NCBI GenBank assembly: GCA_022428005.1
Contig: JAKMDI010000021.1
Coordinates: forward strand, 1 to 58,386
Origin: Flavobacteriaceae bacterium
GTDB taxonomy: Bacteria; Bacteroidota; Bacteroidia; Flavobacteriales; Flavobacteriaceae
Direction: 5' to 3'
Length of the DNA: 58,386 nucleotides
Under the pieces are notes generated by a model. The model made no database searches and had not been told where the DNA came from. It worked only from the letters and a program-made list of their open reading frames with translations. Shown here in pieces: positions 1 through 58,386 of this stretch. The first letter of the stretch is position 1. Each line of letters starts with the position of its first letter. The position numbers and the translations under genes are program-made.

Positions 1-83
1 AAAAACTTTGAGATTTTCATCCTAATCTTCTCATATTTAATAATTTGATAGTAATTTATTAGTGAGTCTTATGAAAGAAGAGG

Positions 84-195
84 TTGGGTTATATATAATA
101 TCAAGAGCCCTAACCTTCACAGAAAAACCATTCTACAAAACCCACCCCACCGTCAGGTAATCAGATAGCAAGGAATCTTTTTAGGGTTTTCAAAA
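84..195. repeat. Direct repeat copy A (~112 bp), left border of the oxidoreductase/rhamnosidase cassette
   Basis: This stretch recurs almost unchanged at 5262-5371 in the same orientation. The longest identical blocks are about 30 and 45 bases, separated by a few substitutions and 1-2 base indels. It lies 70 bases upstream of the first cassette gene and has no credible coding frame. It may be a recombination footprint, an interspersed genomic repeat, or a duplicated control/leader region. The rest of 1-266 is AT-rich with nothing recognisable. Confidence 0.85.
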
Positions 196-266
196 GTATG
201 GAAGTGTTTTCATGACTTAACTATAATAATTATATTGTTAATTTAAAATTAGATTTATGAGAATCA

Positions 267-1634
267 ATGAATAGATCAAATAAAATTAAAAGAAGAGATT
301 GGCTTAAATCAATAGGAGCATTTACTGCTGTGGCAGGCCTTCCCAATGCGCTCCATGCTGAAAGTCTGGTAAAACCCTACCAAGTGAAAGAGAGTTTTTC
401 AGAAACAGACATCTTGATCGTTGGAGGCGGAACTGCAGGAACCATTGCGGCCATTCAGGCTGGACGAACTGGTGCTAAGACGACCTTGATCGAAAGTGGA
501 AGTCAGTTGGGAGGAACTACTACAACTGGAGGAGTATCTTTTCCAGGAATTTTTCACGCTTGGGGCAAGCAAATCATTGGTGGAATCGGGTGGGAGTTAG
601 TTTTGGATGCCGTTGAACTCAATGGAGACCAATTACCCGACTTTACAAAAACTCCCAAATCACACTGGAAGCATCAGGTAGCGGTCAACCCAGCAATTTA
701 TGTAATGTTGGCGGAAGAAAAATGTCTCGAGGCAGGTGTGGACATCCGTTATTACGAAACCCCCACATCAGCCAGGTTTGAAAATGGTAAATGGCTGGTT
801 GAGAGTATAGGAAAAGGGGTCAAAACTATTATTTCAGCCAAGCAATTGATCGATTGTACGGGAAATGCCTTGGTCGCTTCTATGGCAGGATATAAAGTAC
901 TTAGAGAAAAAGAAACCCAGCCAGGTTCACTGGTTTACAGTATGGGAGGTTACGATCTTGATCAATTGGATATGTCCAAAATTCCCAAGCGATACCATAA
1001 GGCTCTACACCAAAATATGTTGACTTCTCAAATCAGAAAAACAGGTGAAAACACATTTGTCCCTTATGGATATGTTTATGTCTATGGCGCCGACTCTACA
1101 ACATCGGAGACTCATACCACGGCCAACCAGAAGGGGCGTCAGAATCTGCTGCAGTTGGTCAGGGAATTGCGGGAGTTACCTGGTTGTGAAAACATCAGGA
1201 TAACCTCTATGAAAACAGAAACAGCGGTAAGAGAAACCTTTAGGGTTGACGGTTTGTATAAAATCACAAAAGATGATTATGTATCTGGACGATTGCAAGA
1301 GGACGCTTTATCCTATAGTTTTTACCCAGTTGACCTTCACCGTGATGGCAAATCCATTTATCAAGAATTTCTAAAACCCAATATTGTGGCGACCATCCCC
1401 ATGAGGGCATTGATACCAAAAAACAGTGAAAACTTTCTCGTTGCGGGTCGTTGTTTGAGCAGTGATCGCCTTGCCAACTCAGCACTTCGTGTTCAGGCCT
1501 CTTGTATGGGTATGGGTCAAGCTGCAGCTGTAACTGCTTCATTGTCTATTCAAAAAGGAATGACCCCTGCCAAAATAGCTCCCAATTTGGTCAAAAAAAG
1601 ACTTAAAGAATACGGGGCAATTGTTCCCAGTTGA
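267..1634 (+). CDS. Tat-exported FAD-dependent oxidoreductase (FAD_oxidored-like)
   Basis: A 455-residue flavoprotein. The N-terminus carries a twin-arginine signal: KRRDWLK at residues 8-14, then a short hydrophobic stretch ending near LHA at 29-31. It is therefore probably folded with FAD in the cytoplasm and exported. The dinucleotide-binding motif VGGGTAG lies at 52-58, followed by a Gly/Thr-rich stretch (QLGGTTTTGGVS) typical of the FAD_oxidored family. A C-terminal FAD-binding region (FLVAGRCLSSDRLA) is also present. The substrate cannot be read. It is the first gene of a three-gene unit with a flavinylated-type lipoprotein and a GH78-like enzyme, so a sugar-linked oxidation or reduction is inferred. 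Family assignment is firm, reaction unknown. Confidence 0.85.
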   Translation: MNRSNKIKRRDWLKSIGAFTAVAGLPNALHAESLVKPYQVKESFSETDILIVGGGTAGTIAAIQAGRTGAKTTLIESGSQLGGTTTTGGVSFPGIFHAWGKQIIGGIGWELVLDAVELNGDQLPDFTKTPKSHWKHQVAVNPAIYVMLAEEKCLEAGVDIRYYETPTSARFENGKWLVESIGKGVKTIISAKQLIDCTGNALVASMAGYKVLREKETQPGSLVYSMGGYDLDQLDMSKIPKRYHKALHQNMLTSQIRKTGENTFVPYGYVYVYGADSTTSETHTTANQKGRQNLLQLVRELRELPGCENIRITSMKTETAVRETFRVDGLYKITKDDYVSGRLQEDALSYSFYPVDLHRDGKSIYQEFLKPNIVATIPMRALIPKNSENFLVAGRCLSSDRLANSALRVQASCMGMGQAAAVTASLSIQKGMTPAKIAPNLVKKRLKEYGAIVPS

Positions 1635-1657
1635 TTTTGTGATGTAAATGATATTTG

Positions 1658-2731
1658 ATGTTTTCTGTTTCTAAATATGTCTTATTGCTTTGTTTTTTAG
1701 CCTTAGTCTCCTGTTATCTGCTAAAGCCCAAAATCAAGTATTATGCAAAAAACAGTGATGGGTGGTCGGTTCAATTGAATAATAAACACTTTACTTCATT
1801 TGGTGACAGTCTTTTTTTACGAGAAACTTCCGATGGAATACCCGAAAGCTTTTACCAACATTTTAGTACGGGAGTTTGTTTTGACAATCAATGTCGTCCG
1901 CTGGATATAATTTTGTATTGGAGTATTAGCGGAAGGTATTTGGGTTTTGAAATGCCAAGGGGGGAGTTTTTGAGTAAAACAGATCATGATCCCTTTAGCC
2001 GAAAAGAATACCTTCAACTGAACCAAATTCTCTCCGATGCCAACCTTCCTTTCAAGGACATCAAGTACCACGAACTAATGAATCAACCAGAAAGCTCCAC
2101 TGAATCTGTAGATGCAATATCCGGGGCAACTTCCGAGCGGATCAAAGACATTGTGGTAAAAAATGCCGCCTATACGACTTTCAAACTATGGAAATTGGTT
2201 TATGGTGAGAGTCAAAAATTCATTGAACAGTACATCGAAAAACACCTCAATACATCAAATTTAATGACCATTCTCAACAGTCAGGATCGATACGACATTT
2301 TCTGGGGACTAACGCACATGAAGGACACCCTTTCTTTTTCCATACCCTTGAAAAACCGATTGCTATCACTGATTCAAAGTGATGATTACTATCTGTCATA
2401 CAATGCTGCTCACGCCATTCCAAATATCTATTTGAGTGACAGTGATTTTTTGGAAAGCCTTTTTTCAACTTATCTCAACTCTTCCGATGCAAGTACCAAA
2501 AATGCAATGTTCAGAAAGCTGAGAGCCGCACCACGGTTGAGTGAAAATCTAATTGTTAAATCTAGAGAATGTTTACCTACAATGGCTCCCCAAGAGATAA
2601 GTAGTATTTTAAAGCTTTATGAAAAACACCACGTAAAAGATAGTATTTCTTTAGAGGCGGTGAGCTCATTGATAAAACACCCTAATCCTTATGTAGTAAA
2701 TCTTGTTAAAAGCTTTTTGATGAAGCTATGA
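1658..2731 (+). CDS. Lipoprotein with covalent-FMN (flavinylation) motif and HEAT-like C-terminus
   Basis: Start chosen at the ATG at 1658; an upstream TTG at 1655 is also possible. The lipobox LALVSC puts the lipidated Cys at about residue 19, so the mature protein is membrane anchored. Residues 152-158 read DAISGAT, which fits the D-x-x-(S/T)-G-A-(S/T) motif that ApbE uses to attach FMN to Thr in NqrC/RnfG-type FMN-binding domains. After about residue 190 the chain becomes helical repeats resembling HEAT units (for example LSYNAAHAIPNI and HPNPYVVNLVKSFL). The gene sits 23 bases after the Tat oxidoreductase. The likely role is electron carrier to or from that enzyme, which is inference. The FMN-plus-HEAT combination is not one I recognise as named. 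Confidence 0.7.
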   Translation: MFSVSKYVLLLCFLALVSCYLLKPKIKYYAKNSDGWSVQLNNKHFTSFGDSLFLRETSDGIPESFYQHFSTGVCFDNQCRPLDIILYWSISGRYLGFEMPRGEFLSKTDHDPFSRKEYLQLNQILSDANLPFKDIKYHELMNQPESSTESVDAISGATSERIKDIVVKNAAYTTFKLWKLVYGESQKFIEQYIEKHLNTSNLMTILNSQDRYDIFWGLTHMKDTLSFSIPLKNRLLSLIQSDDYYLSYNAAHAIPNIYLSDSDFLESLFSTYLNSSDASTKNAMFRKLRAAPRLSENLIVKSRECLPTMAPQEISSILKLYEKHHVKDSISLEAVSSLIKHPNPYVVNLVKSFLMKL

Positions 2732-2799
2732 CCCCAAAGTGATAAAACGGTTATATGATCAACTGAAGCAAAGTAATTTAGACATATTTAAAATTAAAA

Positions 2800-5082
2800 A
2801 TGAGAATAATAATATTAACAATTGTCTACTTGATAGGCTTTAATACATTTTCACAAAATAAAACTTGGAAAGGTCAGTGGATAACCTCCTTTGAACAACA
2901 AAACGAAACCAACAATTGGACGGCCTATCAAAAATCATTTCAGTTAAATGATGTTCCCAATGAGGCTTTGGCAAAAATAGCCTGCGACTCCAAATACTGG
3001 ATGTGGATTAATGGAGAAATGGCTGTTTTTGAAGGACAGCTCAAAAGAGGTCCTTCGCCCGATGATACTTACTATGATGAGGTGGATATTGCCCCTTTTT
3101 TAAAGCAAGGAAAAAACTTTATTTCAATCTTGGTTTGGTATTTTGGTAAAGATGGTTTTTCTCATAATAGTAGCGGTAAAGCTGCATTGATTTTTGACTG
3201 TCAAACGCAGGGGTTCGATTTGCTTTCGGACCTGACTTGGAAGGCTTCTATCCGAAGAGAATTTGGTACTGCTGGACTTCCTTTGCCCAACTTCAGATTA
3301 CCCGAGTCAAGTATTCGTTACGATGCCCGTTTAGGAAATTTTGATTTTATTTCATCAAACAACTTAAAATGGGGACGAACTCGTTCTTTAGGAACTCCTC
3401 CGATTTTACCTTGGAACAATCTTGTAAAACGCCCATTGCCATTATGGAGAGATTATGGGATGAAGAATTATACAAATCAAATGAAATTCCCGTTTGTTAG
3501 CAACGGAGATACAATTGTTTGTCATTTACCATATAACGCTCAAATCACTCCGTATTTTAAAATTGAAGCGAAAGAGGGTGAGGAAATAAAAATCCTTACC
3601 GATCATTACCAAGGAGGCGGACCATATAATATTCGCGCAGAATACATTACACGAGAGGGCATACAGGAGTACGAAAACCTTGGCTGGATGAATGGACAGA
3701 AAGTCTATTATATCATTCCTAAAGGAGTTAGAGTATTAGATATAAAATATAGGGAAACAGGATATAATACTGAATTTACAGGGAGTTTTAATTGTAATGA
3801 TGATTTCTACAACCGCTTGTGGTCAAAAGCTCTGCGAACACTTTATGTGACCATGCGCGATACCTATATGGACTGCCCTGACCGTGAAAGAGCTCAATGG
3901 TGGGGAGATGCGGTTAACGAAAGCGGAGAAACATTCTATGCAATGTGCCCCAAAAGTAGATTTTTAACACAAAAGGCTATTCTTGAGCTAATGAATTGGC
4001 AACGTGCTGACGGTACCATATTCTCTCCTATTCCAGCAGGGAACTGGGATAGAGAGTTGCCCGGACAGATGCTGGCCAGCATAGGCTATTACGGTTTTTG
4101 GAATTATTATATGAACACTGGAGACAAAGAGACCATGGTTAAAGTATATAAAGGAGTAAAACGTTATCTGGATATTTGGCAATTGGACGATAACGGTTTG
4201 TTAGTTAAAAGAATGAACGAATCAGATCATAAAGGTTGGTACTGGGGTGATTGGGGTACCAATATCGACAAGGATCTATTGATGAATGAATGGTATTACC
4301 TGGCCTTAAAAGGTTATAAAGAGATGTCGTTAATCCTAGATAAATCTGGCCAAGCTGATTGGGCTGATAATACAATGACCCATTTAAAGGCTGCATTTAA
4401 TCGAACATTTTGGAAGGGGGATCAATACCGTTCTTATAGCTACAATGATGATACAGATGACCGTGGGCAAGCACTGGCTGTTGTTGCTGGACTTGCCGAT
4501 TATGACAAATACGAAGCTATTTTTAAACTGTTGCAGAAACAGAGATATAGCAGCCCTTACATGGAAAAGTATGTGATAGAGGCATTGTTCATCATGGGGC
4601 AACCTGAATATGGTTTACAACGCCTTAAAGAACGCTTTCAGCCCATGGTCGATAATAAAGATTACTCCACTTTGTTTGAAGGCTGGGGAGTGGGCAGAAA
4701 TGGTTATGGAGGTGGCTCTACCAACCATGCTTGGAGTGGAGGTGGTTTAACAATACTTTCGCAATATGTATGTGGATTATATCCGCTTGAACCGGCATGG
4801 AAAAGTTTTATGGTCAAACCTAATTTAGGTGGTTTGGAATATGCCGAAACTGAAAATGAGACAATTGCCGGCAAAGTAAAAGTAAAAGTCTCCAAAACAA
4901 AATCAGGTATGGAAATGGATCTAACGGTGCCTCTAGGTAGTGAAGCGGTTGTTTATATTCCAGAAAAAGAAAAGAAGGTAACAGTTAATGGTAAAAAGTT
5001 AAGTCCAAAGGAAGTAAAGGATGGCCACCAATTATTCAGATTGAAGGGAGGTCAGCATATTTTAGTTGCTTTACACAAATAA
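2800..5082 (+). CDS. GH78-like alpha-L-rhamnosidase, exported
   Basis: A 760-residue enzyme with a Sec signal peptide (residues about 1-19). N-terminal beta-sandwich domains precede an (alpha/alpha)6-barrel typical of family GH78, which cleaves terminal alpha-L-rhamnose from glycans or glycosides. The hallmark DCPDRERAQWWGDA is at 358-371, with acidic and aromatic barrel residues WYWGDWG at 480-486 and TLFEGW at 624-629. A C-terminal beta domain follows NHAWSGG. It is 68 bases after the FMN-type lipoprotein gene and on the same strand, so co-transcription is plausible. Rhamnosidase is the best call, though relatives acting on other deoxy-sugars cannot be excluded. Confidence 0.8.
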   Translation: MRIIILTIVYLIGFNTFSQNKTWKGQWITSFEQQNETNNWTAYQKSFQLNDVPNEALAKIACDSKYWMWINGEMAVFEGQLKRGPSPDDTYYDEVDIAPFLKQGKNFISILVWYFGKDGFSHNSSGKAALIFDCQTQGFDLLSDLTWKASIRREFGTAGLPLPNFRLPESSIRYDARLGNFDFISSNNLKWGRTRSLGTPPILPWNNLVKRPLPLWRDYGMKNYTNQMKFPFVSNGDTIVCHLPYNAQITPYFKIEAKEGEEIKILTDHYQGGGPYNIRAEYITREGIQEYENLGWMNGQKVYYIIPKGVRVLDIKYRETGYNTEFTGSFNCNDDFYNRLWSKALRTLYVTMRDTYMDCPDRERAQWWGDAVNESGETFYAMCPKSRFLTQKAILELMNWQRADGTIFSPIPAGNWDRELPGQMLASIGYYGFWNYYMNTGDKETMVKVYKGVKRYLDIWQLDDNGLLVKRMNESDHKGWYWGDWGTNIDKDLLMNEWYYLALKGYKEMSLILDKSGQADWADNTMTHLKAAFNRTFWKGDQYRSYSYNDDTDDRGQALAVVAGLADYDKYEAIFKLLQKQRYSSPYMEKYVIEALFIMGQPEYGLQRLKERFQPMVDNKDYSTLFEGWGVGRNGYGGGSTNHAWSGGGLTILSQYVCGLYPLEPAWKSFMVKPNLGGLEYAETENETIAGKVKVKVSKTKSGMEMDLTVPLGSEAVVYIPEKEKKVTVNGKKLSPKEVKDGHQLFRLKGGQHILVALHK

Positions 5083-5261
5083 ATTGACAGATTGGTTTTG
5101 TAAATCATTACAGTTTGTAAACTTATCAGTAGTGATTAATTACCCCCCTAAAACCACAATCAAAAAAACAGTCTTAATCCCCTATCAATTTGGTTATTGT
5201 AAGGGAATGCTTTTGTGTGCAATTGTGTAAAAATTGAATCGTGTTATTATATAGTTAGGGT

Positions 5262-5371
5262 TTGGGTTATATATAATATCAAGAGCCCTAACCTCCAAAG
5301 AAAAACCATTCTACAAAACCCACCCCACCGTCAGGTAATCAGATAGGCAGGAAAGTTTTTAGGGCTCAAAA
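5262..5371. repeat. Direct repeat copy B (~110 bp), right border of the cassette
   Basis: Second copy of the repeat at 84-195, in the same orientation, 85 bases beyond the 3' end of tmRNA. Here the left edge also forms an inverted pair, GTTAGGG with CCCTAAC, that could fold as a hairpin. It occupies part of the gene-free stretch 5083-5455; the remainder of that stretch is AT-rich and shows no other recognisable element. No transposase or integrase lies between the two copies. Confidence 0.85.
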
Positions 5372-5455
5372 TATTGTAGCCGTACAAATACCGTACAATA
5401 AAAAAATAAAAAATCCCTAAAACATTGATTTAAAACGTAATAGGAATTTTATAAG

Positions 5456-5851
5456 TGGAGTCGGCGGGAATCGAACCCGCGTCCAAACAAGTCATAACAA
5501 AACTTTCTACAAGCTTAGTTTTCGTTTAATTTTCGAGGAATCAGTGACCGAAAACTGCCCAAGATTCCCTTATTGTCTTTATTGAAAAACACAACCGACA
5601 CTTTTGCATTTCGATGTTGACATTTATGGTGCCTAAAAACCGATCGCCGTCAACAAGGGCTATCGAAAGACATCCGGCTTCCCGGCCTGGCCGGGACTTG
5701 GCAAAGACTTACTATAATTCAGTCAATTATGCAGCTAGAGCGTAGTTATTCTCGCCATTTAAATGGTGAAACATAAGATTTACGAGCTGTGTTTCAGCGC
5801 TCGACTTGCTTACTCCGCTATGGAATCCTGCTGTCAAAACCAGTCGACCCC
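5456..5851 (-). ncRNA. ssrA: tmRNA (transfer-messenger RNA)
   Basis: Read on the minus strand, the RNA begins GGGGTCGACTGGTTTTGACAG and ends in a T-arm and acceptor strand (GTTCGAT loop region, then CGACTCC and discriminator A). The first seven bases pair with the last seven, with one G-T pair. No CCA is encoded. The resume codon is GGC at 5756. The tag reads GENNYALAA followed by TAA at 5727-5729, of the type expected in Flavobacteria. It rescues stalled ribosomes and marks the nascent peptide for proteolysis. The 3' end faces the repeat-bounded cassette. Ends were placed by pairing and could be off by a base or two. Confidence 0.95.
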
Positions 5852-5883
5852 AAATTTTCAATGAGCTGTCCTTCAGGACATCG

Positions 5884-5891
5884 CAAAGGTA
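5884..5891 (-). promoter_or_regulatory. Putative tmRNA promoter, -7 element
   Basis: On the minus strand this reads TACCTTTG, matching the Bacteroidota -7 consensus TANNTTTG, about 32 bases before the mature tmRNA 5' end. No clear TTG is found 20 bases upstream. The leader between it and the RNA contains the near-palindrome TGTCCTTCAGGACA (5867-5880), which may be a processing hairpin. Confidence 0.5.
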
Positions 5892-5941
5892 CAAATTTCG
5901 CGCCGTAATTTATCGGACTGGAGCCGTATTGCTTCTAAAAC

Positions 5942-6640
5942 TTATTTAAAATTAAAAATCATTCGGGCTGTAACCGTTCTTCCCAATTGGGGCATACCCG
6001 GTAATGCCCTGAATTTATTGTCAAATAAATTAACCGCTGAGAGATGAAACTTAAAATGTTCATCAAAGTTGTAACCTATTATCACATCGAATAAGGATTT
6101 GGCGTCTATCCTTCCTGGAAATGTACTTTGATTGGATTTATAAGCTTGATTCCACTGATAGGATACACTGCTGACAAACCCGAGCTCAGGTTGTAAACTA
6201 ATCCCACATCTTATTTTGTTTTGAGGGAAATTTAAATCCCCTGGTTCTCCAGAAGAGCGACTGAACCAGGTATAGTTAAAATAAGAGGTCAATTCATCTG
6301 AAAAGTAGTATTTTGAGTGGGTTTCAAACCCCCAATTGGTGCTTGTTTTGTCTGGGTCACGGGTGATATAGCCATAGATGAGCTTGGGCAGATTCCCATC
6401 AGGAGCCTCTTGGGTGGGGATCACTCCATGAAAGGGCAGCCCTGCGTCTGACAACTGATCCAAGAAAATTTGCCCCGCCGCGTTGTAGGCTCCGTTTAGT
6501 GTCCCTCCAATCTGGGCGGCTATCGCTGCTGCAGCTGCTGCAGGTTGGCCCAAATTGATCAATGCCTGTTCTATCTGTGGTTGAAAGGTGGATTGAACGC
6601 CACTGCCCAACTGATTGGGTAAATCCTGAACATTTACCAC
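5942..6640 (-). pseudogene. TonB-dependent receptor, C-terminal fragment
   Basis: About 230 residues of the outer-membrane barrel end of a TonB-dependent receptor. It has an alanine-rich extracellular-loop-like region, then alternating beta-strand patterns (YYFSDELTSYFNYTW, FKFHLSAVNLFDNKF) and the closing FNFK-stop typical of barrels inserted by the BAM complex. The family is normally 800-1000 residues with a signal peptide and plug; both are absent. The frame stays open for some codons beyond 6640 but then loses similarity, where a SusD fragment starts on the other strand. Loss of the 5' part by rearrangement is inferred. No usable start or promoter is seen, so expression is unlikely. Confidence 0.8.
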
Positions 6641-6649
6641 TGGGCTTAC

Positions 6650-7567
6650 TTGCGAAAAGCCAGCACCTGCAGTTCTCCCGAAGCAATCTTTACGGAACGA
6701 TACGATGCTGCCTCTACCCTTGGAACCAGCCTCTCAGTAACTGCTGTTCATGCTGATTTTGCTTTTGCTTGGAATTCAAATTTTCGACCTTATTTGGACA
6801 TAGTTGAAAAATTTGAATTTATTGATGGATCGTCTGGAGCAATCCCTCGAGAGCAATATGCTGCTAAAGAGTGGACCATGGAGGAACTGTTCCACAACAG
6901 AGATCCGCGTTTTAAAGCTGCGATTCTGTATAATGAGTCAGAATTTTGGGGGAAAAAAGCATATTTCCATGAAAAGAGTATCGTAGACGGAGCTGAGGTA
7001 AAAAATGGGGTGTTGCCCGATGGTACACCTGCCAAAGCATCTGCCCGAGCATACGAACCCCGTCCCAAACCCTTAAGACAAGGTTTTCTGTTGAGAAAGT
7101 TTTTGGATGAAAGCTCAGGGAACCAGCTTGAGGGAGGACAATCTAGTGAGGATTATCATATTTTTAGATTGGGAGAGACCTATCTAAACCTTGCTGAGGC
7201 TGCTTTCTATCTCGAAAAAACTGATGAAGCTCTTGCCGCTCTAAATGAAATAAGGAAGCGTGCTGGCATGCCCGCATTAGACACCATTGACGAGGATGCC
7301 ATAAGAAATGAAAGAGCGGTAGAGCTGGTGTTCGAGGAGCATAGATTTTGGGACCTTAGGCGTTGGAGAATTGCAGAAGAAGTGCTGAATAATACCATGC
7401 ATAAAGGACTTTCTTTTGTTTACAATCACGATACCAAGAAATATCAAATTTCAGTTAAAGATGCCATCAGAAGCCCTCGGATATTTTTATCTCATCACTA
7501 CTATTACCCATTGACATTGAACAAACTCTCTGATAATCCAAACTTGGTGGAGAATCCTGGGTATTAG
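6650..7567 (+). pseudogene. SusD/RagB-like glycan-binding lipoprotein, C-terminal fragment
   Basis: About 300 residues that match the second half of SusD-family nutrient-binding lipoproteins. Visible marks are the FEFIDGSSG segment, NRDPRFKAAILYN, the region FRLGETYLNLAEAAF, LNEIRKRAGMPAL, and the block NERAVELVFEEHRFWDLRRW, ending in LVENPGY. Full-length SusD proteins have about 500 residues with a lipoprotein signal and N-terminal TPR helices; these are missing. Recognisable homology begins around 6670. The fragment abuts a TonB-receptor tail on the opposite strand, whereas intact SusC and SusD genes are tandem. It is taken as a remnant of a polysaccharide utilisation locus. Confidence 0.8.
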
Positions 7568-7568
7568 T

Positions 7569-7602
7569 AAGATAAGAGGAACACAATTCAACTTATCTTT
7601 TT
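7569..7602 (+). terminator. Intrinsic terminator after the SusD remnant
   Basis: AAGATAAG pairs with CTTATCTT across a 15-base loop and is followed by a short T tract. It starts directly after the SusD fragment stop codon. Confidence 0.5.
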
Positions 7603-7620
7603 ATGGGTCATGAATAATTA

Positions 7621-7656
7621 AATAGGTTTGGGGGGGTGGCTCCGCCCAAACTTATT
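7621..7656. terminator. Strong hairpin between the SusD remnant and kdsA
   Basis: AATAGGTTTGGG pairs with CCCAAACTTATT over 12 base pairs (one G-T) around a G/C-rich loop. On the plus strand it runs into TTGTTTT. It could terminate transcription from either side, the SusD remnant or kdsA. Confidence 0.45.
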
Positions 7657-7682
7657 GTTTTAATACGGATGGGGAATTTTAT

Positions 7683-7707
7683 CCTATCACTCCAGGGCGG
7701 TGATAGG
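7683..7707. other. Perfect 8-bp inverted repeat just beyond kdsA
   Basis: CCTATCAC and GTGATAGG flank a 9-base spacer, three bases past the kdsA stop codon. No T tract follows on the minus strand, so it is either a weak terminator or an mRNA 3'-end stabilising hairpin. Confidence 0.4.
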
Positions 7708-7710
7708 CAA

Positions 7711-8535
7711 CTACTTTAGCTTTTCGTTGACAAAAGTTTTTAATTGCGCCATTCTAATCAAAAGACCTTCTAAATGTTGTATGTCCAGCATATTAGCACC
7801 ATCACTTTTAGCATTGGAGGGATCAAAATGGGTTTCGAGAAATAATCCATGTACACCAGAAACGATTCCGGCGCGGGCAAGGGTTTCAATATGTTCAGGC
7901 CGACCCCGAGTAACACCGCCGCTTTGGTTGGGTTGTTGTAGCGAATGGGTTATGTCCAAAACAGTAGGGGCGAATTTGTTCATCACTGGGATGCCCCTAA
8001 AATCCACGATTAAATCTTGGTAACCAAACTGGGTACCTCTGTCGGTGAGCCAAATATTTTGATTGCCGCTGTCTTTAACTTTCTGCACTGCAAACTCCAT
8101 GCTTTCTGGACTCATAAACTGCCCTTTCTTGAGGTTGACAAATTTTTTTGTCTGGGCCGCAGCAACAATTAATGCTGTTTGTCTGACCAGAAACGCAGGA
8201 ATTTGAAGTACATCGACATAGGCCGCTGCCATGGGTGCGTCCTCTGAATTGTGGATGTCCGTAACTGTTGGTATCTCAAATGTTGACCCAACTTTTTCTA
8301 ATATTTTTAACGCTTTTTCATCGCCAATACCGGTAAAACTGTCCAGCCGATTACGGTTGGCTTTTTTAAAACTTCCCTTAAAAATATAGGGAATGGAAAG
8401 TTGATCGGTAATGTTTTTTACCCGCTCTGCAATTCTCATTGCCATTTCCTCTCCCTCGATGGCACAAGGTCCTGCCATCAAAAAAAACTGACCGCTTTGA
8501 AGATGACTGATTTTTGGAAGTTCATTTAAAGGCAT
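7711..8535 (-). CDS. kdsA: 3-deoxy-8-phosphooctulonate (Kdo-8-P) synthase
   Basis: Condenses phosphoenolpyruvate with arabinose-5-phosphate to give Kdo-8-phosphate, the first committed step to the Kdo of lipopolysaccharide; cytosolic. The 274 residues cover the whole family length. Visible marks are AGPCAIE (21-27), FKGSFKKANR, LTDRGTQFGY and DITHSLQQPN. Cys24 occupies the position that is Asn in the E. coli enzyme, which points to the metal-dependent class. The gene follows ftsE by 47 bases on the same strand. Confidence 0.95.
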   Translation of the reverse strand: MPLNELPKISHLQSGQFFLMAGPCAIEGEEMAMRIAERVKNITDQLSIPYIFKGSFKKANRNRLDSFTGIGDEKALKILEKVGSTFEIPTVTDIHNSEDAPMAAAYVDVLQIPAFLVRQTALIVAAAQTKKFVNLKKGQFMSPESMEFAVQKVKDSGNQNIWLTDRGTQFGYQDLIVDFRGIPVMNKFAPTVLDITHSLQQPNQSGGVTRGRPEHIETLARAGIVSGVHGLFLETHFDPSNAKSDGANMLDIQHLEGLLIRMAQLKTFVNEKLK

Positions 8536-8582
8536 AAAGCTAATTTAGGTTATGATTGGTATTATATGGAATGAAGATAAAA

Positions 8583-9263
8583 TTATGTTTTGGCAACGAC
8601 TTCAAATACTTTTCCTTCCTCACACTTAAAGATTTTCCCCGGAAACTTAACGATCATTTGATAATCGTGGGTGGCCATCAAAACCGTCATTCCTTTTTGG
8701 TGCAGGGATTTAAAGAGTTGCATGATCTCCTGACTTGTTTGTGGATCGAGGTTTCCCGTGGGTTCATCGGCAATAATTATTTTAGGATCGTTGAGCAAAG
8801 AACGCGCGATGGCAATTCTTTGCTGTTCTCCACCCGACAGTTCAAATGGAAATTTTTTAAAGTTGACGCTGATACCCACCATTTCCATTACCCGATTAAT
8901 TTTTTCGTCAATTTTCTTTTTGTCCCGCCAACCAGTTGCTTTTAAAACAAATTTTAAATTGTCGCCAATATTTCGATCTGGAAGAAGTTTAAAGTCCTGA
9001 AAAACAACACCCAACGTTCTTCTTAGTTTGGGAATGTCTTTTGATTTTAATCGTGTTAAATCAAAATCTCCAACACTGCCTATACCTCCAGCAAGGGCCA
9101 AATCGCCATAGATGGTTCTGATCAAACTACTTTTACCGCTTCCAGTCCTCCCAATTAAAAAAATAAAACTCCCTTGGGGAACATCCAAAGAGACATCCGA
9201 CAAAATGACTTTTCCTCTTTGCTTAATAGTGGCATCGCTAAATGAAACAATATTCTGTGTCAT
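8583..9263 (-). CDS. ftsE: Cell-division ABC ATPase FtsE
   Basis: A 226-residue ABC ATPase. The Walker A motif GRTGSGKSS is at 38-46, followed by a Q-loop ([13 protein letters not shown]) and the signature [16 protein letters not shown]. Walker B reads [12 protein letters not shown], and an H-loop (ATHDYQM) is present. The short length, lack of fused domains and PDRN segment fit FtsE, which with FtsX controls peptidoglycan hydrolases at the septum. No ftsX is adjacent, so another small ABC ATPase (LolD-like) is a weaker alternative. The gene is divergent from the TPR gene at 9386 and upstream of kdsA. Confidence 0.85.
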
Positions 9264-9385
9264 AGGAGGGTGAATTATTCATCAAATGTAAATGGTTTTA
9301 ATTGGGTATTAAAATTTGTTGATAAATTATACTCAAGCGACAATAAATACGTTCCTATAAGAAAGGTTTCTGATTAATTTTGAAT

Positions 9386-12300
9386 ATGTGTTTTACAAAG
9401 AAAAATAGCTTGTTTTGTTTAGGGTTGTTTTTTTTTACTGCACCCGCTTGGACACAAATTACGGACAATTCCAGTTTAAAAATAAATGCCACTGATTTAT
9501 ATTATCAAGGCGATTACGCCAATGTTGATCAAGCATTTGCCCTCTACCAGGATTTTGATGTGAGTAAAAAGGCTCAGGAGGAAATCAACTACTTTAGGAT
9601 GTCAACCGCCTTGAGACTCAATGATCCTGGAGCTGTAAAATTGATCGAATCATACGGTGTTGATTATCCCAACACCCCCATTATAAAAACAGTATATTTA
9701 GACCTGGCCAATTTTTATTTTAACAATGAACAATACGCCTATGCTCTTAAATGGTTTTCCAGGGTAAAAGCATCAGATGTTCCCAGGCCCGAGCTTCCTA
9801 AATTTTATTTTAATAAAGGTTATACACTTTTTTCCAAAAAACAATATTCCAAGGCCAAGCCACTTTTTGAAAAAGTAAAGTTTAATCCTCAATACGAGTC
9901 TGACGCGCATTATTATTTAGGTCATATTGCCTATCAGTTGGAGGATTATAACGCTGCTTCAAACTCTTTTACCAAGGTGACCCGGCAAGATCAAAAGGAA
10001 ACCTTGGGATACTTTCAAGTTGAAATGAATTTTAAGTTAGGTCGATTTGAAAAAGCTATTGAATTGGGTAAAAAAGAGATCCTAAATACTCAGGGAGAGG
10101 ATTTTTCTGAATTATCAAAAATTATAGGAGAAAGTTTTTTTAACACCCAACAGTATGCTCAGGCCTTGAAGTACCTCCTAAATTATAAGGGAAAAAAGGG
10201 CAAATGGACCCATACAGATTTCTACCAGTTGGGTTATGCTTATTATGAAACGGGGGATTTCAGTCGGGCCATTGAAGAGTTCAGTAAAATTATAGGTAAA
10301 AAAGATAAACTGGCCCAAAACGCATATTACTATTTGGCAGAATGTTACCTAAAAAAAGACCGAAAGACTTCTGCCCTTAACGCCTACAGAAGTGCTGCCT
10401 CCATGACCTTTAATCCTGACATCACACAAATTTCCATGCTCAATTATGCCAAGCTGGGTTACGAAATAGGCAATCCTTATGAAAATGTACCCAATGTTAT
10501 CATTCGCTATCTGGAGTCATATCCCAAGTCAAATAACGAAGATGAGCTCACCCAATTGCTTTTGAGTTCCTACACCAACAGTGGTGATTATGATAGCGTA
10601 ATTGATATTCTTACTTCGCAAAATGACTATAAGGACGACCGGCTTCTTCAGCGGGTGACTTTCCTAAAAGCATCACAATTATTCAGTGCGGGGAATTATT
10701 TAGAGGCCAAATCCCTGTTTCAAAAGGCGGTCAAAAACGACAAGGTAAACAACATCAGTGCGCAATCTCTTTTCTGGTTGGCACAATCCAATTACGAGCT
10801 CAATCGTTTTGAAGAGGCCCTTGAAGCCTATTATGAATTTGAAAAAAAGACCTTAAAGAGAGGCATGATCCATGCATTAGAATTTTATTACCACCAGGGA
10901 TACACGCATTTTAAAATGGGTAATTATGAACTGGCCTTGGTGGCTTTCAAAAAAATGATGGATCATCAAGAGCAATACCCGAGAAGTAAAATTCGAGATG
11001 GCTACTTGCGAATGGGGGATTCCGAATTCGCTCTGAGTCAATTTTGGCCAGCTATGGAATACTATAATAGCAGTATCGTGATGTCACCGGGTCAGTCCGA
11101 CTATGCGCTATTTCAAAAATCCATAAGCTATGGCTTTGTCGACCGTAACAATCAAAAAATCAATTCCCTACAAGAATTGATTCAAAAGTATCCACAGTCG
11201 CCCTTTGTAGACGACGCCTTCTTTGAGCTGAGCAGTGCCTATGCTGTTGCAAATTCTAATGATACAGCCATAAATACCTATGACAAACTGATTGAAAGGT
11301 ATCCCAAAAGCCCCTACGTTCCTAAAGCCATTCTCAACAAAGGTCTGATTCTATACAATCAAGAAAAACTGAATCTCGCCGAAGACGTTTTAAAAGGACT
11401 GGTGATGCGATTTACCAAAGATGCAGTAGCACAGCAGGCATTGGGGACACTGAAAGAAATCGCAGTTGATATGGATGAGGTTCCGCAATTCACCCAGTGG
11501 CTAAAAAGGAGGAACATCGATGTTTTTTCTGAAAGTGAATTGGAAAAGACAGCATTCACAGCAGCAGAAAAGCAGTTTTTAAGCAATAGAAAAAAGCAAG
11601 CCAAGAAATCCTTTACTTCTTTTTTGACGGCTTATCCTGAGGGTGTCAATGCCCTCAATGCTCATTTTGTTTTGGCGGAAATTTATTTTGAAGAATCTGA
11701 TATGATCACAGCACTGGAGCATTATCAAAAGTTAATCGATGAAAAACCCAACGAATATTTTGAGCAGGCATTGGTCAGGGCTACGCAAATTTTGGTACAG
11801 CAAGATCAGCAAGCTTCAGCAGTCCCTTACTGGAAGGAGTTAGAGAATGTCGCCGTTTTCCCAGAAAACAAAAGATATGCACTCTTTAATCTCATGCGAT
11901 GGCACTACCGATCTAAGGCTTATGAAAGCGCGCAGCAAAAAGCAGAAGAGGTTATTGAATTGGAAAACTTAGAGGTGAAAGTCAAATGGGATGCCTACGA
12001 AATTTTAGCCCAGTCTGCAATGGAGCTGGGAGATACCATCAAAGCCGAAAAAGCCTTTATGATCCTTGAGTCTGCTCCCATTGACGCTTTGGCAGCAGAG
12101 GCTCACTATTTTAGGGCCCAACAGAATCACAACAACAAAGAATACGAGCAGTCCAATGAGGTCATCGCCCTACTTTCCCAAAAATTCAGTAGCCAACCTT
12201 TTTGGGCGGCAAAAAGTCTTTTATTGATGGCTAAAAATTTTAACGCCCTCAATGATGCCTTCCAAGCGACCTATATATTGGAATCTTTGATCACCAATTA

Positions 12301-12418
12301 CGATCAATTCCCTGATATTGTTACGAAAGGTAAGTCCTTGTTACAACAAATTAATGAGGAACAAGCAAAGCAAAATGCCAGTTTAACCCAAGAAAACCCC
12401 AGCAGTGAAACCCCTTAA
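9386..12418 (+). CDS. Large exported TPR-repeat protein
   Basis: About 1010 residues: a signal peptide (FCLGLFFFTAPAWTQ) and then TPR-like helical repeats along nearly the whole chain (for example YALKWFSRVKASD, QLGYAYYETGDFSRAIEEFSKII and FWLAQSNYELNRFEEALEAYYEF). Start chosen at the ATG at 9386 rather than the in-frame TTG at 9380. The end overlaps the next gene, a beta-barrel protein, by 14 bases, so the two are probably translationally coupled and act together at the outer membrane or in the periplasm as a scaffold. No enzymatic motif is seen. Function unknown. Confidence 0.85.
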   Translation: MCFTKKNSLFCLGLFFFTAPAWTQITDNSSLKINATDLYYQGDYANVDQAFALYQDFDVSKKAQEEINYFRMSTALRLNDPGAVKLIESYGVDYPNTPIIKTVYLDLANFYFNNEQYAYALKWFSRVKASDVPRPELPKFYFNKGYTLFSKKQYSKAKPLFEKVKFNPQYESDAHYYLGHIAYQLEDYNAASNSFTKVTRQDQKETLGYFQVEMNFKLGRFEKAIELGKKEILNTQGEDFSELSKIIGESFFNTQQYAQALKYLLNYKGKKGKWTHTDFYQLGYAYYETGDFSRAIEEFSKIIGKKDKLAQNAYYYLAECYLKKDRKTSALNAYRSAASMTFNPDITQISMLNYAKLGYEIGNPYENVPNVIIRYLESYPKSNNEDELTQLLLSSYTNSGDYDSVIDILTSQNDYKDDRLLQRVTFLKASQLFSAGNYLEAKSLFQKAVKNDKVNNISAQSLFWLAQSNYELNRFEEALEAYYEFEKKTLKRGMIHALEFYYHQGYTHFKMGNYELALVAFKKMMDHQEQYPRSKIRDGYLRMGDSEFALSQFWPAMEYYNSSIVMSPGQSDYALFQKSISYGFVDRNNQKINSLQELIQKYPQSPFVDDAFFELSSAYAVANSNDTAINTYDKLIERYPKSPYVPKAILNKGLILYNQEKLNLAEDVLKGLVMRFTKDAVAQQALGTLKEIAVDMDEVPQFTQWLKRRNIDVFSESELEKTAFTAAEKQFLSNRKKQAKKSFTSFLTAYPEGVNALNAHFVLAEIYFEESDMITALEHYQKLIDEKPNEYFEQALVRATQILVQQDQQASAVPYWKELENVAVFPENKRYALFNLMRWHYRSKAYESAQQKAEEVIELENLEVKVKWDAYEILAQSAMELGDTIKAEKAFMILESAPIDALAAEAHYFRAQQNHNNKEYEQSNEVIALLSQKFSSQPFWAAKSLLLMAKNFNALNDAFQATYILESLITNYDQFPDIVTKGKSLLQQINEEQAKQNASLTQENPSSETP

Positions 12419-14162
12419 TTATCATTTATTTTTTGGAGTGCTATTGTGGGGCTCCTTTTTTGTAAAAGCACAAGAGGAGGGCGCTGACGATTTGGGTACC
12501 CAGGAGGTAACCGTGGTGAAGTCCTACAGCCCCAGCTTAAAAGATGTGTTTAAAATTCGAAGCCTCCCTGCAGCCGAAGACACTCTGGTTTACAAAAAAC
12601 AAAAAATCGAATATACTTTTGAGACCATCCCGGTGGTTTCAACATTTATTCCCAATAAAGCCAGTCCTTTAAAACTCAACAGACAGGAGCGTACTACGGG
12701 ACACAATTCCTACGTTTCGGGTGGAATAGGCAATAACGCTTTTTTGAAATTTGATATTGCCTCTATGGTACCATTGGACCGGATTCAATCCATCGGTTTT
12801 AAAATGCTGCGGACTAAAGTGGGGAGTATTGAAAACACCCTATTGAACAGTGAGCAAAACAGAACTACCTTGGATTTACTCCATCAGTACAAACAAAATA
12901 AAATGCGGGTAGATTCAGATTTGCGATTTGACCGGCAAGGCCAGAATTTTTTTGGATTGTATAATTTTGATTGGAATAACATTCCCTCTTTCAGAGCTGA
13001 AGTTATTGACCCTACTCAGAACTTGAACTATCTTTCAATCCGTTCCAATTGGCAATGGTATGATGCTGTTTTTAGGAAAGTAAATTTTAATACCCATTTT
13101 ACTACCGATTCCTTTGACAGTAGCGAGCATATTGTAAAAATAAACACCCAGGTTCTGCTGCCTTTTCTCAGGAATTATATCGAGTTAATTCCCGAAATAA
13201 GCCTTATCAATACCGATTTTACCCGGGGCTATTTTAGTGATGAATCCCTAAGCTACCAGAATGGATTGGGTGCATTGGATTTTAATTTTTTGAGTATAGG
13301 GAAAAAGTTGAAGTTGAAGTTGGGGGCAAGCGGTTTTTATCACTTTGCTAATTCCGACGAAAAAGCAGCTTTATATGCCTACCCTAATACAGAAATTTCC
13401 TACAATTTTAACAATAGTAAAATTATTCCCTACCTCAAATACGAGGGTGGGTTCCACCTCAACAGTTTTACTTCATTTTCGCAAAACAATCCTTATGTAT
13501 CGCCGACACTATTCATCAGACCTACGCAGGAGAACAACCACTTCACCATAGGCTTAAATGCTTTCCCTGGCTCAGGTTTTTCATTCAATATTAACACCCA
13601 GTACAGTGAATTGGATGACTTTCCCATTTTCAAACGGCTGCCCTATGACAAAAACAATGGTGATATGGCATATCGACTGTCCAATGCCTATCAGGTCATT
13701 TATGATCGTCTACAAAAAATGGGCATCGTAACCGATATTTCCATACGTTTTAGTGAATACAATAAAGTGAGCCTCAATCTAAATTATTTCAAATACAGAA
13801 GAGCAAGCGGGGAGAAAGCATTCAACTTGCCAGAGACCACCATCGATATTAGTGCAAATTTTAGGTTGGCAAAAAAAATATTTATTCAAACGGTAGGCAA
13901 ATATATGGGTAAAAGAGATTCGGTAAAATTCTTGATCGTGCAGCCGGGGGAGGAGGAAGAGGGTGGTTTTGAAAGTACCGAAACCACAGGTTCTGTTTTT
14001 TCTATTTCAACCTACTTGACTTGGAAAATAAATTCTGCTTGGGATTTGTTTTATGAAAACAAAATGCTGCTTGGAGACCAAACTTCCCAATGGGCCTACT
14101 ATCAAAATCAAGATCAACTCCATTTGGGTGGTATTCGATACAAGTTTGATATCAATTTGTAA
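12405..14162 (+). CDS. Outer-membrane beta-barrel protein, partner of the TPR protein
   Basis: 585 residues with a GTG start that overlaps the upstream TPR gene by 14 bases. It has a signal peptide (FFGVLLWGSFFVKAQ). A short segment, QEVTVVKSYSPSLKDVFKI, resembles the start of a TonB plug, but no full plug domain follows. The remainder alternates polar and aromatic residues as in membrane strands (LKFDIASMVPL, YFKYRRASGEKAF, GGIRYKFDINL). It may have evolved from a TonB receptor. The pairing with a large TPR protein suggests an assembly or transport role, which is inference. Confidence 0.75.
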   Translation: MKPLNYHLFFGVLLWGSFFVKAQEEGADDLGTQEVTVVKSYSPSLKDVFKIRSLPAAEDTLVYKKQKIEYTFETIPVVSTFIPNKASPLKLNRQERTTGHNSYVSGGIGNNAFLKFDIASMVPLDRIQSIGFKMLRTKVGSIENTLLNSEQNRTTLDLLHQYKQNKMRVDSDLRFDRQGQNFFGLYNFDWNNIPSFRAEVIDPTQNLNYLSIRSNWQWYDAVFRKVNFNTHFTTDSFDSSEHIVKINTQVLLPFLRNYIELIPEISLINTDFTRGYFSDESLSYQNGLGALDFNFLSIGKKLKLKLGASGFYHFANSDEKAALYAYPNTEISYNFNNSKIIPYLKYEGGFHLNSFTSFSQNNPYVSPTLFIRPTQENNHFTIGLNAFPGSGFSFNINTQYSELDDFPIFKRLPYDKNNGDMAYRLSNAYQVIYDRLQKMGIVTDISIRFSEYNKVSLNLNYFKYRRASGEKAFNLPETTIDISANFRLAKKIFIQTVGKYMGKRDSVKFLIVQPGEEEEGGFESTETTGSVFSISTYLTWKINSAWDLFYENKMLLGDQTSQWAYYQNQDQLHLGGIRYKFDINL

Positions 14163-14233
14163 AGGTTCATTAATTTCGGATTAAATTTTAATAGTTTTTA
14201 ATTTAGTTTATTTTTGTCACCACAATTATCTTT

Positions 14234-15862
14234 ATGAAGCAACACAAGCTTTTACTCCTTTTATTGTTGATGTCAATAGGCTGTGGTGAGCGGGTGGATC
14301 TTTTGGTTCACAACGCACAGGTTTACACCGTTAATGATAACTTCGATAAAGTCTCTGCTTTTGCTGTAAAAAACGGAAAGTTTGTTGCTGTCGGTGGCGA
14401 AGAGCTTTTAGAGAAATACAAGCCCGCCAACACCGTAGATGCCCAAGGACTCTCCATTTATCCTGGCTTTATTGATGCTCATTCTCATTTATTGGAATTG
14501 GGATTGAATCAGTTTAAAGCCGATCTGAAAAATTCCTTGGGGATGAACCATGTCGTCCAAAAATTAAAAGAGCACCAACAAATACACAACCATAATTTTA
14601 TCATGGGAATCGGCTGGGATCAAAATCAGTGGAAAGACAATTCCTATCCCGACAACAAAGCTTTAAATATTGCATTTCCAAATACCCCGGTCGTACTAAT
14701 ACGTGTAGACGGACATGCCTATCTGGTCAACAATAAAGCCATAGAAATGGCTATGATCAATGAAAACACAAAAATTGAAGGGGGACAAATTATAAGAGAA
14801 AAAGGCAAGCTCACCGGATTGTTCATAGATAACGCCATGGACCTTATAAATGGTATAATTCCAGAATTCTCCCGAGAACAAAAGGTCAATGCCTACCAGG
14901 CTGCTCAAGAACTGTGTTTTGAAAACGGACTAACCACGGTTACTGAGGCCGGATTAAGTAAGGAAAACATATACCTTCTGGACAGTCTTCAAAAATCGGA
15001 CTTATTGAAAATTAGGGTTTATGCCATGATCGAAAATGACCGTAAATCCATAGATCATTTTATGGATTCAGGAATCCATAAAACAGCCCAGTTAAACGTC
15101 AGGTCTGTCAAAATTTATGCCGATGGTGCATTGGGATCAAGAGGAGCTGCACTGAAAAGTGATTACAGTGATCAAAAGGGACACAGGGGATCTTTACTGC
15201 TTTCCAAAGACTCCCTAAAACAAATAGCAAGCCTTTTGGCAAAGAATTCCTTTCAATTGAATACCCATGCTATTGGCGACGCTGCCAATCAAATGGTTTT
15301 GGAAGCCTACAACGGGGTATTGGACTCCATAGAGGATCCTCGGTGGCGGATCGAGCACGCCCAAGTGATGTCACCCGAAGATTTTCAAATGTTCAACGAT
15401 AAAATCATTCCTTCTGTTCAGCCCCTTCACGCTACCAGCGATATGAATTGGGCGGTGAAGCGAATTGGTATTAAAAGATTAAAAGGGGCGTATGCCTATA
15501 AAGATCTTTTGGACTGGTCTGGACTGCTGGCTTTGGGTACCGATTTTCCAGTGGAGGAGATTAATCCTTTTCAAACTTTCTATGCTGCTGTTTCGCGTAA
15601 ACCTCCCGGAGCTTGGTCATCCCAAGCACCTTTTCAAGAAAAAAATGCTTTATCGCGATATGAGGCGCTTTTGGGTATAACAAAGTGGGCAGCCTATGCC
15701 AGTTTTGAAGAAAATGAAAAAGGCTCTATCGAAGTAGGTAAATACGCTGATTTTGTCATTCTCGACCAAGACATCATGCGGGTAGCTATAGATAGGGTGA
15801 TCGATACTAAAATTGTAGCCACCATTCTCAATGGTAAGATTGTGTTCAGCAACAGACTATAA
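14234..15862 (+). CDS. Amidohydrolase-family lipoprotein (YtcJ-like)
   Basis: 542 residues. The lipobox MSIGC places the lipidated Cys at about residue 17, so the enzyme is exported and anchored. The fold is amidohydrolase family 3: metal ligands in DAHSH, then NTHAIGD, WRIEHAQVM and LGTDFPVE, and a closing beta-sandwich (KYADFVILDQDIM). Such enzymes hydrolyse amide or related bonds in cyclic or N-acylated substrates; the substrate here is unknown. It is probably monocistronic, with a possible -7 element TATTTTTG at 14209-14216. Confidence 0.85.
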   Translation: MKQHKLLLLLLLMSIGCGERVDLLVHNAQVYTVNDNFDKVSAFAVKNGKFVAVGGEELLEKYKPANTVDAQGLSIYPGFIDAHSHLLELGLNQFKADLKNSLGMNHVVQKLKEHQQIHNHNFIMGIGWDQNQWKDNSYPDNKALNIAFPNTPVVLIRVDGHAYLVNNKAIEMAMINENTKIEGGQIIREKGKLTGLFIDNAMDLINGIIPEFSREQKVNAYQAAQELCFENGLTTVTEAGLSKENIYLLDSLQKSDLLKIRVYAMIENDRKSIDHFMDSGIHKTAQLNVRSVKIYADGALGSRGAALKSDYSDQKGHRGSLLLSKDSLKQIASLLAKNSFQLNTHAIGDAANQMVLEAYNGVLDSIEDPRWRIEHAQVMSPEDFQMFNDKIIPSVQPLHATSDMNWAVKRIGIKRLKGAYAYKDLLDWSGLLALGTDFPVEEINPFQTFYAAVSRKPPGAWSSQAPFQEKNALSRYEALLGITKWAAYASFEENEKGSIEVGKYADFVILDQDIMRVAIDRVIDTKIVATILNGKIVFSNRL

Positions 15863-15998
15863 TACAATTTTTCTTATAAATTTTAACTTCTAATCGTTCA
15901 CAAATCTCTTTGTGTTTAATTTTACAGTTAATAATTAATTATTAGTTAATAATTTTAATCATTATATGATATACGCTATTTTTTTTAAAATAATATCA

Positions 15999-16006
15999 TA
16001 CTTTTG
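15999..16006 (+). promoter_or_regulatory. Putative asnB promoter, -7 element
   Basis: TACTTTTG fits TANNTTTG and lies 16 bases before the asnB ATG. No clear TTG is found at -33. The preceding 130 bases are very AT-rich. Confidence 0.45.
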
Positions 16007-16022
16007 ACTAAAAATTTATATT

Positions 16023-17687
16023 ATGTGTGGAATTATTTGCGCCTTTGATATCAAGCAGGATTCGGAACTCCTGAGACCTCAAATTTTAGAAATGTCAAAA
16101 AAACTGAGACACAGAGGTCCCGATTGGAGTGGGATATACCACAGTAAGAATGCCATTTTAGGACACGAACGATTGGCCATTGTGGACCCTGCTTCGGGAA
16201 AGCAACCTCTCTACAGTGAAGACTCCAGTATTATTTTGGCTGCGAATGGAGAAATATACAACCACCTTGAGCTCAGGAAGCAGTTTGTAGGTAAATACAC
16301 CTTTAAAACTGAATCTGACTGTGAGATTATTCTGGCATTGTATCAGGAAAAAGGGGCTGATTTTGTAGACGACCTTAATGGAATTTTCGCCTTTGCCCTA
16401 TATGACAGCAACAAGGACACTTATTTTATTGCCCGAGACCATATGGGAATTATCCCGCTTTACATGGGCTGGGACAAGGAGGGTACTTTTTATGTAGCAT
16501 CAGAACTAAAGGCATTGGAAGGTATTTGCTCTAAAATTGAGTTGTTTCCACCAGGACACTATTGGCAAAGTGGAGATGTTGCGCCAACCCAGTGGTACAA
16601 AAGAGATTGGAGGGATTACGACAATGTAAAAAATAACCCCACCAGTATTGAAGAATTACACGATGCCCTTTCCGACGCGGTTCACCGCCAGTTGATGAGT
16701 GACGTTCCCTATGGTGTTTTACTCTCTGGAGGCTTGGATTCTTCTATTACCTCAGCATTGGCCAAAAAGTTTTCTTCTAAAAGGGTCGAATCCGACGATA
16801 CCCAGGAAGCTTGGTGGCCTCAATTACACTCCTTTTCAGTTGGTTTAGAGGGATCTCCGGATTTAGCAGCAGCGCGAAAAGTTTCTGAACATATTGGCTC
16901 CATTCACCACGAGGTTGTTTTTACCATACAAGAAGGCTTGGATGCCATTAGGGATGTGATTTATCACTTGGAAACCTATGACATCACCACAGTCAGAGCG
17001 TCAACCCCTATGTTTTTGATGGCCAGAAGCATAAAATCACATGGAATCAAAATGGTATTGTCTGGAGAAGGCGCAGATGAGTTATTTGGTGGGTACCTTT
17101 ATTTTCATAAAGCACCTTCCTCAGAGGAATTTCACAATGAAACCGTCAGGAAATTGGACAAGCTTCATCAATACGATTGTCTGAGGGCAAATAAATCATT
17201 AGCCGCATGGGGTATAGAGGGTCGGGTACCCTTTTTAGATAAAGAGTTTATAGATGTGGCCATGAAAATAAACCCTCAAGACAAAATGATCAACGGGGAA
17301 CGCATGGAGAAATGGGTAGTTCGCAAAGCCTTCGAAGATTATCTTCCAGAAAGTGTGGCTTGGCGACAGAAAGAGCAATTCTCGGATGGGGTAGGCTACA
17401 GTTGGATAGATACCCTCAAGGAGGTAGTTGAAGCCGCTGTAACCGACGAGCAAATGGACAATGCACACTATCGTTTTCCCTTGCAAACACCACAAAATAA
17501 AGAGGAATTTTTCTATCGCTCCATCTTTGAAGAGCATTTCCCCAGTGATGCCGCTGCATTGAGTGTGCCTTCTATGCCATCGGTAGCCTGTAGCACGCCA
17601 ATTGCACTGGAATGGGACGAAGCTTTTAAGAACCAAAATGACCCCAGCGGTAGGGCTGTTGCCAAGGTTCACGACGATGCTTATTAA
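16023..17687 (+). CDS. asnB: Asparagine synthase, glutamine-hydrolysing
   Basis: Makes asparagine from aspartate, ATP and glutamine-derived ammonia. The 554 residues start at MCGII; Cys2, exposed after Met removal, is the glutaminase nucleophile. RHRGPDWSG, the N-terminal amidotransferase (about 1-190) and the synthetase domain with LLSGGLDSS (PP-loop) and SGEGADELFGGY are all present. Length and order match E. coli AsnB. It stands alone, ending 160 bases before gyrB. Confidence 0.95.
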   Translation: MCGIICAFDIKQDSELLRPQILEMSKKLRHRGPDWSGIYHSKNAILGHERLAIVDPASGKQPLYSEDSSIILAANGEIYNHLELRKQFVGKYTFKTESDCEIILALYQEKGADFVDDLNGIFAFALYDSNKDTYFIARDHMGIIPLYMGWDKEGTFYVASELKALEGICSKIELFPPGHYWQSGDVAPTQWYKRDWRDYDNVKNNPTSIEELHDALSDAVHRQLMSDVPYGVLLSGGLDSSITSALAKKFSSKRVESDDTQEAWWPQLHSFSVGLEGSPDLAAARKVSEHIGSIHHEVVFTIQEGLDAIRDVIYHLETYDITTVRASTPMFLMARSIKSHGIKMVLSGEGADELFGGYLYFHKAPSSEEFHNETVRKLDKLHQYDCLRANKSLAAWGIEGRVPFLDKEFIDVAMKINPQDKMINGERMEKWVVRKAFEDYLPESVAWRQKEQFSDGVGYSWIDTLKEVVEAAVTDEQMDNAHYRFPLQTPQNKEEFFYRSIFEEHFPSDAAALSVPSMPSVACSTPIALEWDEAFKNQNDPSGRAVAKVHDDAY

Positions 17688-17803
17688 TGCTGCTTTGAGG
17701 GGTTATATTGTCCGCTTATATCTCCTATTTTTTTTCACATTTTGTGTTGATAACTTCTTGGGCTGAACTCCTATAAATTCTCGCTTTCCAGAGGCTTTTT
17801 AAG

Positions 17804-17811
17804 TATATTTG
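17804..17811 (+). promoter_or_regulatory. Putative gyrB promoter, -7 element
   Basis: TATATTTG matches the TANNTTTG consensus, 40 bases before the gyrB start. A -33 TTG is not obvious. Confidence 0.5.
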
Positions 17812-17827
17812 ATAGATAGAGAAATGA

Positions 17828-19792
<1,965 letters not shown>

Positions 19793-19866
19793 ATTTTAGA
19801 ATTTTAATGCATTCTCTTTGAAAATCTTTAAATTTTACCGTGATTTTGAATTTAAACAACAAATAA

Positions 19867-20802
19867 ATGAAAGTTACCATCGTCGGGGCCGGAAACGTCG
19901 GAGCCTCTTGTGCAGAATATATTGCCATTAAATCCATTGCCAGTGAAGTTGTTTTGTTAGACATCAAAGCTGGATTTGCCGAAGGAAAAGCGTTGGATTT
20001 AATGCAAACCGCTACTACCCTAGGTTTTAATTCCCGAATTACTGGGGTTACAAATGATTACAGCGCCACCAAAGACAGTGATGTTGTAGTGATCACTTCT
20101 GGCGTACCCAGAAAACCTGGGATGACAAGAGAGGAATTGATCGGAATCAACGCTGGTATTGTTCAGTCGGTGGCCAACAGTATTTTAGAACATTCGCCAA
20201 AGACGGTAATCGTTGTGGTTTCTAACCCCATGGATACGATGACTTATTTAACACTAAAAGCCACCAGTTTACCAAAAAATCGTGTGATCGGTATGGGTGG
20301 CGCTTTGGACAGCTCCCGTTTTAAAACCTATCTTTCACTGGCATTAGACAAACCTGCAAATGATATCCAAGGGATGGTAATTGGTGGACATGGAGATACG
20401 ACCATGATTCCTCTAACCCGCTTGGCAAGCTACAATGGCACTCCCGTTTCTCAGCATCTGAGCGATGCCCAATTGGAAGAGGTGGCAGCATCAACCATGG
20501 TGGGTGGGGCTACTTTAACCAAATTATTAGGAACCTCAGCTTGGTATGCACCAGGCGCTTCTGTAGCCTATTTGGTGGACAGTATCATCAACGACCAAAA
20601 GAAAATGATTCCTTGCTCGGTTCTGTTGGAGGGAGAATACCAACAGCAAGACCTATGCATTGGTGTACCCTGCATCATTGGTAAAAATGGTTTAGAATCC
20701 ATTGTTGACGTAAAGCTCAACGATAAAGAACAAGCAAAGTTTGATCAAAGCACTGCGGCGGTAAAAAGCATGAATGAAGCACTGGACGACGTTTTAAAAT
20801 AA
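19867..20802 (+). CDS. mdh: Malate dehydrogenase (LDH-like type)
   Basis: Interconverts malate and oxaloacetate with NAD in the TCA cycle. The 311 residues show the NAD-binding GAGNVGASCAEY (7-18) and an acidic residue at the end of beta-2 (VVLLDIKAG), which favours NAD. The catalytic loop SGVPRKPGMTREEL and the active-site His in GGHGDTTM follow. The loop arginine pattern is that of malate, not lactate, dehydrogenases. It lies 74 bases after gyrB and 112 bases before secDF. Confidence 0.94.
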   Translation: MKVTIVGAGNVGASCAEYIAIKSIASEVVLLDIKAGFAEGKALDLMQTATTLGFNSRITGVTNDYSATKDSDVVVITSGVPRKPGMTREELIGINAGIVQSVANSILEHSPKTVIVVVSNPMDTMTYLTLKATSLPKNRVIGMGGALDSSRFKTYLSLALDKPANDIQGMVIGGHGDTTMIPLTRLASYNGTPVSQHLSDAQLEEVAASTMVGGATLTKLLGTSAWYAPGASVAYLVDSIINDQKKMIPCSVLLEGEYQQQDLCIGVPCIIGKNGLESIVDVKLNDKEQAKFDQSTAAVKSMNEALDDVLK

Positions 20803-20853
20803 GGGCTATTTTTAAACCGCTACTTCTAAGTTGGCTTTAATCCCTTTATAAAG

Positions 20854-20884
20854 TTGTTAAATCATTGCCTAAACTTTATATTTG
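20854..20884 (+). promoter_or_regulatory. secDF promoter, complete TTG-N20-TANNTTTG
   Basis: TTG at 20854-20856, a 20-base spacer, then TATATTTG at 20877-20884. This is the full Bacteroidota sigma-ABfr pattern. It implies a transcript start near 20888-20891 and rules out the in-frame TTG at 20882 as the translation start. Confidence 0.75.
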
Positions 20885-20914
20885 CACGCTTATTTGAGCG
20901 TAAAAAAAACCAAA

Positions 20915-23872
20915 ATGCAAAATAACGGACTCATAAGATTATTTGCCATCCTCTTTGGATTGGTAAGTATTTACCAGCTTTCTTTTACTTTTATCTCCAG
21001 TCAGAAGGAATCTCAAGCCAAAGAATATGCCATTTCTCAATATCCCTCAGATGTAGAAAACTACATTGAGCTCAGAGATCGGGCAGTGATCGATTACTTA
21101 GATTCCATTGGTAGTCAGCCTATTTTTGGATTCACTTCCTACAACGATGCTAAGGGAAAAGAGCTCAACAAAGGATTGGATCTTAAAGGAGGAATTAACG
21201 TAATCCTTCAAATTTCTGTAAAAGACATACTGAAGGGCCTGGCTGAAAACTCAAAAAATCCTGTTTTCAACCAAGCACTTGATCAAGCAGATGTTTTACA
21301 AGTAAGCTCAAATGAGCCCTACTTAGAATCATTTTTTATCGCTTTTGAAAGTGTTAAAGGTGATCTCAAGTTGGCAGCGCCAGACGTATTTGCCAACCGT
21401 ACCCTTAGTGACGAAATCAATTTTCAAATGACGGATACCGAGGTGCAGCCCATCATCAGGCGCAAAGTGGACGAGTCCATAGTTTCTGCATTCGAGGTTT
21501 TGAGAAAACGTATTGACAAGTTTGGGGTAACCCAACCCAATATCCAAAGATTGGGTACCTCAGGGAGAATACTGGTAGAGTTACCAGGTGCAAAAGATGT
21601 GGAAAGGGTAAAAAATTTACTACAAAGCACAGCCCAGTTAGAATTTTGGGAAACTTATAAAAATGACCAACTACTAAATTTTTTGGTTGATGCCAATGAA
21701 TACCTGAGGCAAAATATACAATCCGATACAGATGCGGAATCCACAACAGATGAATCGTCAATTGACGACCTGTTAGCAGATGTGGAAGCAAATGATTCTA
21801 CCGATGTGGCTGCCGCTAATCCGATATTGGACTTGGTGGTCGGATCTGGCTATGCAGGTGGTCCTGTATTGGCGCAGTTTGCTGCAAAAGATGCAGACTT
21901 GGTCAAAGGATACTTAGATACTCCAGAGGTGAGAAGACTTTTACCAAGGGATTTGAGATACATTCGTTTTGCTTGGGGAAAACCTGCGGTTGACAGTGAG
22001 GTTCTCGAGCTTTTTGCTTTGAAATCCAACCGTGACGATCTCGCTCCACTGAGTGGTGGGGTTGTGGTTGATGCCACACAAACCTATGATATGATTGGAA
22101 ACCCTGCGGTATCCATGCAAATGAATTCACAAGGAGCACGTACCTGGGAGGCCATGACAGGAAAGGCTTTTCGCGAAGGGACCAATATTGCTATAGTATT
22201 AGACGAAGTGGTCTATTCTGCTCCAGGAGTAACCAGTGGCGCCATTTCTGGTGGCCGTTCAGAAATCACAGGAAACTTCTCTTTAAACGAGGCCATTGAC
22301 TTAGCAAATGTATTGCGTGCGGGAAAATTACCTGCAGCAGCAGAGATCATTCAATCAGAGATCGTAGGACCCTCCCTGGGGAAGGAAGCCATTCAGAGCG
22401 GTGTGTACTCGTTTATCATTGCGCTGATATTGGTACTGGTGTGGATGGTGTTTTACTATGGAACCGCTGGAATTTTTGCCGATATTGCCTTGGTACTCAA
22501 TATCCTGCTCATTTTTGGTATTCTGGCAGGATTGGGAGCGGTTTTGACACTTCCTGGAATTGCGGGTATAGTGCTGACCATTGGTATCTCAGTAGATGCT
22601 AATGTACTCATATTTGAAAGGGTAAGAGAAGAACTTAAAAAAGGGAAAGGGCTAAGAAAAGCTGTTGCCGACGGATTTAATAATGCGCTCTCTTCCATTT
22701 TGGACGCCAATATTACCACAGGACTTACCGCATTGATACTTTTTGTATTTGGAACGGGTCCTATAAAAGGCTTTGCGACAACGCTTTTAATCGGTATAGC
22801 TACTTCCTTATTTACCGCCATTTTTATCACCCGTTTCTTTATCGATGCAAGAAACGACAAAGGAAAAGACATTCCTTTTGGCACCAAACTGACACAATCT
22901 TTATTCACCAACATTAATATCACTTTTTTACAAAAAAGAAAAATCGCCTACATCGTATCGGGAGGTATTTTAACCCTTAGTCTGTTGTCTTTGTCTTTTC
23001 AAGGCCTGAACCAAGGGGTAGATTTTGTTGGAGGACGCTCCTACACCGTTCGGTTCGATCAAATCATTAGCCCTACTGAAATTCAGTCGAGCTTGATCCC
23101 AGGCTTAGGAAGTGCGGAAGTTAAAACCTTTGGTGACGAAAATCAGTTAAAGATTACTACCAAATACAAGGTGGATGTTGAGGGACTTGAAGTCGATAAT
23201 GAAATTCAAAATATACTATTCGAGGCACTTCAACCTTTCTTGCCCGACGGACTTACCTATGAGACATTTGTCAATGGTGCCGAGGACAAGCAAGTAGGAA
23301 TCATGTCCTCTATAAAAGTTGGACCGACCATTGCAGATGACATCAAGAAAAATTCCTTTTTGGCTGTAATAGGATCGCTTATTGTAGTATTCTTATACAT
23401 TTTATTACGTTTTAGAAAATGGCAATTCTCTCTCGGAGCTGTTGCTGCTGTTTTTCATGATGTATTAATTGTATTGGGAATTTTTTCACTTACCTACAAG
23501 GTCATGCCATTCAACATGGAGATCAATCAAGCCTTTATCGCAGCTATTCTTACAGTAATCGGTTATTCACTGAATGATACAGTAGTTGTTTTTGACCGGA
23601 TCAGGGAATATGTAGGAGAACACACCAAGTGGCAATTCAATGATACAGTAAATGCAGCGCTCAACAGCACCTTGAGCAGAACCCTCAATACCTCACTGAC
23701 TACATTAATTGTATTGTTGGCAATTTTTATATTTGGTGGAGAGTCTATCCGCGGGTTTATGTTTGCCCTAATAGTAGGTGTGATCGTAGGGACTTATTCC
23801 TCTGTGTTTATTGCAACTCCAGTGATGTTCGATACACAAAAAGGAAAGGCAATTACCTCAGAGACCAAATAA
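20915..23872 (+). CDS. secDF: Fused SecDF protein-export membrane protein
   Basis: Uses the proton gradient to pull proteins across the inner membrane with SecYEG. About 985 residues from the ATG at 20915, chosen because it lies downstream of a clear promoter. SecD and SecF are fused, each with six predicted helices and a large periplasmic loop. Visible marks are LDLKGGINVILQI in SecD's P1 start, ISVDANVLIFERVREEL in SecD TM4-5, and GYSLNDTVVVFDRIRE in SecF. The acidic insert around residues 280-300 (DTDAESTTDESSIDD) is a low-complexity linker. Confidence 0.95.
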   Translation: MQNNGLIRLFAILFGLVSIYQLSFTFISSQKESQAKEYAISQYPSDVENYIELRDRAVIDYLDSIGSQPIFGFTSYNDAKGKELNKGLDLKGGINVILQISVKDILKGLAENSKNPVFNQALDQADVLQVSSNEPYLESFFIAFESVKGDLKLAAPDVFANRTLSDEINFQMTDTEVQPIIRRKVDESIVSAFEVLRKRIDKFGVTQPNIQRLGTSGRILVELPGAKDVERVKNLLQSTAQLEFWETYKNDQLLNFLVDANEYLRQNIQSDTDAESTTDESSIDDLLADVEANDSTDVAAANPILDLVVGSGYAGGPVLAQFAAKDADLVKGYLDTPEVRRLLPRDLRYIRFAWGKPAVDSEVLELFALKSNRDDLAPLSGGVVVDATQTYDMIGNPAVSMQMNSQGARTWEAMTGKAFREGTNIAIVLDEVVYSAPGVTSGAISGGRSEITGNFSLNEAIDLANVLRAGKLPAAAEIIQSEIVGPSLGKEAIQSGVYSFIIALILVLVWMVFYYGTAGIFADIALVLNILLIFGILAGLGAVLTLPGIAGIVLTIGISVDANVLIFERVREELKKGKGLRKAVADGFNNALSSILDANITTGLTALILFVFGTGPIKGFATTLLIGIATSLFTAIFITRFFIDARNDKGKDIPFGTKLTQSLFTNINITFLQKRKIAYIVSGGILTLSLLSLSFQGLNQGVDFVGGRSYTVRFDQIISPTEIQSSLIPGLGSAEVKTFGDENQLKITTKYKVDVEGLEVDNEIQNILFEALQPFLPDGLTYETFVNGAEDKQVGIMSSIKVGPTIADDIKKNSFLAVIGSLIVVFLYILLRFRKWQFSLGAVAAVFHDVLIVLGIFSLTYKVMPFNMEINQAFIAAILTVIGYSLNDTVVVFDRIREYVGEHTKWQFNDTVNAALNSTLSRTLNTSLTTLIVLLAIFIFGGESIRGFMFALIVGVIVGTYSSVFIATPVMFDTQKGKAITSETK

Positions 23873-23875
23873 TAT

Positions 23876-23902
23876 CCATCAACCATTCTACTGATGGGTT
23901 TT
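23876..23902 (+). terminator. Possible secDF terminator
   Basis: CCATCA pairs with TGATGG around a 10-base loop and is followed by GTTTT, immediately after the secDF stop. The stem is short. Confidence 0.4.
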
Positions 23903-23987
23903 GGTGCGTGCTTTCGTAACCACTGAATGATCCATGGTGAATGTTAGAGGAGATCTTCTAAATCTTTTGATTTAAAAAAATCAACAA

Positions 23988-24515
23988 TTAAGGAGTATTT
24001 TCAATATGAGCCAGGTGGTGTTTACCGTGCCAAGCGTAAAGCGCTAAAACAGTGCAGAGGGGGTAGTATTTATCACGAGTGGGGTGGTAATATTTTCGTT
24101 GTAACTGTTGGGTGCTCAAGTTAGCTATTAGATGCGTCCAACGCTCATGCACCCCTTTTAAAATCATCAGACTGCTTTTAACATCAGTTTTGATGGCATC
24201 GGGCATTTCGGCCCAACCATCTTGGTCATAGTCCAAAATGGTGGGCGTATCCAGAGTTAAGGCGTGTTTAAAACGCACATAGCAGTGAATATGGCTGTCG
24301 GCCAAGTGGTGAATTAACTGACCTATTTGCCACCCTCCAGGGCGGTATTCTTTTTTAAAATCTTCAGCTCCAAAATCCTTTACTGCATTTTCAAGTTGTG
24401 TAGGAAAATTACTGAGGTCTGCTGTGAAAGATTCGATTTCGGCAGCAGATACTTGCTCAATCCACTTGAATTTTCCAATCGGAAACTTTAGTTTTTCTAA
24501 GGCGGTGGAATCCAT
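23988..24515 (-). CDS. DinB/YfiT-family protein, bacillithiol transferase-like
   Basis: 175 residues of the DinB four-helix fold. The three metal-binding His positions are visible as LIHHLADSH (one His) and AWHGKHHLAH (two His). The PGGWQIGQLIHH start matches YfiT/BstA, which attaches bacillithiol to electrophiles such as fosfomycin or toxins. A bacillithiol-synthesis gene (bshB1) at 45796 supports this. It is last in a minus-strand run behind lgt with only 8 bases between them. Family assignment is firm; the exact thiol substrate is inferred. Confidence 0.8.
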   Translation of the reverse strand: MDSTALEKLKFPIGKFKWIEQVSAAEIESFTADLSNFPTQLENAVKDFGAEDFKKEYRPGGWQIGQLIHHLADSHIHCYVRFKHALTLDTPTILDYDQDGWAEMPDAIKTDVKSSLMILKGVHERWTHLIANLSTQQLQRKYYHPTRDKYYPLCTVLALYAWHGKHHLAHIENTP

Positions 24516-24523
24516 TGGGTATG

Positions 24524-25357
24524 TTAGGTTGTTTTTTTACGCAAAGAAAAGGCCCATAAAATAATCCCCAAGGCAATAAATGGAATACTCAGCCATTGTC
24601 CAGTGGAGAGCAACGGCAAGACTTTCTCAAATCCTCCCTGGCTTTCTTTGACATACTCTACTAAGAATCTTATGGTAAACAAGCCTGTAAAGAATAGGCC
24701 CAATAAAAAGCCTCCTTTGTCTCTAAAGGGGGTGTTGTATAATCTACGGAGTATAAAAAATAAAATAAGATAGCCAAAAGCCTCATACATTTGAGCGGGG
24801 TAGCGGGGCAGTACCTCTCCTCGGTTTTGAAAAACCACTCCAAAATTAGAGCCCGTGTATTTTCCAACAATTTCTGAATTAAAAAAGTTACCCGTACGAA
24901 CAAAAAAACCACCGATGGCCACTGGAATGGTCAATCGGTCTAAAATCCATATCAAAGGTTTAAATTTATAAACACGCTGGTAGAGATAGATACCAATTAA
25001 AATACCCAGAGTAGCTCCATGACTTGCAAGCCCCCTGAATCCGATGAATTCATAGCCCGACCCATCGGCTTTTGCTTTGATGGGAAGTAATATTTCAATT
25101 AAGTGATCTTGAAAATATTCCCAATTGTAAAAAAAGACTTCTCCAAGCCGTGCTCCGAGTAGCGTAGAAACTACCATAAAAACAAACATGGGTTCCAAAT
25201 ATTTTTCATCTACATTTTCTTTGATAAACATTTTCTTGTAGAGTCTCAATCCATACAAAAAAGCGATGATAAACATCAAACTGTAGATATGGATACCAAA
25301 ACCTCCAATTTCGAATAGTTTTTCGTTGGGTGCCCAATTTATTTTTAGAAAGGTCAT
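24524..25357 (-). CDS. lgt: Prolipoprotein diacylglyceryl transferase
   Basis: Transfers diacylglycerol from phosphatidylglycerol to the lipobox Cys of prolipoproteins; integral inner-membrane enzyme. The 277 residues have about seven hydrophobic helices, an early GGFGIHIYSLMF, and the signature VRTGNFFNSEIVG. The His of SHGATLG and the Arg of LLGARLGEVFFYN are also present. It lies 58 bases after yidD and 8 bases before the DinB gene. Several lipoproteins in this window are its likely substrates. Confidence 0.94.
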   Translation of the reverse strand: MTFLKINWAPNEKLFEIGGFGIHIYSLMFIIAFLYGLRLYKKMFIKENVDEKYLEPMFVFMVVSTLLGARLGEVFFYNWEYFQDHLIEILLPIKAKADGSGYEFIGFRGLASHGATLGILIGIYLYQRVYKFKPLIWILDRLTIPVAIGGFFVRTGNFFNSEIVGKYTGSNFGVVFQNRGEVLPRYPAQMYEAFGYLILFFILRRLYNTPFRDKGGFLLGLFFTGLFTIRFLVEYVKESQGGFEKVLPLLSTGQWLSIPFIALGIILWAFSLRKKTT

Positions 25358-25415
25358 TTTTTAAGATTGTGGATTAAATGTAATATAAAAAATACAGAAT
25401 AGCGATCAGAATGAT

Positions 25416-25640
25416 TCAGGGAACTGGATCATAGCCACTTTTTCCCCAGGGGTGACATTTTGATATTCTTTTTAGAGAGAGGTAAAATCCCTTGAAAAGA
25501 CCATATCGTCGGAAGGCCTCCAAAGCGTAATGAGAGCATGTAGGGGAGTAGCGACAACTGGGTGGGGTTAGGGGAGAAATGACGAGTTGATAGGTTCTGA
25601 TGAGGAAAATAAAGGGTGAGATCAAAACTTTTTTAAACAT
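25416..25640 (-). CDS. yidD: Membrane protein insertion efficiency factor YidD
   Basis: 74 residues from the ATG at 25640, four bases after the cysS stop. An earlier in-frame start would overlap cysS and add non-family residues. An amphipathic N-terminal helix precedes the diagnostic [18 protein letters not shown] and [14 protein letters not shown]. It assists YidC/Sec-dependent membrane insertion. Confidence 0.93.
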
Positions 25641-25644
25641 CGTA

Positions 25645-27123
25645 TTATTTAATTGTAAACTGAGTTCCCTCTTTCCCGTCATTCAATTGGATTCCATAGC
25701 TGAGGAGTTGGTCCCTGATTTGGTCTGAAGTGGCAAAGTCTTTGTTGGCTCGGGCTTTATTTCTCAACGCGATCAAAAGTCCAATCGTTTTACTGAGTTT
25801 GTCTTCCGCTTCAGAAGAAGATTTGACTTCGGGCGCAATACCCAGCACATCATGAATAAATGAAGCCAGCATGGTATTGAGGCAGTCCCATTGAGCACTG
25901 CTGATTGGGATACCTTTATGGACCACTTGGTTGATGTATTTAACCGCATCAAAAAGCTGCGCAATCAGTAATGGGCTATTAAAATCGTCATCCATAGCGG
26001 CATAGCACTTTTTTAACCACATTTCTGTATCAAAACCTCCCGCTTCATTGCCGGGGGTTATGGTGGCGAGTTGTTTCACCCCCTCGATCAGTCGCATATA
26101 GCCTTTTTCGGAAGCTTCTAATGCATCTTCGCTGATGTCTAAGATACTGGTGTAATGTGCTTGTAACATGAAAAATCGAACGACCTGAGGGCTGTAAGGT
26201 TTTTTGAAAAAATCATTTTTGCCGGTAAAAATATCAAGAGGAAGGATATTGTTTCCAGTAGATTTCGCCATTTTTTTTCCGTTTAGGGTCAGCATATTGG
26301 CGTGGAGCCAATATTTTACTGGCGGGTGCTGGTGTATGGCCTGAGCTTGTGCAATTTCACACTCGTGGTGTGGGAATTTAAGATCCATTCCACCACCGTG
26401 GATGTCAAAAGAGGCACCCAAATATTTGGTGCTCATGGCAGTACACTCTAAGTGCCAGCCTGGAAACCCATCACTCCAAGGTGAAGGCCATCGCATGATA
26501 TGCTGTGGCTCGGCTTTTTTCCAAAGAGCAAAATCCTGAGGGTTTTTTTTATCACTTTGTCCCTCTAAGGTTCGGGTGTTGTGAATCAACTCCTCAATTT
26601 TACGACCACTGAGTTTACCATAGTGGTTCGTTTCGTTATACTTTAATACGTCAAAATATACAGATCCATTTATTTCATAGGCATATCCAGCCTTTAGAAT
26701 TTCTTTGATGAGCTCGATCTGTTCAATAATATGCCCCGTTGCAGTGGGTTCAATCCCAGGGGGCAGGGTGTTGAATTTTTCGAGAATTTGATGGAAGTCT
26801 ACTGTGTAATACTGAACCACTTCCATCGGTTCAATTTTTTCAATCCTCGCTTTTTTTGCAATGCGGTCTTCTCCGGTATCCTCGTCGTTTTCGAGATGTC
26901 CTGCATCTGTTATGTTTCTGACATATCTTACTTTATAGCCCAAGTGTTTGAGGTAGCGGTAAATTAAATCGAAAGAAATAAAAGTACGGCAATTGCCCAG
27001 ATGAACATTGCTGTAAACCGTTGGACCGCAGACATACATGCCTACATAGCCGGGGTTGATCGGCTTGAAAGCTTCTTTTTCTCCACTTAGGGAATTCAAT
27101 ACGACAAGGGAATTGTCGATCAA
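25645..27123 (-). CDS. cysS: Cysteinyl-tRNA synthetase
   Basis: Charges tRNA-Cys. The 492 residues show the HIGH-type motif VHLGN in [13 protein letters not shown]. Zinc ligands are Cys in CGPT and in HLECTAMS plus HHECE, and the KMSKS loop reads KMAKSTGN. Length is standard. It overlaps folE by four bases (ATGA) upstream and is followed by yidD after 4 bases, so it is translated from a shared transcript. Confidence 0.95.
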
Positions 27124-27800
27124 AACGCTGTTTCTAGTTTTAAATAATCCAAAAACTCTCTCTTGATTTCCTTTTCGTTAAAACGTCCGCCAAATTCAGA
27201 GGTAACCGTGCTACTGGTGATGTCCCTGATTCCACGTGAGTTTACACATAAATGTTTGGCATCAATGACGCAGGCTACATTTTTAGTATTCAATATCTTT
27301 TGGAGTTCCTCTACAATTTGAAGTGTCAGGCGTTCCTGTACCTGGGGGCGTTTGGCAAAATAATCTACAATCCTGTTCATTTTCGACAATCCTACGACGG
27401 TTCCGTTAGATATGTAAGCCACATGGGCTTTTCCCACAATGGGCAGCAAATGATGCTCGCAAGTAGAGTAAAGGGTGATGTTTTTTTCTACCAACATCTC
27501 CCCATATTTGTATTTATTTTGAAAAGTTGAGGATTCGGGTTTGTTATCGGGATGCAGACCACTAAAAATTTCATTGACAAACATCTTGGCGACCCTTCTG
27601 GGCGTGCCCTTTAGGCTATCGTCTGTCAGGTCCATTCCCAGTGTGTGTAACACTTCATGGATTTTTTCCTCGATGAGCAATACTTTTTCGGTATTACTGA
27701 TGTCAAAAGCATCGGAGCGCAAGGGGGTTTCTTTGGCTCCACCAACATGCTGGTCGCCCATTTCATCCAGTTGCTCCGTCAATATTTTATCTAATTTCAT
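27120..27800 (-). CDS. folE: GTP cyclohydrolase I
   Basis: Opens the GTP ring to give dihydroneopterin triphosphate, the first step to folate. The 226 residues have zinc ligands in STCEHHLLP and the second site in [10 protein letters not shown], and the QERLT motif is present. It is the first gene of the folE-cysS-yidD-lgt run. folP, a later step of the same pathway, lies separately at 40748. Confidence 0.95.
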
Positions 27801-27817
27801 AGCTGTATAAAGTGCTA

Positions 27818-27825
27818 CAAAGATA
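27818..27825 (-). promoter_or_regulatory. Putative folE operon promoter, -7 element
   Basis: Minus-strand TATCTTTG fits TANNTTTG, 17 bases upstream of the folE ATG. A correctly spaced TTG is not seen. Confidence 0.45.
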
Positions 27826-27878
27826 ATTATTTATCAATTAATAATGATCTTAGACCGGCAGCTCACTGAATATTATTT

Positions 27879-29387
27879 TTAAAGCTTCATGGAATAGGAG
27901 ATCAGGAACTGCGACTGGTTGTTTTTGATGCCTACAAGATCGGTCAAACCAGAATCAAATAAAGGTTCTGATCTTTGAGACTCTACCCGAGAGAGCGCTA
28001 AGTTCAAGGCACTTCCACCAAAGTCATAGCCGATTCCTATAGAGCTGCCATTATAGCTGTCCTGAAAGGCTTTGTGTATACTTTTTTGATTGAAATACCC
28101 TGCCCTTATACTGAACCTTGAAATTCTATACTCTCCACCCAGTTTAAGTGTTCCTGCAGATTTTAAATTGGATGCTATTTCATTGTTTTGATTGATGAAA
28201 TTTACATCACCTTGATTGATGTTGAAAGAAGTATTTTGATAATTGGACAGGTCATATTGTGCACTAATCAGTCCATTTTTTCCAAAAATATAAGCCAAAC
28301 CGGCAGACATCTCGGCGGGTGTGGAAAATTTGTATTCGTAGATATTGATGACCCCAGGGTCGATGGTATCCGTCTCATTGTTTTCCGAGGTGATGATGAA
28401 TTGGGACAATTCATCCGTTAGTGAATACCAAGTGGGACTTTGGTAACTCAAACCCATCCTGATCTTATCGGTCGGTTTATAAATGGCACCCAATTGGAAT
28501 GAAAATCCCGATCCATAGGTGTAGAGATCGTTTTCAAACTCGGCATAACTAAAGTCAGAACCAGCGCCATAATTGTCCTCCAGAAGATTGTGTACCCGTC
28601 TGGTTTCAAGCTGATGCGAATTCAGGTTTAACCCCAGATACAATTTATCCTTGTATTGGGTACTTAGGGTAAAACTGTATTTGCTTTTTCTCCCCGACTG
28701 GCTGACAAACAAATCGTGATTGACGCTGTTGCCCTGAGGATTGCTGTTGGAAACATACAGCGTGTTTTCATCTGTGGTCTCCTCTGGATTAATGACATAG
28801 CTTTGATAGCCCAAAAACGCTTGTTGACTGGAAAACCCTCTTTGTTCTCCCAGATACTTGTAAGAGTCCGAAATACTTTCATCATCGTAGGTTTTAATGT
28901 CTTGAAAGCGGACACCGTTGGCATAGGCCAGAAAGTAATCATCCAAACCACGGTTGGGATTAATACCAATGGCATTGTATTTATTATTGTAAATCCGGTC
29001 ATTTTGGTAATTAAAAGCCAGTGCGATTTTTGAAAAATCGTTACCCTCGGTGTCATTCAGTACCAATACGATACCAAATTGTTCTACTTTAGAAGACCTG
29101 GAATCAATGTTGTTTTGGTTGCCAAAATAACTTGCGTCAATTTTATTGTCAACGGCATTTAGGGTTACTCCCAACTCAGAGTTGATAAAAACTGCCGCGG
29201 CAGCGGGATTGTCTTTTATTGCAGAAAGATCTCCTCCCAATGCGTTAAAAGCCCCTCCCAGAGAGATATAGCGTGCCGTTCCTTTGAGTTCGGGTCGTGT
29301 GAACCTAAGAAGATCGTGCATGGACTGTGAATGCGCAGCAGAGGCATATAAGAATAGTAATAGAACATGTGAGATGTACTTTTTCAT
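27879..29387 (-). CDS. OmpP1/FadL-family outer-membrane transporter
   Basis: 502 residues: a signal peptide (YISHVLLLFLYASAAHSQ), then DLLRFTRPELKGTARYISLGGAF and GGDLSAIKDNPAAA, the latter being the conserved NPA-type N-terminal hatch of OMPP1/FadL-like barrels. Many alternating strands follow, ending LISYSMKL. Such proteins move hydrophobic compounds across the outer membrane; the substrate is unknown. It is 18 bases downstream of the lipoprotein gene at 29406 on the same strand. Confidence 0.8.
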   Translation of the reverse strand: MKKYISHVLLLFLYASAAHSQSMHDLLRFTRPELKGTARYISLGGAFNALGGDLSAIKDNPAAAAVFINSELGVTLNAVDNKIDASYFGNQNNIDSRSSKVEQFGIVLVLNDTEGNDFSKIALAFNYQNDRIYNNKYNAIGINPNRGLDDYFLAYANGVRFQDIKTYDDESISDSYKYLGEQRGFSSQQAFLGYQSYVINPEETTDENTLYVSNSNPQGNSVNHDLFVSQSGRKSKYSFTLSTQYKDKLYLGLNLNSHQLETRRVHNLLEDNYGAGSDFSYAEFENDLYTYGSGFSFQLGAIYKPTDKIRMGLSYQSPTWYSLTDELSQFIITSENNETDTIDPGVINIYEYKFSTPAEMSAGLAYIFGKNGLISAQYDLSNYQNTSFNINQGDVNFINQNNEIASNLKSAGTLKLGGEYRISRFSIRAGYFNQKSIHKAFQDSYNGSSIGIGYDFGGSALNLALSRVESQRSEPLFDSGLTDLVGIKNNQSQFLISYSMKL

Positions 29388-29405
29388 TGCTGTAAAATTT
29401 AGAAA

Positions 29406-30452
29406 TTATCTTCTTCCTCTTGAACTGCTGGAGCTGCTGGAACCCCTAGAGCCAGAACTGTAACTGGATGAGGATCTTCCACTGCTTGAGTAACGTGATC
29501 TTGACGAACTGTAGCTTCTCCCAAAATTGTAATTACTCCGTCTGCTTTGTGAATTATTGTCGGAGTAGGAACGAGAACTGGATTGTGGGGAGCTCCTATA
29601 ATTTGACTTTTGGTTGGATCGAGAGGTACTACTTTGTCCAGCGGTGCCATTTGATCTGTTCGTATTTGCTGAGCTCTGAACCCTTCTTCCCACATTGTAA
29701 CGGTTTTCACCTGTTGTGGTGTTGCTGCCAGCATTATAACCGTTGGCTCTTGAACTGCCAGTTCTGGAACTATTTTGAACGGCACGACTACTTCTGGAGT
29801 TGTTATAATTGTAGTTTCCAGCCGATCCTCTTGAATACCCAGACCGAGCATAGCTTCGGTTGTAGCCGTTGTTATAAAAGCCTCGGTAAGGACGAAAACG
29901 GTTGTAGAAAGGGTGGCCAAAATATTGATAACGGTACCAGCTGTAGGGATGATAAAAACCAAGTCCCCAAAAGGGTCGGTTGTAAAATCCACCATAAAAA
30001 GGGCGGTAACCCCAAAAGGGATCGTAGAAAGAATTGTTAAATCCCCAGCCGTTATTGAAATATCCCCATGGGTTGTTATTGATATAATAGATTTCAGTTG
30101 TGCTGGTTTGATCTCCCCAAGGAGCTTGAGAATTTACCTGAACATTGGCGTTTCCTCTATTACTGGAGTAGTTGTCAGTATCTGTAAAAACATACTGCTG
30201 TGGGTTGTCTAATGAAGCGTAATCATCGGCAACATTACTGAAATAATCCTTGTAATAAACCTCTTTACTATTTTTGTTATCCTTTGAGTTTTCGACGGGG
30301 GCGGTTTTTGTTCTACTGACCACTTCTCCACCATAAATACCATCAGAGGGATAGTAGGATGTACTTTGATAGCCACTACAAGAAGCCAGAGCGACGATGA
30401 GAATAAGACTTCCAAAATACGAGGCCGGTAAGTGCTTGAATGTTGTTCTCAT
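29406..30452 (-). CDS. Low-complexity Tyr/Asn/Ser/Gly-rich lipoprotein
   Basis: 348 residues with the lipobox LASC at about residues 22-25. The N-terminal part carries acidic and Ser-rich residues. Residues about 125-200 are dense in aromatic and Gly/Asn/Pro residues (WGYRPFYGGFYNRPFW and similar). The C-terminal third is almost purely Ser/Arg/Tyr/Gly. It is probably an unstructured, surface- or peptidoglycan-associated lipoprotein. No domain is recognised. The simple composition generates spurious long frames on both strands. It is co-transcribed with the OmpP1-type gene downstream. Confidence 0.7.
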   Translation of the reverse strand: MRTTFKHLPASYFGSLILIVALASCSGYQSTSYYPSDGIYGGEVVSRTKTAPVENSKDNKNSKEVYYKDYFSNVADDYASLDNPQQYVFTDTDNYSSNRGNANVQVNSQAPWGDQTSTTEIYYINNNPWGYFNNGWGFNNSFYDPFWGYRPFYGGFYNRPFWGLGFYHPYSWYRYQYFGHPFYNRFRPYRGFYNNGYNRSYARSGYSRGSAGNYNYNNSRSSRAVQNSSRTGSSRANGYNAGSNTTTGENRYNVGRRVQSSANTNRSNGTAGQSSTSRSNQKSNYRSSPQSSSRSYSDNNSQSRRSNYNFGRSYSSSRSRYSSSGRSSSSYSSGSRGSSSSSSSRGRR

Positions 30453-30493
30453 AGCTGATGATTTTTAATGGTGAAACAAAAACAAAAAAATAT

Positions 30494-30501
30494 TAGTTTT
30501 G
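30494..30501 (+). promoter_or_regulatory. Putative proS promoter, -7 element
   Basis: TAGTTTTG fits TANNTTTG. Its position makes an upstream in-frame GTG (30499) part of the promoter, so the GTG at 30553 is preferred as the proS start. Confidence 0.45.
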
Positions 30502-30552
30502 TGCTGCGTCTTGATACACAAGATAAGAAACAAATTCTATGCCAAACTTTCT

Positions 30553-32031
30553 GTGGGAAAAAATTTAACAAGTAGAGAAGAAGATTATTCAAAGTGGTAC
30601 AACGAGTTGGTGGTTAAAGCCGATATGGCTGAAAACTCAGCCGTAAGGGGCTGTATGGTGATCAAGCCCTATGGCTATGCTATTTGGGAAAAAATGCAAG
30701 CGGAACTCGATAAAATGTTTAAAGCCACAGGGCACGAAAATGCCTATTTCCCCCTTTTTGTTCCCAAAAGCTTGTTTGAAGCGGAAGAAAAAAACGCTGA
30801 GGGATTTGCTAAAGAATGTGCTGTGGTCACCCACTATAGATTGAAAAATGATGAAACGCAAAAGGGAAAATTAATTGTTGATCCGAATGCCAAGTTAGAA
30901 GAAGAGCTGGTCGTTAGGCCCACAAGTGAGGCTGTGATCTGGAACACTTATAAGTCCTGGATACAGTCCTATCGAGACCTTCCCATCATGATCAACCAAT
31001 GGGCCAATGTGGTACGTTGGGAAATGCGCACCCGATTGTTTTTAAGAACAGCAGAATTTCTCTGGCAAGAGGGGCACACCGCGCATGCTTCAAAACAGGA
31101 GGCCCTTGATGAAGCTGTGCTGATGAACCAAGTTTATGCAGATTTTGTTGAAAATTTTATGGCAATTCCTGTGATTCAGGGAACCAAAACTGCCAGTGAG
31201 CGTTTTGCTGGAGCCGAGGAAACCTATTGCATTGAAGCATTGATGCAAGATGGAAAGGCTTTACAGGCAGGTACCTCTCATTTTTTGGGTCAAAATTTCG
31301 CAAAAGCTTTTGATGTAAAATTTGCAACTGACATCGGGACATTAGAACATGTTTGGGCAACCTCTTGGGGGGTTTCTACCCGTCTGATCGGGGCACTTAT
31401 TATGACACACAGCGATGACAATGGGCTTGTGCTTCCTCCCAATCTCGCGCCACACCAAGTCATTATCGTACCGATATACAAAGGAGAAGCACAGCAAGAA
31501 GAAATTGCTGTGGTGGCTGAAAAGATCAAATCAGCTCTTGAAAAAAGAAATATCCGTGTGAAATTCGACAATCGTGATAAATTTAAACCGGGATATAAAT
31601 TCAATGAATATGAGCTTAAGGGGGTACCCTTGCGCATTGCCATTGGACCCAAAGATTTGGAAAAAGGAAGTGTTGAAATAGCCCGAAGAGACAATTTCTC
31701 TAAGAAGATTGTCGCCCAAGGTGAAGTCGTTGATTTCATAGAACAACAGCTCAGCGAAATGCAACAGGCATTATTTGACAAGGCCAAACTTTTTCGCAAA
31801 CAAAACATCACAAAAGCTGACGATTTTGACGAATTTAAAAAGGTGATTGAAAACAAAGGGGGGTTTGTGTCAGCCCACTGGGACGGGACCGATGCCACAG
31901 AAGAAGCGATAAAGAAACAAACAAAAGCAACCATAAGATGCATTCCTCTCGACGCAAAAGAGGAATCGGGTACTTGTGTTTATTCAGGAAAACCCTCCAC
32001 TAAAAGAGTTCTATTTGCCAAGGCTTACTGA
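30553..32031 (+). CDS. proS: Prolyl-tRNA synthetase, short archaeal/eukaryal-like type
   Basis: Charges tRNA-Pro. About 492 residues from the GTG at 30553, where family homology begins ([16 protein letters not shown]). Class II motifs include [13 protein letters not shown], the motif-2 region [26 protein letters not shown] and the late [16 protein letters not shown]. The chain lacks the inserted editing domain of E. coli-type ProRS and keeps the archaeal-like C-terminal zinc-region length. It ends in a 7-base overlap with the convergent NRDE gene. Confidence 0.93.
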
Positions 32032-32729
32032 TGGATGGATACACCGTCAATAGAGTGCTTATCCCCACTAAGATCTACGTATTTCATTTTTGCACCACTT
32101 TTTTTAACTTTCAAATGCGTGATGCTAACCGTTTGAATATTTTTATTTTTTTCTTTGTAGCGGTCACTGTTTAGCGGCTGCGCAATTTTTTTATGGAACT
32201 CAATGATCCTTTGAGTCTTTTTCAATCTGGGTATTTTTTCATTAAACAGGTTTTGAAATTCATCCCCGTTTTCTTTGCTGTAAAGACTTGAAGAACACCA
32301 TAAATAGGGCTTTTTTGGATTTAATACCTCCGATTTAAATTTTCGTTCATTCCAGTTGTGTTTTTTAATGATTATTGATCTGTTGATGTTTTCTACAGTG
32401 ATCAATTCAAACGGGGCATATAAATCTAATGGTGTTTTATGAAAATCAAATTTTGACACGGATATCCAAGCAATGGGAATGTGACCTCGACTTTGCTTTT
32501 GGCGACCTTGTGGATATTGTTTTTCCGCATTGAGAAGGCAGCATACTTTTTTTTCTTTAGGATTTATTGCAAACCAGGTGCCCTTGCCCTTTAAGTCTAA
32601 AGGGTAGATTAAGGGTGCATTTTCCGCGCCATATATCCTCGGTGCTATGGTTGGACGATCAAAACGCTCATCGCGATTACTGGTGAGGCTAAAGCCACAA
32701 TCTGAGGGTATATAGGTTACGATGCACAT
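32025..32729 (-). CDS. NRDE (TANGO2-like) family protein
   Basis: 234 residues starting MCIVTY with [12 protein letters not shown], the N-R-D-E signature that names the family, and GKGTWFAIN. Cys2 is at the position of a putative N-terminal nucleophile in this Ntn-like fold. Eukaryotic TANGO2 has been tied to heme and lipid handling; the bacterial role is unsettled. It partly overlaps the end of the broken DinB gene at 32717. Confidence 0.8.
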
Positions 32730-33228
32730 TTATTACGATAATTTTGTGTGGAAAAGGCAACGCCAAAATTTCCATCGATCAAATGATCAAGATTTTGATC
32801 AATCAAACCAATTTTAATCAAACTTTGATGGTGGATGCAATGGTCCAAACAGTAATCAAGTTCCCTAAAATAAAAGCTTTTGACCACTTCATCACCTCTT
32901 TCAGCATTGGCGTCCCCTTTGTTCAAAATGATGGGACAATCGTCTTGTGGGGTGAGTTTTCTTAAAACTCTATTAGTGTTGTTAAGGTGACAATTCCTAA
33001 ATCAATATTTTCTTCCAACGCCTTATTCCGGATTCGCAAATCATAATTGATGATTCCACTTTGTTTTTGGGAGATATAGCACTGATAAAATTCAATGATG
33101 TGTCTAAAATGTTCCCCTATACTGGCTTTGGATAATAATGGATTTTTTTTTGTCAAAGATTTTTTGTCAAGTTTTTCAAGCAAACATTTTAAGTCTGACA
33201 ATACTTTTTTATGGGATCGGTAGTTCAT
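32717..33228 (-). pseudogene. DinB-like gene split by a frameshift
   Basis: The 5' part (33228 down to about 32965) encodes an N-terminal DinB-like region with SIGEHFRHIIEFY. It stops at a TAA shortly after TLTTLIEF. The next frame continues without interruption as RKLTPQDDCPIILNKGDAN and then ELDYCLDHCIHHQSLIKIGL and NFGVAFST, the remaining metal-binding and C-terminal parts. One indel near 32960-32985 rejoins them into about 160-170 residues. It is either a real pseudogene or an assembly indel. Confidence 0.7.
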
Positions 33229-33235
33229 GATGTGA

Positions 33236-33721
33236 TTATTGGTGTAAGATTTTTTTATTGATGACCTGGTAGCTTCCTTTGAGAAATGCCATCAATGTCT
33301 GGGTTGGGTATTCTTGTTTTAATTTTATTATACCGAGCTTGTAAATGATCTTCATGTGAAAAAAAATGTCCCTGTAGGCCTTCCAGATAGAATACCCAGG
33401 ATCGTAGATATGAATGGGTTCAGCGTTAACTCCATTTACTTCCATAATTTTTATTCCTTGATGGGATTTAAAAGCATCCCAATCTTGAATCTTTATATCA
33501 AAACGTCCATAGTCAAAGCCCGGTATTTGTTTTGCACACGCGGCGGCCCAGTCCAGCATCTCTTTTGAGTAATAACTCTTACCATCCAAAAAAGTAGTAC
33601 CTCTGTTGTGATTACCTATGGGTTCAATGAGTCGGGTTTGATCGCAGGGTAAGATGGAGTCCCATTCCTTTTTAAATCGCTTTTCTAAAAGCGGTATTCG
33701 GAAAGAAAGAAATTTTGTTTT
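33236..33721 (-). pseudogene. ATP-grasp (carboxylate-amine ligase-like) gene, 5'-truncated
   Basis: The frame is open from 33721 and encodes about 160 residues. LIEPIGNHNRGTTFLDG, GFDYGRFDIKIQDWDAF, IKIMEVNGVNAEPIHIYDP and AYRDIFFHMKIIY match the C-terminal half of D-Ala-D-Ala-ligase-like ATP-grasp proteins found in Bacteroidota. The N-terminal substrate half is missing. There is no in-frame start near the 5' edge; a nearby ATG (33725) is in the wrong frame and soon stops. A deletion between this gene and the YHS gene is inferred. Confidence 0.7.
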
Positions 33722-33741
33722 TCATAATAAAATAATTGGGG

Positions 33742-34206
33742 TTATTGGGTCTTTATTTTTTTCCAGTTAAGGTCAGCTTTTGGCTTGAGTATTGCCGTGT
33801 TGTCCATCCACTTTTCTTGGGTATCTGTAAATAGTGTTTTATAGAAGAGATAGAGTTTTCCGTCCTCAATGGTAAAAGCCTCAGGGTTGATGGCTACTTT
33901 TTTACCGTTGTTACCCATGGCATAGGCACACCAACCGCCGTATTGTGGGATGAATTTTTTAGGATTTGCTTCAAAGGTGCTTTTATGTGCCTCATTATCA
34001 AATAAATAAACGGCTCCCTTGTGATTGACTTTATAGTTGACATTCCCTTCAATTGCTTTATTTTTGTGGTAGGAAACCACATCGAAACCCGAGACTGCAA
34101 CATTATTTTTACTCAAATTCGATTGGGCAGCAACAGTAAAATGAAGTGTGAGAAAAATTAATAACAGAAGGGGTGGTGGAGCAGGTATAAAAGGTTTGTT
34201 TTTCAT
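33742..34206 (-). CDS. Exported YHS-domain protein
   Basis: 154 residues with a proline/leucine-rich signal peptide ending near VAAQ. The YHS domain follows: AVSGFDVVSYHKNKA, YLFDNEAHKSTFEANPKKFIPQYGGWCAYAM. YHS domains often bind metals such as copper. The C-terminal region KLYLFYKTLFTDTQEKW is common to exported YHS proteins. It is followed by a truncated ATP-grasp fragment. Confidence 0.85.
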   Translation of the reverse strand: MKNKPFIPAPPPLLLLIFLTLHFTVAAQSNLSKNNVAVSGFDVVSYHKNKAIEGNVNYKVNHKGAVYLFDNEAHKSTFEANPKKFIPQYGGWCAYAMGNNGKKVAINPEAFTIEDGKLYLFYKTLFTDTQEKWMDNTAILKPKADLNWKKIKTQ

Positions 34207-34322
34207 GGTAAAGATTTAATTAACAGGCACTACAAATGTATTTAATTTTGATAACTCTATGTATTAATTGAATCCAAAAGTAATTTTGAGTAATTTTTGA
34301 GCACTTTTGTTTGCTGTAGTTC

Positions 34323-34353
34323 TTGTTTAATTATAATATTCCGTGTACATTTG
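34323..34353 (+). promoter_or_regulatory. tRNA-Glu/rpsT promoter, complete TTG-N20-TANNTTTG
   Basis: TTG at 34323-34325, a 20-base spacer, then TACATTTG at 34346-34353, 14 bases before the tRNA. A full match to the Bacteroidota housekeeping promoter. Confidence 0.75.
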
Positions 34354-34367
34354 CGCACGAAAAATTT

Positions 34368-34439
34368 GGCCCGTTCGTCTATCGGTTAGGACGCCAGGTT
34401 TTCATCCTGGAAAGAGGGGTTCGACTCCCCTACGGGCTA
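34368..34439 (+). tRNA. tRNA-Glu (anticodon TTC)
   Basis: Cloverleaf with acceptor GGCCCGT/ACGGGCT, anticodon stem CCAGG/CCTGG around TTTTCAT (anticodon TTC), and T-loop TTCGACT. No encoded CCA. It is co-transcribed with rpsT 17 bases downstream. Confidence 0.95.
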
Positions 34440-34456
34440 CTATTTAAAACTATTAT

Positions 34457-34708
34457 ATGGCAAATCACAAGTCTGCACTAAAAAGAATACGATCTGGCGA
34501 GAAGAAGCGTTTGCGCAACAGATTTCAGCACAAAACAACGAGAAACGCTATTCGTAAGTTAAAATCTACTACCAGCAAAAAAGAGGCTGACAAACAATTT
34601 CCTGATGTTGTCTCTATGGTAGATAAATTGGCGAAGAAAAATATTATTCACGCCAATAAAGCAGCCAACATCAAGTCCAAACTGGCTAAGTTCGTTGCTT
34701 CTCTATAA
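34457..34708 (+). CDS. rpsT: 30S ribosomal protein S20
   Basis: 83 residues, strongly basic: [21 protein letters not shown], then helical Lys/Arg-rich sequence including [13 protein letters not shown]. It binds 16S rRNA early in 30S assembly. It follows tRNA-Glu closely and ends at a strong hairpin shared with the convergent rho gene. Confidence 0.95.
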
Positions 34709-34723
34709 TAGTAGCGCTAAATG

Positions 34724-34761
34724 AAAAAAAAAGCTTTCCTGTTTGGGAAAGCTTTTTTTTT
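34724..34761. terminator. Bidirectional terminator between rpsT and rho
   Basis: AAAGCTTTCC pairs with GGGAAAGCTTT around a TGTTT loop, flanked by A and T runs on both sides, so it works in either direction. Its right edge reaches the rho stop codon. Confidence 0.85.
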
Positions 34762-36286
34762 AGGAATTCATTGAGATGAGAAATTCCTCGTTGTTTTTTG
34801 TTTTAACAAATCGGTCATTAATAAACTCCATGGCCTCGACGGGATTCATATCCGCGAGATACTTCCTCATGATCCACATGCGTTTGATGGTGTTTTGATC
34901 CAACAACATATCATCACGTCTTGTACTAGAGGAAATCAGATCTATTGCAGGGAAAATTCTTCGGTTGGCGATACGGCGATCGAGTTGAAGCTCCATATTA
35001 CCCGTTCCTTTAAATTCTTCAAAAATAACCTCGTCCATTTTAGAGCCGGTTTCGGTCAATGCAGTAGCAATAATGGACAATGAGCCTCCTCCTTCAATAT
35101 TTCTCGCTGCACCAAAAAATCTTTTGGGCTTGTGAAGAGCATTGGCGTCAACCCCACCACTAAGTATCTTTCCAGAAGCAGGTTGTACGGTATTGTAGGC
35201 TCTTGCCAAACGGGTGATCGAGTCTAATAATATCACCACATCGTGGCCACATTCTACCATTCTTTTGGCTTTTTCAAGCACGATATTGGCCACTTTAACA
35301 TGACGATCAGCAGGTTCGTCAAAAGTAGAGGCAACAACTTCGCCATCGACATTTCTCTGCATATCGGTGACTTCCTCTGGCCTTTCGTCAATCAACAGTA
35401 TCAACTGATATACCTCTGGGTGATTGGCCGCGATTGCGTTGGCTATGTCCTTTAAGAGCATTGTTTTACCCGTTTTGGGCTGGGAAACAATCATACCCCT
35501 TTGTCCTTTCCCTAGTGGGGAAAAAAGATCAATAATCCTGGTGGATATGGTACTTTGCCTTTCAGCAATCTTAAATTTTTCGTCGGGAAATAATGGAGTC
35601 AGGTGTTCAAAAGAGACCCGATCTCTGACCACTTTGGGATCCAAGCCATTAATCTTATCCACTTTGATCAGCGGGAAATATTTCTCACCTTCTTTTGGAG
35701 GGCGAACCGTTCCCAATACAGTATCCCCTGTTTTTAATCCAAATAACCGAATCTGTGATTGAGATACATATACATCGTCAGGTGAGGATAAATAGTTAAA
35801 ATCTGAAGACCTGAGAAACCCATATCCCTCTTGCATCATTTCTAAAACACCCTCAGTGCTTATGATGCCTTCAAATTCAAAATCGGGTTCACGGTAGCGG
35901 TTTCTATTGTCGCGATTGTGATTGACCTCGTGGTGCTCTTTCTTTCGCTTCTGATGATTGTGTTTACCGTTTTGGTGTTGGTTGTTATTGTGCTTCTGCT
36001 TGGGATGTTCCCTTGCTTCATTTCTTTTCTCTGTAAGAGCGGGCTTGGGCTTTTCCTCCGCTGGCTTTTCATGAACTTTTTTACGCACTCCTACAGCTTT
36101 GTCTGGCTGCGGCTTTGGTGAGGGAGAAGAATCTTTTTCGTCGACAGGACTCGCTGCAACGGTATCAATGATCTGGTAAATGAGCTCCATTTTTTTTAAA
36201 CCTGTGATTCTCCTGATTCCTATATTTTTTGCTATCTCCTGTAATTCAGGAAGCTTTTTGCCTTTCAGCGTTGCTATCTCGTGCAT
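34760..36286 (-). CDS. rho: Transcription termination factor Rho
   Basis: Hexameric RNA-dependent ATPase that ends transcription. 508 residues. The Rho_N domain ([18 protein letters not shown]) precedes a disordered insert of Lys/His/Asn/Pro/Glu residues at about 55-130. The RNA-binding cold-shock fold follows ([14 protein letters not shown]). The ATPase has Walker [10 protein letters not shown] and Walker [17 protein letters not shown]. The insert is absent from E. coli Rho and is typical of Bacteroidota. The gene is convergent with rpsT across a shared terminator. Confidence 0.95.
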
Positions 36287-36411
36287 CTTAATTGATTAAT
36301 AGATAAATGGTGAGAAAAATAAATTATATGATTGTTGGTTTTGTAGATATCAAAAAACCTGTGGCAATAATACAAATTTTATTTCTAAATTAGAATTTTA
36401 TCCCAGAAACT

Positions 36412-36419
36412 TATATTTG
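36412..36419 (+). promoter_or_regulatory. Putative promoter -7 element with near-zero leader
   Basis: TATATTTG ends only five bases before the DUF4293 gene's ATG. If used, the transcript would be leaderless or nearly so. Confidence 0.45.
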
Positions 36420-36424
36420 TAATC

Positions 36425-36817
36425 ATGATTCAAAGGATTCAATCTCTTTACTTGCTTTTACTGGCCATTTTTTCAGTAATTGGTTTATTTTTCTTACCCT
36501 TTTATGAATTTTCTTTAATAATTTTTTCCACTGCTGTCTTGCTCAAAGTTTATATCGCACAATCGATCGCTTTGTCTATTTTTTCCTTGTTACTTTTCAA
36601 AAAAAGGAAGGTTCAATTGTGGATCAACAGAATACAAATGGGCATTCAGCTTTTATTTACAATATTTTTGATTTATGCCTGGGCGAGTGGGCGCATCACA
36701 GATACGCACCTGATTTGGCTTGCGTTGCCCCTCCATGCAATTGTTTTTCTTTTTTTGGCTAACAAAGGGATTTCCAAGGATGAGGATCTTATCAGATCAG
36801 TCGATCGCTTGCGCTGA
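36425..36817 (+). CDS. DUF4293 four-helix membrane protein
   Basis: 130 residues with four hydrophobic helices (at about 5-26, 31-56, 68-86 and 93-112) and a conserved MIQRIQSLYLLL start and RSVDRLR end. This matches DUF4293, a Bacteroidota membrane family of unknown role found next to rho. Its 3' end overlaps the convergent phosphoesterase gene by 26 bases. Confidence 0.8.
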   Translation: MIQRIQSLYLLLLAIFSVIGLFFLPFYEFSLIIFSTAVLLKVYIAQSIALSIFSLLLFKKRKVQLWINRIQMGIQLLFTIFLIYAWASGRITDTHLIWLALPLHAIVFLFLANKGISKDEDLIRSVDRLR

Positions 36818-37316
36818 TTTCTCCTCTCATTCCCAACTCAATCGCCTCCATTTTTTTGATCTTTTCACGATCGATTTGAAAACGCAATAGCGTTCTTATT
36901 TTATGAAAACCTTGAACGCCACATGCCCCAGGATTCAGATGTAACAGATTGTTTTTTGGATCTTGAATGACCTTTAGAATATGGGAATGACCCGATATAA
37001 AAAGTGATGGTTTCTCCTGAGCAATTAGCTTTTTGACCCTTGCGGTGTATTTTCCAGGATAACCACCAATATGGGTCATCATTACTTTTACCTCTTCACA
37101 CATGAATATTTCATTTTCAGGAAACTGACTTCTCAACAGTTGACCGTCAATATTTCCATATACTGCTCTGATTTTGCTTGTTTTTGAAATCTCATCAGTG
37201 ACGGCTGTGTTCCCAATATCACCAGCATGCCATACTTCGTCAGCTTTCCGGGTATATTTAAGGATTTTTTCATCCATGTGGCCATGGGTGTCAGATAACA
37301 GAAGAATTGATTTCAA
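36792..37316 (-). CDS. YfcE/MJ0936-type metallophosphoesterase
   Basis: 174 residues with the calcineurin-like metal motifs in order: LSDTHGHMD, HAGDIGN, GNIDGQ, MTHIGGYPG and ISGHSHI. Compact members of this family hydrolyse phosphodiesters; the physiological substrate is unknown. It overlaps the DUF4293 gene tail to tail. Confidence 0.88.
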   Translation of the reverse strand: MKSILLLSDTHGHMDEKILKYTRKADEVWHAGDIGNTAVTDEISKTSKIRAVYGNIDGQLLRSQFPENEIFMCEEVKVMMTHIGGYPGKYTARVKKLIAQEKPSLFISGHSHILKVIQDPKNNLLHLNPGACGVQGFHKIRTLLRFQIDREKIKKMEAIELGMRGEISASDRLI

Positions 37317-37390
37317 TAGTTTTTTTTTAATTTCAAATATATCCTAAAATTCCAAGTCTAAAAGCAGTCTTTTTTTGAATCTTAAAATAA

Positions 37391-37398
37391 TATCTTTG
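37391..37398 (+). promoter_or_regulatory. Putative truA promoter, -7 element
   Basis: TATCTTTG fits TANNTTTG and ends six bases before the truA ATG at 37405. The TTG upstream (37375) is only 13 bases away, shorter than usual. Confidence 0.4.
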
Positions 37399-37404
37399 TG
37401 CTGC

Positions 37405-38163
37405 ATGGCAGTCAGTAGATTTTTTGTGGAGTTATCCTTCAATGGTAGTGGCTATCATGGGTGGCAAAGACAGCCCAATGCGCTGAGTGTTCAACAGACA
37501 TTGGAGGAGGCTTTTAGTAGGCTATTGAGAGAACAGATCACCTTGGTAGGAGCTGGCAGAACAGATGCTGGAGTCCATGCAGATCAAATGTTTGCTCATT
37601 TTGATTCCAGTAGTGCACCAATTAATTGTGAGGAATTGGTGTTTTTGATGAATGGTTTTTTACCCAACGATATTGCTCTAAAAAAAATATCAAAGGTTCA
37701 CGCTCAGGCACATGCACGTTTTGATGCAACTCACCGTTCTTATAAATATTACATCACAACCATTAAAGATCCTTTCCGCAACAATGTGAGTTACTATTTG
37801 AAAAATGTACCGGATGTGGCACTGATGAATCAAGCTGCAAAAATTCTTTTTGAACATGAAGATTTTCAATGTTTTTCGAGGTCCAATACCGATGTAAAAA
37901 CCTTTCTTTGTAAAATAAAAGAAGCGAAATGGACACAAGAGGGATCTTCAATAGTATTTCACATTGTTGCCAATCGTTTTTTAAGAAATATGGTACGGGC
38001 CATTGTGGGTACTTTCCTCGAAATAGGTTTTAACAAAAAAACATTGCAAGACTTGGAAGACATCATCAAAAGTAAAGACAGAGGACGAGCGGGTTTTTCT
38101 GCGCCTGCGCAAGGCCTTTTTCTTTCAGAAATTTCGTATCCCTCCAAACTATATATAGATTAA
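37405..38163 (+). CDS. truA: tRNA pseudouridine(38-40) synthase
   Basis: Isomerises uridines 38-40 of the tRNA anticodon arm. About 252 residues from the ATG at 37405; the in-frame TTG at 37375 lies upstream of a promoter-like element and adds non-family residues. The catalytic Asp is in GAGRTDAGVHADQM; YHGWQRQPNALSVQ and FLRNMVRAIVGTFLEIG are also typical. The next gene's ATG directly follows the stop. Confidence 0.93.
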   Translation: MAVSRFFVELSFNGSGYHGWQRQPNALSVQQTLEEAFSRLLREQITLVGAGRTDAGVHADQMFAHFDSSSAPINCEELVFLMNGFLPNDIALKKISKVHAQAHARFDATHRSYKYYITTIKDPFRNNVSYYLKNVPDVALMNQAAKILFEHEDFQCFSRSNTDVKTFLCKIKEAKWTQEGSSIVFHIVANRFLRNMVRAIVGTFLEIGFNKKTLQDLEDIIKSKDRGRAGFSAPAQGLFLSEISYPSKLYID

Positions 38164-39927
38164 ATGACAAAAGAAAAAGGAAACATATTTGATTTAAAGC
38201 TTTTTTCTAAGCTGATGGCTTTTGTAAAACCCTACAAACGCACCTACTATTTTGTCATGTTTGCCGCCATCCTCTTGGCTGGTTTTTCGTCTTTTACCCC
38301 CTATCTTTTAAAGGTTGTAGTGGACGACTTCATACGTTTAAAAGATTATGATGGAATGGTATTCATCATCACTTTGATGTTGATCACACTTTTAGCAGAA
38401 GTCACTTTCCAATTTTTGTTTGTTTTCTTCGCTAATTTATTGGGACAAAATGTCATCAAAGACCTGAGAAAAGAATTGTTTGAAAAAATTGTAGGGTTTA
38501 AAATGGCCTATTTCGACCAGTCGGCCGTGGGACGTCTTGTTACCCGTGCTGTAAATGATATTGAGACCATTGCGAGTATTTTTTCTCAAGGCCTTTTCAT
38601 GATCATCGCCGATTTATTAAAAATGACATTGGTCATCATAATCATGTTGGCGGTAGATTGGCAGCTCTCATTGATCGTATTTTCAATTTTACCGCTCATC
38701 ATTTATGCCACGCGACTTTTTCAAAAATCCATGAAATCTGCTTTTGAGGAGGTTCGATTGCAGGTAGCGAATCTAAACTCCTTTATTCAAGAACGAATTT
38801 CTGGGATGCAAATCGTTCAAATTTTTCATCGTGAAAAGTTAGAGTATAATAAGTTCAAAAAAATTAATGAAAAACACAAAAAAGCTTGGTTAAAAACCGT
38901 TTGGTACAACTCTATTTTCTTTCCTGTTGCTGAGATCTCATCTTCCATTACGCTGGGACTTCTGGTTTGGCACGGAGGTTTGAATGTAGCTTTAGGTGGG
39001 AGTATTTCCCTTGGAACTATTTTTCTCTTTATTCAGATGTCACAAATGCTTTTCCGTCCGCTACGCCAAATCGCTGATAAGTTCAATACCCTGCAAATGG
39101 GCATGGTAGCAACCGACCGTATTTTTAGAATTCTTGCTACTCAGAGTAAAATTGAGGATGTAGGCCATTGGGATCCTAAAGACATTGACGGTAAAATCTC
39201 CATCAAGAATTTAAGTTTTTCTTATATCCCAGACCAAGAGGTAATCCATGGTATTGATTTGGAGATCAAACCAGGAGAAAAAATTGCCATTGTTGGGGCC
39301 ACAGGTGCGGGAAAATCAACCTTGATTAATTTGTTGTCCCGATTCTATGATTTTGAAAAAGGGAGTATTCACCTCGATAACCATTCCATAAAAGAATTCA
39401 CATTGAAGTCGCTCAGAAAACACGTGGGCATAGTACTTCAAGATGTGTTTCTTTTCGCCGACACCATATACAACAACATTACCCTTTTTAATCCCGATGT
39501 GAAACCTGAAACAGTCTATGAGGCGGCCCGACAAATTGGGGTTCATCAGTTTATTGAGTCTCTTCCTGGGGGGTACGATTACAACGTAAAAGAACGCGGG
39601 GTGATGCTTTCCTCTGGTCAACGGCAGTTGATTGCCTTTTTAAGGGTATACATTTCCAACCCTAGCGTTTTAATTTTAGATGAGGCTACCTCTTCAATAG
39701 ATTCTCATTCGGAGGAATTGATAAAAAATGCTACCCACAAAATCACCGCCAACAAAACCTCTATATTGATTGCACACAGACTCTCTACGATCAGAAATGC
39801 AGATCGAATCATTGTAATGGATGCAGGAAAAATTGTTGAAATGGGATCCCACAAAGAATTGATTAGCCTTGAAGACGGATATTATGCGCAACTCTATAAA
39901 ATTCAATTTTTAGAGGTCGCCGTGTAG
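38164..39927 (+). CDS. ABC exporter, fused membrane and ATPase domains (MsbA/LmrA-like)
   Basis: 587 residues: six transmembrane helices (residues about 20-310) and a C-terminal ATPase with Walker A GATGAGKST, Q-loop LQDVFLFADT, signature LSSGQRQLIAF and Walker B VLILDEATSSID. Half-transporters of this kind dimerise to flip lipids or export drugs; the substrate cannot be assigned. It abuts truA with no gap and ends 1 base before convergent cdaA. Confidence 0.85.
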   Translation: MTKEKGNIFDLKLFSKLMAFVKPYKRTYYFVMFAAILLAGFSSFTPYLLKVVVDDFIRLKDYDGMVFIITLMLITLLAEVTFQFLFVFFANLLGQNVIKDLRKELFEKIVGFKMAYFDQSAVGRLVTRAVNDIETIASIFSQGLFMIIADLLKMTLVIIIMLAVDWQLSLIVFSILPLIIYATRLFQKSMKSAFEEVRLQVANLNSFIQERISGMQIVQIFHREKLEYNKFKKINEKHKKAWLKTVWYNSIFFPVAEISSSITLGLLVWHGGLNVALGGSISLGTIFLFIQMSQMLFRPLRQIADKFNTLQMGMVATDRIFRILATQSKIEDVGHWDPKDIDGKISIKNLSFSYIPDQEVIHGIDLEIKPGEKIAIVGATGAGKSTLINLLSRFYDFEKGSIHLDNHSIKEFTLKSLRKHVGIVLQDVFLFADTIYNNITLFNPDVKPETVYEAARQIGVHQFIESLPGGYDYNVKERGVMLSSGQRQLIAFLRVYISNPSVLILDEATSSIDSHSEELIKNATHKITANKTSILIAHRLSTIRNADRIIVMDAGKIVEMGSHKELISLEDGYYAQLYKIQFLEVAV

Positions 39928-39928
39928 T

Positions 39929-40717
39929 TTATATCGATAAATCTTCTGTTAGCAATCGCCTGAGGTCCTCTGTGTTTTTGAATTTGCAAAATTCCCCATC
40001 TTTTACATAGGATATCTTTCCAGTTTGTTCTGAGATTACCAAAACCAAAGCATCTGTTTTTTCACTGATACCCACAGCAGCGCGATGTCTTAGACCAAAA
40101 CGTGCAGGGATAGAGGAAGATTCTGACACGGGAAGAACCACTCGAGTAGCTGTGATGCTATTGTCTTTTACAATAATGGCGCCATCGTGAAGCGGACTGT
40201 TTTTAAAAAATATTGTCTCTAAGATTTGAGCACTGATTTCGATATTGGCCTCGTCTCCAGTATTTTTTACAAAATCTAGATTATTTTCTCTTTCCATTAC
40301 GATAATAGCCCCCGTTTTGTCAGCCGCCATTTTATCACACGCACCCAATAAAGCAGTCAAATCGATCTTTAGTAGGTCTTGACCTTGATTGATAAACCTA
40401 AAATATCGAATCACATTCCTTCGAGAGGCAAAGTTGGTGGAACCGATCATGAGCAAAAATTTCCTGATCTCCTGTTGAAATACGACAATAAGTGCAAAAA
40501 AACCAACACTGATAAACTTTCCTAATATATTACTCAGCACATCCAAATTCATTATGTCTGTCAACTTCCAAATCACATAGAAGATTACAATTCCAAAAAA
40601 AATATTGATTGCGACTGTACCTTTAACCAAACGGTAGGCATAAAAAAGGAGGACAGCAACCAGTAGAATATCTAAAATATCGATAAAACCAATGTCAAGA
40701 AAATCGAACTTATCCAA
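39929..40717 (-). CDS. cdaA: Diadenylate cyclase (c-di-AMP synthase)
   Basis: Makes c-di-AMP from two ATP. 262 residues: three N-terminal membrane helices, then a DAC domain with the catalytic LHDGAIIV and RFGLRHRAAVGISE motifs. c-di-AMP usually controls potassium and osmolyte balance and cell-wall homeostasis. Unlike in many Firmicutes, no cdaR or glmM is adjacent; folP lies 30 bases upstream on the same strand. Confidence 0.93.
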   Translation of the reverse strand: MDKFDFLDIGFIDILDILLVAVLLFYAYRLVKGTVAINIFFGIVIFYVIWKLTDIMNLDVLSNILGKFISVGFFALIVVFQQEIRKFLLMIGSTNFASRRNVIRYFRFINQGQDLLKIDLTALLGACDKMAADKTGAIIVMERENNLDFVKNTGDEANIEISAQILETIFFKNSPLHDGAIIVKDNSITATRVVLPVSESSSIPARFGLRHRAAVGISEKTDALVLVISEQTGKISYVKDGEFCKFKNTEDLRRLLTEDLSI

Positions 40718-40747
40718 ACTGCCTGTTTTTGTAAAATTATAAAACTA

Positions 40748-41566
40748 TTAGAGGGCATCCAATAAAAGAACGCATTCTTTGGCTTCTTTAACTTCGTGAA
40801 CCCTTAGGATATTCGCCCCTTTGGTTATTGCCAGACTGTTGAGTACTGTGGTCCCATTCCCAGCTTCCTCCGCAGTTATGCCCAGTTTTTTATATATCAT
40901 TGACTTTCTTGAAATCCCAACCAATATGGGTAGCTCTAAGGATTGGAATAAATCTAAATGCCGGAGCAATTCATAATTGTGGTCCATCGTTTTACCGAAT
41001 CCAAACCCTGGGTCTATGACCACATCATTGATTCCAGCCTCATAGGCAAGCTGAATTCTTCCAGAAAAATACTTTAATACCGCCTGAACAACATTTTCAT
41101 ATTGTGGATTATTTTGCATTTCTTGGGGTTTTCCAGCAATGTGCATCAACACATAGGGTGCATTGAATCGCCCAACGGTTTGCATCATCTGAGGATCAAA
41201 CTGTCCTCCTGATATGTCATTGATCATTGCTGCTCCGCGGGATAAGGCACCTTCGGCAACAGCCGCTCTGTAAGTGTCAATGGAATAATAAACCTCAGGA
41301 AAATTCTCAAGGAGTTTTTCCAAAACAGGAAACAGTCTTTTTTGCTCCTCTGTCTCACTGATTTCTGGGGCACCGGGCCGAGTACTACAAGCTCCTAAAT
41401 CGATAAAGTCAGCCCCATCAGCAATCATTTTTTCTGTTTGCTCCAGTGCTCGATCGATGGTATTGAACTTTCCGCCATCAAAAAAAGAATCTGGAGTCAA
41501 ATTTAGAATTCCCATTATTTTGGGCTGGCTCAGATCGATTAATTCACCTTTTATATTGATGGTCAT
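40748..41566 (-). CDS. folP: Dihydropteroate synthase
   Basis: Joins p-aminobenzoate to dihydropterin pyrophosphate in folate synthesis; the sulfonamide target. 272 residues from the ATG at 41566; the longer frame to 41683 adds non-family sequence that overlaps the divergent DUF1599 gene. Motifs are GILNLTPDSFFDGG, DLGACSTRPGA, INDISGGQFD, DPGFGFGKTMDHN and GISRKSM. Confidence 0.94.
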   Translation of the reverse strand: MTINIKGELIDLSQPKIMGILNLTPDSFFDGGKFNTIDRALEQTEKMIADGADFIDLGACSTRPGAPEISETEEQKRLFPVLEKLLENFPEVYYSIDTYRAAVAEGALSRGAAMINDISGGQFDPQMMQTVGRFNAPYVLMHIAGKPQEMQNNPQYENVVQAVLKYFSGRIQLAYEAGINDVVIDPGFGFGKTMDHNYELLRHLDLFQSLELPILVGISRKSMIYKKLGITAEEAGNGTTVLNSLAITKGANILRVHEVKEAKECVLLLDAL

Positions 41567-41656
41567 GACTTTGGTAGTATTGTTCCGAAACTTTTTGTAA
41601 TGCCCTTCATAGAGTAAAAAAAAATATCGAAATTTATACCAAAGATAAATAAACCC

Positions 41657-42214
41657 ATGACATCCACCCCGAAGCAGTACCAAAGGGTAGTAAATAACTG
41701 TAAATCTTTGTTTTCTAGTAAAATGGAAGACTATGGAAGTGCATGGCGTATTTTGCGTTTACCTTCTTTAACGGATCAGATATTTATTAAGGCCCAACGA
41801 ATTCGAGGTTTACAAACCAATAAAACCCAAAAGGTTGATGAAGGTCAGGTGTCAGAGTTTATCGGCATCATCAACTACTCTTTGATGGCTTTGATTCAGA
41901 TTGAATTGGGGGTCTCTGATACTCCAGATTTAGATCATGATGAGGCTCTAATACACTATGAAAAGCAGGCTGAAATCGTTTTTGAATTAATGATGGCTAA
42001 AAATCATGACTACGGTGAGGCATGGCGCGACATGCGTGTGAGTTCCTTAACAGATTTGATATTGCAGAAGCTTATGCGGGTCAAACAAATAGAAGGAAAT
42101 GGAGGGAAAACAACGGTAAGTGAGGGGATCGATGCCAACTATCAGGACATCATCAATTATGCCGTATTTGCCTTGATTCATTTGAACGCTTTTGACCAAA
42201 TAAATGACAAATAA
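41657..42214 (+). CDS. DUF1599 protein with two tandem domains
   Basis: 185 residues made of two copies of the same unit: KMEDYGSAWRILRLPSLTDQ (first half) and KNHDYGEAWRDMRVSSLTDL (second half). Each is followed by an I-x-x-Y-x-x-x-A-L helix. DUF1599, also annotated as a nucleotide-modification-associated domain, has no settled function. It is divergent from folP and overlaps the start of the ABC permease gene by 11 bases. Confidence 0.8.
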   Translation: MTSTPKQYQRVVNNCKSLFSSKMEDYGSAWRILRLPSLTDQIFIKAQRIRGLQTNKTQKVDEGQVSEFIGIINYSLMALIQIELGVSDTPDLDHDEALIHYEKQAEIVFELMMAKNHDYGEAWRDMRVSSLTDLILQKLMRVKQIEGNGGKTTVSEGIDANYQDIINYAVFALIHLNAFDQINDK

Positions 42215-43280
42215 CCTAATGGCTAAACTTTTCTACGCTTTTCTCACCCTTTTTGGAGTGGTGAGCTTGGTTTTTTTTCTCTTTAATGTATTGCCTGGAG
42301 ACCCGGCTCAAATGATGTTAGGACAAAACGAAAACAGTGAGCAAATCGCAATGGTAAAAAAGAAATATGGTTTTGACTTACCCGTATCTAAACAATATTT
42401 CCTCTACCTCAATGATTTATCACCGGTTTCAATCCACTCCAAGGACAGCGGTGATTTTTCTTATTATAATGAAGAAAAATACAAGGGTAGAACATTGTTG
42501 CAAAATCAGGGGTATCTGGTGGTACTCAAGTGGCCCCACCTAAGAACGTCCTACCAAAAAAGAGGGAAAAGTGTATCGAGTGTAATTTCAGAGACGTTTT
42601 CTAATACTTTTATATTAGCATTATCCTCAATAACCATTGCTATTTTTATGGGGATTTCCCTGGGTGTTATTGCCACTTTATTCCACAAAACTTGGGTGGA
42701 CCGATGGTTGCAATTTATCAGCACCTTAGGCATGAGCGTACCTTCCTTTTTTAGTGCAATCATCTTTTCGTGGTTTTTTGGTTTTGTGTACCATCATTAC
42801 ACGGGGCTGAACATGACAGGAAGCCTTTATGAAATAGATGATTTTGGAGAGGGTAGGACATTACAGTTAAAAAACTTAATCATGCCTGCATTGGTGTTGG
42901 GGATACGCCCCATTGCTGTCATCATTCAGTTAATGCGCAGTAGTTTACTCGATGTATTGTCTCAGGATTATATAAAAACTGCCTATTCTAAAGGTTTATC
43001 TACCTATAGTGTCATTTTAAAACATGGTATAAAAAACGCACTTAACCCCGTCGTAACTGTGATTTCTGGATGGTTTGCGTCTTTGTTGGCAGGGGCAGTA
43101 TTTGTAGAGTACATTTTTGGCTGGAAGGGGATGGGGAAAGAAATTGTAAATGCATTGAACACACTTGATATTCCAGTTATAATTGGTATTGTTTTGACCT
43201 TATCCAGTCTTTTCATACTGATCAACTTAGCAGTAGATTTTATCTATGCGCAACTCGATCCAAAAGTTAAATTATTATAA
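42204..43280 (+). CDS. DppB/OppB-type ABC transporter permease
   Basis: 358 residues of a binding-protein-dependent permease: FFLFNVLPGDPAQMMLGQ at the start, about six helices, and the EAA-like loop YIKTAYSKGLSTYSVILKHGIKNALNPV with VFVEYIFGWKGMG. Residues about 60-115 form a hydrophilic loop longer than in E. coli DppB. Start could also be the ATG at 42219. No DppC, ATPase or solute-binding gene is adjacent. The substrate (peptides or nickel-like) is unknown. Confidence 0.83.
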   Translation: MTNNLMAKLFYAFLTLFGVVSLVFFLFNVLPGDPAQMMLGQNENSEQIAMVKKKYGFDLPVSKQYFLYLNDLSPVSIHSKDSGDFSYYNEEKYKGRTLLQNQGYLVVLKWPHLRTSYQKRGKSVSSVISETFSNTFILALSSITIAIFMGISLGVIATLFHKTWVDRWLQFISTLGMSVPSFFSAIIFSWFFGFVYHHYTGLNMTGSLYEIDDFGEGRTLQLKNLIMPALVLGIRPIAVIIQLMRSSLLDVLSQDYIKTAYSKGLSTYSVILKHGIKNALNPVVTVISGWFASLLAGAVFVEYIFGWKGMGKEIVNALNTLDIPVIIGIVLTLSSLFILINLAVDFIYAQLDPKVKLL

Positions 43281-43291
43281 TAAAAATCAAT

Positions 43292-44041
43292 ATGAGAAAA
43301 AAAATTGTCGCCGGTAATTGGAAAATGAATAACGATCAGCGTGAGACCGCTGAATTAATAGCTGCTCTGAAAAGCATTCGATTTTCAACAAAAACCCGGG
43401 TTATGATAGCCCCTGCCTTTACCCAACTTCAGCAAGCGGTCGCCTTGACTGAAGGAACCCGATTAGAAGTTTTGGCCCAAAATATGAATGCAGCAACCAA
43501 CGGGGCTTTTACTGGAGAAATATCGGCCCCAATGCTCAACAGCATCGGGATTCAAAATGTGATTCTGGGGCATTCTGAAAGGAGGGCTTACTACAATGAA
43601 ACTGACGACAGCCTCAAAAGCAAGGTCGATACCGCCCTTTTACACGATATGGAGGTCGTTTTTTGTTTTGGTGAGGAATTGAATGAAAGGAAATCAGCCA
43701 TCCACTTTGATGTGGTTAAAAGACAATTAGAAAAAGCGCTGTTCCATCTGGATTCAGGACAATGGTCTAATATTATTTTGGCTTACGAACCCGTCTGGGC
43801 TATAGGAACGGGAGAAACGGCCACCCCCGACCAAGCCCAAGAGATACACGCCTATGTTAGAGATTTGATCGCTTCAAAATACGAATCCTCTTTGGCAAAT
43901 TCCATTTCTATTCTTTATGGAGGGAGTGTAAAACCCGCCAACGCTGCCGCAATTTTTTCTCAAAACGATGTAGATGGTGGTTTGATCGGTGGAGCAGCCC
44001 TTCAGGCCGAGGATTTTAAAGCCATTATTCAATCGGCTTAA
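43292..44041 (+). CDS. tpiA: Triosephosphate isomerase
   Basis: Interconverts dihydroxyacetone phosphate and glyceraldehyde-3-phosphate. 249 residues: AGNWKMN (Lys), the catalytic His in ILGHSERR, the catalytic Glu in AYEPVWAIGTG, and the phosphate loop YGGSVKPANA with GGLIGGAAL. prmA follows directly after the stop codon. Confidence 0.96.
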   Translation: MRKKIVAGNWKMNNDQRETAELIAALKSIRFSTKTRVMIAPAFTQLQQAVALTEGTRLEVLAQNMNAATNGAFTGEISAPMLNSIGIQNVILGHSERRAYYNETDDSLKSKVDTALLHDMEVVFCFGEELNERKSAIHFDVVKRQLEKALFHLDSGQWSNIILAYEPVWAIGTGETATPDQAQEIHAYVRDLIASKYESSLANSISILYGGSVKPANAAAIFSQNDVDGGLIGGAALQAEDFKAIIQSA

Positions 44042-44875
44042 ATGGCAGTAATCTATCTTGAGGTCACCGTGCGCTTATCTCCGCTTATCCCTTGGCGTGA
44101 AGTGATGATTGCCGAGATGGGTTCTATCGGATTTGAAGGATTTGAGGAGACAAGCTCAGGTTTTAAAGCCTATATTCCAAAAAATGAATATCGTGAAAAA
44201 TCGTTTAAACAAATTGCTGTATTTAGCCAAGATGGATTATCGATTGATTGGAATACCTTGGACATTGCTCCAGAAAACTGGAACAGTGCATGGGAACAAA
44301 ATTTTATACCCACCAGGATCGGTGATCGCTGTGTGATAAGAGCAGACTTTCACCCTCCTGAAAGGGCAGAGTTCGAATTGATAATCACCCCAAAAATGAG
44401 TTTTGGAACGGGGCATCACGAAACCACTCAGCTGATGGTCTTATTGCTCTTGGAAACAGATTGCCATCAAAAATCGATAGTAGACATGGGAACTGGAACT
44501 GGAGTTTTGGCGATTCTGTCTGAAAAAAAAGGAGCAACAAATATACTGGCCATTGATAACGACCCCTGGTGCATAGAAAATACATTGGAGAATATTGCTG
44601 CCAATCAATGCAAGAATATCAGAACAAAATTAACCGACCAGCTTTCTGAAACACTATTATTTGATAGTGTGCTGGCCAATATCAACCGCAATATACTCCT
44701 GGAACAAATGGATGCCTATGCCAAAGCGCTTAAGCCAGCGGGGAATTTATTGCTGAGTGGTTTTTACGTTGAAGATTTGGGGATAATTAGAAGTAAATGT
44801 GAGTCGTTGGGATTTAGATTTATTCGTAATTTTGAAAAAAATCAATGGGTTGCTGCCCTTTTTATCAAGTTGTGA
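44042..44875 (+). CDS. prmA: Ribosomal protein L11 methyltransferase
   Basis: SAM-dependent trimethylation of ribosomal protein L11. 277 residues with the N-terminal substrate-recognition part, SFGTGHHETTQLM, SAM motif DMGTGTGVLAIL and the catalytic-loop LANINRNIL. The stop codon overlaps the clpS start (GTGA). Confidence 0.93.
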   Translation: MAVIYLEVTVRLSPLIPWREVMIAEMGSIGFEGFEETSSGFKAYIPKNEYREKSFKQIAVFSQDGLSIDWNTLDIAPENWNSAWEQNFIPTRIGDRCVIRADFHPPERAEFELIITPKMSFGTGHHETTQLMVLLLLETDCHQKSIVDMGTGTGVLAILSEKKGATNILAIDNDPWCIENTLENIAANQCKNIRTKLTDQLSETLLFDSVLANINRNILLEQMDAYAKALKPAGNLLLSGFYVEDLGIIRSKCESLGFRFIRNFEKNQWVAALFIKL

Positions 44876-45156
44876 ATACAGGAAAGCCACAGATCGAAAA
44901 AGAAAGTGAGGTTGATATGCTCTCCCAAGAGGCTCGGGAGCATGAAATTATCCTTTACAACGATGATGTAAATACCTTCGACCACGTTATCAACACCTTA
45001 GTTGCTTACTGTGACCATACTTTTGAGCAGGCAGAGCAGTGTGCCTATATTGTCCACCACTCCGGGAAATGCGTTGTTAAAACAGGTTCCTATGAAGTTT
45101 TAGAACCCATTTGCATTAAGTTATTGGAGGCCCAACTATCAGCAGAAATACTTTAA
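44872..45156 (+). CDS. clpS: ClpS adaptor for Clp protease
   Basis: Presents N-degron substrates to ClpAP. About 94 residues from the GTG at 44872, which overlaps the prmA stop by four bases. Core HEIILYNDDVNTFDHVINTL, QAEQCAYIVHHSGKC and TGSYEVLEPI define the family. A start at 44845 would add non-family residues. Confidence 0.92.
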   Translation: MNTGKPQIEKESEVDMLSQEAREHEIILYNDDVNTFDHVINTLVAYCDHTFEQAEQCAYIVHHSGKCVVKTGSYEVLEPICIKLLEAQLSAEIL

Positions 45157-45212
45157 CGCTATTTTATTTTGTTGAATTTTTTTAAAACAAAATAAAACAC
45201 GAAATTTGCAAA

Positions 45213-45791
45213 ATGAAAAAGATATTATTGATCCCCGCCCTTATTTTTTTTGTAAACGCGGCTTTTTGCCAGGATAAAACTGTTATGGAAAAAACAATTT
45301 ACCAGTTTAAAGTAAAAGATATTGAAGGCAATTCTTTTGATTTTGCCGATCTCAAAGGAAAAAAAATAATGATTGTCAACACGGCTTCCAAATGCGGTTT
45401 GACGGGCCAGTACAGAGGGCTTCAGAAACTATACGATCTGCATAAGGATAATGGTTTTGTGATTGTTGGATTTCCCGCCAATGACTTCTTGTGGCAAGAG
45501 CCAGGTACCAACGACGAAATTGCAGAATTCTGCGAAAAAAATTATGGAGTAAGCTTTCCCATGATGAGTAAAATCACAGTTAAGGGGGCCAAGATGCACC
45601 CCTTGTATCAATTTCTTACTCAAGTTGATAAAAATGGATATAAAAGCTCCAGTGTTTCCTGGAATTTTCAAAAGTATTTGATAGGAAGAGATGGTAAGTT
45701 AGAAAAAATTATCACCCCCAGAACGGCACCCATGAGTGATGAGGTATTAGGTTGGGTAGAGGAGCAGAAAACCGAAACCGCACTTAACTGA
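45213..45791 (+). CDS. Exported glutathione-peroxidase-family thiol peroxidase
   Basis: 192 residues with a signal peptide (IPALIFFVNAAFCQ). The catalytic set is present: Cys in NTASKCGLTGQY, Gln in FLWQEPGTN, and Trp-Asn in SWNFQKYLIG. The Cys of EFCEKNYGVSFP may resolve thioredoxin-style. The usual FPCNQF block reads FPANDF. Reduces peroxides, probably in the periplasm with a thioredoxin-like donor. It lies 4 bases before bshB1. Confidence 0.88.
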   Translation: MKKILLIPALIFFVNAAFCQDKTVMEKTIYQFKVKDIEGNSFDFADLKGKKIMIVNTASKCGLTGQYRGLQKLYDLHKDNGFVIVGFPANDFLWQEPGTNDEIAEFCEKNYGVSFPMMSKITVKGAKMHPLYQFLTQVDKNGYKSSSVSWNFQKYLIGRDGKLEKIITPRTAPMSDEVLGWVEEQKTETALN

Positions 45792-45795
45792 TATA

Positions 45796-46515
45796 ATGAA
45801 ATTGAATCTGTTGGCATTCGGTGCCCACCCCGATGATGTAGAACTGTGCTGTGGGGCGACCATTGCAAAATCTGTCTCCCAAGGCAAAAAAGTTGGTATC
45901 ATAGATCTTACCCAAGGAGAGATGGCCACACGAGGGACCGTGAGTATAAGGGCGAAGGAGTCCCAAGCAGCCGCTGATTTATTGGGGGTGAAGATTAGGG
46001 AAAATCTAAAATTTAAAGATGCATTTATTTTTAACGACCAAGCCCATCAAATGGAGGTCATTCGCGCCATCAGAAAATATTCCCCAAATGTGGTTTTGTG
46101 CAATGCGATAAAAGACCGACACACCGATCACGGGAAGGCATCGGAATTGGTCAGTCATTCCTGTTTTTTAAGTGGATTACAAAGTATTGAAACCTTCGAT
46201 GAAAAGGGGGATAAGCAAGCTGCATTTAGACCGCAACACGTTTTTCACTATATCCAGTGGGAGGACTTAAAACCCGACTTTGTTGTGGATGTATCCGGTT
46301 TTCTGGATCAAAAAATGGAAGCCATAAAGGCTTATAAAAGCCAGTTTTACGATGAAAATTCTGACGCTCCTGAAACTCCGATCAGTTCATTGAACTTTAT
46401 AGAAAGTATCGCCTCACGAGCAAAAAATATGGGGAGGCTGATCTACACGGATGCTGCTGAGGGTTTTACATCTGAGCGACTGCTTGGAGTAGAAAATTTT
46501 GACGCCTTACTTTAA
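45796..46515 (+). CDS. bshB1: Bacillithiol biosynthesis deacetylase BshB1
   Basis: Removes the acetyl group from GlcNAc-malate in bacillithiol synthesis. 239 residues of the PIG-L/LmbE fold: AHPDDVELCCGATIA (zinc ligands), TQGEMATRGTVSIRAKE, and KDRHTDHGKASELV. The RHTDHG block and length separate BshB1 from other LmbE members. It probably shares a transcript with the peroxidase gene. Confidence 0.9.
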   Translation: MKLNLLAFGAHPDDVELCCGATIAKSVSQGKKVGIIDLTQGEMATRGTVSIRAKESQAAADLLGVKIRENLKFKDAFIFNDQAHQMEVIRAIRKYSPNVVLCNAIKDRHTDHGKASELVSHSCFLSGLQSIETFDEKGDKQAAFRPQHVFHYIQWEDLKPDFVVDVSGFLDQKMEAIKAYKSQFYDENSDAPETPISSLNFIESIASRAKNMGRLIYTDAAEGFTSERLLGVENFDALL

Positions 46516-46533
46516 TTTATACCAATAAAGTCA

Positions 46534-46541
46534 TAAATTTG
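46534..46541 (+). promoter_or_regulatory. Putative tRNA-His promoter, -7 element
   Basis: TAAATTTG fits TANNTTTG, 11 bases before the tRNA. No TTG at the usual distance. Confidence 0.45.
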
Positions 46542-46552
46542 CATCGCTAAAT

Positions 46553-46627
46553 GGTGGTTGTAGCTCAGCTGGTTAGAGCGCTAGATTGTGGTTCTAGAGG
46601 TCGCCGGTTCGAAACCGGTCTTCCACC
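46553..46627 (+). tRNA. tRNA-His (anticodon GTG)
   Basis: Anticodon arm CTAGA-TTGTGGT-TCTAG gives GTG; T-arm GCCGG-TTCGAAA-CCGGT. The extra 5' G (-1, at 46553) opposite C73 marks tRNA-His. As read, the acceptor stem holds two T-T oppositions (positions 5 and 6). No encoded CCA. Confidence 0.93.
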
Positions 46628-46632
46628 CTTTT

Positions 46633-46668
46633 AAAAAAGCCTTTTCGAAAGAAAAGGCTTTTGCTTTT
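46633..46668 (+). terminator. Intrinsic terminator after tRNA-His
   Basis: AAAAGCCTTTTC pairs with GAAAAGGCTTTT around a GAAA tetraloop, followed by a T-rich tail. Confidence 0.85.
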
Positions 46669-46700
46669 TAGGATTAAAACGAAATTCCAAATCCGATGTT

Positions 46701-47354
46701 TCAAATCACCAAACCACTTTCTGAAACCCCTGGAATTTCAGGAATTTCTTCCGTGGTGTTTTCAGTTATGGCTGGGTTGTCATTGTCACGCGCAAGAATA
46801 CTAACAGTTTTAGGTAGATCTCCAAATCCATAACCCACTTCTAATCTAAAGTAAACCCGCCCTCCTGTTTTTAACCCCAACTTTAGGTTGGTCGTATTGA
46901 GCGCTATTTTGGTGGAACCCGACCCTGTTCTTCCACTGCCCAAATCAATAGAATTGTATGCGGCGTTTACTTTTAAACTCGATTTTCCCAAGCCCAAGTA
47001 TAATCCTTTACCTGACTTTCCAAAATAGAACGCTGTGCCAAATTCAGTATACTTAAAATCACCATCAGTCTCTGAGTCGTTGTAGGCGTAGGAAGAATAT
47101 TCAAAATAGGGCGCAAAATGATTGTTTAATATGGGCAGCGTGTATTGCAATCCCAAAGAGGCCAAATTGGGCACCCCCAGCTTTAGACCTATAGATAACC
47201 TTTTAATTTTAGGATCGTTTTGATGACCATCATCTGCTGTGGCAAGCACCGATGTTTCTTGTTCGTTTTGAGTGGTATTTTGCGTGTTTTGGGCCTGAAG
47301 AGAAAAAATGGCCAAAACAAAAAATACAGTAATGAGAGTTTTTAAGTTCATCAT
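46701..47354 (-). CDS. Small outer-membrane beta-barrel protein cut by an in-frame TGA
   Basis: 217 residues: a signal peptide (FFVLAIFSLQAQ), an acidic/Gln-rich linker, then beta-strands (RLSIGLKLGVPNLASLGLQY, FGTAFYFGKSGKGLYLGLGK). The frame stops at TGA (46701-46703). It then continues for eight codons, NIGFGISF, to a TAA at 46674-46676. Those residues form the usual closing strand with terminal Phe that the BAM complex recognises. A GGA-to-TGA change would explain it. The product may be unstable or mis-inserted. Function unknown. Confidence 0.7.
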   Translation of the reverse strand: MMNLKTLITVFFVLAIFSLQAQNTQNTTQNEQETSVLATADDGHQNDPKIKRLSIGLKLGVPNLASLGLQYTLPILNNHFAPYFEYSSYAYNDSETDGDFKYTEFGTAFYFGKSGKGLYLGLGKSSLKVNAAYNSIDLGSGRTGSGSTKIALNTTNLKLGLKTGGRVYFRLEVGYGFGDLPKTVSILARDNDNPAITENTTEEIPEIPGVSESGLVI

Positions 47355-47412
47355 GAAAAAATTTGGGATCTCTCAAATTTAATCATTCTGAACTAAATCG
47401 AAATAATAACCT

Positions 47413-48390
47413 CTAATTTAGTTTGATTCTCTCCGTTCTGTTGGCCAACTCCCACATTGTGTAAAAGATAAGATGCGCCCTCTTTTCCAACAAGGGGTAG
47501 TTAATTTTATCTGGAGTATCGGTTGGCTTATGGTAATCATCGTGGGTGCCGTTAAAATAGAAAATAACAGGAATGTTGTTTTTTGCAAAATTATAATGAT
47601 CACTTCGGTAGTAAAATCGGTTGGGATCGTCATCGGCATTAAAGGTGTAGTCAAGTTTTAACCGAGTATATTTTTTATTGGTCGCTTCAGAGATATCGTG
47701 TAACTCCTGACTGAGTTTGTCTGCTCCGATCAAATAGATGTAATTAGGGTCTTTGTCTTCCCGCTTTGGATCCAACCTGCCAATCATGTCAATGTTTAGA
47801 TTGGCTACCGTTTGGTCTAAGGGATAAAGGGGATTTTCAACATAGTATTTAGATCCCAAAAGGCCTTTCTCTTCGCCACTAACATGAAGAAAAACAACCG
47901 ATCTCTTGGGACCATTCCCTTCATCAGCTGCCATTTTTAGGGCTTCTGCAATTTCCATAAGGGTCACATTTCCCGAACCATCATCATCTGCGCCGTTGTT
48001 TATTTCACCGTCGTGGGTACCGATATGATCTAAATGCGCAGAGAGGATAATGTATTCCTCTGGATAAACACTTCCTTTAACAATGGCAACTACATTTTTG
48101 CTTTCCAGAGAAACGCCCTTGTGGTTCAACCTCATCTCTTGAAAGTAATCCTCACTGCCTTCGGCAGGGGGAATATTTTGCCTTACATAATAATCCCTCA
48201 AAAAATCAACAGCGATATCTTCACCCTTAGTGCCTGCCTCTCGACCACCAAAATAGTCAGATGAGTATACATAAAGATGTTCCTTCAGCTCTTTTGCTGT
48301 GATGGAATTGGCATAATCTGTTGCAGTTTTAGACTGTGCATGGGACAAAGAAAAGGAGAACATTGTTAGTAGGGTAAGCAAACGCATCAT
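47413..48390 (-). CDS. Exported M28-family zinc peptidase
   Basis: 325 residues with a signal peptide ending near SHAQ. Two-zinc ligands are in order: SAHLDHIG, NNGADDDGSGN, HVSGEEKGLLGS, NIDMIGR and the late THDDYHKPTDT. M28 enzymes are aminopeptidases or carboxypeptidases. It overlaps the DUF3050 gene by four bases, so the two are translated together. Confidence 0.9.
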   Translation of the reverse strand: MMRLLTLLTMFSFSLSHAQSKTATDYANSITAKELKEHLYVYSSDYFGGREAGTKGEDIAVDFLRDYYVRQNIPPAEGSEDYFQEMRLNHKGVSLESKNVVAIVKGSVYPEEYIILSAHLDHIGTHDGEINNGADDDGSGNVTLMEIAEALKMAADEGNGPKRSVVFLHVSGEEKGLLGSKYYVENPLYPLDQTVANLNIDMIGRLDPKREDKDPNYIYLIGADKLSQELHDISEATNKKYTRLKLDYTFNADDDPNRFYYRSDHYNFAKNNIPVIFYFNGTHDDYHKPTDTPDKINYPLLEKRAHLIFYTMWELANRTERIKLN

Positions 48391-49169
48391 ATCAATAATT
48401 TTTCGGGTTGTGAGATTTTACTGTGAATACCGTCCCAGAGTGCAATACGCATTTTAAGAGCAGTTTTGGAGGCAGAAATGGCTTCATTCCATTTGTTAGG
48501 GTCAGCAGTACCACATAGGTTTTTTATCATTTGGATCGCCAGGGGTCCATGGGTGTCTCCATCGACTTCAATGTGGCGTTCAAAATAGTATATGGTCTGA
48601 TCAAAGCTTTGTTCTTTATCGCGATTCATCTTTTTTATCATGGAAATAAACATGTCTGGGATCAGGTCCTCTCTGCCAAAAGTAAAAACCGCTGCAATTT
48701 TATGTATTTTATTTTCTTCAATTATCTGAAAAGTAAACCTCAAGAAATCAGAAACGTAACTGGGGAGTTTGGCATTATCAATCAGGTCAAATAATTCTTT
48801 TCCTTGGGAAAGAGCAGTCAACATATCCAAAATACCATTGGGGTTGGCACCGATTTGTTTCATCGCATTCAAATACATTTCAAAGTGACTTACCGCATTT
48901 CCATCTTTGTCCAGGTCGGTTTCTTCCCCCCAAACAATTTCGTTGATCAAGCGTGCAGTTGCATTGTCCGTGGGAGGTTGCCAGGGCAGGGAAGTGGTGG
49001 TCAACTCCAATTGCAATTTTTTAACCAATGACATAAAATCCCATACCGCATACACATGGTCCTCCATAAATAGTCTCAGATCATCCTTTGACGCTATGTT
49101 ACTGTAAATTGGGTGGTGGATTAATTGTTTTTTGTATGGGGTCAACTGTTCATTTAAGCTCTCAATCAT
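48387..49169 (-). CDS. DUF3050 (heme-oxygenase-like fold) protein
   Basis: 260 residues, mostly helical. Marks are HHPIYSNIASKDDLRLFMEDHVYAVWDF, EIVWGEETDLD, FGREDLIPDMF and YYFERHIEVDGDTHGPL, with His and Glu residues placed like those in heme-oxygenase/TenA-fold di-iron proteins. Function unknown. It is the first gene of a pair with the M28 peptidase. Confidence 0.75.
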   Translation of the reverse strand: MIESLNEQLTPYKKQLIHHPIYSNIASKDDLRLFMEDHVYAVWDFMSLVKKLQLELTTTSLPWQPPTDNATARLINEIVWGEETDLDKDGNAVSHFEMYLNAMKQIGANPNGILDMLTALSQGKELFDLIDNAKLPSYVSDFLRFTFQIIEENKIHKIAAVFTFGREDLIPDMFISMIKKMNRDKEQSFDQTIYYFERHIEVDGDTHGPLAIQMIKNLCGTADPNKWNEAISASKTALKMRIALWDGIHSKISQPEKLLI

Positions 49170-49345
49170 AATCTTTTCAACTTTCTACAAATATAATCAA
49201 TTATTATTTTATGTATTTTGAAATCCTATGAACAACATCAGTAATATTTATGGTTAAAAATATTTATCTATTCTTTTTTAGTTTTTGTTTTTTAATTAAT
49301 ATTGCATATTATTTATAATCAGTCTAATTAAAAATAGATTTTCAT

Positions 49346-50524
49346 ATGTACAAATACCTTTATGTAGTAGCTTTGATTTATGTACATGAAATGTCTTTTG
49401 CTCAGCGGGTAACAGACAGTCTCAAATCGTCAATGAATCAGAACTCAGTACAAATCAATGGATATCAAAGAATATTACAAAACTTAGAAGCCGTTCCTAA
49501 CGGGATGACCTTTGGGGGGTATGCAGAGGTGCTGTACAACCAACCAAAGGGCGCTAATGGTGATATTGATGTACAACGACTGATTTTACTTTTTGGTTAT
49601 AAGTTTGATGACAGGACCCAGTTTGTAACAGAAGTAGAATACGAACACGTCAAAGAAGTGTACGTGGAGCAGGCTTTTGTAAATTACTCGATTTCCAACT
49701 CCTTGAACGTTCGCGCGGGTTTGATGCTGGTCCCGATGGGCATTATAAACGAATATCATGAACCCACGACATTTAATGGGGTGGAGCGGCCATCACTTGA
49801 TGAACAATTGGTGCCAACCACATGGAGAGAAATTGGAATCGGTTTGTCGGGGCGGTCAGATGGTTTGTCGCTGCGCTATCAGGCCTACCTTTTTAACGGT
49901 TTTCTCTCTCACAACGGAGCAGATGGGTTAATAAAAGGAATGAATGGATTTAGATCGGGCAGACAAAAAGGAGCGCAATCGGTATTCAGAACACCAAATC
50001 TGTCCATGAAATTAGACTTTTATGGCATTAATGGTCTTCGGTTAGGGCTCTCTGGATATTTTGGAAAAACACAAGCCGCAGATGAGGTTTTCGACACCCC
50101 AGGAAGTCGGGTAGGTTTGTCAATGATTGGTTTGGATGCACGCTACAGTTTCCGGAAATTTACTGCGAGGGGGCAATTCATAACCAGTTCTATTAGCGAT
50201 GCTCAAGAATACAACCAATTAACCAACAAGGATCTCGGTGATTCCATGTTGGGGTATTACTTAGAGGGAGCCTACAATATTTTACCCATTACGAATCGAC
50301 AGCGAATATTTGTATTCGTCAGATATGAAGATTTTGATACCCATGCTTCAGTTCCCAGCTTCACCCCTAAAAATTTAAATTTTCACAGAAAAGAAATCAC
50401 CACTGGGTTTTCTTATCACCTCGCACCCGGGGTTGTTTTTAAAATGGATTATCAGCGGAAATCCACTGTTGGCGGAGATTTAGACGTCAATCAGTTCAAT
50501 GCTGGGGTAGGAGTATGGTTTTAA
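49346..50524 (+). CDS. Outer-membrane porin (OprP-like)
   Basis: 392 residues: a signal peptide (YLYVVALIYVHEMSFAQ) and a 14-16 strand porin pattern with FGGYAEVLYN, LNVRAGLMLVPMGIINEYHEP, ERPSLDEQLVPTTWREIGIGL and a terminal VGVWF. This is the phosphate-selective porin O/P-like family common in Bacteroidota. An FMN-binding protein and a membrane protein gene follow downstream. Substrate unknown. The 176 bases upstream are AT-rich with no clear promoter. Confidence 0.78.
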   Translation: MYKYLYVVALIYVHEMSFAQRVTDSLKSSMNQNSVQINGYQRILQNLEAVPNGMTFGGYAEVLYNQPKGANGDIDVQRLILLFGYKFDDRTQFVTEVEYEHVKEVYVEQAFVNYSISNSLNVRAGLMLVPMGIINEYHEPTTFNGVERPSLDEQLVPTTWREIGIGLSGRSDGLSLRYQAYLFNGFLSHNGADGLIKGMNGFRSGRQKGAQSVFRTPNLSMKLDFYGINGLRLGLSGYFGKTQAADEVFDTPGSRVGLSMIGLDARYSFRKFTARGQFITSSISDAQEYNQLTNKDLGDSMLGYYLEGAYNILPITNRQRIFVFVRYEDFDTHASVPSFTPKNLNFHRKEITTGFSYHLAPGVVFKMDYQRKSTVGGDLDVNQFNAGVGVWF

Positions 50525-50605
50525 CAATTGAATGTTAATTAAATTTAATCTAAATAAACTTGGTAGTTTTAAAATTCACTTTTATATTTGAATAGATTTT
50601 AGATA

Positions 50606-51145
50606 ATGATGTCTTACATAGCCCGTTTTTCTTTAGTAGCAATCTGTTTTTTCAGCCTTTCCTTGGACTTTGATATGACTAAATTGCTCAAAAAGCGCGT
50701 TCACAAGGAAGTTTCCAGAGTATTTATGTGTTCAGATTTTAAATTAAATGAAGTCACGGGCACCCCCGGTTTTCAATTAGAAAACAGCACTTTTTTGACA
50801 CGACATCAGATCTACAAAATCGACAGGGAGGGAACCCTCCTCGGATATGCTTTTATAGGTACAGCACCCAGCAAAACAGATTCTTTCGAATACTTGATCC
50901 TCTTTGACCAAAACTTTATCCACAAAAAGGCGAAAGTCCTGGTATACAGAGAAGATTATGGAGGTGAAATCTCCAGCAAACGTTGGTTGTCTCAGTTTCA
51001 AGAGACCACATTGGATGAACGTTTTACCTATGGAGATAATATCAGTGCCATATCAGGAGCCACCATTTCTGTCAAATCGATGACCAATTCCATCAACTAT
51101 GTCTACGCACAGCTACAACCCAAAAAGGTGGCGGCCAGTCATTAG
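50606..51145 (+). CDS. Exported FMN-binding domain protein
   Basis: 179 residues with an N-terminal signal anchor (IARFSLVAICFFSLSL) and an FMN-binding domain. GTLLGYAFIGTA, FEYLILFDQNF and SAISGATISVKSM (147-159) are recognisable. S-G-A-T is the ApbE-type flavinylation site, with FMN expected on Thr153; the usual leading Asp is Ser here. Start may be either of two adjacent ATGs. It lies 2 bases before the four-helix membrane protein gene, so a shared electron-transfer role is likely. Confidence 0.82.
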   Translation: MMSYIARFSLVAICFFSLSLDFDMTKLLKKRVHKEVSRVFMCSDFKLNEVTGTPGFQLENSTFLTRHQIYKIDREGTLLGYAFIGTAPSKTDSFEYLILFDQNFIHKKAKVLVYREDYGGEISSKRWLSQFQETTLDERFTYGDNISAISGATISVKSMTNSINYVYAQLQPKKVAASH

Positions 51146-51147
51146 AA

Positions 51148-51642
51148 ATGTCCAATCAATTTTTGATAAAAAATTTATCTGTACCCATTAAGTATTTTAT
51201 TGGGGCCTTCCTCATACTCCTATCTATAGGTTATTTTACAGGCTTAGCTTTTGTAGCCCAGACCGATTCTACAACTCCACAAGGCATCGAGGAAAATTAT
51301 AATGGGAATGAAGACGAAGATGCGCCGAAGGTTCTTAAATTCAAGAAAAGCAGCAGAGAAATGTTGACCATCATTCACACGCATGTGTTGTCCATTTCGA
51401 TGATATTTTTCATGACTGGAATTTTATTGTGGTGTACAGAGCAGCGTGTTCTAATAAAAAAAATACTAAGTATAGAACCCTTTGTCTCTGTATTGGTGAC
51501 TTTTGGAGGGATTTACTTGGTTTGGTTAGGATACAGTTTCTTTTCGATCCTCATCGTAATTTCCGGAATCCTGATGACACTTTCCTATGTCTTGGCTATC
51601 CTGTTCATATTTAACGATTTATTAAAAAAACCAAGTCCGTAG
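51148..51642 (+). CDS. Four-helix membrane protein paired with the FMN protein
   Basis: 164 residues: TM1 at about 13-36, an acidic extracytoplasmic loop (QGIEENYNGNEDEDAP), TM2 at about 74-95, TM3 at about 108-128 and TM4 at about 131-157. TM2 begins IIHTHVLS, with His77 and His79 well placed for heme or quinone contact. No named family recognised. Directly adjacent to the flavin protein, it could be its membrane electron donor; this is inference. Confidence 0.7.
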   Translation: MSNQFLIKNLSVPIKYFIGAFLILLSIGYFTGLAFVAQTDSTTPQGIEENYNGNEDEDAPKVLKFKKSSREMLTIIHTHVLSISMIFFMTGILLWCTEQRVLIKKILSIEPFVSVLVTFGGIYLVWLGYSFFSILIVISGILMTLSYVLAILFIFNDLLKKPSP

Positions 51643-51660
51643 TAATGCGGAATTATTGTG

Positions 51661-51668
51661 TATATTTG
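51661..51668 (+). promoter_or_regulatory. Putative guaB promoter, -7 element
   Basis: TATATTTG fits TANNTTTG, 28 bases before the guaB ATG. No clear TTG at -33. Confidence 0.45.
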
Positions 51669-51696
51669 TATGCAATTAGTTTTATATTAATTGTTT

Positions 51697-53163
51697 ATGA
51701 ATCCCAACAAATTTATCGGACGTGGTTTAACCTATGACGACGTTTTATTGGTACCCGCTTTCTCGGATGTACTGCCGAGGGAGGTTTCTATAACCTCTCG
51801 GTTTTCTAGAAATATTTCACTGAATGTTCCCATTGTTTCTGCTGCCATGGACACTGTAACGGAGAGCAAAATGGCCATCGCTATGGCGCAAGAAGGCGGT
51901 ATTGGAGTCTTGCACAAGAACATGACCATAAAGGAACAGGCCAATAAGGTAAGAATCGTCAAAAGAGCGGAATCTGGTATGATCATTGATCCGGTTGTAT
52001 TGACCATAAACTCAATCGTGAAAGATGCCAAAAAAAATATGGCAAAATATAAAATTGGTGGTATCCCCATTGTAGACGAAAATAGTTGTCTTTTGGGGAT
52101 TGTTACCAATCGCGATCTCCGTTTTGAAAAAAACGACGAACGTCCAATATCAGAAGTCATGACCTCCGAAAATCTGATCACGGTCAATGAAGGTACCTCT
52201 CTCGAAGAGGCCGAGCTGATATTGCAAAATCATAAAATTGAAAAATTACCTGTAATTAACTCCAGTAATGTCTTGGTGGGACTTATCACCTTTAGAGACA
52301 TGACAAAACACCGAGCAAAACCCAATGGTAATAAAGACCAATTCGGAAGGTTGAGGGTGGCCGCTGCCGTCGGGGTAACCTCCGATCTTATTGAGCGCAC
52401 AGCAGCTTTGGTAGCATCTAATGTTGATGCGGTGGTAATAGATACTGCCCATGGTCATACAAAGGGGGTGGTAAACGCCCTAAAATTGGTTAAAGATAAA
52501 TTCCCTGACTTGGATGTTGTGGTCGGTAACATTGCAACGGCAGAGGCAGCCAAGTATTTAGCAGACCACGGTGCCGATGCAGTCAAAGTAGGTATTGGAC
52601 CTGGTTCTATCTGTACCACCCGAGTGGTCGCTGGTGTGGGATACCCACAGCTGTCTGCCATAGCAGAGGTATATAAAACATTGGCTGGTTCCGATATTCC
52701 GATCATTGCAGATGGGGGTATCCGCTATACGGGTGATATACCCAAGGCGATTGCCGCGGGGGCCGACGCTGTTATGTTAGGATCATTATTGGCTGGGACC
52801 CAAGAATCGCCTGGAGAAACAGTAATTTTTGAAGGAAGAAAGTTCAAAACCTATAGGGGAATGGGATCCGTTGAGGCTATGAACAAAGGCAGCAAGGATC
52901 GGTATTTCCAAGATGTTGAAGACGATATCAAAAAACTTGTCCCAGAGGGCATTGTCGGTAGAGTACCCTACAAGGGTGACTTAAACGAAAGCCTACATCA
53001 ATTCGTCGGTGGACTCAAAGCGGGAATGGGTTATTGCGGAACAAAGGACATCAAATCCTTACAGCAAAAAGGAAAGTTCATTACCGTGACGGTCTCTGGA
53101 ATCAAGGAGAGCCATCCCCATAACATTAGTGTTACCAAAGAAGCGCCAAACTATAGCCCTTGA
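51697..53163 (+). CDS. guaB: IMP dehydrogenase
   Basis: Oxidises IMP to XMP with NAD, committing purines to GMP. 488 residues from the ATG at 51697 (a TTG at 51691 is in frame). The TIM barrel is interrupted by two CBS domains (residues about 100-220). The catalytic Cys lies in [11 protein letters not shown]; the flap and [13 protein letters not shown] are present. It ends one base before a convergent small gene. Confidence 0.95.
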
Positions 53164-53164
53164 T

Positions 53165-53503
53165 CTAATGGGCTACTACTTTGTGGGTAATGATTTTGTT
53201 GTTTGAGGTCTCTATCCTGATGATGTAGAGATTTTGTCTGTCAAGATTTATGGGAATAACCAATTTTGAAAAATCCTGAACATTAATATCAACAATTTTG
53301 TTTCCGATAATGGAAAATATTTTTAAGGTTCCATTGATTTCCTCGCCAGTAATAAAAAGGGCGTTGTCTTGATAGACAATTTCAAAAGAAACATTTAACT
53401 CTGAGGTGGGTTGTGTGATAAAGTAAGAGGGGAGGGGCGATGCATTGGCATTTACGGCCAATAAATAAATAGAAAAGTAAAAAGCAATTAATGTATTTTT
53501 CAC
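53165..53503 (-). CDS. Small exported protein resembling a T9SS sorting tail
   Basis: About 112 residues if started at the GTG at 53503; the longer ATG frame to 53566 is possible but less signal-like. A signal peptide (FYFSIYLLAVNANA) leads straight into a beta-rich module: GTLKIFSIIGNKIVDINV, then LYIIRIETSNNKIITHKVV. The pattern is that of type A C-terminal sorting domains of T9SS cargo, but there is no cargo domain. It may be a remnant or a stand-alone module. Role unknown. Confidence 0.6.
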   Translation of the reverse strand: MKNTLIAFYFSIYLLAVNANASPLPSYFITQPTSELNVSFEIVYQDNALFITGEEINGTLKIFSIIGNKIVDINVQDFSKLVIPINLDRQNLYIIRIETSNNKIITHKVVAH

Positions 53504-53664
53504 TACATTTAATTTGTTGCAATTTACATTTTTTTTTAACAAATTCAAAAAAATATTAACATTCATATATACTGTAAATCAGCACTTTATAAAGTTTATC
53601 AAGAATAAATAATTTAATTGTTAATAATTAATACAATATTTAACAAAATAATCGTTCAACAAGA

Positions 53665-54537
53665 ATGCCAACCGCCAAATACACAAAACCTCCAGTCCGC
53701 TTACTTTTAATATTTGTTTTGATGATAGGAATGGGCTGCGAAGTGATTCAATCCTCAAATCAGGACAGGTTAATTGCCAGAGCCGAAAATCACTATTTAT
53801 ACCTCTCAGACATCGAGGCTTACTTTGAACCCTTCAATTCTGAGGAAGATAGCCTAATTAAAGTCAGGAGTTATATCAACGATTGGGCAAGACAGAAGTT
53901 GATGTACGAAAAATCGCTAATCAATTTATCGCCAGAAAAAATTTCGGAATTAAATGAAATGGTAAGTGATTATGAAAACATGCTATTTAGCAATGCCTAC
54001 AGGGAGTTTGTCCTTAAATCTACTATGGACAGCGTGCTCAAGATTGATTATATTCAGGATTTTTATGAAGCGAACAAGCTCAACTTCAGATTAAAAGAAG
54101 CCGTCTACAAGGTCAGGTATATCAGTATACCTTTAAACAATGTTGACAGCAGAGAAATAACAAAAAGGTTTAAACGATTTCAGGATCAAGATATGATGTT
54201 TATAGATTCGCTTTCTTTCCAGCTTTCTAACTATTTTCTCTCTGATTCTATTTGGATCAATGAAAATCAAATTCGCGATCAATTGTATTTTTTAACAGAA
54301 AGACAAAAGGATCGTTTTCTAAAATCACCCAATTATTACGAGGTTAAAGACAGTTTAGCTTTATATTTGTTGCAACTGGTTGATCGTTTGGATCGCGGTA
54401 ATGTAGTTCCCTTATCCTACGCCAGAAAAACCATTGAAAACATTATTTTTAACAAAAGAAAAATTGAATTTTTAAAATCTTTTGATAATGATATTTTACA
54501 AGACGCAATCAAAACTAAAAAATTTGAAACATATTAA
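53665..54537 (+). CDS. Periplasmic chaperone-like lipoprotein (SurA N-domain-like)
   Basis: 290 residues with the lipobox GMGC (Cys about residue 25). The rest is helical and charged (LYLSDIEAYFEPFNSEED, SYINDWARQKLMYEKSLIN), resembling the N-terminal helical part of SurA/PpiC chaperones. No parvulin domain is evident. It is 4 bases upstream of the SurA-type gene and the two presumably work together on outer-membrane proteins. Family call is moderate. Confidence 0.65.
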   Translation: MPTAKYTKPPVRLLLIFVLMIGMGCEVIQSSNQDRLIARAENHYLYLSDIEAYFEPFNSEEDSLIKVRSYINDWARQKLMYEKSLINLSPEKISELNEMVSDYENMLFSNAYREFVLKSTMDSVLKIDYIQDFYEANKLNFRLKEAVYKVRYISIPLNNVDSREITKRFKRFQDQDMMFIDSLSFQLSNYFLSDSIWINENQIRDQLYFLTERQKDRFLKSPNYYEVKDSLALYLLQLVDRLDRGNVVPLSYARKTIENIIFNKRKIEFLKSFDNDILQDAIKTKKFETY

Positions 54538-54541
54538 AGTT

Positions 54542-55915
54542 ATGAAAATCAATCACTTATTTCTGATTATATTAATAAATACTTCAATCGTAATTGGACA
54601 AGGAACACAAGCGCTTTCCCCTACAAAAATCAAAGTTGATGGGGTTGCAGCTGTGGTTGGGGACTACGTTATATTGGAGTCTGATATTGACAAGACATTG
54701 GTTGAAATGGAGTCGCAGGGGATGTCTACAGCCAACATCAATCGCTGTGAGCTGTTGGGTAAATTAATGGAAGATAAGTTGTATGCCCACAACGCCATTC
54801 AAGACAGCCTGGAAGTCAAAGACCAAGAAATTTACGACTACGTAGATCAAAGCATCGCTTATTTTACAGAACAATTGGGAAGCATTGAAAAGGTGTTGGA
54901 GTTTTATAAAAAACCAGACGAGTTATCGTTTAGAGATGAACTTTTTCAAATCAATAAGATTCAAAAACTATCTTCTTTGATGCAATCAAATATCGTTGAC
55001 GAAATTGAAATCACTCCAGAGGAAGTGCGTACTTTCTTTAAGTCAATCCCCGAGGCGGAACTCCCAACCTTTGGAACGGAGCTCGAGATTTCGCAAATTG
55101 TCATTGAGCCAAAGGTCACTGAAGAGGAGAAAGAAAGAATAATAAACCAACTCAAGTCTTTTAAGGTGGATGTTGAGGAACGTGGGATGAGTTTTTCTTC
55201 TAAAGCAGTTTTGTATTCCCAAGACCCAGGTTCCCGTTCAAGTGGGGGTAAATATTCTTTACATCGGAAGAAGCCCAGAATGGTAAAAGAGTTTAGAGAT
55301 ATAGCTTTTAGCATGCAGGAGGGACAAATCTCAGATCCTTTTAAAACCGACTTTGGTTGGCACATTATTTTGGTAGAAAAAATTAGAGGTCAGGAGGTCG
55401 ACGTCAGGCATATTTTGCTCACACCAAAGGTTGATGCCGTTCAATTAGAGGATGCCAGAAAACTACTGGATACCCTAAGAACACGAATTGTAGACAAAGA
55501 GATTACATTCGAAGATGCTGCCTACCAGTTTTCCAGCGAAAAGGAGACCAGACTTAACGGTGGCGCCATCATCAACCCTACAACTGGTGACAAAAGGTTT
55601 GAATTGACAAAAATGGATCCGTTACTTTACAATCAAATAAGAGATTTAAAAGATGGTGTGATTTCAGTTCCTTTGTTGGATGAGGACCGTTCGGGACTAA
55701 AAAAATATAAAATCCTAAAGGTGACCAATAGGTTTGATGAGCATACTGCCGATTATTCAAAGGATTACACCAAAATAAAAGACTTGGCTCTCAAAGAAAA
55801 AAAACTGAAAGCGATCAAAAAATGGATGGAGGAGAAAATTGAATTGACTTATATAAGTCTAAATAAGGACTTCGATGATTGTAATTTTAACAATAATTGG
55901 CGCAAAACCAACTAA
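54542..55915 (+). CDS. SurA-type peptidyl-prolyl isomerase
   Basis: About 457 residues from the ATG at 54542; a longer frame begins inside the upstream gene. A signal peptide (FLIILINTSIVIGQ) precedes a SurA-like N-terminal helical domain and two parvulin domains: first GTELEISQIVIEP to DFGWHIILVEK, second VDVRHILLTPK to VISVPLLDE. It folds outer-membrane proteins in the periplasm. It ends in a 4-base overlap with convergent crtZ. Confidence 0.85.
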   Translation: MKINHLFLIILINTSIVIGQGTQALSPTKIKVDGVAAVVGDYVILESDIDKTLVEMESQGMSTANINRCELLGKLMEDKLYAHNAIQDSLEVKDQEIYDYVDQSIAYFTEQLGSIEKVLEFYKKPDELSFRDELFQINKIQKLSSLMQSNIVDEIEITPEEVRTFFKSIPEAELPTFGTELEISQIVIEPKVTEEEKERIINQLKSFKVDVEERGMSFSSKAVLYSQDPGSRSSGGKYSLHRKKPRMVKEFRDIAFSMQEGQISDPFKTDFGWHIILVEKIRGQEVDVRHILLTPKVDAVQLEDARKLLDTLRTRIVDKEITFEDAAYQFSSEKETRLNGGAIINPTTGDKRFELTKMDPLLYNQIRDLKDGVISVPLLDEDRSGLKKYKILKVTNRFDEHTADYSKDYTKIKDLALKEKKLKAIKKWMEEKIELTYISLNKDFDDCNFNNNWRKTN

Positions 55916-56361
55916 CCTCTAAAATACTTTAAGGGAACCCATAACATTCCAAAACACTCGCCTCCTTCTTTTCCGAGGTGCTTGTGATGAATCTTATGAG
56001 CCCTACGTACTGCCTTGGCATAGCGATTATTCGCTTTTCTAAAGATTTTAAAACGTTGGTGGATGAAGATATCGTGCACCAAAAAATAAGTAACGCCATA
56101 GGCAAAAATACCTACTCCTATGGGCAAACCAGCCCAAAAGTTGTACTCACCCCAAAGAATTACGCAGGAAGTACTCACTATGGCATAAAAAATAAAAAAC
56201 AGGTCATTGCGTTCAAACCAAGATTTGTGATCTTTTTTGTGATGGTCTCTGTGGAGTGACCACAGGAAACCGTGCATGATGTATTTGTGTGAAAACCATG
56301 CCATAAACTCCATGACAAAGAAGGTGGCGATAAATTCAGTCATCCAAAGCAATATCTCCAT
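55912..56361 (-). CDS. crtZ: Beta-carotene hydroxylase
   Basis: Hydroxylates the rings of beta-carotene toward zeaxanthin. 149 residues with several membrane helices and the di-iron His boxes HKYIMH, HRDHHKKDH, HDIFIHQR and RRAHKIHHKH. Its ATG immediately follows the crtB stop. Cyclase (crtY) and desaturase (crtI) genes are not in the window. Confidence 0.93.
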   Translation of the reverse strand: MEILLWMTEFIATFFVMEFMAWFSHKYIMHGFLWSLHRDHHKKDHKSWFERNDLFFIFYAIVSTSCVILWGEYNFWAGLPIGVGIFAYGVTYFLVHDIFIHQRFKIFRKANNRYAKAVRRAHKIHHKHLGKEGGECFGMLWVPLKYFRG

Positions 56362-57201
56362 CTATAATAGGTTTAAATGAAATTTAACATAAGATTGAGC
56401 AAGAACTCCCATTTTTTGGTAATTGGGAACCCTGATCCGTGCTGATTGAATTTTACGGGATGGAGTTCGCTTTAGTTTATCAAGCAACTTCCAATAATAT
56501 TTATAGGCGGTATAGACCCCCAACCGGACGCTCTCAGGTAACTTAAATATCCCCTCTAAAGCATATTTGAAATCTTTTTCAATGTCTTCGATTATGGCTA
56601 ATTTACTTTGTTCATCAAAATTGCTGAGATCGACATTAGGAAAATAGGTGCGATCCAACAATTCAAAATCTGCATTCAGATCTCTTAAAAAATTCACCTT
56701 TTGGAAGGCGCTGCCCAGGGCCATGGCGTGGGGTTTCAGCGCATCGTATTTTTTGAGATCACCCTCGACAAATACGGCAAGACACATTAAACCGACAACA
56801 TCTGCAGAACCGTAGATGTACTCTTGATATTCTTCTCTCGTATTATAAGTATGCTTGTGTAAATCCATTTTCATGCTTTTTAGAAAAGCATCGATCAAAT
56901 CTTTTTGAATGTTGTTTTCGTGAACGGTATTTTGAAAAGAGTTGAGAATTGGATTGAGACTTATTTTCTCGTTGAGGGCATGGGTTAAATCCAATTCAAA
57001 GCGCTGCAGCAAGTCTTCTTTGTTAAAATTGTGAAAACTGTCCACGATTTCATCAGCGAACCTCACAAAACCATAAATGTTATAAATGTGTTTTCTGAAC
57101 TTTGACCCGAGCATTTTGGTACCCAAAGTAAAAGAGGTGCTGTACCTCTGGGTAACTAATTTACTACAATCGTAGGAAACTTGGTCAAAGTGAGTTTTCA
57201 A
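56362..57201 (-). CDS. crtB: Phytoene synthase
   Basis: Joins two geranylgeranyl diphosphates into phytoene, the first carotenoid step. 279 residues; SFTLGTKMLGSKFRKHIYNIYGFVR leads to the first Asp motif FADEIVDS. The second lies around FLRDLNADFELLDRTYFP, and VGLMCLAVF is also present. It sits between carH and crtZ in an operon, 59 bases after the regulator. Confidence 0.93.
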   Translation of the reverse strand: MKTHFDQVSYDCSKLVTQRYSTSFTLGTKMLGSKFRKHIYNIYGFVRFADEIVDSFHNFNKEDLLQRFELDLTHALNEKISLNPILNSFQNTVHENNIQKDLIDAFLKSMKMDLHKHTYNTREEYQEYIYGSADVVGLMCLAVFVEGDLKKYDALKPHAMALGSAFQKVNFLRDLNADFELLDRTYFPNVDLSNFDEQSKLAIIEDIEKDFKYALEGIFKLPESVRLGVYTAYKYYWKLLDKLKRTPSRKIQSARIRVPNYQKMGVLAQSYVKFHLNLL

Positions 57202-57260
57202 TTTTATAGTGATCTTAATTCTTAGGTAAAACTACTAAAAAACAATAAATAAAGAGGGGT

Positions 57261-58193
57261 TTAGACGAAAATTGAGGCCTCCAAAAATTTCTGTTGAAAG
57301 GCATCGACAGTCTTAAAAAGGTGAACGTTTTTTGGAAGTCGTGTAACATCAACATGAACTTGCTGTGGTCCCATAATGGCCAAATGAGAGTTTCCTTGAC
57401 TTAATATGGAATCGTAAAATGTCTCGATATATTCATTGATGATTTTCTTGTTGGGTTCCACAGTCACATAAGTAACAAAACAAAGATCATTGTTCATAGT
57501 CATTAGCGTTTCTAAGCTCTCTGTTTGCAGGGATTGACCCAAGAAAATGGTACGGTATCCAAATTTGAGGATGTAGTAATTCAAGTAGAGGATCCCCAAT
57601 TCATGTATTTCATCTTCAGGCAAGTACAGAACAAACAGTTTGTTGGTATGCTGAGGGATGTATTCCTTTTGTAAAAATTCGGTTTGAATGTGAATTTTTT
57701 GCTTGATTAAGTTGGTGATAAAATGTTCATGAGAGGGGCTGATAGCATTGGTTTGCCACAAAATTCCCAGTTCGTTCATCAAGGGCATGAAGATGTTCAT
57801 AAAAACAAAATCAAAATCGTTCTGTAACAAAATTTCTTCGTAAGTAGCGTCAAATAAAATGGTGTCAAAGTTTACCATGGAAAGCTTTAACGCATTGATC
57901 GATACTTGTTCAGAATTAGATTTTAATGCTATTTCACGAACCATAATTGGAATTTCGTCTTGGTCTAAACTCGCTATTTTGGAAATTTTAAAACCGTGAT
58001 TGTAAAGCAATGAAATATTGAGTAGTTTTTGTAAACTCGACAGACTGTAACGCCTGATGTTAGTGTCTGTACGATCAGGACTTAAAAGTTCATATCTTTT
58101 TTCCCAAATACGGATGGTGTGTGCCTTGATTCCAGAAATATTTTCAAGGTCTTTTATGGAGAAATTACTTTTTACCTGGCTCATATTGTTCAA
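57261..58193 (-). CDS. CarH/LitR-like MerR regulator with B12-binding domain
   Basis: 310 residues. The N-terminal MerR helix-turn-helix (FSIKDLENISGIKAHTIRIWEKRY) is followed by a cobalamin-cap and a B12-binding domain. The light-sensor signature W-x9-E-H is intact: W146, then E156 and H157. The Rossmann part keeps E195-x-H197-x-x-G200, whose His ligates cobalt in CarH. It heads the carotenoid genes, so adenosylcobalamin-bound repression relieved by light is predicted. This rests on motif conservation, not on measured activity. Confidence 0.88.
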   Translation of the reverse strand: MNNMSQVKSNFSIKDLENISGIKAHTIRIWEKRYELLSPDRTDTNIRRYSLSSLQKLLNISLLYNHGFKISKIASLDQDEIPIMVREIALKSNSEQVSINALKLSMVNFDTILFDATYEEILLQNDFDFVFMNIFMPLMNELGILWQTNAISPSHEHFITNLIKQKIHIQTEFLQKEYIPQHTNKLFVLYLPEDEIHELGILYLNYYILKFGYRTIFLGQSLQTESLETLMTMNNDLCFVTYVTVEPNKKIINEYIETFYDSILSQGNSHLAIMGPQQVHVDVTRLPKNVHLFKTVDAFQQKFLEASIFV

Positions 58194-58215
58194 TCTTCAT
58201 TATAAAAAAGTTAAA

Positions 58216-58246
58216 CAAATTTAGCAAATATTTTTGATTATTACAA
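58216..58246 (-). promoter_or_regulatory. carH-crtB-crtZ promoter, complete TTG-N20-TANNTTTG
   Basis: On the minus strand, TTG (58246-58244), a 20-base spacer and TAAATTTG (58223-58216), 22 bases before the carH ATG. A full-consensus promoter. A CarH operator would be expected to overlap it, but no clear palindrome is seen. Confidence 0.7.
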
Positions 58247-58261
58247 TAAATCTTGATAAAG

Positions 58262-58347
58262 TGCGCACAAGAAGACTCGAACTTCCACGGGATTTAACTC
58301 CCACCAGGCCCTCAACCTGGCGCGTCTACCAATTCCGCCATGTGCGC
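58262..58347 (-). tRNA. tRNA-Leu (anticodon GAG)
   Basis: 86 nt. Acceptor GCGCACA/TGTGCGC, anticodon arm CCAGG-TTGAGGG-CCTGG (GAG), long variable arm typical of tRNA-Leu, and T-loop TTCGAGT. No encoded CCA. Confidence 0.93.
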
Positions 58348-58353
58348 AGAAAG

Positions 58354-58386
58354 TGACCTGGCTGGGGCTCGAACCCAGGACCCTCT
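58354..58386 (-). tRNA. Partial tRNA cut by the window edge (possibly tRNA-Arg)
   Basis: Minus-strand T-arm CTGGG-TTCGAGC-CCCAG, acceptor strand CCAGGTC and discriminator A are visible; the anticodon lies outside. The acceptor resembles flavobacterial tRNA-Arg(TCT), but this is a tentative identity. Confidence 0.75.

Follow-up and report, generated by a model that had tools for sequence, protein, structure and literature searches.

Flavinylated fumarate and urocanate reductases combine a PF00890-type FAD enzyme with an FMN domain, and the FMN_bind carriers (PF04205; NqrC, RnfG and NosR) have respiratory complexes as their partners. Periplasmic 3-oxidation of glycosides is performed by GMC or Gfo/Idh enzymes. 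The flavinylation motif of ApbE is D-x-x-[S/T]-G-A-[S/T], the last residue of which bears the flavin (PMC12052999, in excerpt). ApbE-linked fumarate and urocanate reductases draw electrons from respiratory chains, and DUF2271 and DUF3570 were recognized by genomic context as ApbE substrate classes (both PMC8238504, in excerpt), as were Flavodoxin_4 and FMN_red (PMC11334425, in excerpt). The carrageenan locus of Zobellia galactanivorans contains dauA–D and a GH127 gene, and a figure legend additionally names an "FR/SR" gene and unknowns; the organism is amenable to gene deletion (PMC5698469, in excerpt). In Maribacter forsetii, an FAD-dependent oxidoreductase is encoded near a SusC/D pair (PMC11345257, in excerpt).

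We analyzed a 58,386-nucleotide stretch of a marine Flavobacteriaceae bacterium (hereafter, the window), in which genes for an FAD oxidoreductase, a lipoprotein with a flavinylation motif, and a GH78-type glycosidase follow one another. The lipoprotein resembles the FMN_bind carriers in its export-type N-terminus, the presence of ApbE in the genome, its expected carrier role, and the sequence D-x-x-[ST]-G-A-T, flanked by a beta region and a helix. Unlike them, it has no PF04205 match, contains CX4C and K-x-x-H residues, ends in a HEAT-like solenoid, and is partnered by a PF12831 enzyme in glycan loci rather than by a respiratory complex. The flavinylated fumarate and urocanate reductases likewise combine an FAD enzyme with covalently bound FMN on an extracytoplasmic carrier (covalent FMN being a prediction for the present lipoprotein), but the present partner is of the PF12831 type, the carrier is encoded by a separate gene, and the context is glycan degradation. 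Like DUF2271, DUF3570, Flavodoxin_4 and FMN_red, the lipoproteins form an unannotated or unexpected motif-bearing family. Those classes were found through co-location with apbE, whereas apbE is adjacent in only 2 of the 86 loci compared here, so that a co-location search could easily miss the lipoprotein family. Two of our loci (L105 and L116, of which only L105 was included in the Pfam run) carry a catabolic set matching that of the Z. galactanivorans carrageenan locus beside the FAD–lipoprotein gene pair, while the window has GH78 and no dau genes. Finally, the predicted oxidative step during glycoside use recalls 3-oxidation by GMC and Gfo/Idh enzymes, from which the FAD protein differs in enzyme family and electron acceptor. 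Among the publications listed in our searches of the open-licence PMC literature, none dealt with such a pair.

Gene layout and pairing across loci

All three genes lie on the plus strand: that of the FAD-dependent oxidoreductase (455 aa) at positions 267–1634, that of the lipoprotein (357 aa) at 1658–2731, and that of the GH78-type alpha-L-rhamnosidase (760 aa) at 2800–5082. The lipoprotein reading frame was called from a TTG at 1655, and the ATG at 1658 is the better start. About 20 bases separate the first two genes and about 68 bases precede the third, in agreement with the close spacing noted in an earlier sequence-only reading of this DNA.

The comparison comprised 86 loci, namely the window, five relatives, and the best 80 of 91 relatives retrieved with one peptide pattern; 11 further loci were left out as duplicates of counted ones. 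Genes were labeled (FAD gene, SusC, GH78) with profiles built on the first loci at an E-value of 1e-4. The FAD gene and the DAISGAT lipoprotein gene were adjacent on the same strand in 79 of the 86 loci, mostly from Bacteroidota. The FAD gene was the upstream one in 73, and the median gap among the 79 adjacent pairs was -4, the reading frames overlapping in 43 and by exactly 4 bases in 35. An adjacent FAD gene was absent from seven loci, including all three from Lentisphaerales/Verrucomicrobiota. Identity matrices of the two proteins were correlated (r = 0.85 for 78 pairs, with 0 of 1000 permutations as high), a value that includes the contribution of species relatedness. Four genomes carry two pairs each, and for three of these eight pairs the nearest relatives of the two partners disagreed.

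A gene for SusC, SusD, a sulfatase, or GH78 was located within six genes of the pair in 71 of the 86 loci; counted separately, SusD occurred in 42, sulfatase in 40, SusC in 36, and CstA in 15. Among 183 same-strand neighbors, the 25 most frequent families included FecR (14), SSF (12), GH43 (at least 11), GH2 (9), and GH127 (at least 6). Elsewhere, the pair is accompanied by GH2, GH31, GH43, GH127, or anhydrogalactose catabolism genes. In L105, genes for an enolase-type cycloisomerase, an aldehyde dehydrogenase (Aldedh), and 2-keto-3-deoxygalactonate kinase and aldolase lie directly upstream of the pair, and in L079, a DUF7133-cytochrome c protein is encoded two genes upstream. In the window cluster, whose contig begins at base 1, no intact susC–susD pair was found; beyond ssrA, the window contains only a TonB-barrel (SusC-like) gene and a SusD fragment. 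Proteins that we named by eye as Gfo/Idh-like and DUF1080-like are encoded close to certain pairs or next to ssrA in related genomes. A link to 3-keto-glycosides was considered and set aside, as neither family is among the 25 most frequent neighbor families and the literature offered nothing useful.

The rhamnosidase gene and the ssrA site

The third protein is, as first read, a GH78-like glycosidase: it matched PF17389 with 102.8 bits (cut-off, 24.5) and PF17390 with 54.8 bits, also above the cut-off. In an alignment with RhaB (2okx), its residues D358, E363, D370, and E627 coincide with the catalytic acids of that enzyme. N-terminal GH78 accessory domains were not detected in the window protein.

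The sequence-only reading had treated the three genes as one redox–rhamnosidase set, a view that it made dependent on their being neighbors in other genomes. In our neighborhood search, a GH78 gene immediately adjoined the pair in 5 of the 86 loci, the window included, and within six genes in nine, in eight of which the pair was intact. Ten orthologs of the window GH78 were compared, drawn from 10 fetched regions and the loci already in the set and representing part of the GH78 genes of the genus genomes; three lay near such a pair, and seven had no pair in the stretch compared. By that reading's own rule, these counts leave the rhamnosidase half weak and rule out GH78 as the defining partner of the pair, while the half that joins the FAD protein to the flavin carrier is strongly supported. 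Two of the three genes, those of the FAD protein and the lipoprotein, belong together, and GH78 is optional. We read it as a local cargo gene that may or may not supply substrate to the FAD enzyme here.

The trio adjoins ssrA (tmRNA; 5455–5851, minus strand), which anchors a site of variable content across the genus: the ssrA loci of 14 relatives differ in their neighboring genes. The trio is flanked by two plus-strand copies of a dispersed intergenic repeat (left, 79–186; right, 5257–5364; 93% identity). One relative (G011) has an element similar to the right copy equally far from ssrA, and another (G015) has a shorter one. Copies of the repeat also occur in series. In an Rfam search of positions 1–12,000, tmRNA alone reached its gathering score; a permuted-tmRNA match at the right repeat (23.6 bits against a gathering score of 47) was taken as chance. 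The serial occurrence prompted a comparison with integron attC sites, but the inverted core of the repeat, GTT..AAC on the top strand, runs in the order opposite to theirs, and an attC identity was set aside.

Cargo shuffling at the ssrA site could have brought together a pair and a rhamnosidase that share no substrate. We regard this explanation as evenly poised. The flanking repeats, the variable gene content next to ssrA, the small number of loci with GH78 nearby, and the seven orthologs without a pair all favor it, and PF17389 genes were present in 22 of the 22 genus genomes searched, which makes the proximity of a GH78 gene not very surprising. Against it stands the concentration of GH78 in the closest loci (8 of 26, versus 1 of the 60 others; Fisher's exact test, P = 2e-4, phylogeny uncorrected), the closest group being the window plus the 25 top-ranked loci (L043–L067), defined by rank and not as a clade in a tree. 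The GH78 proteins near pairs are 20–74% identical to that of the window, and the different types and positions in the closest loci suggest repeated association. In addition, a protein of the RhaT (L-rhamnose symporter) family is encoded near one pair. The enrichment makes a rhamnoside link possible for this sub-clade but not a general one.

The lipoprotein as a predicted flavin carrier

The lipoprotein carries an LVSC lipobox and, as previously read, the flavinylation motif DAISGAT, which is found at residues 152–158 (2111–2131, plus strand) and fits the ApbE consensus. Signal-like N-termini were also seen by eye in relatives, and the protein is predicted to be exported from the cytoplasm. In an alignment of 83 members, T158 was conserved in 83, D152 in 81, S or T at position 155 in 78, G in 68, and A in 80. 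Given that the pattern by which most members were retrieved did not contain the motif, the invariance of the threonine exceeds chance. A CX4C pair (C74 and C79; 1877–1894, plus strand) was conserved in 82 and 83 of the 83 members, respectively, of alignment A3, and, like the K-x-x-H residues, it is as conserved as the flavinylation site but lies outside it.

Searches of Pfam and NCBIfam yielded no match for the lipoprotein, Cnd1 being below threshold (E = 0.09). PF04205 matched none of six members (the window and five relatives), nor the motif domain of the window protein searched alone against Pfam at E-values up to 1. A profile–profile comparison (hhalign) with Bacteroidota FMN_bind proteins gave probabilities of 38–54, with an alignment mainly over the motif. 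A profile search of PDB sequences returned no flavin protein and only short or weak matches, the best being "Ika8" (E = 6e-5) over just 22 residues. The predicted model (mean pLDDT, 92) consists of a motif-bearing beta domain and a C-terminal HEAT-like helical solenoid, which supports the HEAT assignment made earlier. The top Foldseek matches were armadillo or HEAT-type repeats (all with E-values above 1e-3, the lowest being 1.8e-3), and the helical domain predominates among the best 50. The order of elements in the model seems compatible with the FMN_bind fold.

An ApbE gene is present in the genome of the window (contig C23, 466–1311), on a contig with genes that we named by eye as nqr-like. 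ApbE was found in all 48 carrier genomes searched and in 65 of 98 genomes of a phylum sample that was unmatched for genome size and lineage (Fisher's exact test, P = 3e-7). For this test, 49 of the 80 loci, mostly on longer contigs, were picked before the result was seen, and 48 were searched. Since ApbE also serves Nqr, its presence is not specific to the lipoprotein. The two loci with apbE in the cluster are L090, in which it lies between two pairs, and L097, in which it adjoins the carrier gene.

On these grounds, the lipoprotein is a probable flavin-bearing electron carrier. It might instead stay unflavinylated and serve the FAD enzyme as a scaffold or in its maturation, the DxxSGAT loop being structural. 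The lack of a PF04205 match, the large HEAT-like domain, and the equally conserved CX4C and K-x-x-H residues away from the flavinylation site would agree with such a role. However, the conserved positions are those of the ApbE motif, above all S/T155 and T158, apbE adjoins the gene in two loci, and every carrier genome searched has ApbE, so we consider a scaffold improbable.

The FAD enzyme and the proposed electron route

The FAD protein matched PF12831 (FAD_oxidored) over the entire profile (1–416 of 416; E = 2.6e-79; 267.9 bits; cut-off, 27) and contains both motifs on which its first identification rested, the loop VGGGTAG and the twin-arginine stretch KRRDWLK (residues 8–14; 288–308, plus strand). 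PF12831 is also named in a paper on Brucella flavoproteins. In the closest group, the FAD proteins are 438–479 aa long (24 of the 26 loci have an adjacent FAD gene). Of the 24 FAD proteins from the closest loci, 22 have an RR within the first 30 residues, compared with 4 of the 55 others, and six of eight long forms in alignment A2 have a Sec-like start as judged by eye; export thus seems to be kept. A Tat signal in the window protein is plausible. TatC was not found in the draft genome of the window (82% complete), which is one of two without it among the 22 genus genomes searched.

The two genes are paired, the motif is invariant in its threonine, the N-termini are of the export type, ApbE occurs in the carrier genomes searched, and the context is one of glycan loci. 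From these observations, we propose that Bacteroidota glycan-utilization loci use an extracytoplasmic redox module with two components, the FAD protein and the lipoprotein, in which the enzyme oxidizes sugar; we attach middling confidence to this proposal. We infer a redox step outside the cytoplasm as follows. The FAD enzyme would be exported, probably via Tat in the sub-clade of the window, and would oxidize a sugar or oligosaccharide that has been released into the periplasmic space. ApbE would attach FMN covalently to Thr158 of the lipoprotein, which would accept electrons from the FAD enzyme, may dock a partner through its HEAT-like domain, and would deliver the electrons to the membrane respiratory chain.

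The fold matches of the predicted model of the FAD protein (mean pLDDT of 75, only moderate) span many FAD families and include flavoproteins of fumarate reductase and succinate dehydrogenase, with TM-scores of about 0.26–0.38; such low and scattered matches do not fix the direction of catalysis. Run in reverse, the module would be a respiratory reductase, in which electrons pass from the quinone pool through the flavinylated lipoprotein to an FAD enzyme that reduces an unsaturated or keto compound liberated from the glycan or aglycone, as fumarate and urocanate reductases do. The known ApbE-linked reductases are fed by respiratory chains (PMC8238504, in excerpt), and the "fumarate reductase/succinate dehydrogenase" gene of carrageenan loci may correspond to the FAD protein (PMC5698469, in excerpt). 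The closest PDB sequences to the FAD family are likewise flavocytochrome c fumarate reductases (E = 2.8e-11), over the nucleotide-binding part only, and the model resembles SdhA/FrdA-type flavoproteins as it does others. Nevertheless, PF12831 differs from the PF00890 of those reductases, which scored only 27.2 bits here, and the aldehyde dehydrogenase, cycloisomerase, and cytochrome c neighbors fit oxidation better. The carrier genera are, we assume, largely aerobic, which also counts against a reductase. We therefore judge reduction unlikely and retain sugar oxidation as the preferred direction.

More broadly, and tentatively, the pair may represent an unnamed, widespread respiratory module, composed of a new ApbE-substrate family without PF04205 and a PF12831 enzyme in glycan loci, that performs periplasmic sugar oxidation. 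The lipoproteins are candidate flavinylation substrates likely to escape any search that relies on PF04205 or on neighboring apbE, and the presence of the pair in named strains of Zobellia, Cyclobacterium, Spirosoma, and Algoriphagus makes specific assays possible. Glycan loci are usually described in terms of binding, hydrolysis, and uptake, to which the pair would add a frequent redox step; if so, part of the reducing power of glycans would enter respiration before uptake.

The FAD–lipoprotein gene pair

The window spans the entire contig C2 of a draft genome of 1.72 Mb (82% complete), and the three plus-strand genes reported near its left end by the sequence-only reading are present there. 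The first (267–1634) encodes an FAD oxidoreductase of family PF12831 that begins with a twin-arginine-like stretch and contains a Rossmann-type loop, the second (1658–2731) a lipoprotein carrying DAISGAT that has no match in Pfam or NCBIfam, and the third (2800–5082) a GH78-type glycosidase. Four acidic residues of the glycosidase align with counterparts in RhaB (2okx) that we take to be catalytic.

Among the relatives searched, 15 of 100 genomes, including the window's own, possess a lipoprotein homologue. A wider sample was formed from the best 80 of 91 relatives obtained by genome scan; the scan that fetched most lipoprotein members used a peptide pattern lying outside the flavinylation motif. 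The expected neighbourhood of the FAD and lipoprotein genes was borne out: they adjoin directly on the same strand in 79 of 86 unique loci, with the FAD gene upstream in 73 and downstream in 6. In 43 of these 79 loci the two reading frames overlap, and in 35 the overlap is exactly 4 bases. Seven loci have no adjacent FAD gene (L039, L055, L063, L084, L097, L109 and L111), one of which, L084, begins at a contig edge.

Judged by record titles, most carriers belong to Bacteroidota, from Flavobacteriaceae through Spirosoma, Cyclobacterium, Olivibacter and Sunxiuqinia; three come from Lentisphaerales or Verrucomicrobiota, and all three lack the FAD neighbour. The cluster was also found on contigs labelled Thalassobius (L071) and Thalassovita (L115, with SusC/SusD as well), which suggests misbinned Bacteroidota DNA. 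The identity matrices of the FAD proteins and lipoproteins, which include shared species history, correlated with r = 0.85 over 78 pairs, a value reached in none of 1000 permutations. Four genomes have two pairs each; when the closest relative of each partner was identified for these eight pairs, both came from the same locus in three cases and from apparent sister loci in two, and they disagreed in three.

The lipoprotein as a predicted ApbE substrate

The lipoprotein appears to be a substrate of ApbE. The flavinylation motif is given in an excerpt of a published study as D-x-x-[S/T]-G-A-[S/T], with FMN on the final residue (PMC12052999). Among 83 aligned lipoprotein members, T158 (window numbering) is present in all and D152 in 81, while S or T occupies position 155 in 78 and G position 156 in 68. 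ApbE was found in all 48 carrier genomes searched. In a phylum sample that excluded the window's own genome and was unmatched for genome size and lineage, 65 of 98 had it (Fisher for the difference, 3e-7); ApbE serves Nqr as well. In L090, apbE lies between two FAD–lipoprotein pairs, and in L097 directly upstream of the carrier gene; a profile whose three seeds included these two genes detected apbE in no other locus of the set. The Lentisphaerales locus L097 (4446–8165) has no adjacent PF12831 gene and, by eye, has DUF1501- and cytochrome-type genes alongside. A lipobox is present in the window's nearest relatives and the three non-Bacteroidota loci, and most other members have a signal-like N-terminal stretch with no match to the lipobox pattern used.

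The lipoprotein model was good (mean pLDDT 92, pTM 0.85) and placed beta strands, helices and the motif loop before a long helical solenoid. Among the PDB matches listed, designed armadillo and further HEAT-type repeats ranked highest and no match reached E ≤ 0.001, and a lipoprotein-family profile found no flavin protein among PDB sequences. PF04205 did not match the motif domain. Profile comparison with Bacteroidota FMN_bind gave a motif-led probability of 38 with a first set that held some wrong picks, and 54, again motif-led, after the set was cleaned and the alignment relaxed; six unrelated control families scored below 1 under the settings of the former comparison only. The motif domain may be a far FMN_bind relative or a separate solution. 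The FAD protein model was moderate (mean pLDDT 75) and similar to many FAD families.

Several Bacteroidota genomes (e.g., G119, G123 and G155) possess ApbE with no PF04205 match at the thresholds used, and some of the ApbE substrates missing from such genomes might belong to the new carrier family. The window itself encodes a second probable flavinylated protein: the 179-residue product of 50606–51145 (+) contains AISGAT and matches PF04205 at 24.8 bits (cut-off, 22). By eye, its gene is flanked by a porin-like gene (49346–50524) and one for a small membrane-type protein (51148–51642).

GH78 and the variable ssrA site

The rhamnosidase is not constantly associated with the pair, and the proposed three-gene set with GH78 did not hold across loci: GH78 lies within six genes in 9 of 86 and directly adjoins the pair in five, the window among them. 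It was found within six genes in 8 of the 26 closest loci versus 1 of the 60 others (Fisher, 2e-4, uncorrected for phylogeny). The pair-proximal GH78s share 20–74% identity with that of the window, and PF17389 genes occur in all 22 genus genomes searched. When ten orthologues were compared (the window's own and nine at 56–74% identity), three, including the window's, were near such a pair; of the seven with no pair nearby, two are at or near a contig end.

The trio is flanked by a 108-base repeat (79–186 and 5257–5364; 93% between copies), with a conserved core that reads CCATTCTACAAAACCCACCCCACCGTCAGGTAATCAGATAGG in the right copy. This repeat belongs to a dispersed mosaic family with members in 13 of the 22 genus genomes, sometimes in series at 1–6 kb spacing, and other copies include those in G011 (contig C12, 62288–62390) and G017 (contig C136, 39316, 40598 and 41815). 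The right copy is separated from ssrA by 90 bases; G011 has a similar element at this distance, and G015 has a shorter one. The region 5455–8535, which includes ssrA, varies in gene content within the genus: the adjoining genes differ across the ssrA loci of 14 relatives, with SusC/SusD-type pairs beside ssrA in some. Homologues of 7711–8535 (kdsA-like by eye) and 8583–9263 (ftsE-like by eye) were each found in 10 of the 14, some stretches being too short. In the window, a TonB-barrel C-terminal fragment (5942–6640, −; PF00593 at 26.4 bits, cut-off 27) and a SusD fragment (6650–7567, +) lie head to head. In G021 and G004 this place is taken by long genes for SusC-like and SusD proteins; the SusD fragment of the window is 85% identical to part of the longer ssrA-adjoining SusD in G021. 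These fragments suggest decay, rearrangement or an assembly join. The trio arrangement is therefore probably a product of the variable ssrA site.

Glycan-locus context and the proposed role of the pair

At least one of SusC, SusD, sulfatase and GH78 was present within six genes in 71 of 86 loci. Taken singly, SusD was there in 42 loci, a sulfatase in 40, SusC in 36, CstA in 15 and GH78 in 9. A Pfam scan of 183 same-strand neighbours with no earlier label, drawn from the loci of the genome scan and counting families among the top 25 per scan, yielded FecR (14), sodium-solute symporters (12), GH2 (9), ApbE (2), GH43 (at least 11), GH127 (at least 6) and GH31 (at least 4). In several loci, including those of Runella, Spirosoma, Cyclobacterium and Algoriphagus, the SusC, SusD, FAD and lipoprotein genes are consecutive. 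Directly upstream of the pair in L105 are genes for an enolase-type cycloisomerase, an aldehyde dehydrogenase, a 2-keto-3-deoxygalactonate kinase and an aldolase, matching the 3,6-anhydro-D-galactose catabolic set of the Zobellia carrageenan locus as described in excerpts of PMC5698469. L116 resembles L105 by gene size and order, and both have GH127 and sulfatases near the pair and the catabolic set (L105, 3664–10927); they are probable carrageenan loci. For carrageenan loci, a figure legend in the same excerpts names unknowns and a gene for fumarate reductase/succinate dehydrogenase, possibly counterparts of the present pair (PMC5698469). In Zobellia russellii (L079), a DUF7133-cytochrome c protein is encoded two genes upstream of the pair.

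The components of the pair are of known kinds. No description of the pair or the carrier family was found in the open-licence PMC literature, and both are undescribed as far as our literature search reaches. The main alternative, drawn by analogy, is that the pair would run in the reverse direction, as a reductase; excerpted work on ApbE-linked fumarate and urocanate reductases offers an analogue (PMC8238504). We favor the pair as an oxidative module, in which the exported FAD enzyme would oxidize a sugar derived from the glycan, and electrons would then reach the membrane chain through the flavinylated carrier. This direction is favored by the glycan-locus setting, by genes of oxidative catabolism next to the pair in some loci, by the DUF7133-cytochrome c protein of L079 and by the largely aerobic lifestyle of the hosts.
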